Assembly (NCBI GenBank): GCA_944320845.1
Contig: CALUJA010000017.1
Span: forward strand, 1-64,000
Direction of reading: 5' to 3'
DNA length: 64,000 nucleotides
Source of the DNA: an uncultured Phocaeicola sp.
Lineage (GTDB): Bacteria; Bacteroidota; Bacteroidia; Bacteroidales; Bacteroidaceae
Below are positions 1-64,000 of this stretch, piece after piece. Position numbers and translations under genes: made by a program. How positions within the stretch are numbered: the first letter of the stretch is position 1; each line of letters starts with the position of its first letter. Below the pieces are notes generated by a model. That model saw only the letters and a list, made by a program, of their open reading frames with translations. It ran no database searches and was not told the origin of the DNA.

Positions 1-431
1 CTTTGTAGAGTAATAGGAAATCGACTCCGCAAGACACTGCAAAATATTGCAAGAATCCGGTGGAGCAATAGCGGGAGATTACTTCTTTAGCTAAAAGTTA
101 CATCAAAGATATTCAGCCACTTATCGTTAGATTACGATTCCTGGTGGCACCACTTTGAAGAAAAGCAATTAGCAGTAAACTTCTGATTTCCAAACGAAAT
201 CGGGAGTTTTTGTTTTCCCGCAGGACTCAAAAAAGTGCGGAATATGACTGCTTCCGGTGTTCCAAAAGGTGGAGCGAAAATCTCCACCGAACAGGATTCT
301 TTTTCGCTGATTTGCAATGTTTTGCGTATCAAGAAAACGTGGATGGTTTCCTACTTTTGTCCAATGCACAAGCAATACACGCAAATACTGCTGCAAGAGT
401 CAATAAAAACTTGTTCATACAGCAAGAAATA
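1..431. other. No recognisable gene; possible decayed sequence
   Basis: About 430 bases before the first convincing gene. Short coding-like stretches end at stops in different frames on the plus strand (one ends near base 93, another near base 174), which looks more like degraded sequence or the far end of a lost gene than an intact one. I recognise no family. The only structured element is the hairpin listed separately. A partial gene entering from the left edge cannot be excluded. Confidence 0.4.
259..288 (-). terminator. Probable terminator of the five-gene redox operon
   Basis: On the minus strand a perfect 7-bp stem (GGTGGAG / CTCCACC) closes a 7-base loop and is followed by TTTTGG. It lies about 145 bases past the stop of the last gene of the operon. 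The T-run is short, so termination may be partial. Confidence 0.45.
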
Positions 432-1166
432 TTACTTTATTTTCAATCCCGGAATCAGCGGTGTCGTATCCACCAATTCCAAATCCTTCACCATCTCCAA
501 CGTGCCTTGTTTGTACTTTTGGAAATGAGGGGACTTCAGATGATTCTCGTATGCGGCACGGTCGGCATAGATTTCAAGGATGGTAATCTTGTGAGGCGCA
601 TTCTTTTCGGCTGTGGCATAAAGAGTGAGTACGCCCGGTTCCAACCGCATGGAGGCTTCTATTTCCTCTTTCAGATAGGCGTTGTATTCGTCCAGACGGT
701 TAACATCGACGGTTATCTTCGAGAGGCGTACCAGATTATCTGTGGCCGATACAGTCGGTTTGGCAGTTTCCTGCTTGATGATACGCAATGCCTTAATGGC
801 AGCTGGGAAACCAATGAACGGAGCAGTAAGGTACATCGCTTCCCGCAGTTCCACGGGAGTTACACCCACGTTCAAAACAGCTCCCGCATGGGCTTTCAGT
901 TGCGGAAGCGTCTGCATCGTGGCAAGGGTGACGCAGGTAATCATTTCACGCTGCTTTAAATCCAAGTCTCCCGTAGTAAACACTTCGCCGAAAATAAACT
1001 TCTGAAGAATGTCCATCATTTCTGGGTCCGTACCCTGTCCGGTCAGAACTTCACCGCCGAAAAGGGTACGATAATTGTCCTTGCATGTTTCTATTCTATC
1101 TTCTTGTGCACTTGCAGACACGATTCCTGCCAGCAACAAGGCAAATACAATTATATATAGTTTCAT
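432..1166 (-). CDS. Exported carboxymuconolactone decarboxylase / antibiotic-biosynthesis monooxygenase fusion
   Basis: A 244-residue two-domain protein. Residues 1-20 are a Sec signal peptide (hydrophobic run, SASAQ cleavage site). Residues about 40-125 resemble the carboxymuconolactone decarboxylase fold (REMITCVTLATMQTLPQLKAHA), but without the CxxC pair of the AhpD peroxidase branch. Residues about 140-235 resemble the YgiN-type ABM/quinol monooxygenase fold (LVRLSKITVDVNRLDEYNAYL, then EPGVLTLY and a repeated beta-strand pattern). It is the last gene of a five-gene operon, 16 bases after the flavodoxin-like gene. From context I infer a periplasmic role in oxidising or removing small reactive aromatics or quinones; the substrate is unknown. 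Confidence 0.85.
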   Translation of the reverse strand: MKLYIIVFALLLAGIVSASAQEDRIETCKDNYRTLFGGEVLTGQGTDPEMMDILQKFIFGEVFTTGDLDLKQREMITCVTLATMQTLPQLKAHAGAVLNVGVTPVELREAMYLTAPFIGFPAAIKALRIIKQETAKPTVSATDNLVRLSKITVDVNRLDEYNAYLKEEIEASMRLEPGVLTLYATAEKNAPHKITILEIYADRAAYENHLKSPHFQKYKQGTLEMVKDLELVDTTPLIPGLKIK

Positions 1167-1182
1167 ATTCTTGCAAAATCTG

Positions 1183-1827
1183 TTATATACTTTTTCCTAA
1201 CCGATAGGCTTGTTCACCATAGTGTGTATTACGAACGGAACCGGCCGTCCATACTCCGGATGCGACTACTTCACCCACACTCTCCCAACCAAGATAATCC
1301 ATTAACGCATGGTAGTGCAATAGCATCGGCTCTGCTTCTTTCTTCGCGGTATCGGCGTAGGTCATCAGGAAAGCAGCCTTCTTGTAATGACCTTTTATTT
1401 GCTCGTTGATGGCATAGAAGCGGTCGATAACCCGTTTCATCTGCGCCGAAATACCGAAATAATACATCGGAGTGGCAAATACCACCATGTCAGCGGCTAT
1501 GAGATGAGGACGCAGTTCATTAAAGTCATCCTTTATCACACACAGACCGTCCATGCCGCAACGGTTACATGCGCGGCAAGGTTCCACTTGTTTGAAGGCA
1601 CAATCAAAACGGTAAACTTCATGTCCTTTCTCCTGCGCCCCTTTGACAAACCGTTCTGCCAGATAAGCCGAATTACCGTTTCGACGGGGACTACCGGTCA
1701 ATACAACTATTTCCATTTTCTTTTTTGTTATGTTCATATTTTCTACGGCTCTCACGATGCCGCTTTCCAAGACAATACTCCCTGTAGCCGCAAGCAGGGA
1801 TTTACGAAGAAAATCCCGACGCTTCAT
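1183..1827 (-). CDS. Tat-exported flavodoxin-like NAD(P)H-dependent reductase
   Basis: A 214-residue protein with a twin-arginine signal (MKRRDFLRKS, then a hydrophobic run to about residue 27), followed by a flavodoxin-like NADPH-dependent FMN reductase domain. The FMN phosphate loop is TGSPRRNGNS. The CRACNRCGMDGLC segment is the cysteine-rich stretch typical of iron-sulfur flavoprotein/multimeric flavodoxin relatives, and ATPMYYFGISAQMKRVIDRF is the family's second flavin motif. Its ATG overlaps the stop of the upstream flavin reductase gene by one base (TAATG), so the two are probably coupled. The predicted location is the periplasm, with a folded cofactor carried through Tat. Its electron donor there is not evident. 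Confidence 0.85.
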   Translation of the reverse strand: MKRRDFLRKSLLAATGSIVLESGIVRAVENMNITKKKMEIVVLTGSPRRNGNSAYLAERFVKGAQEKGHEVYRFDCAFKQVEPCRACNRCGMDGLCVIKDDFNELRPHLIAADMVVFATPMYYFGISAQMKRVIDRFYAINEQIKGHYKKAAFLMTYADTAKKEAEPMLLHYHALMDYLGWESVGEVVASGVWTAGSVRNTHYGEQAYRLGKSI

Positions 1828-2387
1828 TAATTCTGTAACCTAAATGTTTTTCCAAGTTTCGTGCATTTGGCAATTTCCCCTCCTGTCCGCAAATAGGTAT
1901 AGTTGGGCATTTCAAAGAGGACAAGCTTCAGCCTGCTGTAATCCGGTTTTCCTTTGTCGTTAAGAATATCTTCCTCAGCATAGGTATTCGTGATTTTGCA
2001 GATGAAGTTGTCGAACGTATCGGTTTCGTAATTGTCAACCACCTCACATTCCATCACCAGCGGACTTGCATCAATGACCGGAGTTCCGGCTTCACCCGGA
2101 TGCCAGGCAAAGACTTTCGATTTGTCCGTCTTCGCTCCGCTGACGCAACCCACATAATCGGCACGTTCCAGCATGTCTACATCTACCATATTGACGGACA
2201 CCTTGCCCGTAGTTTTCACCCCCTGATTGCTATAGTGAGCTTTGTGCATGCTCAACATGATGCGGTCGTGCCCGATGATGCCCACATGGGCAACGAGCAG
2301 CCAGTTTACCTTTCCGTTTACTTCCGTACCCACTACTACTGCGGGGGTGGGATACAATGCCAGAGTCTGGCCGATGTTTTTTTTCAT
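1827..2387 (-). CDS. Flavin reductase / flavoredoxin family protein
   Basis: A 186-residue cytoplasmic protein of the flavin reductase-like FMN-binding split-barrel family: LYPTPAVVVGTEVNGKVNW at the start, a central HYSNQGVKTTGKVSVNMV segment and YVGCVSGAKTDKSK, as in flavoredoxins. There is no signal peptide. It is the third gene of the operon, 27 bases after the amidohydrolase and overlapping the next gene by one base. A role in supplying reduced flavin or transferring electrons to the neighbouring flavodoxin-like protein is an inference from position only. Confidence 0.85.
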   Translation of the reverse strand: MKKNIGQTLALYPTPAVVVGTEVNGKVNWLLVAHVGIIGHDRIMLSMHKAHYSNQGVKTTGKVSVNMVDVDMLERADYVGCVSGAKTDKSKVFAWHPGEAGTPVIDASPLVMECEVVDNYETDTFDNFICKITNTYAEEDILNDKGKPDYSRLKLVLFEMPNYTYLRTGGEIAKCTKLGKTFRLQN

Positions 2388-2414
2388 ATTCTTTTTCGTT
2401 TGAAAGTTATTTTC

Positions 2415-3431
2415 TTATTTGATATTGAACAGCTGGGAAGCATTGCCCCACAGAAACATTTCCGCATATCGGGAAAGCTCTTCGTCTGAGTCAAGCGTTT
2501 CCTTTAGTCTATCCAGATTATTGTGCAATATATTTTCCGACAGATACGGATAATCGGATCCGTAAAGGATATGTTCCGGCGAAGTGATGGTAAGCAAGGC
2601 ACGGATGACTTCCGCCGTAGGATTGCCTGCCAGGTCATAATAGAGTCGCGAAAGGTTCCCCTCCCAGTCGATGGACTGCATGTATCCGCCTGCTGTCATT
2701 GCCGGAAGAATGGATTTCATGCGCGGAATGGCAAGCGGCAGGAACGAACCGCAATGCGGCACGACTACTTTCAGATTCGGATAGCGCACCAGGACATTCC
2801 GTGCCAGCATATTCACGACAGCACGGGTGGTTTCCGCCGGATATTCGTACATTGCCAGCGGTGTGGTCTTGATGATGTTTTCCGGGTAAGGGGCAGGCCG
2901 ATGCGGATGGACGATAATCACAGCATGTCGTTCGTTCAAAACTTCCATCAGCGGGTCAAGTTCCTTGTCTCCCAAATATTGCCCGCGACTGTTAGTTGCC
3001 AACTTGACGCCATCTGCCCCTAATGTATCAAGCGCATAGACGGCTTCACGGATGGCTGCATCTACATCAGGCAAGGGAAGCGAGGCACAGAACTTGAAAT
3101 GTCCCGGATATTTTGCCTTTACTTCCGCCGAAGCCTCATTGATATGGCGGATGCAAGCGACACTCTCCGGCACATCGCCGTAATAAGGCTGCGGGGCAGG
3201 CATGGTCAATACAGCGCAGCCTATTCCTGCACTGTCCATAAAAGCCATGTGCCTTTCCGCATCCCAGTCGGGCAGCGGGAAGGTTTCCTCCAGTCCCGCA
3301 CCGTACCGCTGCAAAAGTCCCTTGTATTCCGGCAGGATGATATGTGTATGCGTGTCTACCGGCTTCTGGGCATGAAGCATGATGCTTGATATCAAGGCTG
3401 CCATACCGATTACGATTCGTTTTATTCTCAT
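2415..3431 (-). CDS. Exported amidohydrolase (ACMSD-like TIM-barrel hydrolase)
   Basis: A 338-residue member of the amidohydrolase-2 family. Residues 1-21 are a signal peptide ending MLHAQ. Metal-binding residues are visible as HTHI near residue 28, a conserved VVPHCGSFLP block near residue 225 and GSDYPY near residue 290, the usual His-x-His, His and Asp ligands. Relatives act as decarboxylases or hydrolases on ring-cleavage products. The gene starts four bases after the stop of the aldo/keto reductase gene, so it is certainly in the same operon. The real substrate cannot be read from sequence. Confidence 0.85.
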   Translation of the reverse strand: MRIKRIVIGMAALISSIMLHAQKPVDTHTHIILPEYKGLLQRYGAGLEETFPLPDWDAERHMAFMDSAGIGCAVLTMPAPQPYYGDVPESVACIRHINEASAEVKAKYPGHFKFCASLPLPDVDAAIREAVYALDTLGADGVKLATNSRGQYLGDKELDPLMEVLNERHAVIIVHPHRPAPYPENIIKTTPLAMYEYPAETTRAVVNMLARNVLVRYPNLKVVVPHCGSFLPLAIPRMKSILPAMTAGGYMQSIDWEGNLSRLYYDLAGNPTAEVIRALLTITSPEHILYGSDYPYLSENILHNNLDRLKETLDSDEELSRYAEMFLWGNASQLFNIK

Positions 3432-3435
3432 AAGA

Positions 3436-4455
<1,020 letters not shown>

Positions 4456-4473
4456 TTAAAGTCTTCCTGATTG

Positions 4474-4540
4474 CAAAAGTAAGGGGATAGAGTGAAAAAG
4501 GATATAACGCATTTACTGACAAAACAAACCTATTTACTGA
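4474..4540 (-). promoter_or_regulatory. AraC-type tandem operator and promoter (site A)
   Basis: The plus strand carries AACGCATTTACTGA (4506-4519) and AACCTATTTACTGA (4527-4540), direct repeats 21 bp apart. In the transcribed direction the -7 box TACTTTTG occupies 4481-4474, separated from the proximal repeat by exactly 24 bp, and the aldo/keto reductase ATG follows 30 bases later. No good -33 box is present, as expected of an activator-dependent promoter. The same layout recurs at 7105-7171 and 9499-9565. Confidence 0.85.
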
Positions 4541-4558
4541 ATATGCTGAATAATCGAT

Positions 4559-4848
4559 TTAGCGCCCGTTTTCCGTTGGGAGAATGTCCTGATTGTCGCC
4601 GGGAATTTCAAAAACGAAACGGGCAAACAAGCGTCTGGCCGCCTCCGGCCGTAGCATGATAAATATGCCAGTTGTTACGGCAACGGGGGAAAACGCAACA
4701 TTGACAAAAGGCACCTGTTCCTTGCTCAAAACGCGAGGTAACTCTTGCCTGTAGTTCAGTTCTGCAAACTTCGGTACAAATCCTCCCAACCGTACATATC
4801 CGGCGGTTCAGGTAATCCTTTCCTTTGACATACTATATTTCTATCCAT
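4559..4848 (-). other. Probable decayed coding sequence
   Basis: Two short minus-strand open frames overlap here: 4559-4789 (76 codons, beginning like the GGFVPKFAEL segment of some carboxymuconolactone decarboxylases but then unlike them) and a 30-codon frame at 4756-4848. Neither looks like a complete protein, and coding-like stretches change frame, which suggests remnants of a lost gene between operator A and the cyclophilin-like gene. The resemblance is weak. Confidence 0.3.
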
Positions 4849-4863
4849 CGATTAAAGATGAAT

Positions 4864-5319
4864 CTATCGGTTCAATGAAAGCGTGACTGTGACATCCCCT
4901 TTTCCCAATGCTGATTTCAATTGCGCACCGTCGGCATTATCTATCCTGCCTATGCGGGTGAAGTTCCACGAATTGGTTGAATAATAAATCACCAGATATT
5001 TCCCCTGATAAAGAATAATGTCGCCCGGGCCGGTTGATGTCTGGCGGTCATTGCGCGGAAGGTTCGTCCCCAAAGGCCCAACTTTTTCCATGTTGCCATA
5101 GTCCTCCATTTCCACGGTCATATCTCCCTTTGACAATAGCTCTATCAAAGCGTCTGCGGACGAATTGTCTGCTAAAGTAGCGGTAAATGTCTTTCCGTCC
5201 TTGATTGTCAGTCTGATTGAATTTGTTTTCATATCTTTATTATTTTCATTAGATTGTCCGAATATCGGCAACGCTATTAACATGAGAGTCAACAGCGGAA
5301 TGATTCTTGTAATTTTCAT
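4864..5319 (-). CDS. Exported cyclophilin-like fold protein
   Basis: A 151-residue protein. Residues 1-22 are a signal peptide (hydrophobic run ending PIFGQS). Residues about 35-150 match the cyclophilin-like domain widespread in Bacteroidetes and Firmicutes: IRLTIKDGKTFTATLADN, then LPRNDRQTSTGPGDIILYQGKYLVIYY and SWNFTRIGRID. These proteins are often fused to or beside redox enzymes; prolyl isomerase activity is not established. Its ATG overlaps the stop of the upstream acyltransferase fragment (ATGA), suggesting the pair was once coupled. Confidence 0.8.
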   Translation of the reverse strand: MKITRIIPLLTLMLIALPIFGQSNENNKDMKTNSIRLTIKDGKTFTATLADNSSADALIELLSKGDMTVEMEDYGNMEKVGPLGTNLPRNDRQTSTGPGDIILYQGKYLVIYYSTNSWNFTRIGRIDNADGAQLKSALGKGDVTVTLSLNR

Positions 5320-5546
5320 AGAATGGACTTGATAAATTTTGCAGGCACTTCTCCCGCGACCGTGTTGGCCGGAACATCCTTTGTCACTACAGCCCCGACA
5401 CCCAATATTGCATTATCACCAATAGTGAAATCTTGCAGAATAGTGGCATTTGAACCTGCTCCAGACATTTTTATCCAATGTGATGATTTCAGGTGTATCA
5501 AGGGATTCCGTGCTTTTACAATTTCCAAAAATTCATTTAATGTCAT
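5316..5546 (-). pseudogene. Truncated hexapeptide-repeat acetyltransferase
   Basis: 76 codons, of which the last ~50 read as the C-terminal left-handed beta-helix end of a maltose/galactoside O-acetyltransferase (IGDNAILGVGAVVTKDVPANTVAGEVPAKFIKSI). Complete family members are about 180-200 residues, so most of the helix and the catalytic His region are missing. The first ~30 residues do not look like the family's N-terminus. I call it a remnant; it overlaps the cyclophilin-like gene by four bases (ATGA). Confidence 0.65.
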
Positions 5547-5850
5547 ATCAAATTATTTTTTATCCGATAAAAGGATGCGAGCCTTCCGCTCTTTTTCAGT
5601 TTGACTGTTTCTACTGTAATTATTGGCATGAAGTACAGTTCCGTTCCACCGCTTGATATCAGCAGGCGCTTCTATTGCATCTCTTTTACGGACAATTCTC
5701 TTATCTTTGTTATCTTGACAGAAAAATTTTCCGCATAGTGTTCAGACAGAATCTGCCTTCCTTGAGAAAATATTCCTCCGGTACCCCGTATCCGTTGTTT
5801 CACCATTTTCCGCAGCTTGTCTTGGACATCCCGAAAATAGAAAACGGCAA
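5547..5850. other. Gene-poor, probably decayed stretch
   Basis: No intact gene. On the minus strand a coding-like stretch ending ELSVKEMQ at about 5672 seems to continue in another frame as a further ~44 codons ending near 5568, the pattern left by a frameshifted gene. I cannot name the family. Confidence 0.35.
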
Positions 5851-5877
5851 GGATGAGGAACTGCATATTCCTCATCC
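5851..5877 (-). terminator. Hairpin downstream of the Fe-ADH gene
   Basis: A perfect 10-bp inverted repeat (GGATGAGGAA / TTCCTCATCC) with a 7-base loop lies 18 bases past the alcohol dehydrogenase stop. The minus strand continues TTGCCGTTTTC, so the T-run is imperfect, but position and stem strength fit a transcription end. Confidence 0.55.
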
Positions 5878-5895
5878 GTCTGTCATGACTGTTTA

Positions 5896-7077
5896 TTATT
5901 TATAAGATTCCTCATAAACTCGTATAATGTCTTTATCCGACATCTGAACACGGTCGCTGGTGAACATTATGCCCATTACTTCGCGTGTATTACGCATCAG
6001 AGTTTCGAACTCATCGGGAGCAATGCCATAGTCAGACATCTTCAAGTCGGCAACGCCACATGCCTCCTGCAAACGAGTCAGTGCCGTAAGGAAGTCTTCA
6101 GGCTTCGTGGCTTCCGTCATGCCCATAGCCTGTGCCATGCGGATGAAGCGGTCATCGCAGGCATGATGCTCGATGAAGTATTTGTAATAGGCACGGCTCA
6201 CCATAATCAGCCCTGCGCCGTGAGGCAGGTTGGGATGATAAGCCGAAAGGGCATGTTCCAACGCATGTTCGCTGGTGATAAGCGTCAGGCACATCACGCC
6301 GCCAGACAACGTATTGCCGAAAGCTACACGGGTACGAGCTTCAATATCATTGCCGTCCTTAATGGCACGGGGCAGGTATTCGGCAATGTTACGGATGGCT
6401 TCGAGGGCATACATGTCGCTCATCAGGTTGGCACCTTTCGCAATATATCCCTCTGTGCTGTGGAACAGTGCATCAAAACCTTGATAAGCGGTGAATGTGG
6501 CCGGTACACTTTTCATCAGTTCCGCATCGACGATGGAGAGGACGGGGAACAGGGAAGCATCGCCCACGAAAGCTTTTTCAAACGTATCCTCCTTCGTAAT
6601 AACGCCGGAGTTGTCCGTTTCCGAACCTGTACCTGCCGTGGTGGTAATAGCTATGATAGGCAACGGCTTTACGGCAATAGGCTGTCCTTTTCCTGAACCG
6701 ATGGGCACGTAATCCCACAGTTCACCTTCATTCGTAGCCATGACCGCAATGGCTTTGGCACAGTCCATGACACTGCCTCCACCCAACGCAACGAGAAAGT
6801 CACATTCGTTGTCACGGGCTGCCTTTGCACCGGCATTAACATTGCCCACTGTGGGATTGGGAGCGACACCATCGAAAATGCAAGTCTCCACACCGGCCTT
6901 ATGCAACTGCTCTTCCGTGCGGGCAAGATAGCCATTGGCACGGGTCGATTTACCGTTGGAAATGATGATGAGGGCACGTTTGCCCGGCATGGATTGTTCA
7001 CTCAGCTTATTCAGCATTCCTGCGCCGAACATCACACGGGTAGGAATGTACATGTCGTAGTTGTTGTTAGTTTCCAT
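5896..7077 (-). CDS. Iron-containing alcohol dehydrogenase (YqhD/butanol dehydrogenase-like)
   Basis: A 393-residue group III metal-dependent alcohol dehydrogenase. The N-terminal Rossmann part has VALGGGSVMDCAKAIA and ITTTAGTGSETDNSGVI for NAD(P) binding. Metal ligands fall in QGFDALFHSTEGY and the block EHALEHALSAYHPNLPHGAGL (Asp and His residues of the Fe/Zn site). YqhD-type enzymes scavenge short toxic aldehydes with NADPH. The gene is a separate transcription unit behind operator site B, and a hairpin follows it. E. coli pairs yqhD with an aldo/keto reductase under the AraC regulator YqhC, a close parallel to this locus. Confidence 0.92.
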   Translation of the reverse strand: METNNNYDMYIPTRVMFGAGMLNKLSEQSMPGKRALIIISNGKSTRANGYLARTEEQLHKAGVETCIFDGVAPNPTVGNVNAGAKAARDNECDFLVALGGGSVMDCAKAIAVMATNEGELWDYVPIGSGKGQPIAVKPLPIIAITTTAGTGSETDNSGVITKEDTFEKAFVGDASLFPVLSIVDAELMKSVPATFTAYQGFDALFHSTEGYIAKGANLMSDMYALEAIRNIAEYLPRAIKDGNDIEARTRVAFGNTLSGGVMCLTLITSEHALEHALSAYHPNLPHGAGLIMVSRAYYKYFIEHHACDDRFIRMAQAMGMTEATKPEDFLTALTRLQEACGVADLKMSDYGIAPDEFETLMRNTREVMGIMFTSDRVQMSDKDIIRVYEESYK

Positions 7078-7104
7078 TTTGTAAGTTATTTAATGATTCT
7101 GATG

Positions 7105-7171
7105 CAAAGGTAGCAGACTGCCGCCGGAAAGGGGATAACGTATTTACTGACGATTGTAACCGATTTACGGA
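7105..7171 (-). promoter_or_regulatory. AraC-type tandem operator and promoter (site B)
   Basis: Direct repeats AACGTATTTACTGA (7137-7150) and AACCGATTTACGGA (7158-7171), 21 bp apart, precede the -7 box TACCTTTG (7112-7105) with a 24-bp gap; the Fe-ADH ATG is 27 bases further. The distal repeat ends immediately beside the stop codon of the next upstream gene, so the regulator site fills the whole intergenic space. Confidence 0.85.
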
Positions 7172-8458
7172 TTATTTCCCCATTGTTTCCTTTACTTTCG
7201 CCAATAAACTGGGGATATCCAGATGCTGTGGGCACTTTGCCAGGCATTCTCCACACCCGATGCATGATGAAGCCGGGTCGCCACGCTGGACAGGGGACAT
7301 GGATACGGTGTAGTCTGCCATTGCCCGCCCTTTGTTACGGTGCAGAAGATAGTTGTTGTAGACATAGGCAAAGATGTAGCCGACGGCTACATTCTGCGGA
7401 CAAGGAATACACTGGTAACATCCGGTACAGTCTATGTGTCCCGGTGCATGGCGGTAAGCGTAGACGGCTGCTCCCAATGCCTCGCGCTCGGCCGGTGTGA
7501 GCATATTCGGCTTTGCCTTTGCCGCATATTTCAGGTTTTCCTCCACATCTTCCATGGATCCCATGCCGCTGACGGCAACGCTTACTTCGGGAATGTCCCA
7601 CAAGTAATCCAATGCCCACTCCGCATCCGGCTTCCGAATGCCGGTAGAAGCAAGGGCTTCCTTCATGCTTTGCGGCAAGTTGGCAAGGAAGCCGGTACGA
7701 ACAGGCTTCATCACCGCCACCCCCATACCGTTGGCTGCCGCATATTTCGGCCCGAGCACACCGGCCTCATACTCATAATCAAGGTAATTGTGCTGTATGA
7801 GACAGAAATCCCACGCCGGTGTATATTCAACCACCCGTTTGAACAGTTGCAGGCTGTCGTGGAAAGAGAATCCCATAAAGCGTATTTTCCCTTGCGCCTT
7901 CAGCTTTTCCATTTGCTCGATAAGTTTGTACGGCAACACATAGTCTTTCCATGCCCGGTGCATAATCATGTGGATATGATAAAAATCTATTATGTCGGTA
8001 TCAATGGCCCGTCTTGACCGGTCGAAAAATTTTTCGAAATCGTCCGCACTTTCCATCTCCCACCACGGCATCTTGGAGGTGACATAAACCCGGTCGCGCC
8101 AGCCACCGGCAAGTGCTTTTCCGACGGCCTGCTCGCTTTCGCCTCCCATATAGACACGCCCGGTATCTATGTAGTTCACTCCGCCTTCGATGGCGCGGCG
8201 CACCATCGGGGTCGTATGATCAAAATCCACATGCCCGTTCCTCATCGGCAGGCGCAACATGCCAAAACCTAATGCCGATACGTTTACTCCCGTTCTGCCC
8301 ATCGGACGGTATTGCATAGCCGGGTTATAATTCAGGATATCCCTTGCATTCTCCTGTCCCGCACGCTTGTTTGCTTCCCGGGCAATGGCATCCGGTCCCA
8401 TTGCGGCACCGACAGCCGCGGCGAATAACCCGCTCTTGATGAAATTTCTTCTGTCCAT
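7172..8458 (-). CDS. Tat-exported aldo/keto reductase with C-terminal 4Fe-4S domain
   Basis: 428 residues. A twin-arginine signal (MDRRNFIKSG, hydrophobic to about residue 26) precedes an aldo/keto reductase barrel (GRTGVNVSALGFGMLRLP, catalytic region NYIDTGRVYMGGESEQAVGKAL, FYHIHMI). The last ~85 residues carry two ferredoxin-like cysteine groups, CTGCYQCIPCP and CIGCGECLAKCPQ. This architecture is known in predicted oxidoreductases of Bacteroidetes and clostridia. It follows the DUF6282 gene by 18 bases under operator site C. The usual Tyr of aldo/keto reductases is present; the clusters suggest an electron partner other than NADPH, unusual for a periplasmic member. Confidence 0.9.
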   Translation of the reverse strand: MDRRNFIKSGLFAAAVGAAMGPDAIAREANKRAGQENARDILNYNPAMQYRPMGRTGVNVSALGFGMLRLPMRNGHVDFDHTTPMVRRAIEGGVNYIDTGRVYMGGESEQAVGKALAGGWRDRVYVTSKMPWWEMESADDFEKFFDRSRRAIDTDIIDFYHIHMIMHRAWKDYVLPYKLIEQMEKLKAQGKIRFMGFSFHDSLQLFKRVVEYTPAWDFCLIQHNYLDYEYEAGVLGPKYAAANGMGVAVMKPVRTGFLANLPQSMKEALASTGIRKPDAEWALDYLWDIPEVSVAVSGMGSMEDVEENLKYAAKAKPNMLTPAEREALGAAVYAYRHAPGHIDCTGCYQCIPCPQNVAVGYIFAYVYNNYLLHRNKGRAMADYTVSMSPVQRGDPASSCIGCGECLAKCPQHLDIPSLLAKVKETMGK

Positions 8459-8476
8459 AACTTTTTAACGAAAGAA

Positions 8477-9484
8477 TTAATGATGAGTCAGTCCTATCAG
8501 CCACGCCGGGTTATGGCGTACCAGTAAGTCAATGTCGCTTTGAGGGATGCCTTCTGCCTGCAATTTCAGGATGCAATCCCTCATGCCCTCGACGGGATGC
8601 AACATCACCGCCTGCCCCAAGTCGGTGGAAATGAAACTCCGTGACGGGTCAATGCGGACAAAGCCGGCAAATTCTCCGATGCTTTGCCGTGGATATTGCG
8701 GCATCTTCGTGCCTTCTCCCCACAAGCAGGGCAGATAGCAATATTCGATGTATGCGCCAAGGTCGATGCACTGCTTAATCTGGTCGGCAGTCATTTTCCA
8801 GAAATGGGAATTGGCATGGGTAACGACAAATTTGTTCACACCTATTTCCTTTGCCTTACGGGCAAGCGTGATGCTTTCCTGCGGCGAAGCGTGCCCGGTA
8901 GCAAAGATGATGCCGGCTTCCGCACAGATTTCCATTACGCGGACGACTTCGGGCAACACCTGTCCGCTATCATCCAGCACGGGGATTCCTTTTTCTTCCC
9001 TTCCTTCACATTGGTAATGATAGGCTGCATCGAGTGTCGGCATCCAGATACAACGGCACAGTCCTCCGCTTGTTTCGACAGCCTTTTGTGCAGCAAACGG
9101 ATTTACCTTATCCCCATGCACACGATTCATGCAGAAACTGCCGAAACATTCCGCTTCCGGCAGTACCTGCCGGATGATATATGCCCTGTCGTGGCAGCTG
9201 AAGTCATTGGATTTGAACATCACGGCACGGTATCCGGCATGCATCGCATCCTGCATGAAACCGTATTCATCTACCGAGCGTTCCCGCGAATCGGGGCGGC
9301 AATGCAGGTGGATGTCGCATACTCCTTTTAATAAGCCGTCATTTGTAAACACCGCATTCTTGCTTTTCTCCGAAAGAAAGTTCATGGCGCGGGCAGGTAT
9401 CGTCGCCTGCGCAAGCAATGCCCCTCCTGTCAGCACGGAACTCTTGATAAAGTCCCGGCGGTTTATTCTTCCATTATCATCCAT
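8477..9484 (-). CDS. Tat-exported DUF6282 metal-dependent hydrolase-like protein
   Basis: 336 residues from the chosen ATG at 9484, preceded by AGAAGCG. An upstream in-frame ATG at 9535 lies beyond the -7 box of site C and cannot be in the message. The twin-arginine signal is NRRDFIKSS followed by a hydrophobic run. The mature part resembles PHP/amidohydrolase barrels of the DUF6282 family: CDIHLHCRPDS, FATGHASPQESI, VTHANSHFWKM and FISTDLGQ offer His and Asp metal ligands. It is first in a two-gene unit with the 4Fe-4S aldo/keto reductase. Function is not established. Confidence 0.8.
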   Translation of the reverse strand: MDDNGRINRRDFIKSSVLTGGALLAQATIPARAMNFLSEKSKNAVFTNDGLLKGVCDIHLHCRPDSRERSVDEYGFMQDAMHAGYRAVMFKSNDFSCHDRAYIIRQVLPEAECFGSFCMNRVHGDKVNPFAAQKAVETSGGLCRCIWMPTLDAAYHYQCEGREEKGIPVLDDSGQVLPEVVRVMEICAEAGIIFATGHASPQESITLARKAKEIGVNKFVVTHANSHFWKMTADQIKQCIDLGAYIEYCYLPCLWGEGTKMPQYPRQSIGEFAGFVRIDPSRSFISTDLGQAVMLHPVEGMRDCILKLQAEGIPQSDIDLLVRHNPAWLIGLTHH

Positions 9485-9498
9485 CGCTTCTTTTTTCA

Positions 9499-9565
9499 CA
9501 AAAGTAGTTGGTAGCCGGTCTAAAGGATATAACATATTTACGGAGATTTGTAACCCATTTACGGA
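9499..9565 (-). promoter_or_regulatory. AraC-type tandem operator and promoter (site C)
   Basis: Direct repeats AACATATTTACGGA (9531-9544) and AACCCATTTACGGA (9552-9565), 21 bp apart, with a 24-bp gap to the -7 box TACTTTTG (9506-9499). The DUF6282 ATG is 14 bases beyond. The site lies in the divergent region shared with the araC-family gene, about 40 bp upstream of that gene's own -7 box. Confidence 0.85.
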
Positions 9566-9604
9566 TTACGGTTCAAAGCAGATACAAGAAACAAGAAGAA
9601 CCTG

Positions 9605-9612
9605 TATTTTTG
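9605..9612 (+). promoter_or_regulatory. -7 box of the araC-family gene
   Basis: TATTTTTG matches TAnnTTTG exactly and lies 25 bases before the ATG at 9638. No clear -33 box is visible. Confidence 0.6.
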
Positions 9613-9637
9613 CTATACGATAAATGATGATGCAAAC

Positions 9638-10555
9638 ATGAAAACAGATTTGACAAATTTGATAAAAATGAATACGGTGGATGAATACAACAAACTGTTC
9701 GGATTGGAAACGCTCCATCCGTTGGTGAATGTCATCGACCTTTCAGATGCTACCCGATTCCCTACGCATTTTGCAATCAATTATGGCATTTATGCCCTGT
9801 TCCTGAAAGAGACCAAATGTGGCGACATACGCTATGGCCGACAAATATATGACTACAAAGAAGGCACAATTACCAGCTTTGCGCCGGGACAGGTATCGGA
9901 AACGGAAATGTTGGACGGCATGAAGCCTACGGCACGCGGCATCGTGTTCCATCCTGACCTGATTAAAGGCACATCGCTCGGGCAGGAAATCAAGTCATAT
10001 TCCTTCTTTTCCTATAATTCCACCGAAGCCTTGCATCTTTCTGCTGAAGAGAAAAGCATCGTCCTTGACTGCCTGGCGAAAATTAAGATAGAGCTGACGC
10101 ATCCGATTGACAAGCTGAGCAAGCGGTTGATTGCAAGAAATATCCAGTTGCTGCTTAATTATTGCATGCGCTTCTATAACCGGCAATTTGTCACCCGTGA
10201 AAAATCGAACAAGGATGTGCTGACCCGGTTCGAAGCCTTGCTTAACGATTATTTCCAAAGTGGAAAGTCGCGTACCAACGGGCTGCCCACCGTAAGGTAT
10301 TTTGCTGACAAGGTATTTCTTTCATCCAACTACTTTGGAGACCTTGTTAAAAAGGAAACGGGAAAGAATCCGCAAGAATATATCCAAGGCAAAATCATAG
10401 ATACGGCTAAAGACATGCTTGCCGATACGGGAATGACCGTAAACCAGATAGCCGACGAATTGGGATTTCAATATACCCAACATTTCAACCGTATGTTCAA
10501 GAAGGTAGCAGGCCATACGCCAAGTGAATTCAGGAAATTGCTGGCAACAGGATGA
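9638..10555 (+). CDS. AraC-family transcriptional regulator of the redox regulon
   Basis: 305 residues. Residues about 1-190 form a cupin-like sensing domain (GIYALFLKETKCGDIRYGRQ). Residues about 205-303 carry the two AraC helix-turn-helix units: VRYFADKVFLSSNYFGDLVKKETGKNPQEY, then MTVNQIADELGFQYTQHFNRMFKKVAGHTPSEFR. It is transcribed away from the DUF6282/aldo-keto reductase unit. The three tandem operators nearby match the two-site, two-helical-turn layout expected for this family, so I infer that it activates all three units. The parallel in E. coli is YqhC with yqhD and dkgA. The inducer is unknown; reactive aldehydes or quinones are the first guess. Confidence 0.92.
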   Translation: MKTDLTNLIKMNTVDEYNKLFGLETLHPLVNVIDLSDATRFPTHFAINYGIYALFLKETKCGDIRYGRQIYDYKEGTITSFAPGQVSETEMLDGMKPTARGIVFHPDLIKGTSLGQEIKSYSFFSYNSTEALHLSAEEKSIVLDCLAKIKIELTHPIDKLSKRLIARNIQLLLNYCMRFYNRQFVTREKSNKDVLTRFEALLNDYFQSGKSRTNGLPTVRYFADKVFLSSNYFGDLVKKETGKNPQEYIQGKIIDTAKDMLADTGMTVNQIADELGFQYTQHFNRMFKKVAGHTPSEFRKLLATG

Positions 10556-10813
10556 TTTGCTTAGTAACTCCGTAAAACGCTACTTCCGCCACAAGCCGCC
10601 ATTGCAGAACCCATTGTTTGATGCGCAATATTCCTTTACCTTGCCGTCCAAAACCGAGTATCAACATAAGCAAAACTGTTTCTTGTCAGAACAACTTTAG
10701 CGGCTGCTATTCTTCGCGCCAATCTTTCCCCTTGCAGGTGTGCGTATGGCAAACGGTCAGTCTGTTTTCCGTATGCCAATATCTTTTTAGTGAGGCGGAG
10801 TTATAACCTCATC

Positions 10814-11860
10814 TTATAGGCACAGCACAGAAACGCAAGCATTCAGGATTTCCTTCCCCACTGCAAGCTGGAAGAAATCCGCTCCATCGGTCTGCAGGGT
10901 GCATTGCGGAAATTCTTTCAATACTTTCCGCAGATAATGGATGTGGCCGTCGATGCGGTTGTTCAGCACGGCAGAATCCGTCCGCCCCGTTTCATCCGGC
11001 CAGAGCGCACGGCTTATTTCCCCGCGCGACACCCGGTGCTCCGGACTTTCCACCAGCATGTCCATAATCTGGAATCCCGTGTTGCGGAGCTTTACCGACT
11101 TTTCGCCCACATGCATGCACTGGCTCACGGCATCCAGACGAATGGTTTCCCTCACCGGGTCGAAGACCTCCTCTTCCGGAGGCGCGGGCAAGACGTGTTC
11201 CTCTACCGGCGGAACTTCCTTTTTCCTCCTTATCCGCCACAAGACGAGCGAGGCAAACGCGGCATACAGGGCCGTAACCGCCCACACTTTCCCGTCGGCA
11301 TGCCGCCATATCACCGCCGGCGGACACTTCACCCATGCCTGTATGCGCACCGCATCCTTTATGTCAAGCGTGTGAACCTCCGAGCAAATCGCCCCTTTGC
11401 AGCTTACCGAATCGTTTCCGCTGTATTGCCGGTCGTCTTCATAACGGTAAACGATGCCCGTCTGCCTTACATCCGCCCTTTCTTTCATTCTTTCCCTAAA
11501 CAAGGCATTAAACCGGTCGGGGTTTATAGGGCGGCATTGAGCCAGTATATATTGTGCGGCCAGCTGATCGGCTAAATATTCATCCATACTATCTTTTAAG
11601 GTTACAACTTCAGTTCCTCTTATAGTAAAAATTTTTATCTCATTGACTTTCTTTCCGGTTGGCAATGTCTGACCTTTTATTTCAAAAGCATTCCGCTGAT
11701 GAAGATCAATTTCTACAACTTCCTTTAATACATCCTCCGTAATTTCCCGTAAGCTGTCTTTCCCCGACACATAAAGAAGATAAGCCAAAAACATTCCTAC
11801 AACACCGAACAAAACAATAAGCTCCGGTTTCCGATTCTTAATCTTAAAAATATTTTTCAT
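10814..11860 (-). CDS. Membrane-bound regulator with periplasmic sensor and C-terminal winged helix
   Basis: About 348 residues from the ATG at 11860; an in-frame ATG at 11932 lies upstream of the promoter. A short cytoplasmic N-terminus leads to a membrane helix (ELIVLFGVVGMFLAYLLYV), then ~150 residues that should be periplasmic and contain several cysteines, a second helix (VWAVTALYAAFASLVLW) and a cytoplasmic C-terminal OmpR/ToxR-type winged helix (VKLRNTGFQIMDMLVESPEHRVSRGEISRALWP is its start). The domain order is the reverse of ToxR. It is divergent from the NVEALA/propeller genes, which it probably controls; sensing of an exported product of that operon is speculation. Confidence 0.75.
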   Translation of the reverse strand: MKNIFKIKNRKPELIVLFGVVGMFLAYLLYVSGKDSLREITEDVLKEVVEIDLHQRNAFEIKGQTLPTGKKVNEIKIFTIRGTEVVTLKDSMDEYLADQLAAQYILAQCRPINPDRFNALFRERMKERADVRQTGIVYRYEDDRQYSGNDSVSCKGAICSEVHTLDIKDAVRIQAWVKCPPAVIWRHADGKVWAVTALYAAFASLVLWRIRRKKEVPPVEEHVLPAPPEEEVFDPVRETIRLDAVSQCMHVGEKSVKLRNTGFQIMDMLVESPEHRVSRGEISRALWPDETGRTDSAVLNNRIDGHIHYLRKVLKEFPQCTLQTDGADFFQLAVGKEILNACVSVLCL

Positions 11861-11879
11861 AAGTATTCGTTTCTTTTCA

Positions 11880-11887
11880 CAAAGATA
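11880..11887 (-). promoter_or_regulatory. -7 box of the membrane regulator
   Basis: TATCTTTG on the minus strand, 19 bases before the ATG at 11860; this rules out the longer frame beginning at 11932. A TTGG 20 bases upstream may serve as -33 element. Confidence 0.6.
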
Positions 11888-11992
11888 GCAGAAAATGCAA
11901 ATATCGTCCAACGTTATAATAAAATAGTCCAAAAATTCATCTTCTTAGACAAAACTAAGGACTTTCATTGAGCTTATTTGGATTTGAGTCCC

Positions 11993-12000
11993 TACTTTTG
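11993..12000 (+). promoter_or_regulatory. -7 box of the NVEALA operon
   Basis: TACTTTTG, an exact TAnnTTTG match, ends 19 bases before the ATG at 12020. A TTG at 11968-11970 is a possible -33 element. Confidence 0.65.
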
Positions 12001-12019
12001 TTACAAAACAAGACAAATT

Positions 12020-12238
12020 ATGAAAAAGAAAACAATCTTATCAATTTTACTATTAGTTGTGGCCTTATCAATCGTTGTTCTAAAAAAAGCAAGCAAAGAA
12101 ACAACCGATGAAAATCCCATAGTAACAGCCAATGTGGAAGCACTTGCCACAGGCGAAGGCTCTTTAATAAAATGTTACAGCATTGGCTGTTTGGTCTACC
12201 CTGTCAATGGAGTAAAAGTTGCATATATAAAGGAATAA
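12020..12238 (+). CDS. NVEALA-family small exported peptide 1
   Basis: 72 residues. The in-frame ATG at 11978 lies upstream of the promoter, so 12020 is the start. A lysine-rich N-terminus and one hydrophobic helix (ILSILLLVVALSIVVL) are followed by a linker and the family signature TANVEALATGEG at about residues 41-52. The 29 residues after NVEALA contain two cysteines four residues apart (CYSIGC) and little charge. The family is recognised in Bacteroidetes genomes but has no settled function. The signature placed before a variable Cys-containing tail looks like a leader/core boundary. Confidence 0.75.
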   Translation: MKKKTILSILLLVVALSIVVLKKASKETTDENPIVTANVEALATGEGSLIKCYSIGCLVYPVNGVKVAYIKE

Positions 12239-12298
12239 CAAAACAAAGTAGAACCGGTTCTGTTTTAAATATAAGTTTAACCACTAAAAACATCCAAA

Positions 12299-12535
12299 AT
12301 GAAAAAACTAATTAGAATGACGCTCGTAACTGCATTCGTCTTTGCTGCGGGCTACAGTGTATACCAATCTCAAAAGGAAGTAACTTTATCTGATTTAGCA
12401 TTAGAAAATGTTGAAGCATTGGCAGGAAGTGAAATCAGCACAAGAGATTGCAAGTATGACCCCCATCAATCTTGCATAGCTCTGCATCCCACAGACCCCT
12501 CAAAAGACCAACATCGTCCTAATGCCAGATGGTAA
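12299..12535 (+). CDS. NVEALA-family small exported peptide 2
   Basis: 78 residues, 60 bases after peptide 1. The N-terminus has a hydrophobic helix (LVTAFVFAAGYSVY), then LSDLALENVEALAGSE near residues 31-46 carrying the same signature. The tail of ~34 residues differs completely from peptide 1: it is polar and basic, with two cysteines separated by seven residues (CKYDPHQSC). Conserved leader and divergent tail in adjacent genes argue for secreted products with different roles. A strong hairpin follows the stop codon. Confidence 0.75.
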   Translation: MKKLIRMTLVTAFVFAAGYSVYQSQKEVTLSDLALENVEALAGSEISTRDCKYDPHQSCIALHPTDPSKDQHRPNARW

Positions 12536-12542
12536 AACAATC

Positions 12543-12591
12543 AGGAAGATGTTTCAAACAAGACAGACTTAATTGTTTGTAACATCTTCCT
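12543..12591 (+). terminator. Long hairpin between the peptide genes and the lipoproteins
   Basis: Arms AGGAAGATGTTTCAAACAA (12543-12561) and its inverse (12573-12591) pair over 19 positions with one T-T mismatch around an 11-base loop. No T-run follows, so it may act as a partial terminator or protect the 3' end of the peptide message, giving higher peptide than lipoprotein expression. The downstream lipoprotein gene starts 25 bases later and has no clear promoter of its own. Confidence 0.6.
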
Positions 12592-12615
12592 ATTACACAA
12601 CCCAAAAATCAAAAT

Positions 12616-13653
12616 ATGAAAGCTTCGCATTACATCGTTCTTTTCATCTGTCTGGTTTTGGCTTCCTGCCGGACGGACAGTCAAAAAGGCATCGACACCT
12701 TCAAGGAGACACAGGAAATAACGGATTTCGAGGTGGTATTTACTGACAAAAGCGAGCCGGTGGGCAGCATCGTCGAACTGAAGAAATGGAAAAATGTGCT
12801 GATTGCAGCGCACTATGGCGACGAATACCGCTTTTCCTTCATCGACGCAAACAGCGGGAAAGTGTTAAGAAGGTGGGGAAAAATCGGAGAAGCCCCGGGA
12901 GAATTCATCGATTTCGGCATGAACTTTTCCGTCTGCGACTCTTCGCTCGTTTTCCCGACGACCATGAAGAAAGAAATCAATACCGTTTCCATCCCGGCCC
13001 TATTGAGAGGGGATGAAATATCCGTGAAACGGGAAAGCTATCCCTATACGGCCGATTTCAGGCCCATGAAAATCCTGCCTTTGGGAGAGGAGAAGGTGGC
13101 GACCGGCTTCTTCAAATCCGGACTGTTCGGGATAGTCGACTCAAGCAACGCCGTGAAAGGGACTTATTCCGACTATCCTTTCCCTACTGAACTGGACAAT
13201 ATCTACAAGGGAACGGTATTCCAGTCTCTGATTGAAACGAACGAAAAGAAGAAGTGCTTCGTCATCTCCATCCTGGCTTCGGACATCTTTGAAATCTATC
13301 AGGAAGAAACAGACGGAATCAGCAGGATATACACCAGCCCGTTCATGCACGAGCCGCAAATCAAGCAGAGCAACGGACGGTATGGCATTGACGACAACGA
13401 AAGTATCGCAGGGATACTGAACATCGCGACTTCGGACAACGCGATTTATTTAGGATATTCTCCGCTGAAATACATCGAAGCCAGCCGTCAGGACTATACC
13501 TTCGATGAAGTGTTGTGCTTCGACTGGGACGGAAACCCGCGGAAGAAATACTTCCTGCCTTTCCCGGCAAGCACTTTATGCGCAGACGGAGATGCGCTTT
13601 ACGGTGTCTGCAACAAGGGGGACGAAATGCTCATCTGCCGTTTCAGGCTGTAA
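12616..13653 (+). CDS. Six-bladed beta-propeller lipoprotein (TolB-like) 1
   Basis: 345 residues with a lipoprotein signal (LVLASC, Cys at about residue 18). The mature part shows the repeated strand pattern of the Bacteroidetes TolB-like/6-bladed propeller family, including the motif GKVLRRWGKIGEAPGEF near residue 85, typical of the first blades. Such proteins cluster with NVEALA peptides. The presumed location is the outer or inner membrane surface, anchored by lipid. It may bind the peptides or another ligand; there is no evidence for catalysis. Confidence 0.8.
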   Translation: MKASHYIVLFICLVLASCRTDSQKGIDTFKETQEITDFEVVFTDKSEPVGSIVELKKWKNVLIAAHYGDEYRFSFIDANSGKVLRRWGKIGEAPGEFIDFGMNFSVCDSSLVFPTTMKKEINTVSIPALLRGDEISVKRESYPYTADFRPMKILPLGEEKVATGFFKSGLFGIVDSSNAVKGTYSDYPFPTELDNIYKGTVFQSLIETNEKKKCFVISILASDIFEIYQEETDGISRIYTSPFMHEPQIKQSNGRYGIDDNESIAGILNIATSDNAIYLGYSPLKYIEASRQDYTFDEVLCFDWDGNPRKKYFLPFPASTLCADGDALYGVCNKGDEMLICRFRL

Positions 13654-13710
13654 ACGGCCTGAAACAGCTGTCGCCCACAGGCTGAATCCATAAAGCAACA
13701 GATTTATACC

Positions 13711-14724
13711 ATGAAAAAACTGACATTACTGACCGTATTACTGATTATCTGCTCCTGCTCATCCCGCCATTCATCGTCCGCCCTATCGGAGTTGGGAAAT
13801 GAAGTCCCGCTGGCGGCACAGGAGTATACGGACGAGATTGTCATGCCCAATCCCTTGAGCATCGCGATGGTAGCGGGAAAGCTGCTTTTGTTTCAGGGAG
13901 TGGGCGAGGATGCCATACTGGTTGTCAACCCGGAAGACGGCACGCTGCAAGGGCGTTTCGGCCTGCGGGGCGTGGGGCCGGGAGAGTTTACCTATCCGAT
14001 ATACTGGGGAAGCAATGTCGAGCGAAACGAACTTTACCTCTTCGACCTGAATCTCTCCTGCCTGCGCACCTATTCCTGCTGGGAAGAAGGTGACAGCATC
14101 CGTTTCTCTTTAGAGAAGGAAAGGAGAATGGAAGCGGAAACCTCCGTCCATTCGGGCGTTGTGATAGGCGATTCGCTGTCTGTCGCCTCGGCTCTCTTCA
14201 ATTCTCCCCAGCCCCTGGTGCTTTTGGACAAGAACCTGAAGCCTTCAGGCTACGTGGAAACCTTTCCGAAGCAAGGCGATTCGCCGGACATGCTTACCTA
14301 TGCAGGCGTATTCTCATCCCGCGGAAACCGGTTTGTATATGGCATGGAAAATCTGGGATACCTTGCCTGCTACCATTGCAAAGGTTCCGAGGTGCGGAAG
14401 GAATGGGAAGTTTTTCTGGAAGAACCGCGCTATAAGGGCGAAAAGCTTGACATCAACCGACTGAAGCAAGGTTTTCTGGATGTGAGGATGACGGAAAACT
14501 ACATCTTCTGCAACTACTCGGGCCAAGTTTTCTCTCCTGAAGACCCCGGATTCTTCGGCCATCACATTTTAGTGTTCAATCACCGGGGAAAGCTTGTCAA
14601 GAACTTCAAGCTGGACAGAAGGATTGCACACATGACCGTGTCCCCTGATGAAAAGACCGTCTACGCTGTCGCCAACGAGCCGGATGTGAACATCGTAAGG
14701 TTTCATGTCGGCGATTTCCTGTAA
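13711..14724 (+). CDS. Six-bladed beta-propeller lipoprotein (TolB-like) 2
   Basis: 337 residues, a paralogue of the preceding gene, 57 bases downstream and likely co-transcribed. The lipoprotein signal ends LIICSCSS. The blade motif GRFGLRGVGPGEFTYP matches the equivalent segment of the neighbour; later blades include KNFKLDRRIAHMTVSPDEKTVYAV. Duplicated propellers beside duplicated peptides suggest matched pairs. Confidence 0.8.
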   Translation: MKKLTLLTVLLIICSCSSRHSSSALSELGNEVPLAAQEYTDEIVMPNPLSIAMVAGKLLLFQGVGEDAILVVNPEDGTLQGRFGLRGVGPGEFTYPIYWGSNVERNELYLFDLNLSCLRTYSCWEEGDSIRFSLEKERRMEAETSVHSGVVIGDSLSVASALFNSPQPLVLLDKNLKPSGYVETFPKQGDSPDMLTYAGVFSSRGNRFVYGMENLGYLACYHCKGSEVRKEWEVFLEEPRYKGEKLDINRLKQGFLDVRMTENYIFCNYSGQVFSPEDPGFFGHHILVFNHRGKLVKNFKLDRRIAHMTVSPDEKTVYAVANEPDVNIVRFHVGDFL

Positions 14725-14862
14725 AACAAGTTCCAGGAAAAAGGATTGCCCGCTCAAACGATGTATATGAAAAAGATTCACTGGTTTCTTGCAAGCATGA
14801 TAAAGCGTTTTCATCCGCAACAAGCTTCATTTTGATACGGGCTTACGGATTTTTCACCGCAA

Positions 14863-14894
14863 GCCTGTTTCATTCGGGAAACGGGAAAACAGGC
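14863..14894. terminator. Hairpin between convergent units
   Basis: GCCTGTTT and AAACAGGC form an 8-bp stem around a 16-base loop, between the end of the second propeller gene and the end of the convergent GH92 gene. No long T-run on either side. Confidence 0.4.
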
Positions 14895-14948
14895 CTGCCT
14901 GCCGAAGAAAGGAACACAAGCCGTTTTCGCGGAAATCTCCTTATGCGC

Positions 14949-16955
14949 TCAATAGACAAATTCCAGCAGTCCTCCCTTTACGATATCGGCGTGGGCCAGA
15001 CGGTAGCCGGTCACAATCCGGCCGTTCAGCCGGACTTCACGCACGGACTGCGCCGGGTCTTTACGGTTCACCGCACGGATAACGAACTTTTTCCCCGGGA
15101 CGACAGACAGCGCAATCTCATCAAACAGCGGGGAGGCCAGTTCGTAAAAAGGCTCTCCCACAACAAGCGGATAGATTCCCATGGCACTGAACACATACCA
15201 CGCGCTCATCGCTCCGTCATCCTCGTCCATCTCGGGACAGAATCCGTCGGGCGCATTGCGGAATGCCCGTCCCACGAACGGAGAGGGGTATTCGGCGTTC
15301 CCCCCGTAAATATGCCTTATCGGGGCGGTCAGGATGCGGCGCACCGTGGCCTGGGTCTTTTCCGGACTGCCGAGGCGGTTGAACAGGAAAGGCACGTGGA
15401 TATCCGGCTCGTTGCCCTGATTGTAAAGGTCGCGGGCGAAGAACTCCGTGAGCTGCGCCTCCAGCGAATCCCGCCCAACCATTTCAATCATCCGGTCCAG
15501 ATATTGCGGAGCGGCCCACCGGTACTGCCAGCGCGTCCCCTGATACAGTCCGTTGCGCCTCATCCTTACGAAAGAAGAGTCTATATCCTTGAACTCCCGC
15601 GCCCATGCCGCGCAGAAAAGGCTGTCTCCCATCCGGGCATAACGGCCGGCATCCCCTTTATGGTTCAGGATATCCGCCATGCGCGAGAGCGCCCACCAGT
15701 CTGTTACCGCCTCCATGCAGCGGTCCGGCGAACTCAAAGAAAGGCCCTCCGCCTCGCGCTTCATGCCCTCGTAAGCGTCGGCCAGGTTCTCCACCCGGAT
15801 TCCCTTCAGATGACTGTCGAGCAGCAAGGGGACGGCATGTTCGGTTCGTACGGTCGGAACGCACTCATGGTCGGTAGACCAGTCGCGTTTCCCCGTGACA
15901 TACAGGCGGGCGAGCGAGTGCATCATGTCCGTCATACGCTCCGGAACGAGCAGGGTGAGCAGAGGAAACTTGGTGCGGTAGGTATCCCAAAGCGACCAGG
16001 AACTGTAATAGTCAAACCCTTCGGCACGGTAAACCCGGCCGTCGGTCGCGGTGTATTCTTCATCTCCCTCCGACGTCACCTGAAACGGACTGTGGCATGT
16101 GCGGCACAGAGAGGTATAAAACAAAGTGCGGTCTTCGTCACTCCCTCCCTTTACCTGAATGCGTGACAGTATATCGTCCCACGCGGCGGACGCCTGCTGC
16201 CGGATGCCATCGAAATCAAGGGATTCTTCCTTCTGATAACGCTCGCGGGCGTGCTCTATGCTTTGCGAAGAAAGCGCGATGCGCACTTCAATCTCCTTTT
16301 CCGCACCAAACATCAGCCTCCGGCAGAAGCCGTCGGCCTCCGCACGGAAAGGGGCATCCGTATGGAGATAATAATATAAGGTATATTTCCCGTTGCCGCA
16401 CGTGTTGGCCGACGCGATGCTTCCACCCGCTTCATGAGGAGAAAGCACCTCGAAAGAAGAGCCATACACTTTTTCAAACGAAGACTGCGGATTGACGGTC
16501 AGCACACGCTGCCCGCCGGACGGATAGACAAAACGGTAACAGGCCGTGGTGCGCGTGGCCGTAAGGCCGACCTCCACGCCGTTGCTCAGACATACGCGGT
16601 AATATCCCGGCTCGGCGGCCTCCGTCTGCTTCACGATATGCAATTCCGCTCCGGAATTATCCGGATACAGACTGACATTGCCGCCGCATCCCTGCCCTCC
16701 CACGCCCGACAGGCGGTTGACAGAAATCCCGGAGATACGGGTTTCGGCGTAGTCATAGCCTGGATGCTGGCGGGGACTGCTGTCCGGCCCGACCTGAACC
16801 ATGCCGAACGGGACACATGCCGCCGGCGAAAGCTGGCCGTGGTCGCCCGAAGTACCCCAAAACATATTCACTTCCTTTACCAGTCCCTGAGCAAAAGACA
16901 GTCCGCTCCCCATCAAAAAGAAGAGCAACAAAACCATATTCCGTTTCATAAGCAT
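14949..16955 (-). CDS. GH92-family glycosidase (alpha-mannosidase type), variant
   Basis: 668 residues with a signal peptide (hydrophobic run ending SGLSFAQG). GH92 hallmarks: VNMFWGTSGDHGQLSPAACVPFGMVQ at the mature N-terminus, a central SSWSLWDTYRTKFPLL, then GNEPDIHVPFLFN and EMDEDDGAMSAWYVFSAMGIYPL. GH92 enzymes are calcium-dependent exo-alpha-mannosidases. This copy is shorter and more divergent than the GH92 gene at 42657 and carries a DEDDG motif where that one has GNDDAG, so linkage specificity may differ. The start could also be the ATG at 16949. It stands alone, convergent with the propeller operon. Confidence 0.88.
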   Translation of the reverse strand: MLMKRNMVLLLFFLMGSGLSFAQGLVKEVNMFWGTSGDHGQLSPAACVPFGMVQVGPDSSPRQHPGYDYAETRISGISVNRLSGVGGQGCGGNVSLYPDNSGAELHIVKQTEAAEPGYYRVCLSNGVEVGLTATRTTACYRFVYPSGGQRVLTVNPQSSFEKVYGSSFEVLSPHEAGGSIASANTCGNGKYTLYYYLHTDAPFRAEADGFCRRLMFGAEKEIEVRIALSSQSIEHARERYQKEESLDFDGIRQQASAAWDDILSRIQVKGGSDEDRTLFYTSLCRTCHSPFQVTSEGDEEYTATDGRVYRAEGFDYYSSWSLWDTYRTKFPLLTLLVPERMTDMMHSLARLYVTGKRDWSTDHECVPTVRTEHAVPLLLDSHLKGIRVENLADAYEGMKREAEGLSLSSPDRCMEAVTDWWALSRMADILNHKGDAGRYARMGDSLFCAAWAREFKDIDSSFVRMRRNGLYQGTRWQYRWAAPQYLDRMIEMVGRDSLEAQLTEFFARDLYNQGNEPDIHVPFLFNRLGSPEKTQATVRRILTAPIRHIYGGNAEYPSPFVGRAFRNAPDGFCPEMDEDDGAMSAWYVFSAMGIYPLVVGEPFYELASPLFDEIALSVVPGKKFVIRAVNRKDPAQSVREVRLNGRIVTGYRLAHADIVKGGLLEFVY

Positions 16956-17076
16956 TCAAATAGATGCGCAAAGGAAAGCATTTCTTATGTCAATGCCGTT
17001 ACAATCCGGTTTCAATCCTTTTATCCGGAACACAAATAAACTCCGCCCGATTGTTTCCCGTATCCGATAAATATTT

Positions 17077-17084
17077 TATATTTG
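17077..17084 (+). promoter_or_regulatory. -7 box of the M20 hydrolase gene
   Basis: TATATTTG, exact TAnnTTTG match, ending 25 bases before the ATG at 17110. Confidence 0.55.
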
Positions 17085-17109
17085 CCTTGACAAAAAAGAG
17101 CCTAATCTT

Positions 17110-18171
17110 ATGACAGAAAATATCTATACATCCGAAGCGATTACCCTGCTTCAGGCCCTTATCGGGATTCCATCCGTAAGCCGCGAGGAGGAAGCGGCCG
17201 CCGACTTCCTGCAAAACTACATCGAAGGAAGCGGCATCATGACCGGACGCTCCGGCAACAACATCTGGTGCATCAGCCCGATGTTCGACATAAACAAGCC
17301 AACCATCCTGCTGAACTCTCATATCGACACGGTGAAGCCGGTATCCGGATGGAGACGGCAGCCGTTCACGCCCAAGATTGAGAACGGAAAGCTGTATGGT
17401 CTGGGCAGCAACGACGCGGGCGCCAGTCTGGTATCGCTTTTCCAGGTCTACCGCCACTTGAGCGCGACCCGCCAGAGCTACAACCTTATCTATCTGGCTT
17501 CGTGTGAAGAGGAAGTGTCGGGAAAAGGAGGCATTGAGAGCGTGCTGCCCAAGCTTCCCCCCATTACGCTCGGCATCGTAGGCGAGCCGACCGAGATGAA
17601 CCCGGCCGTTGCCGAGAAGGGACTGATGGTGCTGGATGTGACAGCCCACGGCAAATCGGGACACGCCGCACGGAATGAAGGGGAAAACGCCATCTACAAG
17701 ATACTGCCCGATGTGGAATGGTTTCGCACCTACCGTTTTGACAAGGAATCGCCGCTGCTTGGCACCGTAAAGATGAGCGTTACCCAAATCAACGCCGGAA
17801 CCCAGCACAATGTAATCCCCGATGTATGCACGGCAGTCGTGGATGTTCGCAGCAACGAATGCTATTCCAATGAAGAGCTGTTCGAAGAAATCAGCAAGCA
17901 TATAGGCAGCGAGGTCAAGGCGCGCTCCTTCCGGCTCAATTCATCGAGCATTTCCACCGAGCACCCGCTGGTGAAGCGTGCCGTAAGCTTAGGGAAAGTG
18001 CCCTACGGTTCGCCCACTCTCTCCGACCAGGCGCTGATGAGATTCCCTTCCGTAAAGATAGGGCCGGGCAAATCCTCCCGTTCGCATACGGCAGACGAAT
18101 ATGTGATGCTGAGCGAAATAGAGGAAGCCATCGGCCTGTATATCCGGCTATTGGACGGACTGAAGATTTAG
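17110..18171 (+). CDS. M20-family metallo-hydrolase (acyl-ornithine/citrulline deacylase-like)
   Basis: 353 residues, cytoplasmic. The two-zinc site is visible: HIDTV, the bridging Asp in GLGSNDAGASLVS, the catalytic Glu pair in SCEEEVSGKGGIE, Glu in VGEPTEMNPAVAEKGL, and the C-terminal His in RSHTADEYVML. The lid domain begins at about residue 170. Length and motifs fit ArgE/DapE-like deacylases. In Bacteroides the arginine pathway runs through succinylated intermediates with an ArgE-like enzyme removing the acyl group; this may be that enzyme, but no arginine gene lies beside it. Confidence 0.85.
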   Translation: MTENIYTSEAITLLQALIGIPSVSREEEAAADFLQNYIEGSGIMTGRSGNNIWCISPMFDINKPTILLNSHIDTVKPVSGWRRQPFTPKIENGKLYGLGSNDAGASLVSLFQVYRHLSATRQSYNLIYLASCEEEVSGKGGIESVLPKLPPITLGIVGEPTEMNPAVAEKGLMVLDVTAHGKSGHAARNEGENAIYKILPDVEWFRTYRFDKESPLLGTVKMSVTQINAGTQHNVIPDVCTAVVDVRSNECYSNEELFEEISKHIGSEVKARSFRLNSSSISTEHPLVKRAVSLGKVPYGSPTLSDQALMRFPSVKIGPGKSSRSHTADEYVMLSEIEEAIGLYIRLLDGLKI

Positions 18172-18204
18172 TCCGTCCCGACACGTTTTCGGACAATAGA
18201 AAAA

Positions 18205-18234
18205 ATCCGGCCTGTTATGGGGAACAGGCCGGAT
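18205..18234 (-). terminator. Terminator of the rex-FAH-ispF operon
   Basis: A perfect 12-bp stem (ATCCGGCCTGTT / AACAGGCCGGAT) with a 6-base loop is followed on the minus strand by TTTTT. It sits between the convergent M20 gene and ispF and may stop transcription from both sides. Confidence 0.85.
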
Positions 18235-18259
18235 GTCCTTGCTTTATCTGCGGAATATC

Positions 18260-18739
18260 CTATGCTTTCTCTATCAGCACCGTGGCATAGGCGGATATGC
18301 CCTCTTCACGCCCGGTGAATCCCAACTTCTCCGTGGTGGTAGCCTTAACCGACACATCGTCCGGGTCTATCCCCATCACACGGGCCAGCGTTTCCTGAAT
18401 CTCCGGAATGCGCGGCTTCAGCTTCGGCCGCTCGGCACAAACCGTCGCGTCTACATTTCCTACCCGATAGCCTTTCGTGGCAATCAGCCCGACGGTCTTT
18501 TCCAACAAGATTTTACTGTCGATGTCCTTGAACTCGCCTGCCGTATCGGGGAAATGATAGCCTATGTCACGCATATTGGCCGCCCCAAGCAAAGCGTCGC
18601 AGATGGCGTGTATCAGCACATCGGCATCCGAATGTCCCAGCAGTCCACGCTCGTGCTCAAAACGGATGCCCCCTAACCACAGTTCGCGTCCCTCGACCAA
18701 ACGATGGACATCAAATCCGAAACCGACTCTTATCTTCAT
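18260..18739 (-). CDS. ispF: 2-C-methyl-D-erythritol 2,4-cyclodiphosphate synthase
   Basis: 159 residues, the normal length. It catalyses the cyclisation step of the MEP isoprenoid pathway. Zinc ligands are in FGFDVHRLVEG; the substrate-binding HSDADVLIHAICDALLGAANMRDIGYHFPD block is intact, and ATTTEKLGFTGREEGI closes the active site. It overlaps the upstream FAH-family gene by four bases (ATGA), so it is translated from the rex transcript, linking isoprenoid synthesis to a redox-controlled unit. Confidence 0.97.
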   Translation of the reverse strand: MKIRVGFGFDVHRLVEGRELWLGGIRFEHERGLLGHSDADVLIHAICDALLGAANMRDIGYHFPDTAGEFKDIDSKILLEKTVGLIATKGYRVGNVDATVCAERPKLKPRIPEIQETLARVMGIDPDDVSVKATTTEKLGFTGREEGISAYATVLIEKA

Positions 18740-19350
18740 CTTACATAGAAATCCAATACCTTGTTATTTTCCAAATATCCTTCCAAATGATTGCCGACCG
18801 CCACCGGACCGACCCCGACCGGCGTTCCTGTAAACAGAAGGTCGCCTATCTTCAGCGTGCAGAAACGGCTGACATAGGCGATTATCTCGTCGACCCGGAA
18901 AAGCATGTCGGCCGTATTTCCCTGCTGCACTGTCTTCCCGTCAATATCCAGACGGAAACCGATGTGCTGGATGTCAAACTGTTCGGCCGGCATCCAGTCG
19001 CCGATGGCTGCCGAACTGTCGAAACCCTTGCAAAGCTCCCACGGTTTTCCCTCCGCACGAAAGCGCCGCTGCAAGTCGCGGGCAGTAAAGTCGATGCCCA
19101 CCGTCACCGCATCGTAGTAGCGACGGGCAAACCGCTCGGCGATATTCTTCCCCAAACGGCTGATACGCACCACCAGTTCCGCTTCATAGTCAACCTGCTC
19201 GCAGAAGTCGGGAATAAAAAACGGCTTGCTGTCTTTCAGCAGCGCCGAATCCGGCTTCATGAAAATGACCGGCTCCTTCGGCAACGGCTCTCCGCCATGA
19301 AGTTCACGGCAGTGGAGCGGATAATTCATACCTACGGCTATAATCTTCAT
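18736..19350 (-). CDS. Fumarylacetoacetate hydrolase-family protein
   Basis: 204 residues of the FAH/HpcE fold: an early EPVIFMKPDSALL segment, metal ligands in the DYEAELVVRIS stretch, then VGIDFTARDLQ, KGFDSSAAIGDW and a C-terminal GDLLFTGTPVGVGPV. Members are hydrolases, decarboxylases (oxaloacetate, acylpyruvate) or isomerases. Twelve bases after rex and coupled to ispF, it is probably a housekeeping acylpyruvase or oxaloacetate decarboxylase-like enzyme; the substrate is not decided by sequence. Confidence 0.9.
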   Translation of the reverse strand: MKIIAVGMNYPLHCRELHGGEPLPKEPVIFMKPDSALLKDSKPFFIPDFCEQVDYEAELVVRISRLGKNIAERFARRYYDAVTVGIDFTARDLQRRFRAEGKPWELCKGFDSSAAIGDWMPAEQFDIQHIGFRLDIDGKTVQQGNTADMLFRVDEIIAYVSRFCTLKIGDLLFTGTPVGVGPVAVGNHLEGYLENNKVLDFYVR

Positions 19351-19362
19351 GACTCTGTCTCT

Positions 19363-20007
19363 TTATATTTCATTCAAACGATTAAACATTACGGCAAGAT
19401 GGGCGTAAAGGGAAGTGTTTTGCACCACAATGTGCTCCGGCACCCGGATGCGGAAAGGCGTAAAGTTCCATACGGCCTTTATCCCGCCTGCCACCATCTT
19501 GTCTGTGATATCCTGGGCAATATTGATGGGGACTGTCAGCACGCCGATATTTACCCCGCCCGATTTCATCTTTTCCTCAAACTCGTCGGTATGGTAGACC
19601 GGCACCCCGTTGATGGTTGTACCTACCACTTCCGGCCTGACATCGAAGGCTCCCACTATCTTCAACCCGAAATGAGCCAGACCTGAATCGCACAGCAAGG
19701 CCGCCCCAAGGCTGCCCACCCCGAAAAGATAGGCTTCATGCAGGTTGGTGAACCCCAAAAAATCCTCCAGCACCCGAATCAGCGAATCGATTTCATAGCC
19801 CACTCTCGTGCGCCCGGAAATGTCAACGAAAGAAAGATCCTTGGCAATCTGCGAAGCATCTATGTTTATCTGCTTCGATATCTGGGTGGAAGACACGTAC
19901 TTCTCCCCTTTATCCTTCATCAGCTTGGCATTAGAAAGATACCACGGCAGTCTCCGCAGCGTAGGCTCGGGGATTTTGTCCGTATGTTTTGGTGTACGTG
20001 CAGTCAT
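19363..20007 (-). CDS. rex: Redox-sensing transcriptional repressor Rex
   Basis: About 214 residues from ATG 20007; an in-frame ATG at 20052 lies upstream of the -7 box. The N-terminal winged helix (PEPTLRRLPWYLSNAKLM, VSSTQISKQINIDASQIAKDLSF) precedes the NAD(H)-binding Rossmann domain with YLFGVGSLGAALL and IVGAFDV, and a C-terminal swapped helix (NTSLYAHLAVMFNRL). Rex represses fermentation and respiration genes until NADH rises. It heads an operon with the FAH-family gene and ispF. Confidence 0.95.
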   Translation of the reverse strand: MTARTPKHTDKIPEPTLRRLPWYLSNAKLMKDKGEKYVSSTQISKQINIDASQIAKDLSFVDISGRTRVGYEIDSLIRVLEDFLGFTNLHEAYLFGVGSLGAALLCDSGLAHFGLKIVGAFDVRPEVVGTTINGVPVYHTDEFEEKMKSGGVNIGVLTVPINIAQDITDKMVAGGIKAVWNFTPFRIRVPEHIVVQNTSLYAHLAVMFNRLNEI

Positions 20008-20038
20008 GTCAGGTTCAGGCTCTGTTTCTCTCCGGATG

Positions 20039-20046
20039 CAAAAGTA
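20039..20046 (-). promoter_or_regulatory. -7 box of the rex operon
   Basis: TACTTTTG on the minus strand, 31 bases before the ATG at 20007, and downstream of the alternative ATG at 20052. Confidence 0.65.
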
Positions 20047-20107
20047 AAGCATTTATTCCGGAATCCCGAAACGAGAAGGTTTAATTTTATATAATCCCGA
20101 AATTCAC

Positions 20108-20115
20108 TATCTTTG
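20108..20115 (+). promoter_or_regulatory. -7 box of the SUI1-like gene
   Basis: TATCTTTG, ending 26 bases before the ATG at 20142. Confidence 0.55.
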
Positions 20116-20141
20116 GACGCGCAAACAAATACTGAAATCTC

Positions 20142-20480
20142 ATGAAAAAGAATGACTGGAAAGACCGGCTGAACATTGTGTACTCTACCAATCCGGACTT
20201 CAACTATACAACCGAAGAAAATGAAGAGGCTGAAACCCTGCCCAAAAACCAGCAGAAGCTGCGCGTGTCCATCGAAAAGAAGGGACGCGGAGGGAAAACC
20301 GTCACGCTGATAAGGGGATTTGTGGGGAAGGAAGAAGACTTGAAGGAACTGGGCCGGACGCTAAAGGCCAAATGCGGCGTGGGAGGCTCGGTGAAAGACG
20401 GTGAAGTGCTGGTGCAGGGCGAATTCAAGCAGCGGATTACCGAACTGCTGAAGGAGGAAGGATATACCCAGACCCGATAA
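20142..20480 (+). CDS. SUI1/eIF1-like translation factor (YciH family)
   Basis: 112 residues. A polar N-terminus is followed by the compact SUI1 domain (LRVSIEKKGRGGKTVTLIRG, LKAKCGVGGSVKDGEVLVQG, ITELLKEEGY). Bacterial members bind the small ribosomal subunit and can influence start-site fidelity, but are not essential in species studied. It is a single gene, divergent from rex. Confidence 0.92.
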   Translation: MKKNDWKDRLNIVYSTNPDFNYTTEENEEAETLPKNQQKLRVSIEKKGRGGKTVTLIRGFVGKEEDLKELGRTLKAKCGVGGSVKDGEVLVQGEFKQRITELLKEEGYTQTR

Positions 20481-20613
20481 GGCGGCATCTGCCGCAGCCC
20501 CCGCTCTGGGCTTGCAGCGGCATGCCGCAGGCCCAAGCCCAGCAAGACTCCGCCGCCGCCAGCAGAATCACTGTCCGTCTGGCGGCAACACCCGGCACTC
20601 CATCAAACTGCAA

Positions 20614-21843
20614 TCAGCGGAACTCCGGTTTTCCCGTACCCCACCAGTCAATCCACCGCCGGTAATCCACCTTTTCATAAAGAGGGGCAACCGTTACATT
20701 CGTGTCAACCTCCTTGCCCAACAGGAATCTGTCGACAAACGCCTCCACCTCCGGATACTGCGACTCGGGCAATACACAGTGTCCATGCCCGCCAACAATC
20801 GAGAATCCCATGCGGTCGGCAATGCCGAACCGCCTCCAAACCTCACGGGCGGCCCGGCAAGAAACATATCCCGACTCGTCCGCCAGCCATTCATAATCCG
20901 GATTTCCAAGCACAAGCAGCGCACGGGGCGCAATCATTGCGCAGAGCTCGTGATGGTCGAACGGGAGCTTCGCCACATTTTCCTTATACCGGAACATGCT
21001 CTCCATGAACCAAGCGTGGCTTGTCCGCCCCAAAGTCTCCACATTCCCCAATGTTTCCGACACGCGCCAGGCGGCAGCCCCGCCTCCGCCCGGCTCCTGG
21101 GCTATGGTAAGAGCTATCCGCTCGTCGAAAGCACCGGCAAACAAAGCCATTTTGCCGGCAAACGAACATCCCGACACCGCCAGATGCCTCAAGTCTATCC
21201 GGCTCTCCGCACCCACTATCTCCAGACCGTCTATCAGGCGGCTTATGCCCCACGGCCAGGCGGCATAGGCCCCCATATCCGTCTGTTCGGGATAAAGCCG
21301 GTTAATCGGCTCTTCCCCCCGCTTCTGCGTATGCGACATCACTTGGGTAAAGTCAAAAGCAATCTGAGCGATGCCCCGCTTGGAAAATATTTCCGGCGGC
21401 AGGCTGCCCGACCCTCTGCCAATGCCGATTATCGCCGGGAACGGGCCTTCGCCTTCGGGATAAACAATCCCGGCAGAAAGGCATAATGTCTCCCCGCCGA
21501 CCGTGACACGGACAAACAAGGTGTCGCCCGCCATCTCAGCCTGAATGCACCGCCGGTCGACCGTCGGTTTGCTGCCTATCTCATAATGTTCTATCTCTTT
21601 CCCGATTTCAGCCCGCCGCCGGCTCCAGTCTCTGAAATCCGTACAATATCCGCTTCCGTCCGACCATAAAAACGGGTCCGGCAAGGGCTCTACCGCCGGA
21701 AGCTCATCGAATCCGGGCAAAACGGGGCTTGCATCCGGAACCGTATTCTCCACTCCATACACAAGAGGAATCTCTTGCGAACTTACCTTCATACTTATAA
21801 AAGCCGAGCACAGCAGCATCAGCCAACTTTTGTTTCCCATCAT
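20614..21843 (-). CDS. CE15-like glucuronoyl esterase
   Basis: About 409 residues with a signal peptide (MGNKSWLMLLCSAFISMKVSSQ). Alpha/beta-hydrolase with the CE15 nucleophile motif VSGCSFAGKMALFAGAFDERI (family form GCSRxGK; here Phe-Ala replace the usual middle residues), a conserved AQEPGGGGAAAWR acid segment, and a GGHGHC catalytic His. CE15 enzymes cleave esters between glucuronic acid on glycans and lignin alcohols. An in-frame ATG at 21981 exists, but the signal peptide begins at 21843/21840. No carbohydrate genes adjoin it. Confidence 0.82.
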   Translation of the reverse strand: MMGNKSWLMLLCSAFISMKVSSQEIPLVYGVENTVPDASPVLPGFDELPAVEPLPDPFLWSDGSGYCTDFRDWSRRRAEIGKEIEHYEIGSKPTVDRRCIQAEMAGDTLFVRVTVGGETLCLSAGIVYPEGEGPFPAIIGIGRGSGSLPPEIFSKRGIAQIAFDFTQVMSHTQKRGEEPINRLYPEQTDMGAYAAWPWGISRLIDGLEIVGAESRIDLRHLAVSGCSFAGKMALFAGAFDERIALTIAQEPGGGGAAAWRVSETLGNVETLGRTSHAWFMESMFRYKENVAKLPFDHHELCAMIAPRALLVLGNPDYEWLADESGYVSCRAAREVWRRFGIADRMGFSIVGGHGHCVLPESQYPEVEAFVDRFLLGKEVDTNVTVAPLYEKVDYRRWIDWWGTGKPEFR

Positions 21844-22115
21844 TTTATCGACTTTAAGTAACGACATCTTGTTTGCAGCCCTAAAGATACAAACAATCCG
21901 CTTTTCTGCAACCTTTTTCCTCATTACCAAAAAGATTTTCCAACACATCCAAAAACAGTTTCCACAAGCTGCAACCGCCATCTTGCCCTTTCCCTGATGC
22001 AGATTCCATCCACAGCTTCAGGCCAGACCCGCAGCAAAAGAAAATCCCGACAGGCAAAGCCCAGACATCTTCCCATAAGAATCAACTCTTTACGCACAAA
22101 AAAAAGCGGAAAATC

Positions 22116-22146
22116 TTTGTCGGTTCACAGAAAAGCCGTACCTTTG
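22116..22146 (+). promoter_or_regulatory. Strong promoter of rplM-rpsI with 110-base leader
   Basis: TTTG (22116-22119), 19 bases, then TACCTTTG (22139-22146): the canonical Bacteroidetes promoter. The mRNA leader of about 110 bases before the ATG at 22265 contains CCTGC/GCAGG (22191-22195, 22211-22215) and TGTCC/GGACA (22201-22205, 22223-22227), which overlap and so could form alternative hairpins. Confidence 0.8.
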
Positions 22147-22264
22147 CACGCCGATTATTATCAAAAGTAATGAAATCACATCCAAGCAAACCTGCTTTTT
22201 TGTCCGAAGGGCAGGCGTGTAAGGACATTTGTTTTTTAGTAGTAACATTAAAAATTTTTAAAGA

Positions 22265-22726
22265 GTGGATACTTTAAGTTACAAGACCATTTCAGCAAAC
22301 AAGTTGACTGCAACAAAAGAATGGGTTGTAGTTGATGCTACCGACCAGGTCGTAGGCCGTCTCGGTGCTAAAGTTGCAAAATTGTTGAGAGGAAAGTACA
22401 AACCAAACTTCACCCCTCATGTAGACTGTGGTGACAATGTCATCATCATCAATGCAAGCAAGGTAAAGTTCACAGGAAAGAAGTGGACAGACAAGATTTA
22501 CCTGCGCTACACAGGTTATCCGGGAGGACAACGCGAAATGACTCCGGCTGCCCTGATGGCGAAACCTAACGGCGCAGAAAGACTGATGAAGAAAGTCGTA
22601 AAAGGCATGCTCCCGAAAAACCGTTTGGGCGACAAACTGTTGGGGAACTTGTATGTTTACGAAGGAAGTGAACACAAGCACGAGGCACAGAGCCCGAAAG
22701 TAATAGATATTAACTCACTTAAATAA
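22265..22726 (+). CDS. rplM: 50S ribosomal protein L13
   Basis: 153 residues, normal length for Bacteroidetes. MDTLSYKTISANK and VVVDATDQVVGRLGAKVAKLLRGK open the L13 fold; the GYPGGQREMTPAAL and KGMLPKNRLG motifs are intact. First gene of the rplM-rpsI unit, six bases ahead of rpsI; L13 assembles early into 23S rRNA domains. Confidence 0.98.
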   Translation: MDTLSYKTISANKLTATKEWVVVDATDQVVGRLGAKVAKLLRGKYKPNFTPHVDCGDNVIIINASKVKFTGKKWTDKIYLRYTGYPGGQREMTPAALMAKPNGAERLMKKVVKGMLPKNRLGDKLLGNLYVYEGSEHKHEAQSPKVIDINSLK

Positions 22727-22731
22727 TAGAA

Positions 22732-23118
22732 ATGGAAGTAGTAAATGCATTAGGCAGACGCAAAAGCGCTATCGCGCGCGTTTTCGTAAGCGAAGGTACA
22801 GGAAAGATTACTATTAACAAGAGAGACCTTGCAGAGTACTTTCCATCATCAATCCTGCAGTATGTAGTAAAGCAACCTCTGAACAAACTGGAAGTAGCAG
22901 AGAAATATGACATTAAAGTAAATTTGGGTGGCGGTGGTTTCACCGGCCAGTCTCAGGCTCTGCGCCTGGCTATCGCCCGTGCTTTGGTCAAAATCAATCC
23001 GGAAGACAAGAAAGCTCTTCGTGCAGAAGGCTTCATAACTCGCGACTCTCGTGTCGTTGAACGTAAGAAACCGGGACGTCCGAAAGCACGCCGCAGATTC
23101 CAGTTCAGTAAACGTTAA
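22732..23118 (+). CDS. rpsI: 30S ribosomal protein S9
   Basis: 128 residues. NALGRRKSAIARVFVSEGTG at the N-terminus, GGGFTGQSQALRLAIARAL centrally, and the basic tail PGRPKARRRFQFSKR that reaches the P-site tRNA. Follows rplM in the usual order. Confidence 0.98.
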   Translation: MEVVNALGRRKSAIARVFVSEGTGKITINKRDLAEYFPSSILQYVVKQPLNKLEVAEKYDIKVNLGGGGFTGQSQALRLAIARALVKINPEDKKALRAEGFITRDSRVVERKKPGRPKARRRFQFSKR

Positions 23119-23353
23119 GCTTTTGAGTTGTTTAGTTTTTAAGTTGATTAAGTTTGTAAGTTTGTTTAAGTAATCGGTTTTCCCAGACTTACAACTGACT
23201 CAGAAACTTTAGAAACTTAAAAGCTCAAAAACTTAAAACGAAAAGCGTTTAGCATCTAAACCGTCGGGATTTTCCCCACAAGGATTTGCAGAGAAACTAC
23301 CCGGCAGTTGGTTCAACAACAAAAAAGAAAGTAAACGATTAAAATTTAAAACG
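23119..23353 (+). repeat. AT-rich imperfect inverted repeat between rpsI and rpsB
   Basis: Sequence from about 23119 to 23243 contains repeated AAGTTT-like units. The stretch near the rpsI stop (TTTTGAGTTGTTTAGTTTTT) is roughly the inverse of the AAACTTAAAAGCTCAAAAAC stretch about 100 bases later, giving a long irregular hairpin. The remaining ~110 bases form the rpsB leader, where I see no further motif. Confidence 0.5.
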
Positions 23354-24190
23354 ATGTCAAGAGTAAACTTTGATAACTTATTGGAGGCAGGTTGCCACTT
23401 CGGACACCTTAAAAGAAAGTGGAACCCGGCTATGGCTCCTTATATTTTCATGGAACGCAACGGTATCCATATCATAGATCTGAACAAAACCGTTGCTAAA
23501 GTAGACGAAGCTGCTGAAGCTTTGAAACAAATCGCAAAGTCAGGCAAAAAAGTCCTGTTCGTTGCTACTAAGAAACAAGCAAAACAGATTGTAGCTGAAA
23601 AGGCTGCTTCCATCAATATGCCTTACGTTATCGAACGTTGGCCGGGCGGTATGCTGACCAACTTCCCCACCATCCGCAAGGCAGTAAAGAAAATGGCTAC
23701 CATTGATAAACTGACCAATGACGGAACTTTCTCCAATCTCTCAAAAAGAGAAATCCTTCAGATTTCACGTCAGCGCGCCAAACTGGAAAAGAACTTGGGT
23801 TCTATCGCAGACTTGACTCGCCTGCCGTCGGCTCTGTTTATTGTGGATGTATTGAAAGAGAACATCGCCGTTCGTGAAGCTAACCGTTTGGGTATTCCTG
23901 TGTTTGGTATTGTTGATACTAACTCAGACCCTACAAATATAGACTTTGTAATCCCGGCTAATGACGACGCAACCAAGTCAATCGAGATTATCCTCGATGT
24001 CTGCTGCGGCGCTATGGCTGAAGGACTGGAAGAAAGAAAGGCTGAAAAAGTAGATATGGAAGCTGCCGGAGAAAATGCTCCAAAGTCTTCCAAGAAAAAA
24101 GCTACTAAAGCACGCATGGACAAAGCAGAAGAAGAAGCCATCAACGCTTCTAAAGCTGCGGCTTTCATCGACAAGGACGAAGAAGCTTAA
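23354..24190 (+). CDS. rpsB: 30S ribosomal protein S2
   Basis: 278 residues. The S2 core covers residues 1 to ~225 (GCHFGHLKRKWNPAMAPYIF, ERWPGGMLTNFPTIRK, IPVFGIVDTNSDPTNIDF). The last ~50 residues are a Lys/Ala/Glu-rich tail (SSKKKATKARMDKAEEEA), a known feature of Bacteroidetes S2. Followed by tsf as in most bacteria. Confidence 0.98.
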   Translation: MSRVNFDNLLEAGCHFGHLKRKWNPAMAPYIFMERNGIHIIDLNKTVAKVDEAAEALKQIAKSGKKVLFVATKKQAKQIVAEKAASINMPYVIERWPGGMLTNFPTIRKAVKKMATIDKLTNDGTFSNLSKREILQISRQRAKLEKNLGSIADLTRLPSALFIVDVLKENIAVREANRLGIPVFGIVDTNSDPTNIDFVIPANDDATKSIEIILDVCCGAMAEGLEERKAEKVDMEAAGENAPKSSKKKATKARMDKAEEEAINASKAAAFIDKDEEA

Positions 24191-24205
24191 TATAGTAAGC
24201 TATGG

Positions 24206-24274
24206 AAGTTGAGAATTGAAAATTAAAGGAACAGAATGAAAATCCTTTTCTTTAATTCTCAATTCTCAATTTTC
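24206..24274 (+). repeat. Palindromic AATTGAGAATT-type repeat between rpsB and tsf
   Basis: The left arm (GTTGAGAATTGAAAATTAAA) and right arm (CTTTAATTCTCAATTCTCAAT) are imperfect inverse copies around a ~20-base centre. Such AT-rich short palindromes recur between genes in Bacteroides genomes; here it could modulate the message between rpsB and tsf. Confidence 0.55.
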
Positions 24275-24331
24275 GTATAGAAAAGTTCTTGATTTTACTA
24301 TTCATAATTTATAACTAAAAGAAGAATTATT

Positions 24332-25156
24332 ATGGCTGTAAGTATGGCTGATATCCAGCATCTGCGCAAAATGACAGGAGCTGGCATGATGGACTGCAAA
24401 AATGCTTTGACAGAAGCTGAAGGCGACTTCGACAAAGCAATGGAAATTATCCGCAAAAAAGGACAGGCAGTAGCTGCCAAACGTTCTGACCGCGAAACTT
24501 CAGAAGGTTGTGTACTGGCAAAGTCTACAGGTGACTATGCTGCAATGATTGCTTTGAAGTGTGAAACAGACTTCGTTGCCAAGAATGCTGATTTTGTAGC
24601 CTTGACTCAGGCTATTCTTGATGCTGCCATTGCAAATAAATGTCAGACTATCGACGAAATCAAAGCCCTTCCGATGGGCAACGGAACTATAGCTGATGCT
24701 ATCGTTGAACGTAGCGGAATTACCGGCGAAAAGACAGAACTGGACGGTTACAACTTTGTTTCAGGTGCCTGCACTGCTATCTACAACCACCAGAACAAGA
24801 ACCAACTGTGTACGCTTGTAGCTTTCAACAAAGTTTGTGACGAGAAAGTAGCACACGAAATCTGTATGCAAATTGCAGCCATGAACCCGATTTCCATCGA
24901 TGAAGCAGGTGTTCCGGCTGATGTTTTGGCCCGTGAAAAAGAAATCGCCGCAGACAAAGCCCGCGAAGAAGGCAAACCCGAAAACATGATTGAAAAGATT
25001 GCAATGGGACGTTTGGGCAAGTTCTTCAAAGAAGTATGCCTGCTGAAGCAGGAGAGCATCATGGATCCGAAGAAAACCGTTGCCGAAGTTCTGAAGGCAG
25101 CTGACCCTGAACTGGCTGTTGTAGACTTCAAACGTTTTACTTTGCGCGCAGAATAA
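24332..25156 (+). CDS. tsf: Elongation factor Ts
   Basis: 274 residues. The N-terminal UBA-like domain carries QHLRKMTGAGMMDCKNALTEAEGDFDKA; the EF-Tu contact CETDFVAKNADFVAL is intact, and the C-terminal MIEKIAMGRLGKFFKEVCLLKQ region is complete. It regenerates EF-Tu-GTP. A strong terminator follows. Confidence 0.98.
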   Translation: MAVSMADIQHLRKMTGAGMMDCKNALTEAEGDFDKAMEIIRKKGQAVAAKRSDRETSEGCVLAKSTGDYAAMIALKCETDFVAKNADFVALTQAILDAAIANKCQTIDEIKALPMGNGTIADAIVERSGITGEKTELDGYNFVSGACTAIYNHQNKNQLCTLVAFNKVCDEKVAHEICMQIAAMNPISIDEAGVPADVLAREKEIAADKAREEGKPENMIEKIAMGRLGKFFKEVCLLKQESIMDPKKTVAEVLKAADPELAVVDFKRFTLRAE

Positions 25157-25172
25157 AATGTATTCAAACGAT

Positions 25173-25204
25173 AAAAAGCCTGCACATTCCGTGCGGGCTT
25201 TTTT
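25173..25204 (+). terminator. Rho-independent terminator after tsf
   Basis: AAAAGCC(T)GCAC, 5-base loop, GTGC(G)GGCTTTTTT: strong stem with one mismatch and a T-run of six, 17 bases past the stop. Confidence 0.9.
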
Positions 25205-25276
25205 ATACACATATATTAATATACACAAAAGCTAAAGAAAACTCTTCCAAAACAAAGAACCTATTCCTTTTCCGAT

Positions 25277-25284
25277 TATATTTG
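25277..25284 (+). promoter_or_regulatory. -7 box of proC
   Basis: TATATTTG, ending 26 bases before the proC ATG. Confidence 0.6.
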
Positions 25285-25310
25285 TAAATGTAACCCAAAT
25301 AAAGAAATCT

Positions 25311-26084
25311 ATGAAGGTAGCAATCATCGGAGCGGGAAACATGGGCGGAGCCATCGCCCGCGGACTGGCCGGCGGCCATTACATCAAAGCAGAAGAAATA
25401 ACGGTTTCCAATCCAAGCCAGGAAAAGCTGGACCGACTGAAGAAAGCTTATCCCGACATGAACATCACCAACAGCAACAAAGAAGCAGCAGCCGATGCCG
25501 ACATTATCATCATTGCCGTAAAGCCGTGGAAAGTGGAAGAAGTCGTGAAACCCTTGCGGTTGCGGCAGCCCCAAATATTGGTATCCGTCGCTGCCGGGCT
25601 GAATTTTGAGACTTTGGCGCATTATGTAGACCCGGAAATGCCTATTTTCCGCATTATCCCCAATACCGCCATCGCCGAACGTGCCAGCATGACACTGGTA
25701 GCCGCACGCAACGCATCCGAGAAACAGATTCAAACTATGCTCAACCTGTTCAACGAAATGGGACTGGCCATGCTGATAGAGGAAAAGCAGTTTGCCGCCG
25801 CCACTTCCCTCACTTCATGCGGCATCGCCTACGTACTGAAATACGTGCAGGCGGCCATGCAAGCCGGAGTGGAAATGGGCATCAAGCCTCACGATGCCAT
25901 GAAAATGGTGGCACAGACCGTAGAAGGAGCCGCCCGGATATTACTGAACAATGAAGAGACGCATCCCACTCTGGAAATAGAAAAAGTCACTACTCCGGGA
26001 GGAATCACCATAAAAGGCATCAACACCTTGGAGCACGAAGGCTTTACCTCGGCCATTATCAAGGCACTCAAGGCAAGCGTCTGA
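25311..26084 (+). CDS. proC: Pyrroline-5-carboxylate reductase
   Basis: 257 residues. It catalyses the last step of proline synthesis, reducing P5C with NAD(P)H. Rossmann motif IIGAGNMGGAIARGL, then VKPWKVEEVVKPLR, VSVAAGLNFETL and the C-terminal substrate region MVAQTVEGAARILL / TTPGGITIKGINTLEHEGF. Slightly shorter than E. coli ProC (269). No other proline gene adjoins it. Confidence 0.96.
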   Translation: MKVAIIGAGNMGGAIARGLAGGHYIKAEEITVSNPSQEKLDRLKKAYPDMNITNSNKEAAADADIIIIAVKPWKVEEVVKPLRLRQPQILVSVAAGLNFETLAHYVDPEMPIFRIIPNTAIAERASMTLVAARNASEKQIQTMLNLFNEMGLAMLIEEKQFAAATSLTSCGIAYVLKYVQAAMQAGVEMGIKPHDAMKMVAQTVEGAARILLNNEETHPTLEIEKVTTPGGITIKGINTLEHEGFTSAIIKALKASV

Positions 26085-26116
26085 CAAGAATCCGTCCATC
26101 TCTAAACGATATACCC

Positions 26117-26344
26117 ATGAAACGGAACATACTCACCACAATGGGAATCCTTATTCTGATAGCATTTGCCTTTCAAGGATTATTCGGAGCAGTGGCAGGC
26201 ATACTCCTGGCTTCCATCATCGGCATCGTATACGGTACTGTGAAGCATGACAAAGCCTTTGTCAAATGGTCGGCCGTCGCACTGGTCATTTCCATCTTGT
26301 GCATCATCACATTCTATCTGCTTTTGAACGCCTACATGGTCTGA
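26117..26344 (+). CDS. Small integral membrane protein
   Basis: 75 residues with two or three membrane segments (ILTTMGILILIAFAFQGLFG, VAGILLASIIGIVYG, SAVALVISILCIITFYLLL) and a short basic loop between them. 32 bases after proC and probably co-transcribed. I do not recognise the family. Its stop codon lies inside the stem of the following hairpin. Confidence 0.7.
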   Translation: MKRNILTTMGILILIAFAFQGLFGAVAGILLASIIGIVYGTVKHDKAFVKWSAVALVISILCIITFYLLLNAYMV

Positions 26345-26374
26345 TAAGTCCTGCTGAAGAGCAGGACTTATCAG
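26341..26374 (+). terminator. Perfect 15-bp hairpin ending the proC unit
   Basis: CTGATAAGTCCTGCT and its exact inverse enclose a GAAG tetraloop; the left arm contains the stop codon of the small membrane protein. ATTATTTC follows. Confidence 0.75.
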
Positions 26375-26465
26375 ATTATTTCATCTTCCGTCCTTATCAA
26401 ACCCCACTTCATCCGCACAATAAAATTTTTTTCATCAAACACTTGCTTTTATCAACACAAAACAA

Positions 26466-26473
26466 TACATTTG
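26466..26473 (+). promoter_or_regulatory. -7 box of the GntR-SPFH operon
   Basis: TACATTTG; a CTTG ends 20 bases upstream. The ATG follows 22 bases later. Confidence 0.6.
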
Positions 26474-26495
26474 TACTATAACAATAATACAATAT

Positions 26496-26885
26496 ATGAT
26501 TAGGTTTATATTAGATTATTCCAACGGCACTCCGATTTATCGTCAGATCATTGACCAGATAAGATTCGGGATAGCTTCCGGCCAGCTTAAGGTCGGAGAG
26601 CAGCTGCCTACCGTAAGAGCACTCGCCGTAGAGCTGAAAGTCAACCTCAACACCGTATCCAAAGCCTACAAAGAACTGGAAATAAGAAAAATTCTGGAGA
26701 CACAACAAGGGTCTGGCACTTTCATCTGCAAGTCCGACAATATCATTCAGGAAGAAGAAAGAGAGGGAAAGCTGAAAGATATCTGCTCGCAATTTGCGTC
26801 TGTAGCACTCAGCTATGGGTTCAGCGTAGAGGAAATCGTGCACGAACTGGAAAAAATCAAGAACTTTAAAACTTTACAACCATGA
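26496..26885 (+). CDS. GntR-family (YtrA-like) transcriptional regulator
   Basis: 129 residues. An N-terminal GntR winged helix (PIYRQIIDQIRFGIASGQLKVGEQLPTVRALAVEL, VNLNTVSKAYKELEIRKIL, GSGTFI) is followed by only a short helical tail, the YtrA subfamily layout. It overlaps the SPFH gene by four bases (ATGA), so it probably controls its own operon. YtrA regulators usually respond to envelope stress or antibiotics. Confidence 0.92.
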   Translation: MIRFILDYSNGTPIYRQIIDQIRFGIASGQLKVGEQLPTVRALAVELKVNLNTVSKAYKELEIRKILETQQGSGTFICKSDNIIQEEEREGKLKDICSQFASVALSYGFSVEEIVHELEKIKNFKTLQP

Positions 26886-27805
26886 GAAACAATGAAAAAA
26901 GCAAGGCATGGGGCAATCCCATTTCCGTTTCTGTACTGATTATTTCGGTTATTATACTGGCCGGATTATACAATCTGGGCTTCATTGATGAACTTGCCCT
27001 TATAGCCGGTATCCTGTTCTTCATTATCATATCGGCTTCCATCCATATCGCCAACCAATGGGAGCGGGCTGTAGTACTCCGTATGGGTAAGTTCAAAGGC
27101 CTGAAAGGCCCCGGCCCGTTTATGATTATCCCTATCATCGACCAGATTTCGACATTTATCGACCAACGTGTCAGAGTAAGCGCATTCAAGGCGGAACAGA
27201 CACTAACCAAGGATACGGTGCCGGTAAACGTAGACGCCGTGGTATATTGGACGGTGTGGGATGTGGAGAAAGCCGCACTGGAGGTGCAGGAATACCAGCG
27301 CGCCATCGAACATATCGCGCAGACCGGCCTTAGAGATACCATCGGAAAGCATGAGCTGGCCACACTACTGCAGGAGCGAGACAAAATTGCCGACGACCTG
27401 CAACAGGTGCTGGACAAGAATACAAGTCCGTGGGGCATTACCTGCCAGACGGTCGGCATTAAGGATATTGCCATACCACAAGCGCTGGCCGAAGCGATGA
27501 GCAAGGAAGCACAAGCCGAAAGAGAGCGGAGAGCACGTGTCATCTTAGGAACAGCCGAGACTGAAATAGCAGAAAAGTTCGCCTTAGCCAGCAAGGAATA
27601 CACCGACAATCCGGTCGCCCTTCATCTGAGGGGCATGAACATGCTGTTTGAAGGCTTGAAAGAAAAAGGTTCGATGGTCATTGTGCCAAGCTCGGCCCTC
27701 GACACCATGAATCTGGGAGCCATCGGCGGACTGGTGTCCTTGGCCAAGACCAACGAAGAAAAAGTCATACCGAAGCCCCGGCCTGAGACTCCGCAAGCTG
27801 AATGA
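26882..27805 (+). CDS. SPFH/Band 7 (slipin-like) membrane protein
   Basis: 307 residues. Two N-terminal hydrophobic stretches (ISVSVLIISVIILAGLYNLG, ELALIAGILFFIIISASIHI) anchor it. The Band 7 domain runs from about residue 55 to 230 (ERAVVLRMGKFKGLKGPGPFMIIP, DTVPVNVDAVVYWTVWD, LRDTIGKHELATLLQERDKI). Slipins/flotillins form membrane microdomain scaffolds. Coupled to a GntR-type regulator, unlike the common NfeD pairing. Confidence 0.9.
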   Translation: MRNNEKSKAWGNPISVSVLIISVIILAGLYNLGFIDELALIAGILFFIIISASIHIANQWERAVVLRMGKFKGLKGPGPFMIIPIIDQISTFIDQRVRVSAFKAEQTLTKDTVPVNVDAVVYWTVWDVEKAALEVQEYQRAIEHIAQTGLRDTIGKHELATLLQERDKIADDLQQVLDKNTSPWGITCQTVGIKDIAIPQALAEAMSKEAQAERERRARVILGTAETEIAEKFALASKEYTDNPVALHLRGMNMLFEGLKEKGSMVIVPSSALDTMNLGAIGGLVSLAKTNEEKVIPKPRPETPQAE

Positions 27806-27815
27806 TGCCTATAAA

Positions 27816-27858
27816 GAATGCCGTCCGGACAATCCTTTCGCTTTCACGGACGGCATTC
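27816..27858. terminator. Bidirectional hairpin between SPFH and MATE genes
   Basis: GAATGCCGTCCG and CGGACGGCATTC form a perfect 12-bp stem with a 19-base loop, placed between convergent genes; the right arm ends one base before the MATE stop codon. Confidence 0.7.
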
Positions 27859-27859
27859 C

Positions 27860-29209
27860 TCATTTTACAAATCCTTTTTTCGCCCATTTCAGGCTGTTCC
27901 ACCGTTTGACAAAAATCAAAGCGCGGATATTCTCGTCGAGCAAAAACGCACACCACATGCCGACCAGTCCCCATCCCATATGAATGCCCAACAGATAACT
28001 GAGCCCGACCGAAACCGTCCACTGCACAACCAGACCGACATAGAAAGGAAAATTCACATCACCTGCCGAACGCAGAGCATTTGTCGCATAAATATTGACG
28101 GCACGCCCTATCTCTACCACCACATCCACAATCAAGATGGTGACACCGAGCCGGATTATCTCCTCATTGTCGGTCAGCCAGCTGAAGATGGCGTGGCCGC
28201 ATATCGCCCAGATGCACGAAAGAATGAGGGAGACAAGGATGGAAAGCCTCATCACATACTTTCCCAGCAGATAGGCAGCACGAATCTTTTTCTGTCCCAC
28301 CAGATGGCCGATGCTGATGGCGCCGCCCTGAGCCATTGCGATGGCGAAAAGATAGACAAACATCGTGGTGTTGACCGTATAGGTACGGGTCGCAAGCGCA
28401 CTGTTTCCCAATATATTGATGAGATAAGTAATCACAACCTGCGAAAAGCTGTACGACATGTTCTCTCCGGCCGAGGGAATCCCCACCTTCAGCAGGTTCT
28501 TCAGCTCTATCCACGGGAAAGGACGGAAATAGGCCAGAGGGAAACGAGGAATATGCTTGCGGAAAAGGATAACAAACAGCACGACCATGCTCACGCCGCG
28601 GGCAAAAGCCGTAGAGATGGCGGCACCTTCCGCGCCCAAAGCAGGGAAGCCAAACTTTCCGAATATCAGCGAATAGTTGCCGACTATATTCATAATGTTC
28701 ACAAGCACCGTAACAAGCATCGGGTAGACCGCCTTGTTCGCACTGCGGAGCGAGGCCGAAATGGTGAGCGAGATAGCCTGAAAAAATGCGAATGCCCCTA
28801 CAATCTCCATATATCCTATGCCATACCGCAGCAGTTCCGGGCGCAATCCCATCCACCCCAACAAGGTAGCCGCCCCGAAATGCAGGACAGCGCTGACGGC
28901 CAGCCCTACCACAAGGTTCAGCAGCAGCGACACGCCCACCACCTGCACCATCTTCTCGTGCAGCTTTGCTCCCAGATACTGCGAACAAAGCACCGATGTC
29001 CCGATGTTTATCACCTCAAACACCAGAAAGGCGAACATGACAATCTGGTTTACGACTCCCACCGCCGCCACACTTTCATCCGAATACTGGCTCAGCATGA
29101 TTGTGTCGACCGCCCCCAGCATCATAATCAGAAGAGTCTCGATAAAGATGGGAACCACCAGTCTGGTCAGTCCCCGCCGGACATTTGTCTGTTGAATAAC
29201 CTGTTCCAT
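27860..29209 (-). CDS. MATE-family efflux transporter
   Basis: 449 residues and about 12 membrane helices in two related halves. N-terminal motif LVVPIFIETLLIMMLGAVDTIMLSQYSDESVAAVGVV, and a repeat-half equivalent near ILVVDVVVEIGRAVNIYATNALRSAGD. Exports cationic compounds by Na+ or H+ exchange; substrate unknown. A plausible -7 box precedes it. Single gene. Confidence 0.92.
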   Translation of the reverse strand: MEQVIQQTNVRRGLTRLVVPIFIETLLIMMLGAVDTIMLSQYSDESVAAVGVVNQIVMFAFLVFEVINIGTSVLCSQYLGAKLHEKMVQVVGVSLLLNLVVGLAVSAVLHFGAATLLGWMGLRPELLRYGIGYMEIVGAFAFFQAISLTISASLRSANKAVYPMLVTVLVNIMNIVGNYSLIFGKFGFPALGAEGAAISTAFARGVSMVVLFVILFRKHIPRFPLAYFRPFPWIELKNLLKVGIPSAGENMSYSFSQVVITYLINILGNSALATRTYTVNTTMFVYLFAIAMAQGGAISIGHLVGQKKIRAAYLLGKYVMRLSILVSLILSCIWAICGHAIFSWLTDNEEIIRLGVTILIVDVVVEIGRAVNIYATNALRSAGDVNFPFYVGLVVQWTVSVGLSYLLGIHMGWGLVGMWCAFLLDENIRALIFVKRWNSLKWAKKGFVK

Positions 29210-29231
29210 GCTGCAATCTTTTTTCGGGGTG

Positions 29232-29239
29232 CAAAATTA
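29232..29239 (-). promoter_or_regulatory. -7 box of the MATE gene
   Basis: TAATTTTG on the minus strand, 22 bases before the ATG. Confidence 0.5.
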
Positions 29240-29421
29240 CGATTTTTTATTCTGCAAAGAAAAAGCCTGCCAGACTTTTCCATCCTGTTTCCGGATACTG
29301 ACACCGGCCAAAGTATCAGACCATCCAAAATCTTCAACAGCAGGAAAAATCCGGCAGGCGCTTGCAAACGTCCTTCCAGGTACAGCAAAACTATAAGTTA
29401 CAAGGCTTCTTATGCCTTTTA

Positions 29422-30906
29422 TCAAAGACTGTTCAGCAATTCCAGCTTGCCGTCGTTCACCAGTTTCAGTATCAGCTCGCCGAAAAGCGTGTTCTGCCAG
29501 GCAAACCACGGGCGGGTAAACTTGGCTGGATTGTCTTTATGGAAGGACTCGTGCATGAATCCCGTTCCTGCATCCGTATCCATCAGCATCCGGATACAAG
29601 TCTTGATTTCCTCATCATCCTGGCTTGTGAAGGCTTTCATCATGATACTCATCGGCCACACCATATCATAACCGATGTGAGGCCCGCCAATCCCCTCGCC
29701 TGCCTTGCCGCGAAAGAAATACGGATTGTCCTCGCTCCACACGAAACGGCGCGTATTCTGATAAATCGGGTCATTCACATCGACATCGCCCAAGTAAGGC
29801 ATCGCCAGCAGACTGGGAACATTCGCGTCGTCCATCAGGATATGGTTGCCGAACCCGTCCACCTCGAAGGCATAAATCGTTCCATACTTCGGATGGTCAT
29901 AGGTCGCATACTTTTTCAGCGCCTCTTCCACCTCGTCTGCCAAGGCCGTACACTCTTCGGCCAAATCCTCCCGACGGTTTACCGAAGACAGGATTTCGGC
30001 CGCCTTGCGCAAAGACGAAACGGCAAAGAAGTTTGAAGGCACCAGAAACTGCATATTCGTGGCATCGTCCGAGGGACGGAAGGTAGAGACTATCAAACCA
30101 ACGGGTTTCACCGGGCGTCCCCATCCGTCGCAAGGCACCGTATCGAGCGCGCGCTCCGTCTTGCGCTGGAAACGGTAGCTTCCGGTACCGTCTTTGCGCT
30201 GCTGGTCCTTGAAGGTTGCCAGGATGTTTGCCACCGCTTTCAGCCAGTCTTCGCCGAATACGGAAGTGTCGCCCGTCACCTTCCAATAATGATAGGCCAG
30301 GCGCAGCGGATAGCAAAGAGAGTCTATCTCCCACTTCCGCTCGTGAAGCTCAGGCTTCATGTCCGTAAGGTCGGTCATCCACTCGCCTCCGGTCGGGCCG
30401 TCGTTGAACGCATTGGCATACGGATCGATGTTGATGCACATCCATTGCCGGTTTATGACGCCTGCAATCATTTCCTTCAAGGCAGAATCTTCGTTGGCCA
30501 ACTGCACATAAGGCCAGACTTGAGCCCCCGAATCGCGCAGCCACATGGCATGAATGTCGCCCGTATATACGAAAGTATCCGGACGGCCGTCTTCAAAATG
30601 GCGGAAATGCACGGTCGTATCCAGTGTGTTCGGGAAGCAATTGGTAAACATCCATGCCAGCTTCGTGTTTTTCAAGAGCTCCTGCATCCGTCTTATCTGT
30701 TTTTCCACAGCTTCCGAACGGAACAGACGCTCCTCCTGCGGCGGCCGGTTGTCTTTTCTTATCGCGTCATTCACACAGATGTGCGCCTCATCGGCAGCCG
30801 CTGCCCTGGCCTGCACACCGCAAGCCAGGAGAGACAACAGACAGATTCCTGTCAAAAAATTATTCTTCATAAGTCTAAAATCTTTTTTCATCGGTTCCAA
30901 ATTCAT
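29422..30906 (-). CDS. GH125 exo-alpha-1,6-mannosidase
   Basis: Up to 494 residues. The ATG at 30906 overlaps the stop of the DUF4965 gene (ATGA), but in-frame ATGs at 30891 and 30870 are also possible; the export signal is MKNNFLTGICLLSLLACG, with Cys at a possible lipobox. GH125 motifs: FTNCFPNTLDTTV, FVYTGDIHAMWLRDSGAQVWPY, GGEWMTDLTDMKPELHERKWEIDSL and MDTDAGTGFMHESFHKDNPAKFTR. These inverting enzymes remove alpha-1,6-mannose from N-glycan or mannan. Translationally coupled to the DUF4965 gene. Confidence 0.92.
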   Translation of the reverse strand: MNLEPMKKDFRLMKNNFLTGICLLSLLACGVQARAAAADEAHICVNDAIRKDNRPPQEERLFRSEAVEKQIRRMQELLKNTKLAWMFTNCFPNTLDTTVHFRHFEDGRPDTFVYTGDIHAMWLRDSGAQVWPYVQLANEDSALKEMIAGVINRQWMCINIDPYANAFNDGPTGGEWMTDLTDMKPELHERKWEIDSLCYPLRLAYHYWKVTGDTSVFGEDWLKAVANILATFKDQQRKDGTGSYRFQRKTERALDTVPCDGWGRPVKPVGLIVSTFRPSDDATNMQFLVPSNFFAVSSLRKAAEILSSVNRREDLAEECTALADEVEEALKKYATYDHPKYGTIYAFEVDGFGNHILMDDANVPSLLAMPYLGDVDVNDPIYQNTRRFVWSEDNPYFFRGKAGEGIGGPHIGYDMVWPMSIMMKAFTSQDDEEIKTCIRMLMDTDAGTGFMHESFHKDNPAKFTRPWFAWQNTLFGELILKLVNDGKLELLNSL

Positions 30907-33401
30907 TTTTCAGGCTGCATCAGCTTTTCCTTCAGCACCTTAATCCAGTATCCCCCTATCACCGAGCGAGCCTGGAAGCCGCGCTGCTTCGGTTCGAGCG
31001 TCCAGTTCCAGTCGGTCATAGGCACCCGGTCGGTCGTTTCATTCATGAAAGCATACACCGGCTCGATGAAGCGCTCGAAAGTGGCCCGGTCTTGTGCCAT
31101 CGTCGCCGTCCACATAATCCAGTCGTTCTTGGTATAAGTTTCGCGGCTGTCCAGAGGCAATCCATATTTGTTCTGCTTGCCCAGATAATAAGCTATTTCT
31201 TTCTGTGCGATTTCATCAGGGAAAATGTCGAATCCCAACAGGTCATCCCACACCAGATTGTATTTCTGGCTCCACGTTCCCGGCTTGTCAAAAGTCAGCC
31301 GATAATGGTCTCCGTCGTCTGCCATCCGCATCCAGGCCTGCGCCATCTCCTTTGCTTTTTCCATATACTTGTCTGCCGTCTCCTTCATGCCCTGCTTTCC
31401 GGCCAGATATCCGTATGAAGCCACCCCCAGGATGGCTTTAATGGAAAGGTTTGCATTGTGGGCGAAATGTCCGGCAAAGTCATCCGTACACAACTGGTTT
31501 TCCGGGTCCAGCCCGTTTGCGGCCAAATAGTCGGCCCATACGGTCAAGATATCCCAATGCTTGGCAGCATAATCCGCATTGCCTTCCACCACAGCCAGCG
31601 CTGCACTTAATATCAGCATGTTTCCCGTTTCCTCAATCGGCATGTCACCGCCATACACCTGTCCGTTTGCCTGCGGATAAGTTCCCAGGTCATGGGCCGC
31701 AAAAGGTTTCGCCCACCTGCCGCTCTCGCTATAATGGAAGATTCCGTTCATCATCCCTTTTCCCAAATCCGGATTATAAACCAGAAACAGCGGGAATGAA
31801 GGATATGTCAGGTCTACCGTATTGATGCAGCCGTTGCTGAAATTCTCCTTCGACATAAACAGAAGCTCTCCCTCCGGCGATTCCACCAGCTTGTGGGCCG
31901 CCATCACCTGACGATAGGCCAGCGCGCACAGTTCGGCATACTTTCTTCCCCCTGCCTGCTCGGCATCTTTCCACAGGCGCACATCAAAATCTGCGCAGCG
32001 CTTCATCAGGTCTGCATATTCAGTCTCAGCCTTCGACATTTGAGTAAATATGGTTTCATTGTTCTTCCGGTTCCAATACGGGCGCAGATTCGTGCCGAAA
32101 TACTGGAGGGAATAAATGTCGTCGTAGGCCAGAAGCAGGTGTCCCTTACCCGAAGCGACCGTACCCAACGGGCATACCATCGCCAGCTTGTCTTGTCCCC
32201 CGGTATCCTGACCGTCCAAATCTGTGCCGGCCAGGAAGCTGCGCCGCAATGCAAGTCCGTCGCCTGCCGCTACCGCCGCCTCACTGCCCGCCGGAGCCGC
32301 AAGATAAAAATATCCCCAGTCAATCCGCACATCATCCCCTTTCTTTGCCAGAATATTCTGCTCTACACTTCCGGTCGATGCATAGACAAGGCCGTCTTTT
32401 TCTCCGGTCTTGCTGACAGATTTCTGATAGGGCTGGTCGATTGCCCACTGCGGGCCGGCCTCAAAATAAAGCTTGACATCATGTTTTCTGCCGTCTTTCG
32501 ACTGGATTTCATAAGTCAGATAGTTGACCGGACGGGTCATCAGGTCAAGATTGTCCATAAGAAGCGGGGCTGTGAACGTAATCTTCAAGCCGACCGGTCC
32601 GCAATCAAAAGTGTAATAGGTCTGTGTTGCCTGGGCATCGACCGAAGTCTGCACCGCTTTCTCCGTAAGCAGACGGGTGTTGTCCTTTTCGGCAAGCAGG
32701 CCGAAGTCGAGCAAAGCGTTGCCCACACGGTTACGGCAACAGGCCGCAATCAGATTCTTTCCCTTTTTCAGCGATGCGGCAGCCTCATCCGGCAGCTTCG
32801 CATACTGATATTTCTTTGCCGCATTGCCCGTATCGACAACCTTTATGCCGTTTATATAAATCACAGCGTCGTCATCATGCGAATACTCCAGATACAGACT
32901 CTTTCCCGACAGGTCTTCCGTCACATCTATCACCCGGCGCACCCAGATGTACTCGCTTCCCCACTGCGTCTTGGCCGTCGGTTCGTTCTCTCTTGTGCCG
33001 AAAGCGCCCTTTCCGGTCTGCCAGTCAGCGTCGTCAAAAACTTCCTTTTCCCATCCGGCGGCAGGCTGGCTCATGGTATACCGTCCTGTCCAGTCGCACT
33101 GCTCGGATGTTCCGCTGACCGGATACAGTTCCAGCTCTTCCTCGCCCATGAAACGGTAGGCGCGTCCGTCGACTTTTACTACGCCCAACAGCGGGAAACT
33201 CTTGCCTGTCCAGTGTTTCACCTGAGCATCATACAGGTTATCGGCTGCCGACCAGGCGCTTGTATAAGGGTCAATCGTAACCAGCGGGTATGCAGGGGCA
33301 CGCAGCTCACTCTTTACGTGCTGCGCCACCTGTCCTTCTCCTCCCTTGCAGCCTGCCAGCAGTGCGGCGGCCGCCACATAAAATAAAGTTTTCAGTTTCA
33401 T
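30903..33401 (-). CDS. DUF4965/GtaA-like lipoprotein (putative glycoside-processing enzyme)
   Basis: 832 residues with a lipoprotein signal (AAALLAGC). The domain series DUF4964, DUF5127, DUF4965 and a C-terminal DUF1793 is typical of the GtaA-like family, related to the fungal glutaminase. An inserted galactose-binding-like segment covers about residues 95-230 (LYLEYSHDDDAVIYINGIKVV). The alpha/alpha-toroid part has LTYPSFPLFLVYNPDLGKGMMNG and LCTDDFAGHFAHNANLSIKAILG. In Bacteroidetes these genes sit in glycan-degradation loci and probably act on sugars rather than glutamine. First in a two-gene unit with GH125. Confidence 0.85.
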   Translation of the reverse strand: MKLKTLFYVAAAALLAGCKGGEGQVAQHVKSELRAPAYPLVTIDPYTSAWSAADNLYDAQVKHWTGKSFPLLGVVKVDGRAYRFMGEEELELYPVSGTSEQCDWTGRYTMSQPAAGWEKEVFDDADWQTGKGAFGTRENEPTAKTQWGSEYIWVRRVIDVTEDLSGKSLYLEYSHDDDAVIYINGIKVVDTGNAAKKYQYAKLPDEAAASLKKGKNLIAACCRNRVGNALLDFGLLAEKDNTRLLTEKAVQTSVDAQATQTYYTFDCGPVGLKITFTAPLLMDNLDLMTRPVNYLTYEIQSKDGRKHDVKLYFEAGPQWAIDQPYQKSVSKTGEKDGLVYASTGSVEQNILAKKGDDVRIDWGYFYLAAPAGSEAAVAAGDGLALRRSFLAGTDLDGQDTGGQDKLAMVCPLGTVASGKGHLLLAYDDIYSLQYFGTNLRPYWNRKNNETIFTQMSKAETEYADLMKRCADFDVRLWKDAEQAGGRKYAELCALAYRQVMAAHKLVESPEGELLFMSKENFSNGCINTVDLTYPSFPLFLVYNPDLGKGMMNGIFHYSESGRWAKPFAAHDLGTYPQANGQVYGGDMPIEETGNMLILSAALAVVEGNADYAAKHWDILTVWADYLAANGLDPENQLCTDDFAGHFAHNANLSIKAILGVASYGYLAGKQGMKETADKYMEKAKEMAQAWMRMADDGDHYRLTFDKPGTWSQKYNLVWDDLLGFDIFPDEIAQKEIAYYLGKQNKYGLPLDSRETYTKNDWIMWTATMAQDRATFERFIEPVYAFMNETTDRVPMTDWNWTLEPKQRGFQARSVIGGYWIKVLKEKLMQPEK

Positions 33402-33736
33402 TTGGTGTCTTTAGTTTGATTGTCAAGATTTATTTTCATTCCTTTTCCGTAAGCCATGCTGTATCCATGCCGGCATGTCCGGCGCCAGACACATTCCAGC
33501 CACCTGCAAAACTAATGAGCAACGACAAGAAACAAGAGCAATAATCATTCAAAAAACAGAAGAAACTGTTCAGTATGACTGTTTCCGCCATTCTCCGGCC
33601 TAAAAACACCCTCAACGCGACAGCTTTTCCCGCGGCAAAAGGGAACCAGGACGGCAGAGAAAAAATCTTTTTCTCCCGGGCCTAATCTTTTTTCATTGCG
33701 GCCAAAGGTCCCCCCGCCGCATACAGACCGCCGCCA
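33402..33736. other. Intergenic region with no gene
   Basis: 335 bases between the start of the DUF4965 gene and the end of the GH43-like gene, both minus strand. It must hold the DUF4965-GH125 promoter, but I find no good TAnnTTTG box. No stem or repeat stands out, and there is no credible open frame. Confidence 0.4.
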
Positions 33737-34834
33737 TCACCTGCCGGCCTTCGTTCCCGAAGGCTTCGGAAGCGGGACATCAAGCCGGACAGGCTTGCCC
33801 AGCACCGGCATCCCCCGCTCGTCCCATCCTACCTTCTGTATGCGGATGCTGCGCGATTCATCCCCTCCGGTTATGCCGTTCGGAATCGGGCGGGCATGAT
33901 AAAGCATATACCACTCCGTCTCATCGGGCGAAGGGACGAACGAAACGCTTCCGGGGCCCCATATACTGTCTTGGGGAGAAGAGTGAAACACCGGCTTGTC
34001 CGCCTTATGCCATGACGCCGGATTCAGCAAATCGGCGCCGGCATCGGCAGTCAGCATCCCGACACAATAATAAGGAGACCAGCATCCGCTTGCGGAATAA
34101 TACAAAATCAGGGTCTTGCCGTCTTTTGAACGGAACATCTGCGGAGCTTCATTCACATAAATGGGATAGGCCGTGCGGCTTCCGTCCGGATTGACCCACT
34201 GGCGCTCCCAACTATACTCGGGACGGGAGAGCATGACCCGTTCCCCCTCCAGTGTCCAAGGATTCTTCATGCGTGCGATATAGATGCACTGGGTCTCCTC
34301 CATAATCCGCCTTCGGGGCCACCCCGACCATATCAGATATTGCACCCCTTCATGCACGAACGTCGACGCGTGAATCCCCCAGTTCCACACCGGATTGGTC
34401 ACGATTGGCCCTTTCTGAACAAACTTTCCCTCAAAGGGAGTGGGAGCTTCGTTCTCCAATACATAAATCTGATGATTGTCGGTGTTGCCGTCGTCCGCCG
34501 CATAATAGATGTACCACCTGTCATTAATCCGGTGAATCTCCGGTGCCCACAGATTATGCATACCGTCCGGCTCCACCGGTCTCCATACCTCCCTGCAGAC
34601 GGCATGCTTCATGTCGGTGATATCACTGCTTTCCCACAGCCATATCATGTCGTTGGTTTCATGGGTGTAATAGTATTTCCCTCCGTAATACACCGCACTG
34701 GGAGAGCTTCCTCCCATAAACAGCGGGTTCGCAAAACAATCGTCCGCCGTTTCCGCCCTTTGCTCCTGCTTTTGCGAACAGGCTCCGGCCCATACCGCCA
34801 CGACCAGTCCCATTATATAAATGTGCCACTTCAT
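33737..34834 (-). CDS. GH43-like lipoprotein with substituted catalytic acids
   Basis: About 366 residues from ATG 34834; the in-frame ATG at 34870 lies in the -7 box. Lipoprotein signal VAVWAGACSQ. A five-bladed propeller of the GH43 arabinofuranosidase branch: PSAVYYGGKYYYTHETNDMI, NLWAPEIHRINDRWYIYYAA, GIHASTFVHEGVQYLIWSG, VNEAPQMF, SASGCWSPYYCVG. In active relatives the first block has Asp-Pro (GADP) as catalytic base and the third has Ile-Asp; here they read GSSP and GIHA. The general acid Glu in NEAP remains. It may be a non-catalytic binding protein or use another chemistry. Confidence 0.8.
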   Translation of the reverse strand: MKWHIYIMGLVVAVWAGACSQKQEQRAETADDCFANPLFMGGSSPSAVYYGGKYYYTHETNDMIWLWESSDITDMKHAVCREVWRPVEPDGMHNLWAPEIHRINDRWYIYYAADDGNTDNHQIYVLENEAPTPFEGKFVQKGPIVTNPVWNWGIHASTFVHEGVQYLIWSGWPRRRIMEETQCIYIARMKNPWTLEGERVMLSRPEYSWERQWVNPDGSRTAYPIYVNEAPQMFRSKDGKTLILYYSASGCWSPYYCVGMLTADAGADLLNPASWHKADKPVFHSSPQDSIWGPGSVSFVPSPDETEWYMLYHARPIPNGITGGDESRSIRIQKVGWDERGMPVLGKPVRLDVPLPKPSGTKAGR

Positions 34835-34867
34835 AATGCCTGCATCCAAATCTTCCGTATAAATGCT

Positions 34868-34875
34868 CAAAATTA
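34868..34875 (-). promoter_or_regulatory. -7 box of the GH43-like gene
   Basis: TAATTTTG on the minus strand, 33 bases before the ATG at 34834, in the divergent region shared with the GH127-type gene. Confidence 0.5.
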
Positions 34876-34996
34876 TACATTTCAGGCCAGAAAGGGAAAA
34901 TATGGTCAGATTTTATCTTTAATTTGACAGAACTTTTTCCTAAACATTAAAGATAAAATGCAAACTTTGCCGTGGAAACAAACAACTTGAGCAACC

Positions 34997-37051
34997 ATGA
35001 AGAATATCCGACCTGTAAAAGAAATTATTTTCTGTGCAGCCATGCTTCTGTGCTGCGCGTGCAACCACTCCGTTCAAGAGACTCAAATCGTTTCGGTAGA
35101 GCGCCCTGCAAAAAGCGAATCAGCATCCAATTATGTAGACAACAAGGCCCCCCTGCTGCCTTCACAGTTTCTGAAACTCCCCGTCGGGAGCATCCAGCCC
35201 GAAGGATGGCTCAAAAAATACCTGGAGCTACAGCGAGACGGACTGACCGGACACTTGAAAGAAATCAGTGCATGGTTAGAAAAAGAAAATAATGCTTGGC
35301 TGACCACCGGCGGAGACCACGGATGGGAAGAGGTTCCCTACTGGCTAAAAGGTTACGGCAACCTGGCATACATTCTGGGAGACAAGGACATGATTGCCGA
35401 AACCAAGGTATGGATTGAGGCTGCCTTCAAGAGCCAGCGTCCGGACGGATTCTTCGGCCCGCAGAATCTCAAGGGCGACAAGCCCGAACTGTGGGCGCAA
35501 ATGATTATGCTGTGGTGTCTCCAGTCGTATTTTGAATATACAAACGATGCCCGTGTGCTGACACTGATGACCGACTTCTTCAGATGGGAGCTGAATCTGC
35601 CCGATGAAAAATTTCTGGAAGACTACTGGGAAAACAGCCGGGGAGGAGACAATCTGCTCAGCGTATACTGGCTGTACAATCGTACCGGCGATGAATTCCT
35701 GCTTGAACTGGCGGAGAAAATCCACCGGAATACCGCCGACTGGACCCGCCCATCAACATTCCCCAACTGGCACAACGTAAACATCGCACAGTGTTTCCGT
35801 GAGCCGGCATCCTTTTATATGCTGTCTCACGACTCTACCATGCTGAACGCCTCATACAATGCCCACCACCTTATCCGGAGAACATTCGGGCAAGTGCCCG
35901 GAGGAATGTTCGGTTCGGACGAAAACTGCCGCATGGGATACATAGACCCGCGGCAAGGCGTGGAGACCTGCGGCATGGTAGAACAGATGGCATCCGATGA
36001 AATCATGCTAAGGCTGACAGGAGACCCGTTTTGGGCAGAACACTGCGAAAACGTGGCCTTCAACTCTTATCCGGCAGCCACAATGCCCGACTTCAAATCA
36101 CTGCGCTATATCACCAGTCCGAACCACGTTGTGAGCGATTCAAAGAATCACCATCCAGGTATTGACAATTCAGGCCCGTTTCTTGCCATGAACCCGTTCA
36201 GCAGCCGGTGCTGCCAACACAACCACGCACAAGGATGGCCGTACTATACGGAGCATCTGGTTCTGGCTACCCCCGACAAGGGAGCGGCACTTGCCCTGTA
36301 TGCGGCTTGCCGGGCAACCTTGAAAGTCGGCAACGGACAGACGATAAGCCTGCACGAAGAAACGAACTACCCGTTTGAAGAAAGTACCAGCATCACCATA
36401 ACAACAGACCAGGATGTGGCTTTCCCGCTCTATCTGCGCATTCCCTCCTGGACTGCAAACGCCCAGATAAGCATCAACGGAGAAAAGATGCGCACTCCCC
36501 TCGAAGGGGGAAAGTATGCCTGCATCCGGCGGACATGGAAAAACGGCGACAAGATTACCTTGGAATTTCCGATGACACTTTCACTGCAGACCTGGCAAAC
36601 AAACAAAAACAGCGTCAGCATAAACTATGGCCCGCTTACGCTATCACTCAAAATCAAGGAGAAGTATGTAAAGCGAAACAGCCGGGAGACCGCAATATGG
36701 GACTCCAAGTGGCAAAAAGACGCGGATGCCGACAAATGGCCGTCGTATGAAATCTACCCTGCATCGGACTGGAACTATTCACTGGTATTGAACCGCGAAG
36801 ATGCCCTGAAAGACTTCAAGGTCATCAAGAAAGAATGGCCCGCGGATGATTTTCCCTTTACACAGGGCAGTGTCCCCATCGAGGTAAAGGCGTTCGGACG
36901 CAAGGTACCGGGATGGGGAATAGACCAATACGGTCTTTGTCACGAATTGCCTGAGCCGGATGCCCTTAAAGGAGAGACGGAAGAAATAACCCTGATTCCG
37001 ATGGGCGCCGCACGGCTGAGAATAAGTGCTTTCCCAAACAGCTACGAATAA
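34997..37051 (+). CDS. GH127/DUF1680-type beta-L-arabinofuranosidase lipoprotein
   Basis: 684 residues, lipoprotein signal (MLLCCAC). The alpha/alpha-barrel of the beta-L-arabinofuranosidase family: SIQPEGWLKKYLELQRDGL, EEVPYWLKGYGNLAYIL. Zinc/catalytic residues typical of the clan are visible as Glu and Cys in GVETCGMVEQMAS and the paired Cys in SSRCCQHNHAQGWPYYTEHL. A C-terminal beta domain carries LRIPSWTANAQISING. Family members cleave beta-L-arabinofuranose through a cysteine nucleophile. It runs divergently from the GH43-like gene and forms an apparent unit with the downstream GH43. Confidence 0.88.
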   Translation: MKNIRPVKEIIFCAAMLLCCACNHSVQETQIVSVERPAKSESASNYVDNKAPLLPSQFLKLPVGSIQPEGWLKKYLELQRDGLTGHLKEISAWLEKENNAWLTTGGDHGWEEVPYWLKGYGNLAYILGDKDMIAETKVWIEAAFKSQRPDGFFGPQNLKGDKPELWAQMIMLWCLQSYFEYTNDARVLTLMTDFFRWELNLPDEKFLEDYWENSRGGDNLLSVYWLYNRTGDEFLLELAEKIHRNTADWTRPSTFPNWHNVNIAQCFREPASFYMLSHDSTMLNASYNAHHLIRRTFGQVPGGMFGSDENCRMGYIDPRQGVETCGMVEQMASDEIMLRLTGDPFWAEHCENVAFNSYPAATMPDFKSLRYITSPNHVVSDSKNHHPGIDNSGPFLAMNPFSSRCCQHNHAQGWPYYTEHLVLATPDKGAALALYAACRATLKVGNGQTISLHEETNYPFEESTSITITTDQDVAFPLYLRIPSWTANAQISINGEKMRTPLEGGKYACIRRTWKNGDKITLEFPMTLSLQTWQTNKNSVSINYGPLTLSLKIKEKYVKRNSRETAIWDSKWQKDADADKWPSYEIYPASDWNYSLVLNREDALKDFKVIKKEWPADDFPFTQGSVPIEVKAFGRKVPGWGIDQYGLCHELPEPDALKGETEEITLIPMGAARLRISAFPNSYE

Positions 37052-37190
37052 CCACCGTCCGCACAAAAGACAAGGCCAGACGAAAAAGACGCGCCGGCCA
37101 ACATGCTTGCCGGAAGCTGGGCGCAGACGGACTTTCGCCGCCCGGCCACGGCATGACCGCAACGATAACCTAACTCTAACGAATAAAGAC

Positions 37191-38243
37191 ATGAATTTAA
37201 AGCAACTTACCCTGACCGGAATGATGATGTGCGCCTCCGCCCTCTCCGTGCATGCGCAGCAATGGCAGGACAACGGGAGCGGAAACCCGGCTTTTCCCGG
37301 ATGGTATGCCGACCCGGAAGCCATCGTTTACGGAGATACCTACTGGATTTACCCCACCCTGTCGAAGCTTTACGGCGAGGATGAAAAGACTTACCGCAAA
37401 GACGCGGAACGGAAGACCGAGGCCATCAATCAGGATTACAATCTGCAAACGCACTTCGATGCCTTCTCTTCGAAAGACCTCGTGCACTGGACACGCCATC
37501 AGGCGGTGCTTTCCATCAAAGATGTGCCGTGGGTAAAATATGCGCTATGGGCACCCTCTGTCATCCATACCAACGGAAAATATTATTTGTTCTTTGGAGG
37601 CAACGACATTCAAAGTGAAAGCCAGACGGGAGGCATCGGAGTAGCCGTGGCCGACCGCCCGGAAGGCCCGTTCAAAGATGCCTTGGGAAAGCCGCTCATC
37701 GGCAAAATCGTCAACAAGGCGCAGCCAATCGACCAGTTTGTCTTTCGGGACGACGACGGGACCTTTTACATGTATTACGGCGGATGGGGACACTGCAATC
37801 TTGTCAAGCTCGGCAGCGACCTTTTGTCCTTGATTCCTTTTGACGACGGCAGCTATTACAAGGAAGTCACCCCTGAAAACTATGTGGAAGGCCCGTTCAT
37901 GCTGAAAAAGGACGGGAAATATTACTTCATGTGGTCGGAAGGAGGATGGGGCGGACCCGATTATTGCGTGGCCTATGCCATAGCCGAATCTCCGTTCGGC
38001 CCCTTCAGGCGCATCGGGAAAATCCTGCAACAGGATGCGGAAGTGGCGACGGGAGCCGGACATCACTCCGTCATCAAGGTGCCCGGAAAGGATGAATATT
38101 ACATTGTATACCACCGCCGCCCGTTAGGATGCACCCGTTCCAACGAAAGGCAGGTATGCATCGACAAGCTGGAATTTGATGAAAACGGCTACATCAAGCC
38201 CGTAAAGATAACCCACGAGGGCATACGCCCCGTTGTCCGGTAA
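37191..38243 (+). CDS. GH43-family glycoside hydrolase, active-looking
   Basis: 350 residues from the ATG at 37191, where the signal peptide starts (MNLKQLTLTGMMM, cleaved after VHAQ). All three acidic residues of GH43 are present: Asp in WYADPEAIVYGDTYWIYP, Asp in QPIDQFVFRDDDG and Glu in YVEGPFMLKKDGKYY. An N-terminal insert (about residues 65-85) is unusual. Likely an arabinosidase or related enzyme. Follows the GH127-type gene by 139 bases. Confidence 0.9.
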   Translation: MNLKQLTLTGMMMCASALSVHAQQWQDNGSGNPAFPGWYADPEAIVYGDTYWIYPTLSKLYGEDEKTYRKDAERKTEAINQDYNLQTHFDAFSSKDLVHWTRHQAVLSIKDVPWVKYALWAPSVIHTNGKYYLFFGGNDIQSESQTGGIGVAVADRPEGPFKDALGKPLIGKIVNKAQPIDQFVFRDDDGTFYMYYGGWGHCNLVKLGSDLLSLIPFDDGSYYKEVTPENYVEGPFMLKKDGKYYFMWSEGGWGGPDYCVAYAIAESPFGPFRRIGKILQQDAEVATGAGHHSVIKVPGKDEYYIVYHRRPLGCTRSNERQVCIDKLEFDENGYIKPVKITHEGIRPVVR

Positions 38244-38265
38244 GGAAAGGCGGCATCGCCCTTTC
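38244..38265 (+). terminator. Hairpin immediately after GH43
   Basis: GGAAAGGCG, GCAT loop, CGCCCTTTCC: stem with one bulged base just past the stop. TGCCTTTTCCC follows, so termination may be partial. Confidence 0.5.
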
Positions 38266-38281
38266 CTGCCTTTTCCCGGAT

Positions 38282-38325
38282 GCAGGAAGCAGAATCCTTT
38301 TCCCGGCACAGTGTCTGCTTCCTGC
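38282..38325. terminator. Second hairpin between convergent GH43 and HTCS genes
   Basis: GCAGGAAGCAGA and TCTGCTTCCTGC pair perfectly over 12 bp around a 20-base loop. Convergent placement suggests use by one or both sides. Confidence 0.55.
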
Positions 38326-38428
38326 GTTCAAGGGCAGCGCCCGCTTTTCCGGAATCTTTTTTCACAAGGCAATAAAAAGATTGCGCCGCATCCCGGCCAA
38401 TGTCTTGCCCCGCCCAAAAAGATTCCGC

Positions 38429-41400
38429 CTATGAAGAAAAATGCGACACATAGTCTTTCGGCAAGACGCCGAAATGTGCCTTGAAACATTTGGCAAAGTA
38501 GGAAGAAGAGCCGAACCCCGTCTGTGCGCACACTTCGTTTACCCGAACCCCCTCCTTCAATAGGGCAGCAGCCTTGTTTAACCGGCAAAACTTCAGGTAA
38601 TCATTGGGCGACATCCCCGTCAGCGCCTTCAGCTTGCGGTAAAAGTTCGAGCGGCTCATGTTCATGTCGGCAGCCAGCGCATCGACCGAAAAGTCTTCGT
38701 CAGCCAACTGACGGTCAATCACCTGCTGCATCCTCGACAGAAACTCGCGGTCGCGCGAGGTTATGCTGACTTCGCCCTGCACTTCGGCCATGCTTCCGCG
38801 GCCCAACTCTTGCACACGCTGGTGGAAACGAAGGCGCAACTGCAATATATTCCGAATCTGCATCTTCAACTGAACGACAGTGAACGGCTTTTCCACATAG
38901 GCATCGGCTCCGCACGACAGTCCTTCGGCTTTCGCCTCCGGCAGAGTCTTGGCCGTAAGCAGGATGACCGGGATATGCGACAGTCCTATATCGTTCTTAA
39001 TCTTCCCGCAAAGCTCCAGCCCGTCCATCCGGGGCATCATCACATCGCTGACCACGACATCCACCGCGTTTTTCTCCAATACCTTCAGCGCCTGCAGACC
39101 GTTTTCCGCCTTCAGCACCTTAAACCATCTGGCCAGACGAACGCACTCCATCTCCAGCAAGTCAAGGTTATCCTCCACAATCAGCACCGTATATTTCTGC
39201 CGGAGAAGGGGGTCATCCTCTTCCGCCGCATCCAGCCGGGCCGTCTGCTCCCGCAAATCGGTCAGCATACCGGCGGCTTCCCCTTCTTCCCCCCGGCAGC
39301 ACACGGGGAGTGTCAGCGTGAAAGCCGCCCCGCCATAGATGCCGCCGTCCACATGCAGGCTTCCATGACAGCTTTCGGCCAACGAACGGGAATAGGCCAA
39401 GCCGATGCCCGTCCCCAAAGAAGCCTTCGAATCGGCCTGCTGATAAAACGCCTGAAACACTTTCTCCCTTTCATCGGGAGGGATTCCCGGTCCGTCGTCA
39501 TCCACCACGATGCTGAACGCGGCATCATCCTCCTTCCGAATCCGCATATCAATGCGCCGGCGGGCATACTTCATGGCATTACTGACCAGGTTTACCACAA
39601 TCTTGCTCACCTTATCCGCATCAACGGCCGCTTCCAGACAGAACCCGTCGGGGACAACAAGCGTCAGTGTGACACGCTTCATCTCGGCCAATCCCACAAA
39701 CTGACTGTAAATATCATGCAGCAGCCTTACCATATCCTCCTTCTTCACGTGCAGCCGCACTGTTCCCGACTCCATCTTCTGAAAATCCAGCAGTTCGTTG
39801 GTCACTCCCAACAGATAATCCACATTTTTGTCTATCACCGAAAGATAGCGGACTTCATCCGCATCCGTCTTCTTCTCTTTCAATGCCTCCAAAGGGAGCT
39901 TTATCAGACTCAGCGGAGTCCGGATTTCATGCACCAGATTTATAAAGAAATTGACTTTCGACTTATACAGTTCTTTTTCCTTCTCCATCCGATACATCTC
40001 CATGCGCTTCCTATACTTGTTCTTGATATGCCGGTCGCGCCTCCACAACAGACCTGCCAGGACACAAGCCGCCGCCAGCGCATAAAACGCATAGGCCCAA
40101 GGCGAGCGCCACCACGGAGGCGTGATGACAATCCACAGTCCGGCCGCCTTTTCATTCCACTTCAAGTCATTGTTCGACCCTTTCACCAGCAGACGATACC
40201 TGCCCGGAGCCAGATTGTGATAAGAGACCGAATTGTTTTCCCAATCATCAAACCACTCCTTGTCCACGCCCTCAAGCTTATATGAATAGTGGTTTTTCCG
40301 GGAATCCTGATAGCTCAAGGCCGAAAAGTAAACCGTAAAACTATTATAGGCATAGGGAATCTCTATTTTTTCCGCCAGATAAAGCGGCTTGTCAAGCCGA
40401 AGCAGCTCGCGCATCTCCTTCTTGCTGTCAATCCGCATCAGTGATATATCCGTAATGTATACCGGAGGAACATAAGAATTAGAGGGGAAAGCAGACGGCA
40501 GAAAGGCATTGAATCCGTTGATGCCGCCGAAATAAATGTTTCCGGCCTCATCCTTCAGCGCTGCTCTGGCGCAAAACTGGTTGCTTTGCAGGCCGTCAGA
40601 CTCCGTGAAGCGCTGGTAAACATCCGCTACCTCGGGGTCAAGCTTGACGATTCCCGCATTGGTCGACACCCAGAGACCGCCTGCATAATCCTGTTCCATG
40701 CCATAAACCACCTGTCCGGAAAGCCACTGGTTATGCCAGCTGAAGTCGACAAAACCGTTTTTCCCTTCATCAAAACAACAAAGTCCGTTTCCGTTCGTGC
40801 CCAACCATACCACCCCATTCTTGTCTTCAAAGAGCGTAACGACCGAATTGCTGATGACCGAATGCCTGTCATGCCGACTATGCGTATAGTGTCTCCATAC
40901 ATTCTGTGTCTGGCTGTAGAGGAAAACGCCGTTATTAGCGGTCGCTATCCAGATATTCCCCTGTCTGTCTTCAAGGATATCCGTAATGGAAATCATCACG
41001 CCTATCGTTATTTCCGTATGAAAATCGTCCTCTTCCGGATTATAGAAGCACAATCCCCAGCTTGTCCCTACGTAAATCCGCCCGTTCCGACAGGCATATA
41101 TTTTCTGCACATCATCACTGCAGATTGTGTTCGGTATTGTATAAGAATGACTGTAACGCCGCACTCCTCCCGTATTGCAGTCCAAAACAATCAGTCCGTT
41201 AGAGGATGTGCCTATCCACAACCTGTCATCCTGCAGGCAAAGAGTCCGTATATCATATTTTTCTCCGTCCGTTCCTCCCGTCGGATACGCTCTTGTCTTC
41301 CTGGTCTGCAGGTCATACTGATACAGTCCGTCGGCCGTTCCCAGCCAGATTACCCGCCTGCGCCTGTCTTCGCAAAGGGCATTCACCGCCCTGCCCGGCA

Positions 41401-42457
41401 TCTGATAACGCCCGAACGGCTTGATGCGCGACGACAGATACCTTACTCCCTGCATGTTGGTCAGCACCCAGATTCCTCCCTCCGCATCCTTCATCAAGGC
41501 ATTGACGCGTCCTCTGTTCTCCAGACCCTGAGCGGAGGAGCCGTCGACCGGCGACCAGGCCTCATCCGCACAGTCAAAACAGAACAGGCCATTGTCCGTT
41601 CCGACCAGCAGGCAGTTTTCTTTCCACGGAATCAAGCATCTGACAACCCGAAACATATCCGTATCCGTCTCGTGGCAACGGACTGTTCCCGTCTCGGTAT
41701 CCAAATCAAAAAGATATTTGCCATCTGTACCCAGCCATAGATTCCGGCCTACCAGCTGAAGGCAATGCACACGGCCGAACGATGCACGTACTCCCTTGAT
41801 GGCTGGCAGTTGATAAGTCTTCATATAATTCCCTTGCCGGTCGAAACATAAAATGTCATTCATCAGGGAAGAAATGCAAAATCCCTTGTCCGCCCCAACA
41901 CAAACATCCCAGACAAAGGACGAATGTATATTGTCCTGCCTCAATGTCTGACTCCCGGTATGATAAAAAAACACTCCCTGCCCCAATGTAGCGATGGCTA
42001 TCAGGCTGTCAGACTGCTGGACTATGCTGCTTACCTCACTGCTTACCGGCACATCAAATTCCGTTTTCCGGTCGAAAAAAGAAAAAGCATCACGGCTCCG
42101 GTCATAAATATAGATGCCACAATTGGTTCCCACCCATATACGCCCCTTCTTGTCTTCAAACAAGGAACGAATGAAGTTATTGCCCAACGAATTTTCGCCA
42201 CCTTGCGAAGAAGCCCGGTATACCACACTGTTGCGCCCGTCAAAGCAGTTCAATCCGTTACTGGTACCGAACCAGACAAATCCGTAACTGTCTTGCAGGG
42301 CACACCACACGGTGTTATGGGACAAACCATCCTCTACCGTATAGGAATCGAACAGATAAGAACCGGAAGCCATCACCGGAAGACTTCCGGAAAGCAGCAT
42401 CAGACAAGCCAATGCGTATTTCAATATCGCGGTCAGGCATTTGGACAACATAATCAA
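38429..42457 (-). CDS. Hybrid two-component system sensor/regulator (HTCS)
   Basis: 1342 residues. Signal peptide (residues 1-31), about 14 Reg_prop repeats forming two periplasmic propellers (to ~700; e.g. KGRIWVGTNCGIYIYDR), a Y_Y_Y domain (~715-785), one membrane helix (WAYAFYALAAACVLAGLLW), HisKA with LVHEIRTPLSL (phospho-accepting His), HATPase (VDDDGPGIPPDER, GTGIGLAYSRSL), receiver (VLIVEDN, DVMMPRMDG, TAK) and a C-terminal AraC helix-turn-helix (~1243-1342). HTCS proteins bind a breakdown oligosaccharide in the periplasm and activate adjacent glycan loci. Here the adjacent targets should be the GH127-type, GH43, GH92 and possibly GH125 units. Confidence 0.96.
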   Translation of the reverse strand: MIMLSKCLTAILKYALACLMLLSGSLPVMASGSYLFDSYTVEDGLSHNTVWCALQDSYGFVWFGTSNGLNCFDGRNSVVYRASSQGGENSLGNNFIRSLFEDKKGRIWVGTNCGIYIYDRSRDAFSFFDRKTEFDVPVSSEVSSIVQQSDSLIAIATLGQGVFFYHTGSQTLRQDNIHSSFVWDVCVGADKGFCISSLMNDILCFDRQGNYMKTYQLPAIKGVRASFGRVHCLQLVGRNLWLGTDGKYLFDLDTETGTVRCHETDTDMFRVVRCLIPWKENCLLVGTDNGLFCFDCADEAWSPVDGSSAQGLENRGRVNALMKDAEGGIWVLTNMQGVRYLSSRIKPFGRYQMPGRAVNALCEDRRRRVIWLGTADGLYQYDLQTRKTRAYPTGGTDGEKYDIRTLCLQDDRLWIGTSSNGLIVLDCNTGGVRRYSHSYTIPNTICSDDVQKIYACRNGRIYVGTSWGLCFYNPEEDDFHTEITIGVMISITDILEDRQGNIWIATANNGVFLYSQTQNVWRHYTHSRHDRHSVISNSVVTLFEDKNGVVWLGTNGNGLCCFDEGKNGFVDFSWHNQWLSGQVVYGMEQDYAGGLWVSTNAGIVKLDPEVADVYQRFTESDGLQSNQFCARAALKDEAGNIYFGGINGFNAFLPSAFPSNSYVPPVYITDISLMRIDSKKEMRELLRLDKPLYLAEKIEIPYAYNSFTVYFSALSYQDSRKNHYSYKLEGVDKEWFDDWENNSVSYHNLAPGRYRLLVKGSNNDLKWNEKAAGLWIVITPPWWRSPWAYAFYALAAACVLAGLLWRRDRHIKNKYRKRMEMYRMEKEKELYKSKVNFFINLVHEIRTPLSLIKLPLEALKEKKTDADEVRYLSVIDKNVDYLLGVTNELLDFQKMESGTVRLHVKKEDMVRLLHDIYSQFVGLAEMKRVTLTLVVPDGFCLEAAVDADKVSKIVVNLVSNAMKYARRRIDMRIRKEDDAAFSIVVDDDGPGIPPDEREKVFQAFYQQADSKASLGTGIGLAYSRSLAESCHGSLHVDGGIYGGAAFTLTLPVCCRGEEGEAAGMLTDLREQTARLDAAEEDDPLLRQKYTVLIVEDNLDLLEMECVRLARWFKVLKAENGLQALKVLEKNAVDVVVSDVMMPRMDGLELCGKIKNDIGLSHIPVILLTAKTLPEAKAEGLSCGADAYVEKPFTVVQLKMQIRNILQLRLRFHQRVQELGRGSMAEVQGEVSITSRDREFLSRMQQVIDRQLADEDFSVDALAADMNMSRSNFYRKLKALTGMSPNDYLKFCRLNKAAALLKEGVRVNEVCAQTGFGSSSYFAKCFKAHFGVLPKDYVSHFSS

Positions 42458-42501
42458 ATCGCTTCTGAACTAATTAATGACAACAACTTCTCAAAAGATT
42501 C

Positions 42502-42509
42502 CAAAGGTA
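42502..42509 (-). promoter_or_regulatory. -7 box of the HTCS gene
   Basis: TACCTTTG on the minus strand, 44 bases before the ATG. Confidence 0.6.
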
Positions 42510-42631
42510 CAAATATATTTTCATCCGGCCTGAAATTTCCGGTCTGAAAGACAAACGGCATGCAGACAAGACATTTCCGAAATCTGCCGGAGTTTTTTCA
42601 GCTTTTGCCTCGGCATGAAACAAGAATATGC

Positions 42632-42639
42632 TATTTTTG
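42632..42639 (+). promoter_or_regulatory. -7 box of the second GH92 gene
   Basis: TATTTTTG, 17 bases before the ATG at 42657. It excludes the longer frame starting at 42615. Confidence 0.6.
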
Positions 42640-42656
42640 CAAAAACGGAATTGCCC

Positions 42657-45038
42657 ATGAAAAAAGATATTTCCATACTATCCAACCCACCGCACAGACG
42701 GGGAACCAGACTTCAGTCCACGACAATCCGGCGGTTTGCCCATATCATATCCGTCGCGCTGCTGGCCGGACTGTGCGCCGCCTGCTCATGCGGGCAGCGG
42801 CATGAGGCATCTTCCCTGCTGAAATATATTGATACCCGCACCGGAACGGCGGCCAGCATCACCCGAACCGCAGGCATGTTCGGCAAACATACAGAAGAAT
42901 ACGGACAGACCATACCGGCGGTACTGGAGCCGAACGGCATGAACTTCTGGACTCCACAGACTCAAGACACAGAGCTGAAGTGCATCGCCCCCTATTATTA
43001 CCGCGACTCGCTGTTTCAAGGATTCCGCAATTCGCACTGGATTACAGGAGGATGTACGCAGGATTACGGCTCAATGACTCTCATGCCGCTCTATGAAACC
43101 CTGCGCTGCCTTCCGGAAAAACGGAGCACTCCCTTTATACACAAAGACGAGCAAGCTACACCGGCCTATTATTCGACAGCACTTCCCGAAGAGCATCTGC
43201 TTGCCGAAATGACCGCCCGCTCGCGCTCCGCCATCTTTCGGTTTACATACCAGGAAGACGGGAATGCGTTTCTCGTGGTAAATCCCAATAGCGACGAAGG
43301 GGAAGGATACATCGAAATCGACACGGTAAAGCGACAAATCTACGGCTACAATCCGGTGCACCGCATTTATCAGGGATGGGGAGAAAGAGCCGGATACAGC
43401 GGCCACTTCATCATCGAATACCAAAAGCCGCTTTCGGGCTTCGGAACCTTCAGGCAAGACAGCATCTTTCCGGGACAGACAAGCATCCGAAACGGACAAG
43501 GCATCGGCATCTACCTACAGTTTCAGGTGAAGCGCAATGAACAGATAGTGGTAAAGGCCGCCTCATCATTTACCGGCAGAAAAGGTGCGCTTGCCAATCT
43601 GCGCGCCGAAATACCCCACTGGAACTTCGACCGTACAAGAAGCGAACTGACAGCCATCTGGGAGAAGCGTCTTTCCGCCATCCGGGTGGAAACAGCCGAT
43701 GAAACAGCCAAACGCAAATTCTACGGTGCGTTATACAGGAGCTCTTTCCTGCCCCGCACCTTCAACGATGCAGACGGACACTATCCTTCCTTCGCTTCCG
43801 GCAAGGTGATACGCCGGCTTCCCGCGGGAGAAACCTATTATGACGACTACAGCATGTGGGATACGTACCGCGCCCTGCATCCGCTCATCAATCTGCTTTA
43901 CCCGACCGAAGGAGGAAACATGATGCAGTCGCTGGTATACAAGTATGAGGAAGGGGGATGGCTGCCGGTCTTCCCTTGCTGGAACAGCTATACGGCGGCC
44001 ATGATAGGCGACCACTGCGTGGCTGCCTTAGGAGACGCCTACATAAAAGGCATACGCAACTTCGATATCCGGAAAGCGTATGAGGGGATGCGCAGGAATG
44101 CGTTTGAAACCCCGGCTTCATACGATGACTACAAGAACGGCATGGGACGCCGCGCCCTGTCTTCTTACCTGAAATACGGATATATCCCTTTGGAAGACAG
44201 CGTTCCGGATGCATTCCACACCCGCGAGCAAGTATCACGCACGCTGGAATATGCCTATGACGACTTCGTGCTTGCCCAAGTAGCCAGACTTTTGGGCGAG
44301 GAAGAATACTGCCGCCTGCTGATGAAACGCTCGGAAAACTACCGCAATGTCATCGACCCGCTTACGGGATACGCGCAGGGAAGACATGCCGACGGCACTT
44401 TTCTCCGCGGGGGAAACGCCTTCGGATTCGCTCAATTCATCACCGAAGGAGCACCCTGCCACTACACTTGGTACGCACCCCAAAATCCTTACGGACTGAT
44501 GGAATGCATGGGCGGACAAGACCGTTTTATCGCCAAGTTAGATTCCATGTTCAGCCAGCACCGATACTGGCACGGGAATGAACCTTGCCACCAGATTGCT
44601 TTCCTGTTCAATTACGCCGGAGAGCCGTGGAAAACGCAAGCGGCCGTGCGGCATATCATGGAGACGGAATACTTGGATGCCCCCGGCGGACTCTCTGGAA
44701 ACGACGATGCCGGACAGATGTCTGCCTGGTATGTCTTTGCAGCCCTGGGATTTTATCCGGTCTGCCCGGGCACTCCCTATTACGTTCTGGCAAGCCCGTC
44801 GTTCGACACGGCCACCCTGCACCTTGAAAACGGCAAGACTTTCTGTCTGAAAGCCCAGAACGCTTCCCGGGAAAACATCTACATACAGCGTGTCACGCTC
44901 AACGGGAAACCTTATACGCACAATTTCCTCCGTCATGAAGACATCATGAAGGGAGGAACGATGGAGTTTGTCATGGACAAAGAGCCGAATACCCGATGGG
45001 GAGTGTCTCCCGAAGACTGTCCGCCACGCGTCAGATAG
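42657..45038 (+). CDS. GH92 alpha-mannosidase lipoprotein
   Basis: About 793 residues from ATG 42657; lipoprotein signal LLAGLCAACSC. Canonical GH92 landmarks: TIPAVLEPNGMNFWTPQT, a central YYDDYSMWDTYRALHPLINLLYP, WHGNEPCHQIAFLFNYAG and GLSGNDDAGQMSAWYVFAALGFYPVCPG. Exo-acting alpha-mannosidase, Ca2+-dependent in studied members. It is divergent from the HTCS gene, the usual sign of a regulated target. Together with GH125 it would clear alpha-mannosides. Confidence 0.93.
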   Translation: MKKDISILSNPPHRRGTRLQSTTIRRFAHIISVALLAGLCAACSCGQRHEASSLLKYIDTRTGTAASITRTAGMFGKHTEEYGQTIPAVLEPNGMNFWTPQTQDTELKCIAPYYYRDSLFQGFRNSHWITGGCTQDYGSMTLMPLYETLRCLPEKRSTPFIHKDEQATPAYYSTALPEEHLLAEMTARSRSAIFRFTYQEDGNAFLVVNPNSDEGEGYIEIDTVKRQIYGYNPVHRIYQGWGERAGYSGHFIIEYQKPLSGFGTFRQDSIFPGQTSIRNGQGIGIYLQFQVKRNEQIVVKAASSFTGRKGALANLRAEIPHWNFDRTRSELTAIWEKRLSAIRVETADETAKRKFYGALYRSSFLPRTFNDADGHYPSFASGKVIRRLPAGETYYDDYSMWDTYRALHPLINLLYPTEGGNMMQSLVYKYEEGGWLPVFPCWNSYTAAMIGDHCVAALGDAYIKGIRNFDIRKAYEGMRRNAFETPASYDDYKNGMGRRALSSYLKYGYIPLEDSVPDAFHTREQVSRTLEYAYDDFVLAQVARLLGEEEYCRLLMKRSENYRNVIDPLTGYAQGRHADGTFLRGGNAFGFAQFITEGAPCHYTWYAPQNPYGLMECMGGQDRFIAKLDSMFSQHRYWHGNEPCHQIAFLFNYAGEPWKTQAAVRHIMETEYLDAPGGLSGNDDAGQMSAWYVFAALGFYPVCPGTPYYVLASPSFDTATLHLENGKTFCLKAQNASRENIYIQRVTLNGKPYTHNFLRHEDIMKGGTMEFVMDKEPNTRWGVSPEDCPPRVR

Positions 45039-45185
45039 TGTCGCCGCACACGGAAAGACCGCATCATACGACTTTTTCACCGCAGACAAAACTGATTTTT
45101 GCCCTGCCCCTACATTTTTTTTGCCTTTTTCTTCAGAAAAATGGTATCCATTCCGGAAATTCTGCGTTATTGTAATAAAAAAGAC

Positions 45186-46454
45186 ATGAAGCAGACCCTC
45201 ATTTTATTTCTACTGGCCACAGCCGCATCGTGCGGCAGCTACCAGATTGAAGACGAAGGCGAAGACAAGGATTGCACCGTCACCCTACATCTTTCCGACG
45301 AAGAAACGCCCGCCCTTGCCTATCCGCTCTCGCTGTTTGTCCGCGACCACCAGACACAGCAGACCGAGCGGAAGGAAATATCCGAAGACGAAATGCCCGC
45401 CGCACTCCCGCTCGCGTCCGGCGACTACACCTTGACAATCTGTTCCGGTCTGTCCGGCGATGCCTATTCCTATACGAACGACAGCCTGTCATTCTGCCAA
45501 AACAACTGTGCTCCCTGGCCATTATTGCTCGGCACCACGGACATCCGCGCGGAAGAAGGCCTCGAAACCGCCGTCCGCCCCATGCCTGCCGTCTGCGAAC
45601 TACAGTTCACCCTTCATTCCATGCCCGAAAATGCCCGAAGCATCACCGTATGCGTCTCGCCCGTCAGCTCATCCGTTTCATTGGACGGAAGCCCGCGGAA
45701 CGACAACCGGATGTGCAGCGCGGAATGCAGGCTGAAAGACGGAGTATGGACAGCCACTCTTTACGCCTTCCCATCAGAAAGCACCCGCACACGCATGTCC
45801 GTCGAGATTCAGACCGGCGGGAAAACCCAGGTATACAGCTATATCTACAGACAAGCCTTACAGCAAGGAGGAGTCTATCACATTTCCGGAAATCTGAACG
45901 ACGGCATGACCTTGGAGGGAAAGTTCCAGATAGACGGATGGCAGACCGAAGCAGAGATAGAGATGGAGCTTGAAGAAACGGAACCAGACAATTCGGGCGG
46001 AGAGGATGAAGGCGGAGAAGACATGGAAACCATCTACGCGCTGCAGCTTCCGGGCGATGAATGCGTGTGGGGCAACGTGTATGTGTGGAAAGCCGACACC
46101 GTAAAAGCCGAAGAAGAAGTGATTGCCACACTCATCAGTCCGGTGCAATGGTTCCTGCATGCCGATGAAGCCCAAGCCGTCCTGAGTGACTATCAGGAAG
46201 ACGAGCTTGGAAACTGGCGCATGTTCACCATCGAAGAAGCGAAAGAAATCAGAGACCAGTATTACAAAAACGTGGAAGACATCAGTTCGTTTCTGGAAAA
46301 CAACGGAGTGGCGGGATTCGAATCCAACGGGCGCTATCTCTGCTGCGATGCCGACTCGACATTCAGTTTCGTAAACAAGCGCATCATACAGGCCGGAAAG
46401 ACCGTAAAATATTACCTGCGGGGAGTAAAGAAAGTAAAAGTCATCCAAAAATAA
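45186..46454 (+). CDS. Fimbrillin-like lipoprotein with C-terminal Lcl/DUF1566-like domain
   Basis: About 422 residues from ATG 45186 (signal MKQTLILFLLATAASC). Residues ~30-270 resemble the Bacteroidetes FimB/Mfa2-like all-beta lipoproteins (CTVTLHLSDEE, then ACELQF-like strands and a GGVYHISGNL linker). An acidic linker (ETEPDNSGGEDEGGEDMET) joins a C-terminal part with NWRMFTIEEAKEIRDQYY and NGRYLCCDADSTFSF, resembling the Lcl C-terminal/DUF1566 domain. The layout suits a surface appendage base or tip protein. No major fimbrillin gene lies nearby, and the assignment is by pattern only. Confidence 0.6.
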   Translation: MKQTLILFLLATAASCGSYQIEDEGEDKDCTVTLHLSDEETPALAYPLSLFVRDHQTQQTERKEISEDEMPAALPLASGDYTLTICSGLSGDAYSYTNDSLSFCQNNCAPWPLLLGTTDIRAEEGLETAVRPMPAVCELQFTLHSMPENARSITVCVSPVSSSVSLDGSPRNDNRMCSAECRLKDGVWTATLYAFPSESTRTRMSVEIQTGGKTQVYSYIYRQALQQGGVYHISGNLNDGMTLEGKFQIDGWQTEAEIEMELEETEPDNSGGEDEGGEDMETIYALQLPGDECVWGNVYVWKADTVKAEEEVIATLISPVQWFLHADEAQAVLSDYQEDELGNWRMFTIEEAKEIRDQYYKNVEDISSFLENNGVAGFESNGRYLCCDADSTFSFVNKRIIQAGKTVKYYLRGVKKVKVIQK

Positions 46455-46524
46455 GCCGCAAAGCCGTCAAGACCTGACAGCGCAAGAGGAAACGGCAACG
46501 CCATCTTGTGCTGTCAGCCTGCGG

Positions 46525-47106
46525 TCAGATGAAATGCTGTTTCTGCAGCTCCGCAGCCACCGTTTCCAGCTCGTCATACCAGGCCTGGCCGAACTTGCGG
46601 ACCAGAGGCTCCTTAAGAAACCTGTAGACGGGCAGGTTTTCTTTCTTTCCCAAGAGGACAGCCGCCTTGCATACATCCCAGCGATGATAGTTTACGGCCT
46701 TGAACGAACCGTAATCATCAATGCGTATCGGATAAAGGTGACAGGACACGGGCTTGTAAAAGTCGCACCGTCCTTCGCGATATGCCTTCTCTATGGCACA
46801 ATAGCAATATCCGCGCTCATCGTAGCAGGTGAACACACAGTCTTTTCCATTGACAATAGAGGTCACCAGGTCGCCTTCTTCGTCGGTATATACGACACCC
46901 TGCTTTTCTATGACCTTACGAGCCTCCGGAGAAAGCTCGTCCCAAACGGCGGGAAGCACTTCCTCCAATTTCTCCACCTCCTGCAGTTCCACCGGAGCAC
47001 CGGCATCCCCCTCAATGCAGCATGCTCCCTTACAGGCATCCAGATTGCACAAAAACTTTTCGCGGAACACATCAAGACTTACTACCACATCACCTATCTG
47101 TACCAT
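46525..47106 (-). CDS. DUF3109-family cysteine-rich protein
   Basis: 193 residues from ATG 47106; the ATG at 47130 falls in the promoter. Eight conserved cysteines: CNLDACKGACC, CVFTCYDERGYCYCAIE, CDFYKPVSCHLYP and DVCKAA, consistent with a metal- or Fe-S-binding site, as in the DUF3109/YkgJ-type families. Cytoplasmic, a single-gene unit. Function unknown. Confidence 0.85.
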   Translation of the reverse strand: MVQIGDVVVSLDVFREKFLCNLDACKGACCIEGDAGAPVELQEVEKLEEVLPAVWDELSPEARKVIEKQGVVYTDEEGDLVTSIVNGKDCVFTCYDERGYCYCAIEKAYREGRCDFYKPVSCHLYPIRIDDYGSFKAVNYHRWDVCKAAVLLGKKENLPVYRFLKEPLVRKFGQAWYDELETVAAELQKQHFI

Positions 47107-47127
47107 ATCCTTTATCTTTTTCGCGTG

Positions 47128-47135
47128 CAAATATA
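47128..47135 (-). promoter_or_regulatory. -7 box of the DUF3109 gene
   Basis: TATATTTG on the minus strand, 21 bases before ATG 47106. Confidence 0.6.
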
Positions 47136-47246
47136 CGACTTTCGCTTTTTATAAGCCACAACGGAATGAAATAAAAGGCGCGCTTCTTTTTCTGCCAGAC
47201 AAAAACCGGCCAAGGCCATAACAAAAAAAGAAAACGACCTGGACCT

Positions 47247-47278
47247 TTTGCCGGATTCAAATATAATAAATACCTTTG
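47247..47278 (+). promoter_or_regulatory. Promoter of the 421-residue lipoprotein
   Basis: TTTG (47247-47250), 20 bases, TACCTTTG (47271-47278), then 26 bases to the ATG. Confidence 0.7.
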
Positions 47279-47304
47279 CAGCTATAATCTAAAAATAACC
47301 AGCT

Positions 47305-48570
47305 ATGAAGAATTTAAGTTTGAAATGGATTTTATCCTGCGCATACCTGGCTATCTTTTCTTTCTCATCTTGTTCGGATGGAGAGAAAGAGAGTCCCAAG
47401 ACAAACCTTACACCAGACGAGCACAAAGCCGAACTGGAACGAATCGGCCTGGAGGCCCTCGCCAAAATCAATCCTGACGACCATGCCACTTTATTAACCG
47501 CTATCGACGAATTCTACCGTCTTTCAGACATCGGATATCTGGAAATCGAAGAAAACGCCGGAGCATCGGCAGCCAATCTGCTGGAATCCGTAGGCACCGT
47601 CTGCTCAAGAACCCAGCTTGGAGGCGTGTCGGCATTTGCCAACCCGACAAACGACCTGTATTCTGCCGCACGCTACTACGGTGTCTATACTTACAACAGC
47701 GCGACAAACCACTGGGACAAGACAGCTTCAAACAGTGTACTGGAATTCCGCTTCACATCCGACGGCCAGCCTGTCATCGTCCAGATAAGCAAGTCTGGAG
47801 AAGAAAAACAGATAGACCTGTTTGAAGAAAGCGGCACGCAATATCAGGCCCTGGTGCCCGAACACGCAAAAGCTACCCTGACACGGGGCGGAGAAGAGCT
47901 TTGCAATGTGACTGTGGATGTAAATGTGGACGGAAACCAGCGCACGGCGGATGTAACCTGCACGCTTACGGCCAACGGATATGTTTTCCAATCCGTCACA
48001 CATGCCACCAAGACGAATGCCACCGAAGACTTCACCCTGACCGTAAAGGGAGAGCAAATAGTCACGGGAAAGGCTTCGCTCAACGGATATGACATGACGG
48101 ACGAAGACAACATCAACAGTGTCATCGATGAAAACAAGGAAGTGCATGAACTATTCGGAGGAGCAACGGCAGAAATCAACATTCTGAACGAAGCTATCAT
48201 CAAAGGATACTGCGAAAGCGTCAAAGACATGAAGGACAGGATGAATCTGATACAGGATACCTATCCGGACACTTCGCTGGAATACAACGATAAAAAGTCG
48301 GAAGTCTACAACCAATATATCAAAGGCGAGCTTTACTATACCGACGGCGACAATGTCATAGCCAACCTGGGATGGCAAAGCTGCGAAGACGACTATTACT
48401 ATTCTTCCGAAACTTATTACGATACGGAAGCCGTCATTATCTTCGCTTCCGACAACTCGAAGTTCAGCATCGACAGCTATTTTGACGACATCAGCTTCGA
48501 CGGACTCATTGACAGTGCTGAAAGTCTGTCCGACCAATATGAAAATTATCTGAGCCATCTGCTCAACTAA
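47305..48570 (+). CDS. Uncharacterised lipoprotein
   Basis: 421 residues. Lipoprotein signal (LAIFSFSSC). The mature protein starts with a charged helical segment (TPDEHKAELERIGLEALAKI) followed by a beta-rich middle (VTVDVNVDGNQRTADVTCTL, GEQIVTGKASLNGYDM) and an acidic, Tyr-rich C-terminus (CEDDYYYSSETYYDTE, FSIDSYFDDISFDGLIDS). I do not recognise the family. It has its own promoter and terminator and precedes the TonB receptor by 77 bases. Confidence 0.8.
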   Translation: MKNLSLKWILSCAYLAIFSFSSCSDGEKESPKTNLTPDEHKAELERIGLEALAKINPDDHATLLTAIDEFYRLSDIGYLEIEENAGASAANLLESVGTVCSRTQLGGVSAFANPTNDLYSAARYYGVYTYNSATNHWDKTASNSVLEFRFTSDGQPVIVQISKSGEEKQIDLFEESGTQYQALVPEHAKATLTRGGEELCNVTVDVNVDGNQRTADVTCTLTANGYVFQSVTHATKTNATEDFTLTVKGEQIVTGKASLNGYDMTDEDNINSVIDENKEVHELFGGATAEINILNEAIIKGYCESVKDMKDRMNLIQDTYPDTSLEYNDKKSEVYNQYIKGELYYTDGDNVIANLGWQSCEDDYYYSSETYYDTEAVIIFASDNSKFSIDSYFDDISFDGLIDSAESLSDQYENYLSHLLN

Positions 48571-48577
48571 CAACCTG

Positions 48578-48638
48578 AATACAGACTGTACCGGCCTGCG
48601 ACTGACACACAGGACGGTGCGGTCTGTATTTTTCTTTT
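48578..48638 (+). terminator. Terminator between the lipoprotein and TonB receptor genes
   Basis: AATACAGAC (48578-48586) pairs with GTCTGTATT (48622-48630), the inner part can pair further, and TTTCTTTT follows. The TonB receptor ATG is 10 bases past the T-run, so read-through probably supplies it. Confidence 0.75.
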
Positions 48639-48647
48639 GCCCTTAGA

Positions 48648-50720
48648 ATGAAAAGACTGCTGCCTGCAATTTTCCTTTACCTGACATTCTCTTTGGAAAC
48701 CAAAGCCCAAGACACACTGTTCTTTTCAAAAGACTCCGTCTTCAGCCTTGATGAAGTCGAGGTGACGGCCAAAAGGCAGGAAAAGGCCATAAGCGGAATC
48801 ATGAGAGGCAGGATGGACTTGAAGGTTGGAGCATTGCAGTCGCTGCCCAAATTCCTTGGAACGAACGACCTGCTACGCACCATACAGCTGACTCCCGGCG
48901 TACAAACCGGAGGGGAAATGAACAGCGGACTGTATATCCGGGGCGGAGAGTCGGGACATAACCAGATTCTTTTCAACGGAGCGCCTATCTACAACCCGAT
49001 GCACCTGCTGGGATTTTTTTCCGTCTTCAACAGCGACCATCTTTCCACCGCCTCACTGCTGAAATCATACATCTCTCCCCAATACGGCGGGCGGGCAGGT
49101 GCCACCATCGACATTCAAAGCCAACAGGAGCTCGCGGAACAAATTTCCGTGCGAGGAACCGTCGGCCTGATTTCCTCCCAGCTTTCTGCCGGAATCCCCT
49201 GCGGAGACAAGAACTCGCTCTATCTGTCGGGCAGAGGAACCTATATCAACGCACTGCTCGGCCTGATTGACTTCGACGAAAACAGCATCCAGCCGCAATA
49301 CGGATTCCAGGACTATAACTTTACCTACGTGTCCCGCCCCACCCGGAAAAGCCGCATCCTGCTCAACGCCTATTTCGGAAAAGACGACATGAAGCTCAAA
49401 GAATATTATTATCAGGCTCACGGAGGAACCGCATGGCAGAACGCCGCCCTTTCGCTGCAATGGGAACAGCAGCTTGCCCGAAGCCGGAGCATGAGCCACA
49501 CGGTCTATTATTCCTTCTACAACAACCGGATAGACATCAACCTCGGTGAGGGGAGCGTGCAGCTCCCTTCGCGCATCCGCGACATCGGATACAAAGGAAA
49601 TTTCCGCTTCCGCATGCTGAACTGTTACTGGACGACAGGCATAGAGTATGCCAGCCACAACGTGCTTCCACAGTGTCCCGAAGTCAGCAACCTGTTCAGT
49701 TTCGGCACAACATCCGGGCATACGGAAGTCATGCACACGCACGAATACGGCATCTACCTTCAAAACCACCTGCCGATAGGCACCCGGTGGGAGGCACTGA
49801 CGGGAATCCGATACAGCGGCTCCGTTTCGGCCGGAAGTTCATGCAGGTACAGCGGCATCGAGCCCCGTGTCTCCCTCAGCTACGAATGGCGGCCGGACCG
49901 GAAGTTCCTGTTTTCCTACACGCTGCAAAGGCAATACATGAACCAGGTCGTTGTATCCGGCATCGGATTCCCGACCGACTTCTGGCTTCCCGCTTCCCGC
50001 TTCGTGCCGGCCCAAGGCTCGCACAACTTGTCGTTAGGCTATTTCCAGTCTTTTGCAGACGGAGCATACGAACTGAGCGTGGAAGGATATTACAAACATC
50101 TGAGCAACCAGCTGGAGTTTAACGGCGAAATGATTGATATGGTCAATCAGGATTACCAGATTGAAGAGCATCTGTATTACGGGAAAGGGAAAAGCTACGG
50201 CATTGAATTCATGCTGCGGAAAAACGGCGGCCGCCTGAACGGATGGATTAGCTACACCATCGGGAAATCTCTCCGCAAGTTTCCCGACATCAACGGAGGA
50301 AACAGCTTTCCGGCCAAGAACGACCGGAGGCATGACCTGTCTGTCACCGCCTGCTACAAGCTGAACAGGCGGTGGGACCTTTCGGCCGTCTTCGTTTATG
50401 CCACGGGAAGTGCGTTTACCATGCCGACGGCCCTCTATCTGATAGGGGAAAACGCCGTCAACGAATATGGCCCGCACAACGGAGCGCGCATGCCCGACTA
50501 TCATCGCCTTGACCTTTCGGCAAGCTACTGGCTGAAACGCGGCAGACGGCGGGAGAGCATGATAAACTTTTCCCTGTACAACGCCTACGCGCGCGCTAAC
50601 CCCATCTTTCTTTCCGTGAGCATCCGGCCGTCCGACGACGGCAAAAGCATCCGAATCTCGCCCAAAGGACAAAGTCTGTACAGCCTGATTCCCTCCATCA
50701 GTTATTCTTTCAAATTTTAG
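48648..50720 (+). CDS. TonB-dependent outer-membrane receptor
   Basis: 690 residues. Signal peptide (ending TKAQ), a short TonB-box-like region (SLDEVEVTAKRQEKAISG), a plug domain to ~170 (GTNDLLRTIQLTPGVQTGGEMNSGLYIRGGESGHNQILFNGAPIYNPMHL split over strands) and a 22-strand barrel ending in an aromatic C-terminus (SISYSFKF). It lacks the carboxypeptidase-like N-terminal domain of SusC proteins and has no SusD partner; instead DUF4249 follows after three bases. The ligand is unknown. Confidence 0.92.
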   Translation: MKRLLPAIFLYLTFSLETKAQDTLFFSKDSVFSLDEVEVTAKRQEKAISGIMRGRMDLKVGALQSLPKFLGTNDLLRTIQLTPGVQTGGEMNSGLYIRGGESGHNQILFNGAPIYNPMHLLGFFSVFNSDHLSTASLLKSYISPQYGGRAGATIDIQSQQELAEQISVRGTVGLISSQLSAGIPCGDKNSLYLSGRGTYINALLGLIDFDENSIQPQYGFQDYNFTYVSRPTRKSRILLNAYFGKDDMKLKEYYYQAHGGTAWQNAALSLQWEQQLARSRSMSHTVYYSFYNNRIDINLGEGSVQLPSRIRDIGYKGNFRFRMLNCYWTTGIEYASHNVLPQCPEVSNLFSFGTTSGHTEVMHTHEYGIYLQNHLPIGTRWEALTGIRYSGSVSAGSSCRYSGIEPRVSLSYEWRPDRKFLFSYTLQRQYMNQVVVSGIGFPTDFWLPASRFVPAQGSHNLSLGYFQSFADGAYELSVEGYYKHLSNQLEFNGEMIDMVNQDYQIEEHLYYGKGKSYGIEFMLRKNGGRLNGWISYTIGKSLRKFPDINGGNSFPAKNDRRHDLSVTACYKLNRRWDLSAVFVYATGSAFTMPTALYLIGENAVNEYGPHNGARMPDYHRLDLSASYWLKRGRRRESMINFSLYNAYARANPIFLSVSIRPSDDGKSIRISPKGQSLYSLIPSISYSFKF

Positions 50721-50723
50721 ACC

Positions 50724-51590
50724 ATGAAAAAAATCCATTTGCTCCTGTCATATTCTCTTTTGCTCGGACTCTCCGGGTGCGAACCGAAGTTCAACTTTGA
50801 AGGGATTGACCTCGAACCGCAGATTGTAGTGGAAGGATGGATTGAAACCGGCGAGGCGGCAAACGTATGCCTGAGCCAATCCATTACCCTGAATGAGGAC
50901 TCTCCGTATATCCCCCTGTCCGACATCCCTATCCGTTGGGCGAAAGTCAGCGTCAGCGACGGCACGCAGGAGGAAATCCTGACAGGAAGGATGGATGCCA
51001 ACTACACGCCTCCCTTCGTATACCGGGGAAACCGCATACGGGGCGAAGCGGGAAAGACTTACCGACTGAAAGTAGAATATTCCGGACTGACCGTCACGGC
51101 AGAAACGACCATCCCTCCCGTCACGCCGATAGAGCGGCTGGAAGTCAGCCCGTGTGAAGACAGCGACACGCTGTATCAGATACGCATCCGGTTCCGTGAC
51201 AATCCGGAGGAAAAGAACTATTACAAAATCTTTACGCTGGTGAGGCCGGACGAGACACGCTATTATCCCGCCTTCATGGGAACAGTATCCGACGAGACTT
51301 TGCACGACCATCTGGCCGAAATGAACGTAAGCCGGGGCATGAGATATACGGAGACCGGGAAATATACGCCCTATTTCAAGGAAAGCGACAGCGTGTTGGT
51401 AAAGCTGACCCAAATAGGCGAAAAAGAGTTCGGATTCTGGAGCGGATATGAAAATGAAATAGTAAACGGGAAAAACCCCTTCTTCCCAAGTTCAAACAGC
51501 CTCAGCTCAAACATCCGGGGAGGAAAGGGAATCTGGTGCGGCTACGGTAAAGACATCCGCCTCGTAACCATCAAAGACAGCATAAAATAA
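50724..51590 (+). CDS. DUF4249 lipoprotein
   Basis: 288 residues with a lipoprotein signal (LLLGLSGC). The mature start EPQIVVEGWIETGEAANVCLSQSI is the family hallmark (strand pair binding the receptor partner), followed by Ig-like strands (GKTYRLKVEYSGLTVTAETTIPPV). DUF4249 proteins typically follow TonB receptors that lack SusD and are thought to aid ligand uptake at the surface. Three-base gap to the receptor, so one transcript. Confidence 0.9.
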   Translation: MKKIHLLLSYSLLLGLSGCEPKFNFEGIDLEPQIVVEGWIETGEAANVCLSQSITLNEDSPYIPLSDIPIRWAKVSVSDGTQEEILTGRMDANYTPPFVYRGNRIRGEAGKTYRLKVEYSGLTVTAETTIPPVTPIERLEVSPCEDSDTLYQIRIRFRDNPEEKNYYKIFTLVRPDETRYYPAFMGTVSDETLHDHLAEMNVSRGMRYTETGKYTPYFKESDSVLVKLTQIGEKEFGFWSGYENEIVNGKNPFFPSSNSLSSNIRGGKGIWCGYGKDIRLVTIKDSIK

Positions 51591-51622
51591 GTCAGGAACG
51601 GGCGCTTGCCCGAACCTGACTT
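51589..51622. terminator. Bidirectional two-part hairpin between DUF4249 and gpmI
   Basis: AAGTCAGG-AA-CGGGC, GCTT, GCCCG-AA-CCTGACTT: two stacked stems separated by a symmetric AA/AA internal loop, T-rich on the plus side and on the minus side. It serves convergent genes. Confidence 0.85.
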
Positions 51623-51641
51623 AAAAATATACTACAATCAA

Positions 51642-53156
51642 TCACTTAATCAAGTCTTTTCCCGTCATGTCTTCCGGCTGAGACATGCCCATGATATGCA
51701 GGATAGACGGAGCGACATCGGCCAGCACGCCGTTTTCCACCTTGGCATCCTTGTTTTCGGTCACGTAGACAAACGGAACCGGATTCAGTGAATGTGCCGT
51801 ATTCGGAGTGCCGTCTTCGTTCAATGCATGGTCGGCATTTCCGTGGTCGGCAATGATAATGACTTCATAACCGTTGGCCTTGGCAGCTTCCACCGTATCG
51901 CGCACGCAGTTGTCAATAGCCACAACAGCCTTTTCAATCGCTTCATAAATACCCGTATGTCCTACCATGTCACCGTTTGCATAGTTCACCACGATAAAGT
52001 CATACTTCTGCGTGTTGATTGCCTCAACCAGTTTGTCCTTTACTTCATAAGCACTCATCTCCGGCTTCAGGTCATAAGTGGCGACTTTCGGCGACGGAAC
52101 CAGGATACGGTCTTCACCATCGAACGGGGTTTCACGGCCACCGTTGAAAAAGAACGTTACGTGAGCATATTTTTCAGTCTCGGCAATGTGAAGCTGCTTC
52201 TTGCCGTTCTTTGACAGATACTCGCCCAACGTATCCTGCACATTTTCTTTCGGGAACAGGATATGGACACCCTTGAATGAAGCATCATACGGAGTCATGC
52301 AATAATACTGCAGTCCCGGGATTGTCTTCATGCCTTCTTCGGGCATATCCTGCTGAGTCAGCACGACGGTCAGCTCTTTCGCGCGGTCGTTGCGGTAGTT
52401 GAAGAAGATTACCACATCGCCTTCCTTGATTGTCCCATCGAAATTAGCGTTGTTGATAGGCTTGATGAATTCGTCAGTCACTCCCTCATCGTAAGACTCC
52501 TGCATGGCCTGAACCATATCGGTAGCCTGCTTTCCCTTGCCTTCGACCAACAGGTCGTATGCCTCTTTCACGCGGTTCCAGCGCTTGTCGCGGTCCATTG
52601 CATAAAAGCGTCCCACGATAGAAGCAATCTTTCCTGCCGACTGTGCGCAATGAGCGGTCAGCTGTTCGATGAATTCCTTGCCGCTCTTCGGGTCGGTGTC
52701 ACGACCATCCATGAAGCAGTGAATGAAAGTATTTTCCAGTCCGTATTCCTTTGCAATATCACACAATTTGAAAAGATGGTCCAAAGAAGAGTGTACACCA
52801 CCGTTTGAAGTCAGTCCCATAAAGTGGATATTCTTGCCCTGTTCTTTTGCATAAGAGAAAGCGGAAATGATTTCCTTGTTTTTCAAGATGCTTCCGTCGG
52901 CGCAAGCACGGTTAATCTTTACCAAATCCTGATAAACGATACGGCCGGCACCGATATTCAGATGGCCTACCTCTGAATTACCCATCTGCCCGTCGGGCAA
53001 TCCCACATTCTCACCGCTCGCCTGAAGCTGAGAGTGCGGATAAGTAGCCAACAGAGAATCCCAATAAGGAGTCGGGGTGTTGAAAATCACATCATCCTTC
53101 TTGTGGTCGCCACATCCCCAACCATCAAGAATCATTAAAAGAGCTTTCTTAGCCAT
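51642..53156 (-). CDS. gpmI: 2,3-bisphosphoglycerate-independent phosphoglycerate mutase
   Basis: 504 residues from ATG 53156 ([17 protein letters not shown]). The catalytic Ser is in [17 protein letters not shown]; Mn-binding residues appear in [25 protein letters not shown] and [10 protein letters not shown]. Interconverts 3- and 2-phosphoglycerate in glycolysis. Monocistronic, with its own -7 box and a terminator. Confidence 0.97.
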
Positions 53157-53204
53157 AGTTATATTTGTTTTTAAGTTGATACTCACCTTATGTTATCCAA
53201 CATG

Positions 53205-53212
53205 CAAAAGTA
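53205..53212 (-). promoter_or_regulatory. -7 box of gpmI
   Basis: TACTTTTG on the minus strand, 48 bases before ATG 53156. Confidence 0.6.
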
Positions 53213-53341
53213 CAAAATATCCCGTGTAGCACGAAACTTTTTACCTTATTTAAGCAAACAGACTCTGTTTTCGCCGTCGTGGAAAGTTTCGACTGTGAAT
53301 GCAAAATTTCACAGAAAATGAATCTCACACCGTAAGCCCGA

Positions 53342-53944
53342 CTAAAAATCGAATGAGAGCTGTCCGTCTCCCAGCAGGTTAAAGCTTATCCGATGATAGG
53401 GCGTCGGCCCGTAACGCTTGATGGCTTCGCGGTGCTTTTTCGTCGGATAACCCTTGTTTCCCGCCCAGTCATATTGAGGATATTCTTCATGGAGACGGTT
53501 CATATAGTCATCACGGTAAGTCTTTGCCAATATGGATGCAGCCGCAACCGACAAGTATTTCCCATCGCCTTTCACGACCGTGGTATGAGGAATTCCGGGG
53601 TAAGGATTAAAACGATTCCCGTCAATCAGCAGATGTTGCGGGCGCAGTGTCAGTTGGTCTACGGCCCGGTGCATGGCCAGAAACGACGCATTCAGAATAT
53701 TGATACGGTCAATCTCTTCCGGAGTCACGACACCGACAGCCCAAGCCAGTGCATCGTGTTCGACCATCTCCCGCAATCTGTAGCGCTGCTTCTCCGTCAG
53801 TTTCTTCGAATCATTCAAAAGTTCATTTTCATAGTCTGCAGGCAAAATGACAGCTGCGGCATACACAGCCCCTGCCAGACATCCGCGGCCGGCTTCATCA
53901 CATCCGGCCTCGACCAGTCCTTTATGAAGATAAGGCAACAACAT
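53342..53944 (-). CDS. rnhB: Ribonuclease HII
   Basis: 200 residues from ATG 53944; the ATG at 53989 lies upstream of the promoter. Catalytic acids: Asp and Glu in [19 protein letters not shown], Asp in LLIDGNRF, and a later Asp in [14 protein letters not shown]. Removes ribonucleotides and RNA primers from DNA. Separated from the ribosomal operon by its terminator. Confidence 0.96.
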
Positions 53945-53966
53945 CTTTCGTCCTATTTTTTCAAGG

Positions 53967-53974
53967 CAAAGATA
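53967..53974 (-). promoter_or_regulatory. -7 box of rnhB
   Basis: TATCTTTG on the minus strand, 22 bases before ATG 53944, immediately after the ribosomal operon terminator. Confidence 0.65.
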
Positions 53975-53990
53975 CGACACTTCAAGCAAT

Positions 53991-54024
53991 AAAAAAACCG
54001 GAACCTTTGAAGATTCCGGTTTTT
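53991..54024 (-). terminator. Terminator of the spc-alpha ribosomal operon
   Basis: On the minus strand AAAAACCGGAA, 10-base loop, TTCCGGTTTTTTT: a GC core flanked by A and T runs, 22 bases past the rplQ stop. Confidence 0.92.
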
Positions 54025-54045
54025 ATCATATAGTGTTTTACAGAA

Positions 54046-54549
54046 TTACTCAGCTTTAGGGGCTTCCTCTGTAGCAGCAGCTTCTGCAACAGGAGCTTCA
54101 GCAGCTGTTTCTTCAGCAGTTGCAGCAGATGCAGACTTTTTAGAACGACGGGTACGAGTTGCTTTCTTAGCAGCAGTCTTAGCCATATTCTCATTGTAAT
54201 CCACCAACTCGATGAAACACATTTCTGCGTTATCACCCTGACGGTGGCCAGTCTTGATGATGCGAGTGTAACCACCCGGACGATCTGCAACCTTTACAGA
54301 GATTTCCTTGAACAGTTCGGTTACCACATACTTGTCTTGCAGATAGCTAAATACGACACGACGTGAATTGGTCGTATCATCTTTAGATCTTGTAATCAGC
54401 GGTTCAACAAACTTCTTCAAAGCTTTAGCCTTCGCAACAGTCGTAGTGATTCTTTTGTGCTTAATCAAAGAACATGCCATATTCGACAACATAGCGTGTC
54501 TGTGAGAAGCAGTACGACCTAAATGGTTGAATTTCTTATTATGTCTCAT
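54046..54549 (-). CDS. rplQ: 50S ribosomal protein L17
   Basis: 167 residues; core [29 protein letters not shown] and [25 protein letters not shown]. An Ala/Glu/Thr-rich tail of about 40 residues (residues ~128-167) extends beyond the usual 120 or so, a Bacteroidetes trait. Last gene of the operon, five bases after rpoA. Confidence 0.97.
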
Positions 54550-54554
54550 TAGTT

Positions 54555-55547
54555 TTATTCTTTATCTAATTTATACTTAGAAATGTCTGTTCCAAACGAC
54601 AGATTCAGACTCTCGAGCAAATCATCAAGCTCCGTGAGCGATTTCTTACCGAAGTTACGGAATTTCAGCAAATCGGTCTTGTTGAACTGTACCAAATCGC
54701 CAAGTGTCTCCACATCAGCAGCCTTCAAACAGTTCAAAGCACGAACTGACAAATCCATATCAACCAACTTGGTCTTCAGCAGCTGGCGCATATGCAATAC
54801 TTCTTCATCAAATTCCTCATTGCCGTCAGCATCCGACGTTTCAAGAGTAATCTTTTCGTCAGAAAACAGCATGAAATGATAAATAAGAATCTTGGCAGCC
54901 TCTTTCAACGCTTCCTTCGGGTGAATGGAACCATCCGTCGTAATCTCAAGAACCAACTTTTCATAGTCAGTCTTCTGTTCTACACGATAGTTTTCTACCG
55001 CATATTTGACATTACGAATCGGAGTGTAGATAGAATCGATAGGTATTACATTCACATCCGTGCAGAACTCCCGGTTTTCATCAGCCGGAACATATCCGCG
55101 ACCTTTATTGATTGTAACATCCATCTGTAGAGTTGTTTTTGAATCTAAATGGCAAATAACCAATTCAGGATTTAACACTTCAAATCCGGTCAAATACTTA
55201 CCAATATCACCTGCCTTAAATTCAGTAGAATTCTCAACGGTAATGCTTACCTTTTCATTCTCAAATTCTTCAACTACTTGCTTGAAGCGAACCTGCTTCA
55301 AGTTCAAGATAATGTTAGTAACATCCTCCTTAACTCCCGGAATAGTAGCGAACTCATGTTCTACCCCATCAATACGGATGGTATTGATAGCATAACCTTC
55401 CAGTGAAGAAAGAAGAATACGGCGTAAAGCATTACCTACGGTAATACCGAAACCGGGCTCAAGCGGACGAAATTCAAATTTTCCGAATTTTGAATCCGCT
55501 TCCAACATTAATACTTTATCAGGTTTTTGAAATGCTAATATCGCCAT
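54555..55547 (-). CDS. rpoA: RNA polymerase subunit alpha
   Basis: 330 residues. N-terminal dimerisation domain ([29 protein letters not shown]), then a linker and C-terminal domain ([45 protein letters not shown]) with the residues that meet activators such as the AraC proteins described here. Full length; in the standard position between rpsD and rplQ. Confidence 0.98.
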
Positions 55548-55558
55548 GAAATCAATTA

Positions 55559-56164
55559 TTATTTAGAGTACAATTCAACGATCAAGTGTTCTTTAATGTT
55601 TTCCGGAATATCTGCTCTCTCAGGTATATGCAACATTCTACCTGTCTTAGAGTTTTCATCCCATTCCAACCAAGGATATTTACTATGGTTGAAACCAGCC
55701 AGAGAGTCTGCAATAACCTCAAGTGACTTGGATCTTTCACGAACACCAATCAACTGTCCGGGTTTTACTGAATAAGACGGAATGTTAACCACCTTTCCAT
55801 CCACAGTAATATGCTTATGTCCAACCAACTGACGGGCAGCGGCACGAGTAGGAGCAATACCCAAACGGTATACAACATTATCCAAACGAGATTCCAACCC
55901 TTGCAGCAGCAGTTCACCTGTAATACCATTCATCTTGGCTGCCTTTTCAAACATGTTACGGAACTGTCTTTCCAACACACCGTAAGTATATTTTGCTTTT
56001 TGCTTTTCAGCCAACATGACACCATATTCCGATGTCTTTCTGCGACGGTTGTTTCCATGCTGTCCGGGAGGATAGTTTTTCTTAGACAACACCTTATCAG
56101 GTCCAAAGATCGCTTCACCGAATCTACGCGCAATTTTTGTTTTTGGTCCAGTATATCTAGCCAT
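55559..56164 (-). CDS. rpsD: 30S ribosomal protein S4
   Basis: 201 residues. [29 protein letters not shown] start, S4 RNA-binding domain [41 protein letters not shown]-minus type without zinc cysteines in the N-terminal region. Preceded by a 115-base spacer that is much longer than its neighbours; S4 is the classical repressor of this operon in other bacteria. Confidence 0.98.
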
Positions 56165-56279
56165 TTTCTTTTTAATTTAATTGTTATTCATGAACTCAAT
56201 TTGTTGCAGCCGCGATTACAGAAAGGAAATGCAATCCATATTTAACAAAATCAAGTTACATTTAATTTAGGTTATCTTA
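56165..56279 (-). promoter_or_regulatory. Long spacer/leader upstream of rpsD
   Basis: 115 bases in an operon where most gaps are 2-30. On the message, GATTGCA (56236-56230) can pair with TGTAATC (56220-56214), and TTGCA/TGCAA (56234-56230 with 56208-56204) gives a competing stem. This could be an internal control site; no -7 box was identified with confidence. Confidence 0.4.
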
Positions 56280-56669
56280 TTATACTCTTCTTCTCTTTGG
56301 AGGACGACAACCATTGTGAGGCAATGGAGTTACATCTACGATTTCCGTAACCTCAATTCCTGCACCGTGCACAGTTCTAATAGCAGACTCACGTCCGTTA
56401 CCCGGTCCCTTAACGTAAGCTTTTACCTTTCTCAGGCCCAAATCATACGCAACTTTAGCACAATCCTGAGCAGCCATCTGTGCTGCATAAGGAGTATTCT
56501 TCTTAGAACCTCTAAATCCCATCTTTCCTGCTGAAGACCATGAAATTACCTGGCCCTCATTGTTTGCTAAAGAAATGATAATATTGTTGAAAGAAGAATG
56601 AACATGCAACTGTCCATTAGCCTCCACCTTCACATTTCTTTTTTTAGCTGCGACTGTTTTTTTTGCCAT
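56280..56669 (-). CDS. rpsK: 30S ribosomal protein S11
   Basis: 129 residues. [37 protein letters not shown] in two strands, and C-terminal [23 protein letters not shown]-like tail reading [20 protein letters not shown]. Binds the 30S platform. Eleven bases after rpsM. Confidence 0.98.
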
Positions 56670-56680
56670 ATTAACAATTA

Positions 56681-57061
56681 TTATTTAGTAGCTTTTTTCT
56701 TATTTGCAACAGTTTTCTTTCTTCCCTTACGTGTACGAGCATTGTTCTTAGTACTCTGTCCTCTTACAGGAAGTCCCAAACGGTGACGAACACCACGATA
56801 GCAACCAATATCCATTAATCTCTTAATGTTTAACTGGATTTCTGAACGAAGATCACCTTCTACTTTGTACTCAGCAGCGATAATTTCACGAATCTTAGCA
56901 GCCTGATCATCAGTCCAATCTTTAACTTTAATGTCACGATCAACACCTGCTTTTTCCAAAATTTTTGCTGAACTACTGCGTCCTATACCATATACGTATG
57001 TTAACGCAATCTCACCTCTTTTATTCTGAGGCAAATCTACACCAACTATTCTTATAGCCAT
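56681..57061 (-). CDS. rpsM: 30S ribosomal protein S13
   Basis: 126 residues. [38 protein letters not shown] and the basic tail [20 protein letters not shown]. Contacts the 50S subunit and P-site tRNA. Follows rpmJ after a 32-base gap. Confidence 0.98.
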
Positions 57062-57093
57062 ATACTAATTATTTTTTTTGCAAAAATAATAAA

Positions 57094-57210
57094 TTATCCT
57101 TGACGTTGTTTATACTTAGGATTTTTCTTGTTAATAACATACAAACGGCCATTACGTCTAACGATTTTACACTCCGGTGTACGTTTCTTTAATGATGCTC
57201 TTACTTTCAT
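57094..57210 (-). CDS. rpmJ: 50S ribosomal protein L36 (zinc-free form)
   Basis: 38 residues, [20 protein letters not shown] then [18 protein letters not shown]. Only one of the four zinc ligands of the classical C-x2-C form survives, so this is the C-minus type that does not need zinc. Located between infA and rpsM as expected. Confidence 0.96.
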
Positions 57211-57222
57211 ATCTTCTTCTTT

Positions 57223-57441
57223 TTATTTATATCTAAAAACTATCCGTCCTTTAGACAAATCATAGGGCGACATCTCTACCCTAACCTTATCCCCTGGCAA
57301 TATCTTAATATAATGCATTCTCATTTTACCAGAAATATGAGCTGTAATCTCATGCCCATTTTCCAATTCAACGCGAAACATTGCGTTCGACAATGCTTCA
57401 ACAATCACTCCATCTTGTTCTATTGCAGACTGCTTTGCCAT
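57223..57441 (-). CDS. infA: Translation initiation factor IF-1
   Basis: 72 residues, the standard length. S1/OB fold: [48 protein letters not shown] across strands. Starts one base after map ends. Confidence 0.98.
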
Positions 57442-57442
57442 A

Positions 57443-58240
57443 TTAAATCGCTTTATCTCCTAATACTTGTTCTATAAATTCAAATGATGATAATATATCA
57501 GCCTTACCCACACCTACAGCTACTGTATGCTCAAAATGAGCAGCCCAACGGCGGTCACGTGTGCGTATTGTCCATTTATCGTTTTCCATTACAATCTGAC
57601 GATCACCTTGGGTAATCATCGGCTCAATGGCAATACACATACCTTTCTTCAGCATCTTACCCGTACCTCTTTTCCCGTAGTTCGGAACTTGAGGATCCTC
57701 ATGCATTTCTTTTCCTATCCCATGTCCTACAAACTCACGAACCACACCATAAGAGCGAGCTTCGCAATGCTGCTGAATCGCATAACCGATATCTCCTAAA
57801 CGTTTTCCATGAACTGCATTTTCAATACCTAAATAAAGAGCCTCTTTTGTGGTTTTCAACAAAGCCCGAATCTCAGGCGCAACCTCTCCCACACAAAACG
57901 TATAAGCAGAGTCTCCACAGAAGCCGTTCATATATGTACCACAATCAACCGAAACTATATCCCCTTCCTGCAGCTCTACATCGTTAGGAATGCCATGAAC
58001 TACCTGATCATTGACAGAAGTGCAAATAGCCCCCGGAAAAGGAGCGCCATAGGGATTAGGAAAGCCCTTAAATATTGGAACCGCTCCATGATCACGGATA
58101 AATTCTTCTGCAACTTTATCAAGCTGTCTCGTTGTGACTCCAGGCCTTATCAGTTTAGCAATCTCTGCCAAGGTCTTCCCGACCAAGAGATTGCTTTGAC
58201 GAAGCAATTCTATTTCATCATCTGTCTTAAGAAATATCAT
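57443..58240 (-). CDS. map: Methionine aminopeptidase type I
   Basis: 265 residues. Two-metal site: [20 protein letters not shown] (two Asp), [18 protein letters not shown] (His), CIAIEPMI (Glu), [10 protein letters not shown] (Glu region). Removes initiator methionine. Encoded between secY and infA, a frequent arrangement in Bacteroidetes and Firmicutes. Confidence 0.97.
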
Positions 58241-58252
58241 CTGAGACTACTT

Positions 58253-59596
58253 TTAATATGCACTTACACCTGAACGCCCCTTTATTCTTCCTGAACTTAA
58301 AAGTCCATCATAGTGACGCATCAACAAATGACTTTCAACCTGCTGCAAAGTATCAAGAACTACTCCAACAAGAATCAGCAAAGATGTTCCACCAAAGAAT
58401 TGGGCAAATTCAGCCTGAACATCAAAAAGTCCAGCGAAAGCAGGCAATATAGCAATAATAGCCAAGAAGATAGAACCCGGCAAGGTTATACGAGACATGA
58501 CAGTGTCAATGTATTCTGCCGTGCTCTTACCGGGTTTTATACCTGGAATAAAACCATTATTTCGTTTCATATCCTCAGCCATCTGGTTAGGATTAATGGT
58601 TATAGCCGTATAAAAATAGGTAAAAACAATGATTAATGCTGCAAAAATCAAATTATACCAAAAGCTTGTATGGTCAATCAAAGCTCTTGCAATACCTGTC
58701 GCACTTTCTGTATTAGAAAATCCTACTATGGTTATCGGAATAAACATAATAGCTTGGGCAAAAATGATAGGCATCACATTAGCGGCATTAACTTTCAAGG
58801 GTATATACTGACGAGCACCGCCATATTGTTTATTACCTACAATCTTCTTAGCATACTGTACTGGAACTTTACGGACGCCTTGAACCAACATTATAGCAGC
58901 AGCTATCACTGCCAACAAGCACACTAGTTCAATCAAGAACATAATGATACCGCCTGCACCCGGAGAAGCGAGACGCGAAACAAATTCGCCAGAGAAAGAC
59001 TGTGGCAATCGGGCTATAATTCCCACCATAATAATCAAAGAAATTCCATTGCCTACACCTTTATCTGTGATACGCTCTCCAAGCCACAAGATAAACATAC
59101 TACCTGCTGCCAAAATAATGGTCGAAGTTATAATAAAGAACGTCCAATCTAATGAAGCATTAAGAGCCGGACCTGCTTGCATCTTCAAGTTTATCAAATA
59201 AGAGGGAGCCTGAAATATCAAAATAATAATCGTCAGGATACGTGTATATTGATTAATCTTACGACGTCCACTTTCCCCCTCTCGTTGAAGCTTTTGAAAA
59301 TAAGGAACAGCAATCGCCAACAGCTGAATCACAATAGAGGCAGAGATGTAAGGCATAATTCCCAATGCAAAGATAGAAGCATTGGAAAAAGCACCGCCGG
59401 AAAACATATTCAGCAGCGCAAGAAGCCCTTCACTCGTTTGCTCATGCAACCTTGTTAACATACTCGGATCAATGCCTGGCAAAACCACAAAAGATCCGAA
59501 TCTATAAATTGCGATAAACAATATAGTTATGAGGATCCGTTTTCTCAGATCCTCAATTTTCCATATATTTCTTAATGTTTCAATAGATTTTCTCAT
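58253..59596 (-). CDS. secY: Preprotein translocase subunit SecY
   Basis: 447 residues, ten membrane helices. Landmarks: IWKIEDLRKRILITILFIAIYRFGSFV, the plug/TM2 region ALLNMFSGGAFSNASIFALGIMPYISASI, cytoplasmic loop REGESGRRKINQYTRI and TM10 end MRHYDGLLSSGRIKGR. Forms the Sec channel used by the many signal-peptide proteins in this window. Confidence 0.98.
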   Translation of the reverse strand: MRKSIETLRNIWKIEDLRKRILITILFIAIYRFGSFVVLPGIDPSMLTRLHEQTSEGLLALLNMFSGGAFSNASIFALGIMPYISASIVIQLLAIAVPYFQKLQREGESGRRKINQYTRILTIIILIFQAPSYLINLKMQAGPALNASLDWTFFIITSTIILAAGSMFILWLGERITDKGVGNGISLIIMVGIIARLPQSFSGEFVSRLASPGAGGIIMFLIELVCLLAVIAAAIMLVQGVRKVPVQYAKKIVGNKQYGGARQYIPLKVNAANVMPIIFAQAIMFIPITIVGFSNTESATGIARALIDHTSFWYNLIFAALIIVFTYFYTAITINPNQMAEDMKRNNGFIPGIKPGKSTAEYIDTVMSRITLPGSIFLAIIAILPAFAGLFDVQAEFAQFFGGTSLLILVGVVLDTLQQVESHLLMRHYDGLLSSGRIKGRSGVSAY

Positions 59597-59600
59597 TGAA

Positions 59601-60047
59601 TCAGAGTTTTACTGCATTACCACCTACGGCTTCGATTGCAGCTACCGCACTCTTAGAAAAAGCATTTGCTTCCACTTCAAGTTTAGTAGTTAAACTACCG
59701 TTACCAAGAACCTTCACTAATTGTCCTGAAGAAGCCAAGCCGGCCTGAACAAAATCGCCAATTCCAATCTTAGACAGATTATTAGCATCCGCCAACTTCT
59801 GAATGGCATCAAGATTAATAGCTTTATATTCTACACGATTAATATTCTTAAAACCAAATTTTGGAACACGACGCTGAAGAGGCATCTGACCTCCTTCAAA
59901 ACCAATCTTCTTCGAATAACCTGACCGTGACTTAGCTCCTTTGTGTCCTCTCGTAGAAGTGCCACCTAAACCAGAGCCCGGACCACGACCAACTCTCTTT
60001 CTAGTTTTGACTGAGCCTTCAGCAGGATGTAAACTACTTAAATTCAT
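59601..60047 (-). CDS. rplO: 50S ribosomal protein L15
   Basis: 148 residues. LSSLHPAEGSVKTRKRVGRGPGSGLGGTSTRGHKGAKSRSG split across the typical glycine-rich N-terminus, and FEGGQMPLQRRVPKFGF. Four bases before secY. Confidence 0.98.
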   Translation of the reverse strand: MNLSSLHPAEGSVKTRKRVGRGPGSGLGGTSTRGHKGAKSRSGYSKKIGFEGGQMPLQRRVPKFGFKNINRVEYKAINLDAIQKLADANNLSKIGIGDFVQAGLASSGQLVKVLGNGSLTTKLEVEANAFSKSAVAAIEAVGGNAVKL

Positions 60048-60078
60048 ATTACAAAATTCTTATTTATCAACAATTCTA

Positions 60079-60255
60079 TTATTTAACGATAACAACCAAG
60101 TGTCTCACCTTCTCGACCATTCCCAAAATTGAAGGAGAATCTTCGTGTTCAACCACCTGATTTATCTTACGAAGTCCTAATGCATCCAATGTTCTTTTCT
60201 GATCTTTCGGAGCACCAATTCTACTCTTAACCTGCTTTATCTTAATAGTTGACAT
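60079..60255 (-). CDS. rpmD: 50S ribosomal protein L30
   Basis: 58 residues, [40 protein letters not shown], ending VRHLVVIVK: a complete L30. Between rpsE and rplO as in all spc operons. Confidence 0.96.
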
Positions 60256-60268
60256 GTTCTTCCTCCTA

Positions 60269-60790
60269 TTATCCTCTAAATACTTTTTCCAAACTTACAC
60301 CTCTATTCTGGGCAACCATACGAGCATCTCTCATCTCACTCAAAGCCAAGATAGTGGCCTTTACCAGATTATGCGGATTTGATGAGCCTTTAGACTTAGC
60401 CAAGACATCCGTAATGCCAACGCTTTCCAACACGGCACGCATTGCACCACCTGCCACAACACCAGTACCGGTTGATGCAGGCTTTATGAATACCTTTGCG
60501 CCACCAAACTTAGCACTCTGTTCATGAGGAACAGTTCCTTTCAAGACCGGGACTCGAGTCAGATTTTTCTTTGCCGCTTCTACACCTTTGGCGATGGCAG
60601 CAGTTACTTCACCGGCCTTACCAAGTCCCCATCCTATTATACCATCTTCATTACCAACTACGACGATTGCAGAGAAACTAAAAGTTCTACCACCTTTGGT
60701 AACTTTAGTAACACGATTGATAGCAACCAGTCTGTCCTTCAGTTCTATATCGTTAGTAACCTTAACCTTATTATAAACTGCCATAGTCAT
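60269..60790 (-). CDS. rpsE: 30S ribosomal protein S5
   Basis: 173 residues from ATG 60790, which overlaps the rplR stop by one base (TAATG); a second ATG at 60784 (MAVYNKVK) is equally plausible. [39 protein letters not shown] and [19 protein letters not shown] are diagnostic. Confidence 0.97.
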
Positions 60791-61131
60791 TAAAATTTAA
60801 GTCCTCCGTTACGAGCAGCATCTGCTACTTCTTTCACTCTCCCATGATACAAGTAACCATTACGGTCGAATACGACAGTCGTAATACCAGCCTCCTGAGC
60901 TTTCTTCGCAATCAGTTCTCCTACCTTAGCAGCCTGTTCCTTTTTAGGCATGACTTCCATTCCCAATGAAGAAGCAGCCGCTAAAGTTCTTCCGCTCAAA
61001 TCATCAATTATCTGAACATAAATCTGCTTATTGCTTCTAAATACACTCATACGTGGACGCTCTGCAGTCCCAAATATCTTATTGCGTACTCTGTATTTGA
61101 TTTTGATTCGTCTTTCTATTTTTGTTGTCAT
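60790..61131 (-). CDS. rplR: 50S ribosomal protein L18
   Basis: 113 residues. [36 protein letters not shown], and the C-terminal [26 protein letters not shown]. Binds 5S rRNA. Overlaps rpsE by one base. Confidence 0.97.
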
Positions 61132-61152
61132 AATTATCCAATTTTACGTAAA

Positions 61153-61722
61153 TTACTTAGCACCGGCTGATTTTCCAGACTTTCTACGAATCTCTTCACC
61201 AACAAATTTAATACCTTTTCCTTTATAAGGCTCAGGCTTACGGAAAGAACGTATTTTTGCACAAACTTGACCTAACAGTTGTTTGTCACAAGACTCCAAT
61301 ATAATAAGCGGATTTTTATTTCTTTCTGACTTTGTTTCAACCTTAATTTCAGGCGGCAACTGCATAAAGATATTATGTGTGTAACCCAATGCGAAATCGA
61401 TTACATTTCCGGTATTTGAAGCACGGTAACCAACACCGACCAACTCCAGTTCCTTCTTGTAACCTTCAGAAACACCCACAACCATATTATGAATCAACGC
61501 GCGATACAGGCCATGATAAGCATGACGCTGCTTCATGTCATCAAGCATTGCATTTTCATCCTCTTTCAACACCACATGTCCGTCAACGACTTCCACCAGA
61601 ATTGCAGGATTTACATACTGACTCAACTCACCTTTCGGTCCTTTAACGCTTACTACGCTATCCTTAAGAGTAACTGTTACTCCAGAAGGAATATTAATGG
61701 GCAACTTACCTATTCTTGACAT
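61153..61722 (-). CDS. rplF: 50S ribosomal protein L6
   Basis: 189 residues from ATG 61722 (MSRIGKLPINIPSGVTV). An in-frame ATG at 61770 is rejected: the chosen start has a GAGGAGG ribosome-binding site, unusually strong for this phylum. The C-terminus has KPEPYKGKGIKFVGEEIRRK. Confidence 0.97.
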   Translation of the reverse strand: MSRIGKLPINIPSGVTVTLKDSVVSVKGPKGELSQYVNPAILVEVVDGHVVLKEDENAMLDDMKQRHAYHGLYRALIHNMVVGVSEGYKKELELVGVGYRASNTGNVIDFALGYTHNIFMQLPPEIKVETKSERNKNPLIILESCDKQLLGQVCAKIRSFRKPEPYKGKGIKFVGEEIRRKSGKSAGAK

Positions 61723-61741
61723 TGCTAATCCTCCTCTTTCA

Positions 61742-62137
61742 TTAATATACATAGCAAAGAACTTCTCCACCGATTTTCAGAGCAGAAGCCTCTTTGTCAG
61801 TCATCACACCCTTGGAAGTAGATATAATAGCAATACCTAATCCATTAATAACTCTCGGCATATCCTTGTATCCCGTATACTTACGCATACCTGGAGTAGA
61901 TACTCGTACAAGCTTTTTGATGGCGTTTACCTTGTTAACAGCATCATACTTCAAGGCTACTTTGATGGAGCCTTGAGGTCCATCCTCAATAAACTTGTAA
62001 TTCAAAATATATCCTTTATCAAAAAGGATTTTGGTTATTTCCTTCTTCAGGTTTGAAGCAGGAATTTCCACAACTCTGTGCTTAGCACTGATTGCATTTC
62101 TCAATCTTGTGAGATAATCTGCGATAGGATCTGTCAT
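61742..62137 (-). CDS. rpsH: 30S ribosomal protein S8
   Basis: 131 residues. MTDPIADYLTRLRNAISAKHR, and C-terminal ISTSKGVMTDKEASALKIGGEVLCYVY. S8 regulates the spc operon in E. coli. Preceded by a 61-base gap. Confidence 0.98.
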   Translation of the reverse strand: MTDPIADYLTRLRNAISAKHRVVEIPASNLKKEITKILFDKGYILNYKFIEDGPQGSIKVALKYDAVNKVNAIKKLVRVSTPGMRKYTGYKDMPRVINGLGIAIISTSKGVMTDKEASALKIGGEVLCYVY

Positions 62138-62198
62138 ATAATTTAATTGTTAAATTAATCAGGACTACCCTGACAATATTTAATAATAATAAAATGCG

Positions 62199-62498
62199 TT
62201 ACCAACTAGCTTTTTTCACGCCCGGAATCAAGCCGTTGGAAGCCATTTCACGGAATTGGATACGAGAAATTCCAAACTGACGCATATATCCTTTCGGACG
62301 ACCTGTCAATTTACAGCGATTATGCAAACGGATCGGGTTAGCGTTTTTCGGAATAGACTGTAACTTCTGAGCAGCTTCGAATGCTTCTACAGGATCTCCT
62401 GTCTTCACAATCTTCTTCAAAGCCGCACGTTTCTCCGCATATTTGGCTACCAATTTCGCTCTTTTTACTTCACGAGCCTTCATTGATTCTTTTGCCAT
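62199..62498 (-). CDS. rpsN: 30S ribosomal protein S14 (zinc-free form)
   Basis: 99 residues, long C-minus form without the CxxC pairs. [40 protein letters not shown]. Six bases after rplE. Confidence 0.97.
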
Positions 62499-62504
62499 AG
62501 TTAT

Positions 62505-63059
62505 TTAGTTTTTAGCGTTTTTAAAAGGTAAACCGAACTCCTTCAACAGAGCATATCCTTCCTCGTCAGTTTGCGCAGAAGTTACAAACGTAATGTTCAT
62601 TCCCAAAATCTTTGTAATGCTGTCAATATTGATTTCCGGGAAAATGATCTGCTCCTGAATACCTAATGTATAATTTCCTCTTCCATCAAACTTGCTTTCG
62701 ATACCCTTAAAGTCACGGATACGCGGCAAAGCTACGCGAATAAGCTTCTCCAGAAATTCATACATTCTTTCGCGGCGCAAAGTTACCATTACACCGATAG
62801 GCATTTTCTTGCGCAACTTAAAGTTTGCGATATCCTTACGTGAAATCGTAGCAACCGCTTTCTGACCTGTTATAGCTGTCAGTTCGTTTATCGCAACATC
62901 AATAATTTTCTTATCAGCCACAGCCATACCCAATCCCTGGTTTATAACAATCTTCTTAAGAACAGGAATCTGCATAGACGAAGAGTACTGAAACTGATTT
63001 TTCAATGCAGGAGCGATACGCTCTGCATATTCTTTCTTAAGGCTTGCAGTATTACTCAT
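62505..63059 (-). CDS. rplE: 50S ribosomal protein L5
   Basis: 184 residues. [59 protein letters not shown]. Binds 5S rRNA. Its ATG overlaps the rplX stop. Confidence 0.98.
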
Positions 63060-63382
63060 TATTTTATCTCCTCCCCTGATTTCTTTGCATAACGAACAAA
63101 AGTTCTTCCGTCTGAACTCTCTCTTCTACCCACACGTGTCGGCTTACCCGTTTTCGGATCAATCGGATTCAAGTTAGAAATGTGAATAGGAGCTTCCTGC
63201 TTCACAATTCCACCTTGAGGATTTTTAGCATTCGGTTTAGTAGTTTTAGATACCATATTAATGCCTTCAACCAATGCACGCTGTTCTTTAACGAGGACTT
63301 TCAACACACGACCAGTCTTACCCTTGTCTTCACCAGAGTTTACGTAAACTGTATCGCCTTTTTTAATATGTAACTTACTCAT
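63059..63382 (-). CDS. rplX: 50S ribosomal protein L24
   Basis: 107 residues with a KOW motif ([26 protein letters not shown]) and [14 protein letters not shown]. Initiator of 50S assembly. Twenty bases after rplN. Confidence 0.98.
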
Positions 63383-63402
63383 TACTAAAATCTTTTACAA
63401 AA

Positions 63403-63768
63403 TTAAAGTACTTCGGGTGCAAGTGAAACGACTTTCATGTTAACTGCACGCAATTCTCTTGCTACCGGACCAAATATACGGCTTCCTCTAATTTCACCTG
63501 CATTGTTCAACAAAACACAAGCATTGTCATCAAAACGAATATAAGAACCGTCAGCACGACGGATTTCTTTCTTAGTCCGTACAATTAACGCTTTAGATAC
63601 TGCACCTTTTTTAATATCACTCGAAGGAATAACACTCTTCACTGCGACAACAATCACATCGCCGACAGACGCATAGCGTCTTCTTGTTCCGCCCAAAACG
63701 CGAATACAAAGAGCCTCCTTGGCACCGCTGTTGTCACATACTGTAAGTCTGGATTCTGCCTGTATCAT
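63403..63768 (-). CDS. rplN: 50S ribosomal protein L14
   Basis: 121 residues. [58 protein letters not shown]. Follows rpsQ after two bases. Confidence 0.98.
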
Positions 63769-63770
63769 AA

Positions 63771-64000
63771 TTACTTAGCTCTTTCGATAATTTCAACCAA
63801 TCTCCATCTCTTAGTTTTGCTCAAAGGACGAGTTTCCATAATACGCACCGTATCACCTATCTGACATTCATTCTTCTCATCATGAGCATAATATTTCTTC
63901 GTTTTAGAAACGAACTTACCATAAATAGGGTGCTTCTCCTTAAACTTGGCAGCAACAGTAATGGTCTTATCCATTTTATTGCTCAGCACAACACCAGTTC
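63771..64000 (-). CDS. rpsQ: 30S ribosomal protein S17 (5' end outside the window)
   Basis: The C-terminal ~76 residues of S17: [15 protein letters not shown], then [20 protein letters not shown] and [20 protein letters not shown]. The frame stays open to the window edge, so about ten N-terminal residues are missing; the internal GTG at 63989 is not the true start. Confidence 0.95.

Follow-up and report, generated by a model that had tools for sequence, protein, structure and literature searches.

Three neighbouring promoters in the window, by which we mean the whole 64,000-nucleotide stretch of the Phocaeicola contig analysed here, carry the same tandem repeat, and an AraC-family gene lies divergent to one of them. 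Is this repeat the operator of that AraC protein, and do the three promoters form a regulon of their own?

Operators and genes of the locus

The original prediction described six 14-bp copies in three pairs, 21 bp apart within each pair, with the proximal copy exactly 24 bp from a TAnnTTTG box. Every detail was confirmed: all six 14-mers fit AACNNATTTACKGA without mismatch, 11/14 positions are invariant among them, and both the 21-bp half-site spacing and the 24-bp gap to a -7 box on the strand of the gene hold for 3/3 sites (Table 1). The pairs also stand where they had been placed, i.e. ahead of the aldo/keto reductase operon, the Fe-ADH gene and the DUF6282 unit, the araC gene being divergent from the third. 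At up to two mismatches the window contains 20 matches to the 14-mer compared to 9.55 expected, a number reached in 0/100 shuffles.

Table 1. Coordinates of operators, promoter boxes and genes in the window
Feature	Position	Strand	Basis or remark
Operator 1	4506..4540 (half-sites 4506-4519, 4527-4540)	-	motif scan, genome scan for pairs
Operator 2	7137..7171 (half-sites 7137-7150, 7158-7171)	-	motif scan; also in L035, L036, L119
Operator 3	9531..9565 (half-sites 9531-9544, 9552-9565)	-	between DUF6282 gene and araC
-7 box TACTTTTG, aldo/keto reductase operon	4474..4481	-	24 bp from operator 1
-7 box TACCTTTG, Fe-ADH unit	7105..7112	-	24 bp from operator 2
-7 box TACTTTTG, DUF6282 unit	9499..9506	-	24 bp from operator 3
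Likely own -7 box of araC, TATTTTTG	9605..9612	+	39 bp from operator edge
AraC-family regulator, 305 aa	9638..10555	+	HTH_18 E 2.5e-22, HTH_AraC 4.1e-12; relatives up to 91%
DUF6282 gene	8477..9484	-	Pfam 1.2e-59; likely start ATG 9484, since the ATG at 9535 falls inside the operator
Aldo/keto reductase with 4Fe-4S domain	7172..8458	-	profile search; own site in 0/5 homologues
Iron-containing alcohol dehydrogenase	5896..7077	-	Pfam 5e-50; 29% to E. coli YqhD
Cyclophilin-like protein	4864..5319	-	Pfam 4.3e-26
Aldo/keto reductase	3436..4443	-	Pfam 1.7e-73
Amidohydrolase (Amidohydro_2)	2415..3431	-	domain search
Flavin reductase-like protein	1827..2387	-	domain search
NADPH-dependent FMN reductase / flavodoxin fold	1183..1827	-	domain search
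Carboxymuconolactone decarboxylase-like protein with ABM domain	432..1166	-	domain search

The regulator carries the C-terminal double helix-turn-helix of AraC/XylS proteins (HTH_18 at residues 223-300), and its N-terminal part gave no Pfam match at 0.001. Its Cys61 is nearly invariant, with C in 32/33 aligned relatives (the alignment took in 33 of 81 proteins). The 4Fe-4S aldo/keto reductase gene is probably the second gene of the DUF6282 unit in one operon. When a pair was sought up to 260 bp upstream of reductase homologues at least 79% identical, it was found in 0/5, and by this comparison site 1 is a local feature.

The operator in its own genome and beyond

The genome scanned comprises 2.8 Mb in 36 contigs and is 99.59% complete. 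The scan for the 14-mer pair with its 21/24-bp spacing, proposed together with the original prediction, gave a divided answer: the exact pair occurs at three places, all of them the promoters in the window (0 control matches), but 10 places carry the looser form TCnGTAA-n14-TCnGTAA-n31-TAnnTTTG. Hence, the window sites represent one subtype of a family operator, and some of the 10 places apparently belong to paralogous AraC proteins. A strictly private three-promoter regulon was dropped for the same reason. What stands of the predicted local AraC regulon is the AraC-family nature of the operators, which is backed by the geometry-only recovery of the pairs, their recurrence beside AraC relatives and the retention of the subtype by the closest orthologues; the confinement to three promoters does not stand.

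A search by geometry only recovered the pairs, and period 21 gave 14 places, the other periods between 15 and 30 only 0-2 apiece; at period 21, gaps other than 24 gave 1-12 matches. For exact TC.GTAA pairs the count is 48 at spacing 21 and 6 at spacing 30, with 0-2 for every remaining spacing between 14 and 35. Chance origin of the pairs was rejected on the strength of these spacing controls and of those in the survey of AraC upstream regions below. Allowing three mismatches adds one pair with the same 21/24 geometry on another contig (C8:101607), which resembles the window subtype and is intermediate between subtypes. An earlier comparison of 12 own-genome operators, which left out two near the C6 and C33 paralogues, was repeated with all 14; among their 364 triples (20 variable columns) the highest likeness is that of the window triple (0.75), with near-equal likeness for operators 2 and 3 combined with the C8 site (0.73).

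Among related genomes, sites at up to one mismatch are present in 23/34 with a close AraC protein vs 1/26 without, the E-value cut of 1e-50 (among the analyses behind these counts) having been fixed after the lists were seen; no such site was found in 11 of the 34. In the phylum sample the looser pattern (one mismatch, NAnnTTTG) matched 25/148 genomes and the link was weaker, i.e. 13/35 genomes with an AraC match vs 12/113 without, and the 30 matches outside the own genome compare with 17 control matches, several resembling coding sequence. Exact matches outside the own genome were restricted in this sample to four genomes (G070, G108, G135, G181), in each of which a regulator relative lies within about 1.4 kb. 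A literature search of openly licensed PMC papers returned no description of this operator or regulon.

The operator beside AraC relatives

Upstream regions were surveyed for the best 80 of 104 AraC relatives (L081 was left out because its upstream sequence was lacking). A 21-bp pair on the divergent strand with at least 11/12 matches was detected in 61/80 regions, representing 50 distinct operators and carriers from Bacteroidales to Flavobacterium, and was not found at this cut upstream of the other 19 genes. On the araC sense strand the pair was found in 0/80 regions at 11/12 or better, and an operator in this orientation was rejected (4/94 at 10/12 or better, a loose cut, as many of these regions also score 10 or 11 with the best of seven other periods). 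Period 28 appeared in 24 of the 80 regions, perhaps derived from an internal half-repeat. A homologue of the aldo/keto reductase at 3436..4443 is divergent to araC in 33/49 non-Bacteroidales loci.

The distance from the pair to the divergent -7 box is 23 or 24 bp in 58/61 loci (24 bp in 52, 23 bp in 6), and this box starts with G, not T, in 44/45 non-Bacteroidales loci. The distance to the regulator's own -7 box is 38 or 39 bp in 54/61, compared to a maximum of 2 in 200 shuffles. This second conserved distance is new here, and it suggests one operator geared to both promoters, which makes autoregulation of araC through operator 3 likely. The conserved distance of the third operator to araC's own promoter is absent from the original prediction. 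Six more AraC loci (L195-L200), chosen for an AraC gene without a pattern match there, have pair scores of 9-12, with the araC-side TAnnTTTG at 38/39 bp in 5/6 and the divergent box at 23/24 bp in 4/6; three of them score just 9, a value also reached or exceeded by 9/80 sense strands. L189-L194 were picked partly for having the site, and the genomes of L189-L200 may overlap those of the 80-relative set. With this layout recurring beside many relatives across Bacteroidota, the operator seems to be part of a genuine gene switch in wide use.

Operator and regulator sequences vary together (r 0.86, n=63, 0/500 permutations; r 0.55 across 18 loci from Bacteroidales and the own genome, 0/2000 permutations), a correlation that is in part shared descent, with near-duplicates among the loci. 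The proximal GTAAAT core is kept by the 5 loci with AraC proteins at least 83% identical and differs in 11/12 others compared, so that, judged by these cores, the closest orthologues have retained the window subtype.

A candidate electrophile switch and its known counterparts

The AraC protein encoded at 9638-10555 probably has its operator in these pairs and would act as a class-II-like activator of the three units, with probable autoregulation and an electrophile signal. Two AraC monomers would bind head to tail to the half-sites, two helical turns apart, the proximal one adjoining the -33 region, and the bound protein would activate the DUF6282/ferredoxin-type reductase unit, the Fe-ADH unit and the aldo/keto reductase operon. 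Through the operator adjacent to araC, at the conserved 39 bp from the gene's own -7 box, the regulator would also control itself. Judged by the enzymes of the target units, the signal would be a reactive aldehyde, a ketone or a quinone, as in the case of YqhC in E. coli.

Other readings had to be weighed. Since five further AraC relatives (42-73% identity) are encoded in the same genome, the relaxed grammar recurs at 10 places and the C8 site is intermediate, one or more paralogues might bind the three sites mainly or jointly, which would then belong to a shared network and not to a private regulon. We consider this rather unlikely, because no other triple of own-genome operators is as alike as these three sites, the proximal core goes with closely similar AraC proteins and one site directly adjoins this araC gene. 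A similarly small chance is given to repression, in which the bound AraC protein would keep one divergent promoter, or both, shut until an inducer lifts the block. The conserved distance of the operator from both promoters would suit such a role; regulators of divergent systems of the araC kind likewise restrict their own production. However, the proximal half-site is next to the -7 box without covering it, where a class-II activator usually sits, and the G-initial divergent box of the non-Bacteroidales loci would fit a weak promoter needing help. That a single promoter was duplicated and left these repeats without regulatory meaning is very improbable and was rejected: the sites do share one strand within some 5 kb, but the flanks agree at only 17-27/80 bases on each side and 10-13/24 between operator and -7 box, around chance level, so that the promoters are not recent copies, and the same geometry recurs elsewhere, both beside other genes and in further genera.

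Beyond activation of the three units by the adjacent AraC protein, it seems somewhat better than an even guess that a large Bacteroidota family of AraC paralogues uses one grammar (TCnGTAA twice at 21 bp, 24 bp from the target -7 box and 38/39 bp from the own one), with subtypes diverged within a genome, so that several parallel electrophile-stress regulons could be read from sequence alone. To our knowledge, targets are known for few of the AraC proteins in gut Bacteroidota. A simple rule for the operator, with conserved spacing to two promoters, would pair regulators with targets in many genomes from the sequence alone, the pairing of operator subtypes with paralogues would offer a natural data set on DNA choice by AraC proteins, and the enzymes hint at the way in which Bacteroidota of the gut and of the environment deal with reactive aldehydes or quinones.

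Class II activators such as AraC at araI1-I2 bind beside the promoter to two half-sites that follow each other head to tail at 21 bp, and their regulator gene is divergent. The window agrees with this layout in 3/3 sites, whose direct repeats adjoin the promoter core, as well as in the divergent regulator gene and probable autoregulation, but differs in operator sequence, in its Bacteroidota-type -7 box and in having one operator at a conserved distance from both promoters. Direct-repeat motifs with 21-bp periodicity are also reported for regulators of rhamnose use in Bacteroides and further groups, among them the AraC-type RhaR, whose regulon is in contrast one of sugar catabolism (PMC3870299).

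A close counterpart in function would be YqhC-yqhD-dkgA of Escherichia coli, where an AraC-family activator is reported to be divergent from an operon for an Fe-type alcohol dehydrogenase and an aldo/keto reductase, and yqhD to be switched on by glyoxal and furfural (PMC5297802, PMC8262776). The window targets likewise include an Fe-ADH and an aldo/keto reductase (26% to DkgA), and the best direct repeat of the E. coli intergenic stretch has period 21 as well (10/14, the raw best among periods 19-23). In contrast, the operators are unlike in sequence (no TC.GTAA pair in the E. coli stretch exceeds 7/12), DUF6282, CMD, flavodoxin and acetyltransferase targets are added, and one operator grammar is common to several paralogues. 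Orthology with YqhC was rejected, as BLASTP aligns 80/305 residues in the HTH part at 28%. Hence, the best reading is an aldehyde/quinone-reductase regulon that would work like the YqhC system of E. coli with a regulator that is not its orthologue.

The operator in the window and in related genomes

The analysis confirmed the original account of six 14-mers paired at 21 bp, each pair lying 24 bp from a -7 box; on the gene strand all three window sites share the layout TCMGTAAATNNGTT-n7-TCMGTAAATNNGTT-n24-TAnnTTTG. When the whole genome (2,802,503 bases) was scanned with the pair, as the original prediction had proposed, the exact pair occurred three times, all within the window. Up to three mismatches added one pair with the same 21/24 spacing (C8:101607, on another contig), which precedes the gene of a hexapeptide-repeat protein, by its look an acetyltransferase. 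Recent copying of one promoter is ruled out, because the flanks of the three agree at 17-27 of 80 positions. For the DUF6282 frame, the mechanically chosen start, ATG 9535, falls within operator 3; ATG 9484 is the better fit to the promoter.

Features of the window
Feature	Position	Strand	Sequence or remark
Operator 1, before aldo/keto reductase operon	4506/4527	-	
Operator 2, before Fe-ADH unit	7137/7158	-	
Operator 3, before DUF6282 unit	9531/9552	-	
Regulator-side -7 box	9605-9612	araC's own strand	TATTTTTG
araC	9638-10555	+	305 aa
Aldo/keto reductase	3436-4443		in the operon after operator 1
Ferredoxin-type reductase	7172-8458		second gene of DUF6282 unit (putative operon)
DUF6282 frame	8477-9535		
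Short reading frame	5323-5545	-	between Fe-ADH and cyclophilin-like genes

The relaxed pattern TCNGTAA-n14-TCNGTAA-n31-TANNTTTG matched nine own-genome sites exactly and one with one mismatch, and two mismatches gave no additional sites in this genome; the controls gave one match. The relaxed pattern thus stands at 10 places, so a regulon of the three window promoters alone is too narrow a reading. Among 60 related genomes, own included, the site was present at up to one mismatch in 24, with four control matches altogether. The sites track a close AraC protein (E below 1e-50), being found in 23 of 34 genomes with one versus 1 of 26 without (Fisher p 2e-7). In a phylum sample of 148 genomes a looser pattern matched in 13/35 with and 12/113 without the AraC, with controls that were not negligible.

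The geometry also emerged without the motif. Two 14-mers agreeing at 11 or more of 14 positions, 24 bp from TAnnTTTG, gave 14 matches at period 21 and 0-2 at every other period from 15 to 30 in 1.6 Mb of loci, some of them near-duplicates; with the period kept at 21, gaps other than 24 returned 1-12 matches each, the 12 falling at gap 23. At spacing 21 the window and L035-L126 contained 48 exact TC.GTAA pairs. The remaining spacings between 14 and 35 yielded 0-2 each, apart from 30, which yielded 6. When one mismatch was allowed, the count was 106 at spacing 21 versus 9-37 elsewhere.

Placement between two promoters

The window regulator carries the AraC double helix-turn-helix. Its best 80 of 104 relatives from one scan of named genomes (50-91% identity) span Phocaeicola, Bacteroides and Parabacteroides to Flavobacterium, Arcicella, Flectobacillus, Draconibacterium and Salegentibacter. 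Together with the window these gave 81 loci, one of which was left out for too short an upstream sequence. In the remaining 80 regions, reaching at most 300 bp upstream of the regulator, a pair with at least 11/12 core matches occurred on the divergent strand in 61 and on the regulator's sense strand in none; at the other periods between 15 and 31 the count was 0-4, except for 24 at period 28. The 61 operators comprise 50 distinct sequences. The first NAnnTTTG on the divergent side lies at 24 bp in 52, at 23 bp in 6 and is absent in 3, and its first letter is T in 13/13 Bacteroidales and G in 44/45 other loci.

On the regulator's own strand, TAnnTTTG follows the operator's other edge at exactly 38 bp in 39 loci and at 39 bp in 15 (54/61; maximum 2 across 200 shuffles). 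Another six loci, each with an AraC gene at which the pattern gave no match, had pair scores of 9-12; five of them carry the araC-side box and four the divergent one, at 38 or 39 bp and at 23 or 24 bp, respectively. The operator of the paralogue at C6:11687 has the regulator-side box at 38 bp and no divergent -7 box at 24 bp. Since conserved spacings exist on both sides, a single operator is, as read from sequence, positioned for both the regulator and the divergent promoter, and conserved autoregulation of araC is the likely reading.

Two further loci belong to the own genome. A 193-aa gene (L117:8115-8696, contig C5) resembles the AraC protein in its N-terminal sensor half only (38% over residues 4-182), has its own operator and is divergent to a full araC paralogue; its product is possibly a regulator without DNA-binding part. 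Contig C33 holds a convergent pair of araC paralogues about 230 bp apart, adjoining an aldo/keto reductase whose operator lies at 25 bp, not 24 bp.

Probable regulator pairing and target genes

Operator identity correlated with AraC identity (r 0.86 in 63 loci, 0.55 in 18 Bacteroidales and own-genome loci, 0.65 in 45 others); 0/500, 0/2000 and 0/500 permutations, respectively, matched this, with core positions in or out, and common descent contributes to the correlation. When 17 loci were set against the window, GTAAAT of the proximal half-site was kept in 5/5 with AraC identity of at least 83% and altered in 11/12 below, L043 being the exception. Across 20 variable columns of 14 own-genome operators, none of the 364 triples was more alike than the window trio (0.75); operators 2 and 3 with C8 came next (0.73). 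The operator most similar to the C7, C4 and C3 sites is that of the C6:11687 paralogue; for the C5 reductase site it is the C33 reductase site.

The 26 proteins surveyed after sites (own genome, 12/12 sites of G030, 6/8 of G017) include five aldo/keto reductases, two iron-type alcohol dehydrogenases, four carboxymuconolactone decarboxylase-like (CMD) proteins, three DUF3737, two hexapeptide-repeat proteins, two TonB receptors and one each of flavodoxin, cyclophilin-like, RibD_C, DUF362 and EamA; the remaining three matched nothing at the cut-offs applied. The nearest divergent frame is a homologue of the window aldo/keto reductase in 33/49 non-Bacteroidales loci. A pair of at least 10/12 within 260 bp precedes homologues of DUF6282 (4/4), Fe-ADH (4/8), aldo/keto reductase (31/67), flavin reductase (2/6), cyclophilin-like (1/7), the C7 CMD (1/4) and the C8 acetyltransferase (4/8, the C8 gene itself included). 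Within the same 260 bp it precedes none of the ferredoxin-type reductase (0/5), CMD-ABM (0/6), FMN reductase (0/5) and amidohydrolase (0/1) genes, which may be inner operon genes.

For site 1, no pair was found within 260 bp before five reductase homologues of at least 79% identity. In L035, L036 and L119 the reductase seems to be part of the site-2 unit, because it starts about 5 bases beyond the cyclophilin-like gene, assuming equal length of that protein; in the window the two genes are 420 bp apart, and the gap holds its own operator. The short window frame looks like a C-terminal remnant of a hexapeptide acetyltransferase. Elsewhere, at C8, L043, L052 and L187, hexapeptide-type genes lie downstream of the operator described here.

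Proposed mechanism and likeness to YqhC

Two AraC monomers would bind the half-sites head to tail, separated by two helical turns and adjoining the -33 region, which is the arrangement usual for class-II AraC proteins. Cys61, conserved in 32/33 aligned relatives, is a candidate sensing residue. The predicted target enzymes look like carbonyl and quinone reducers; the best NCBIfam match of the aldo/keto reductase is a methylglyoxal reductase model, at 152 bits far under the 550-bit cut-off. In E. coli, glyoxal or furfural leads YqhC to activate yqhD and dkgA (PMC5297802, PMC8262776). The window system probably operates in a similar manner, although the similarity of the two regulators is restricted to the helix-turn-helix part. 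In the yqhC-yqhD intergenic region of E. coli K-12 (L170:3220-3355), the best direct repeat among periods 19-23 has period 21 with 10/14 matches, a possible candidate for the YqhC operator.
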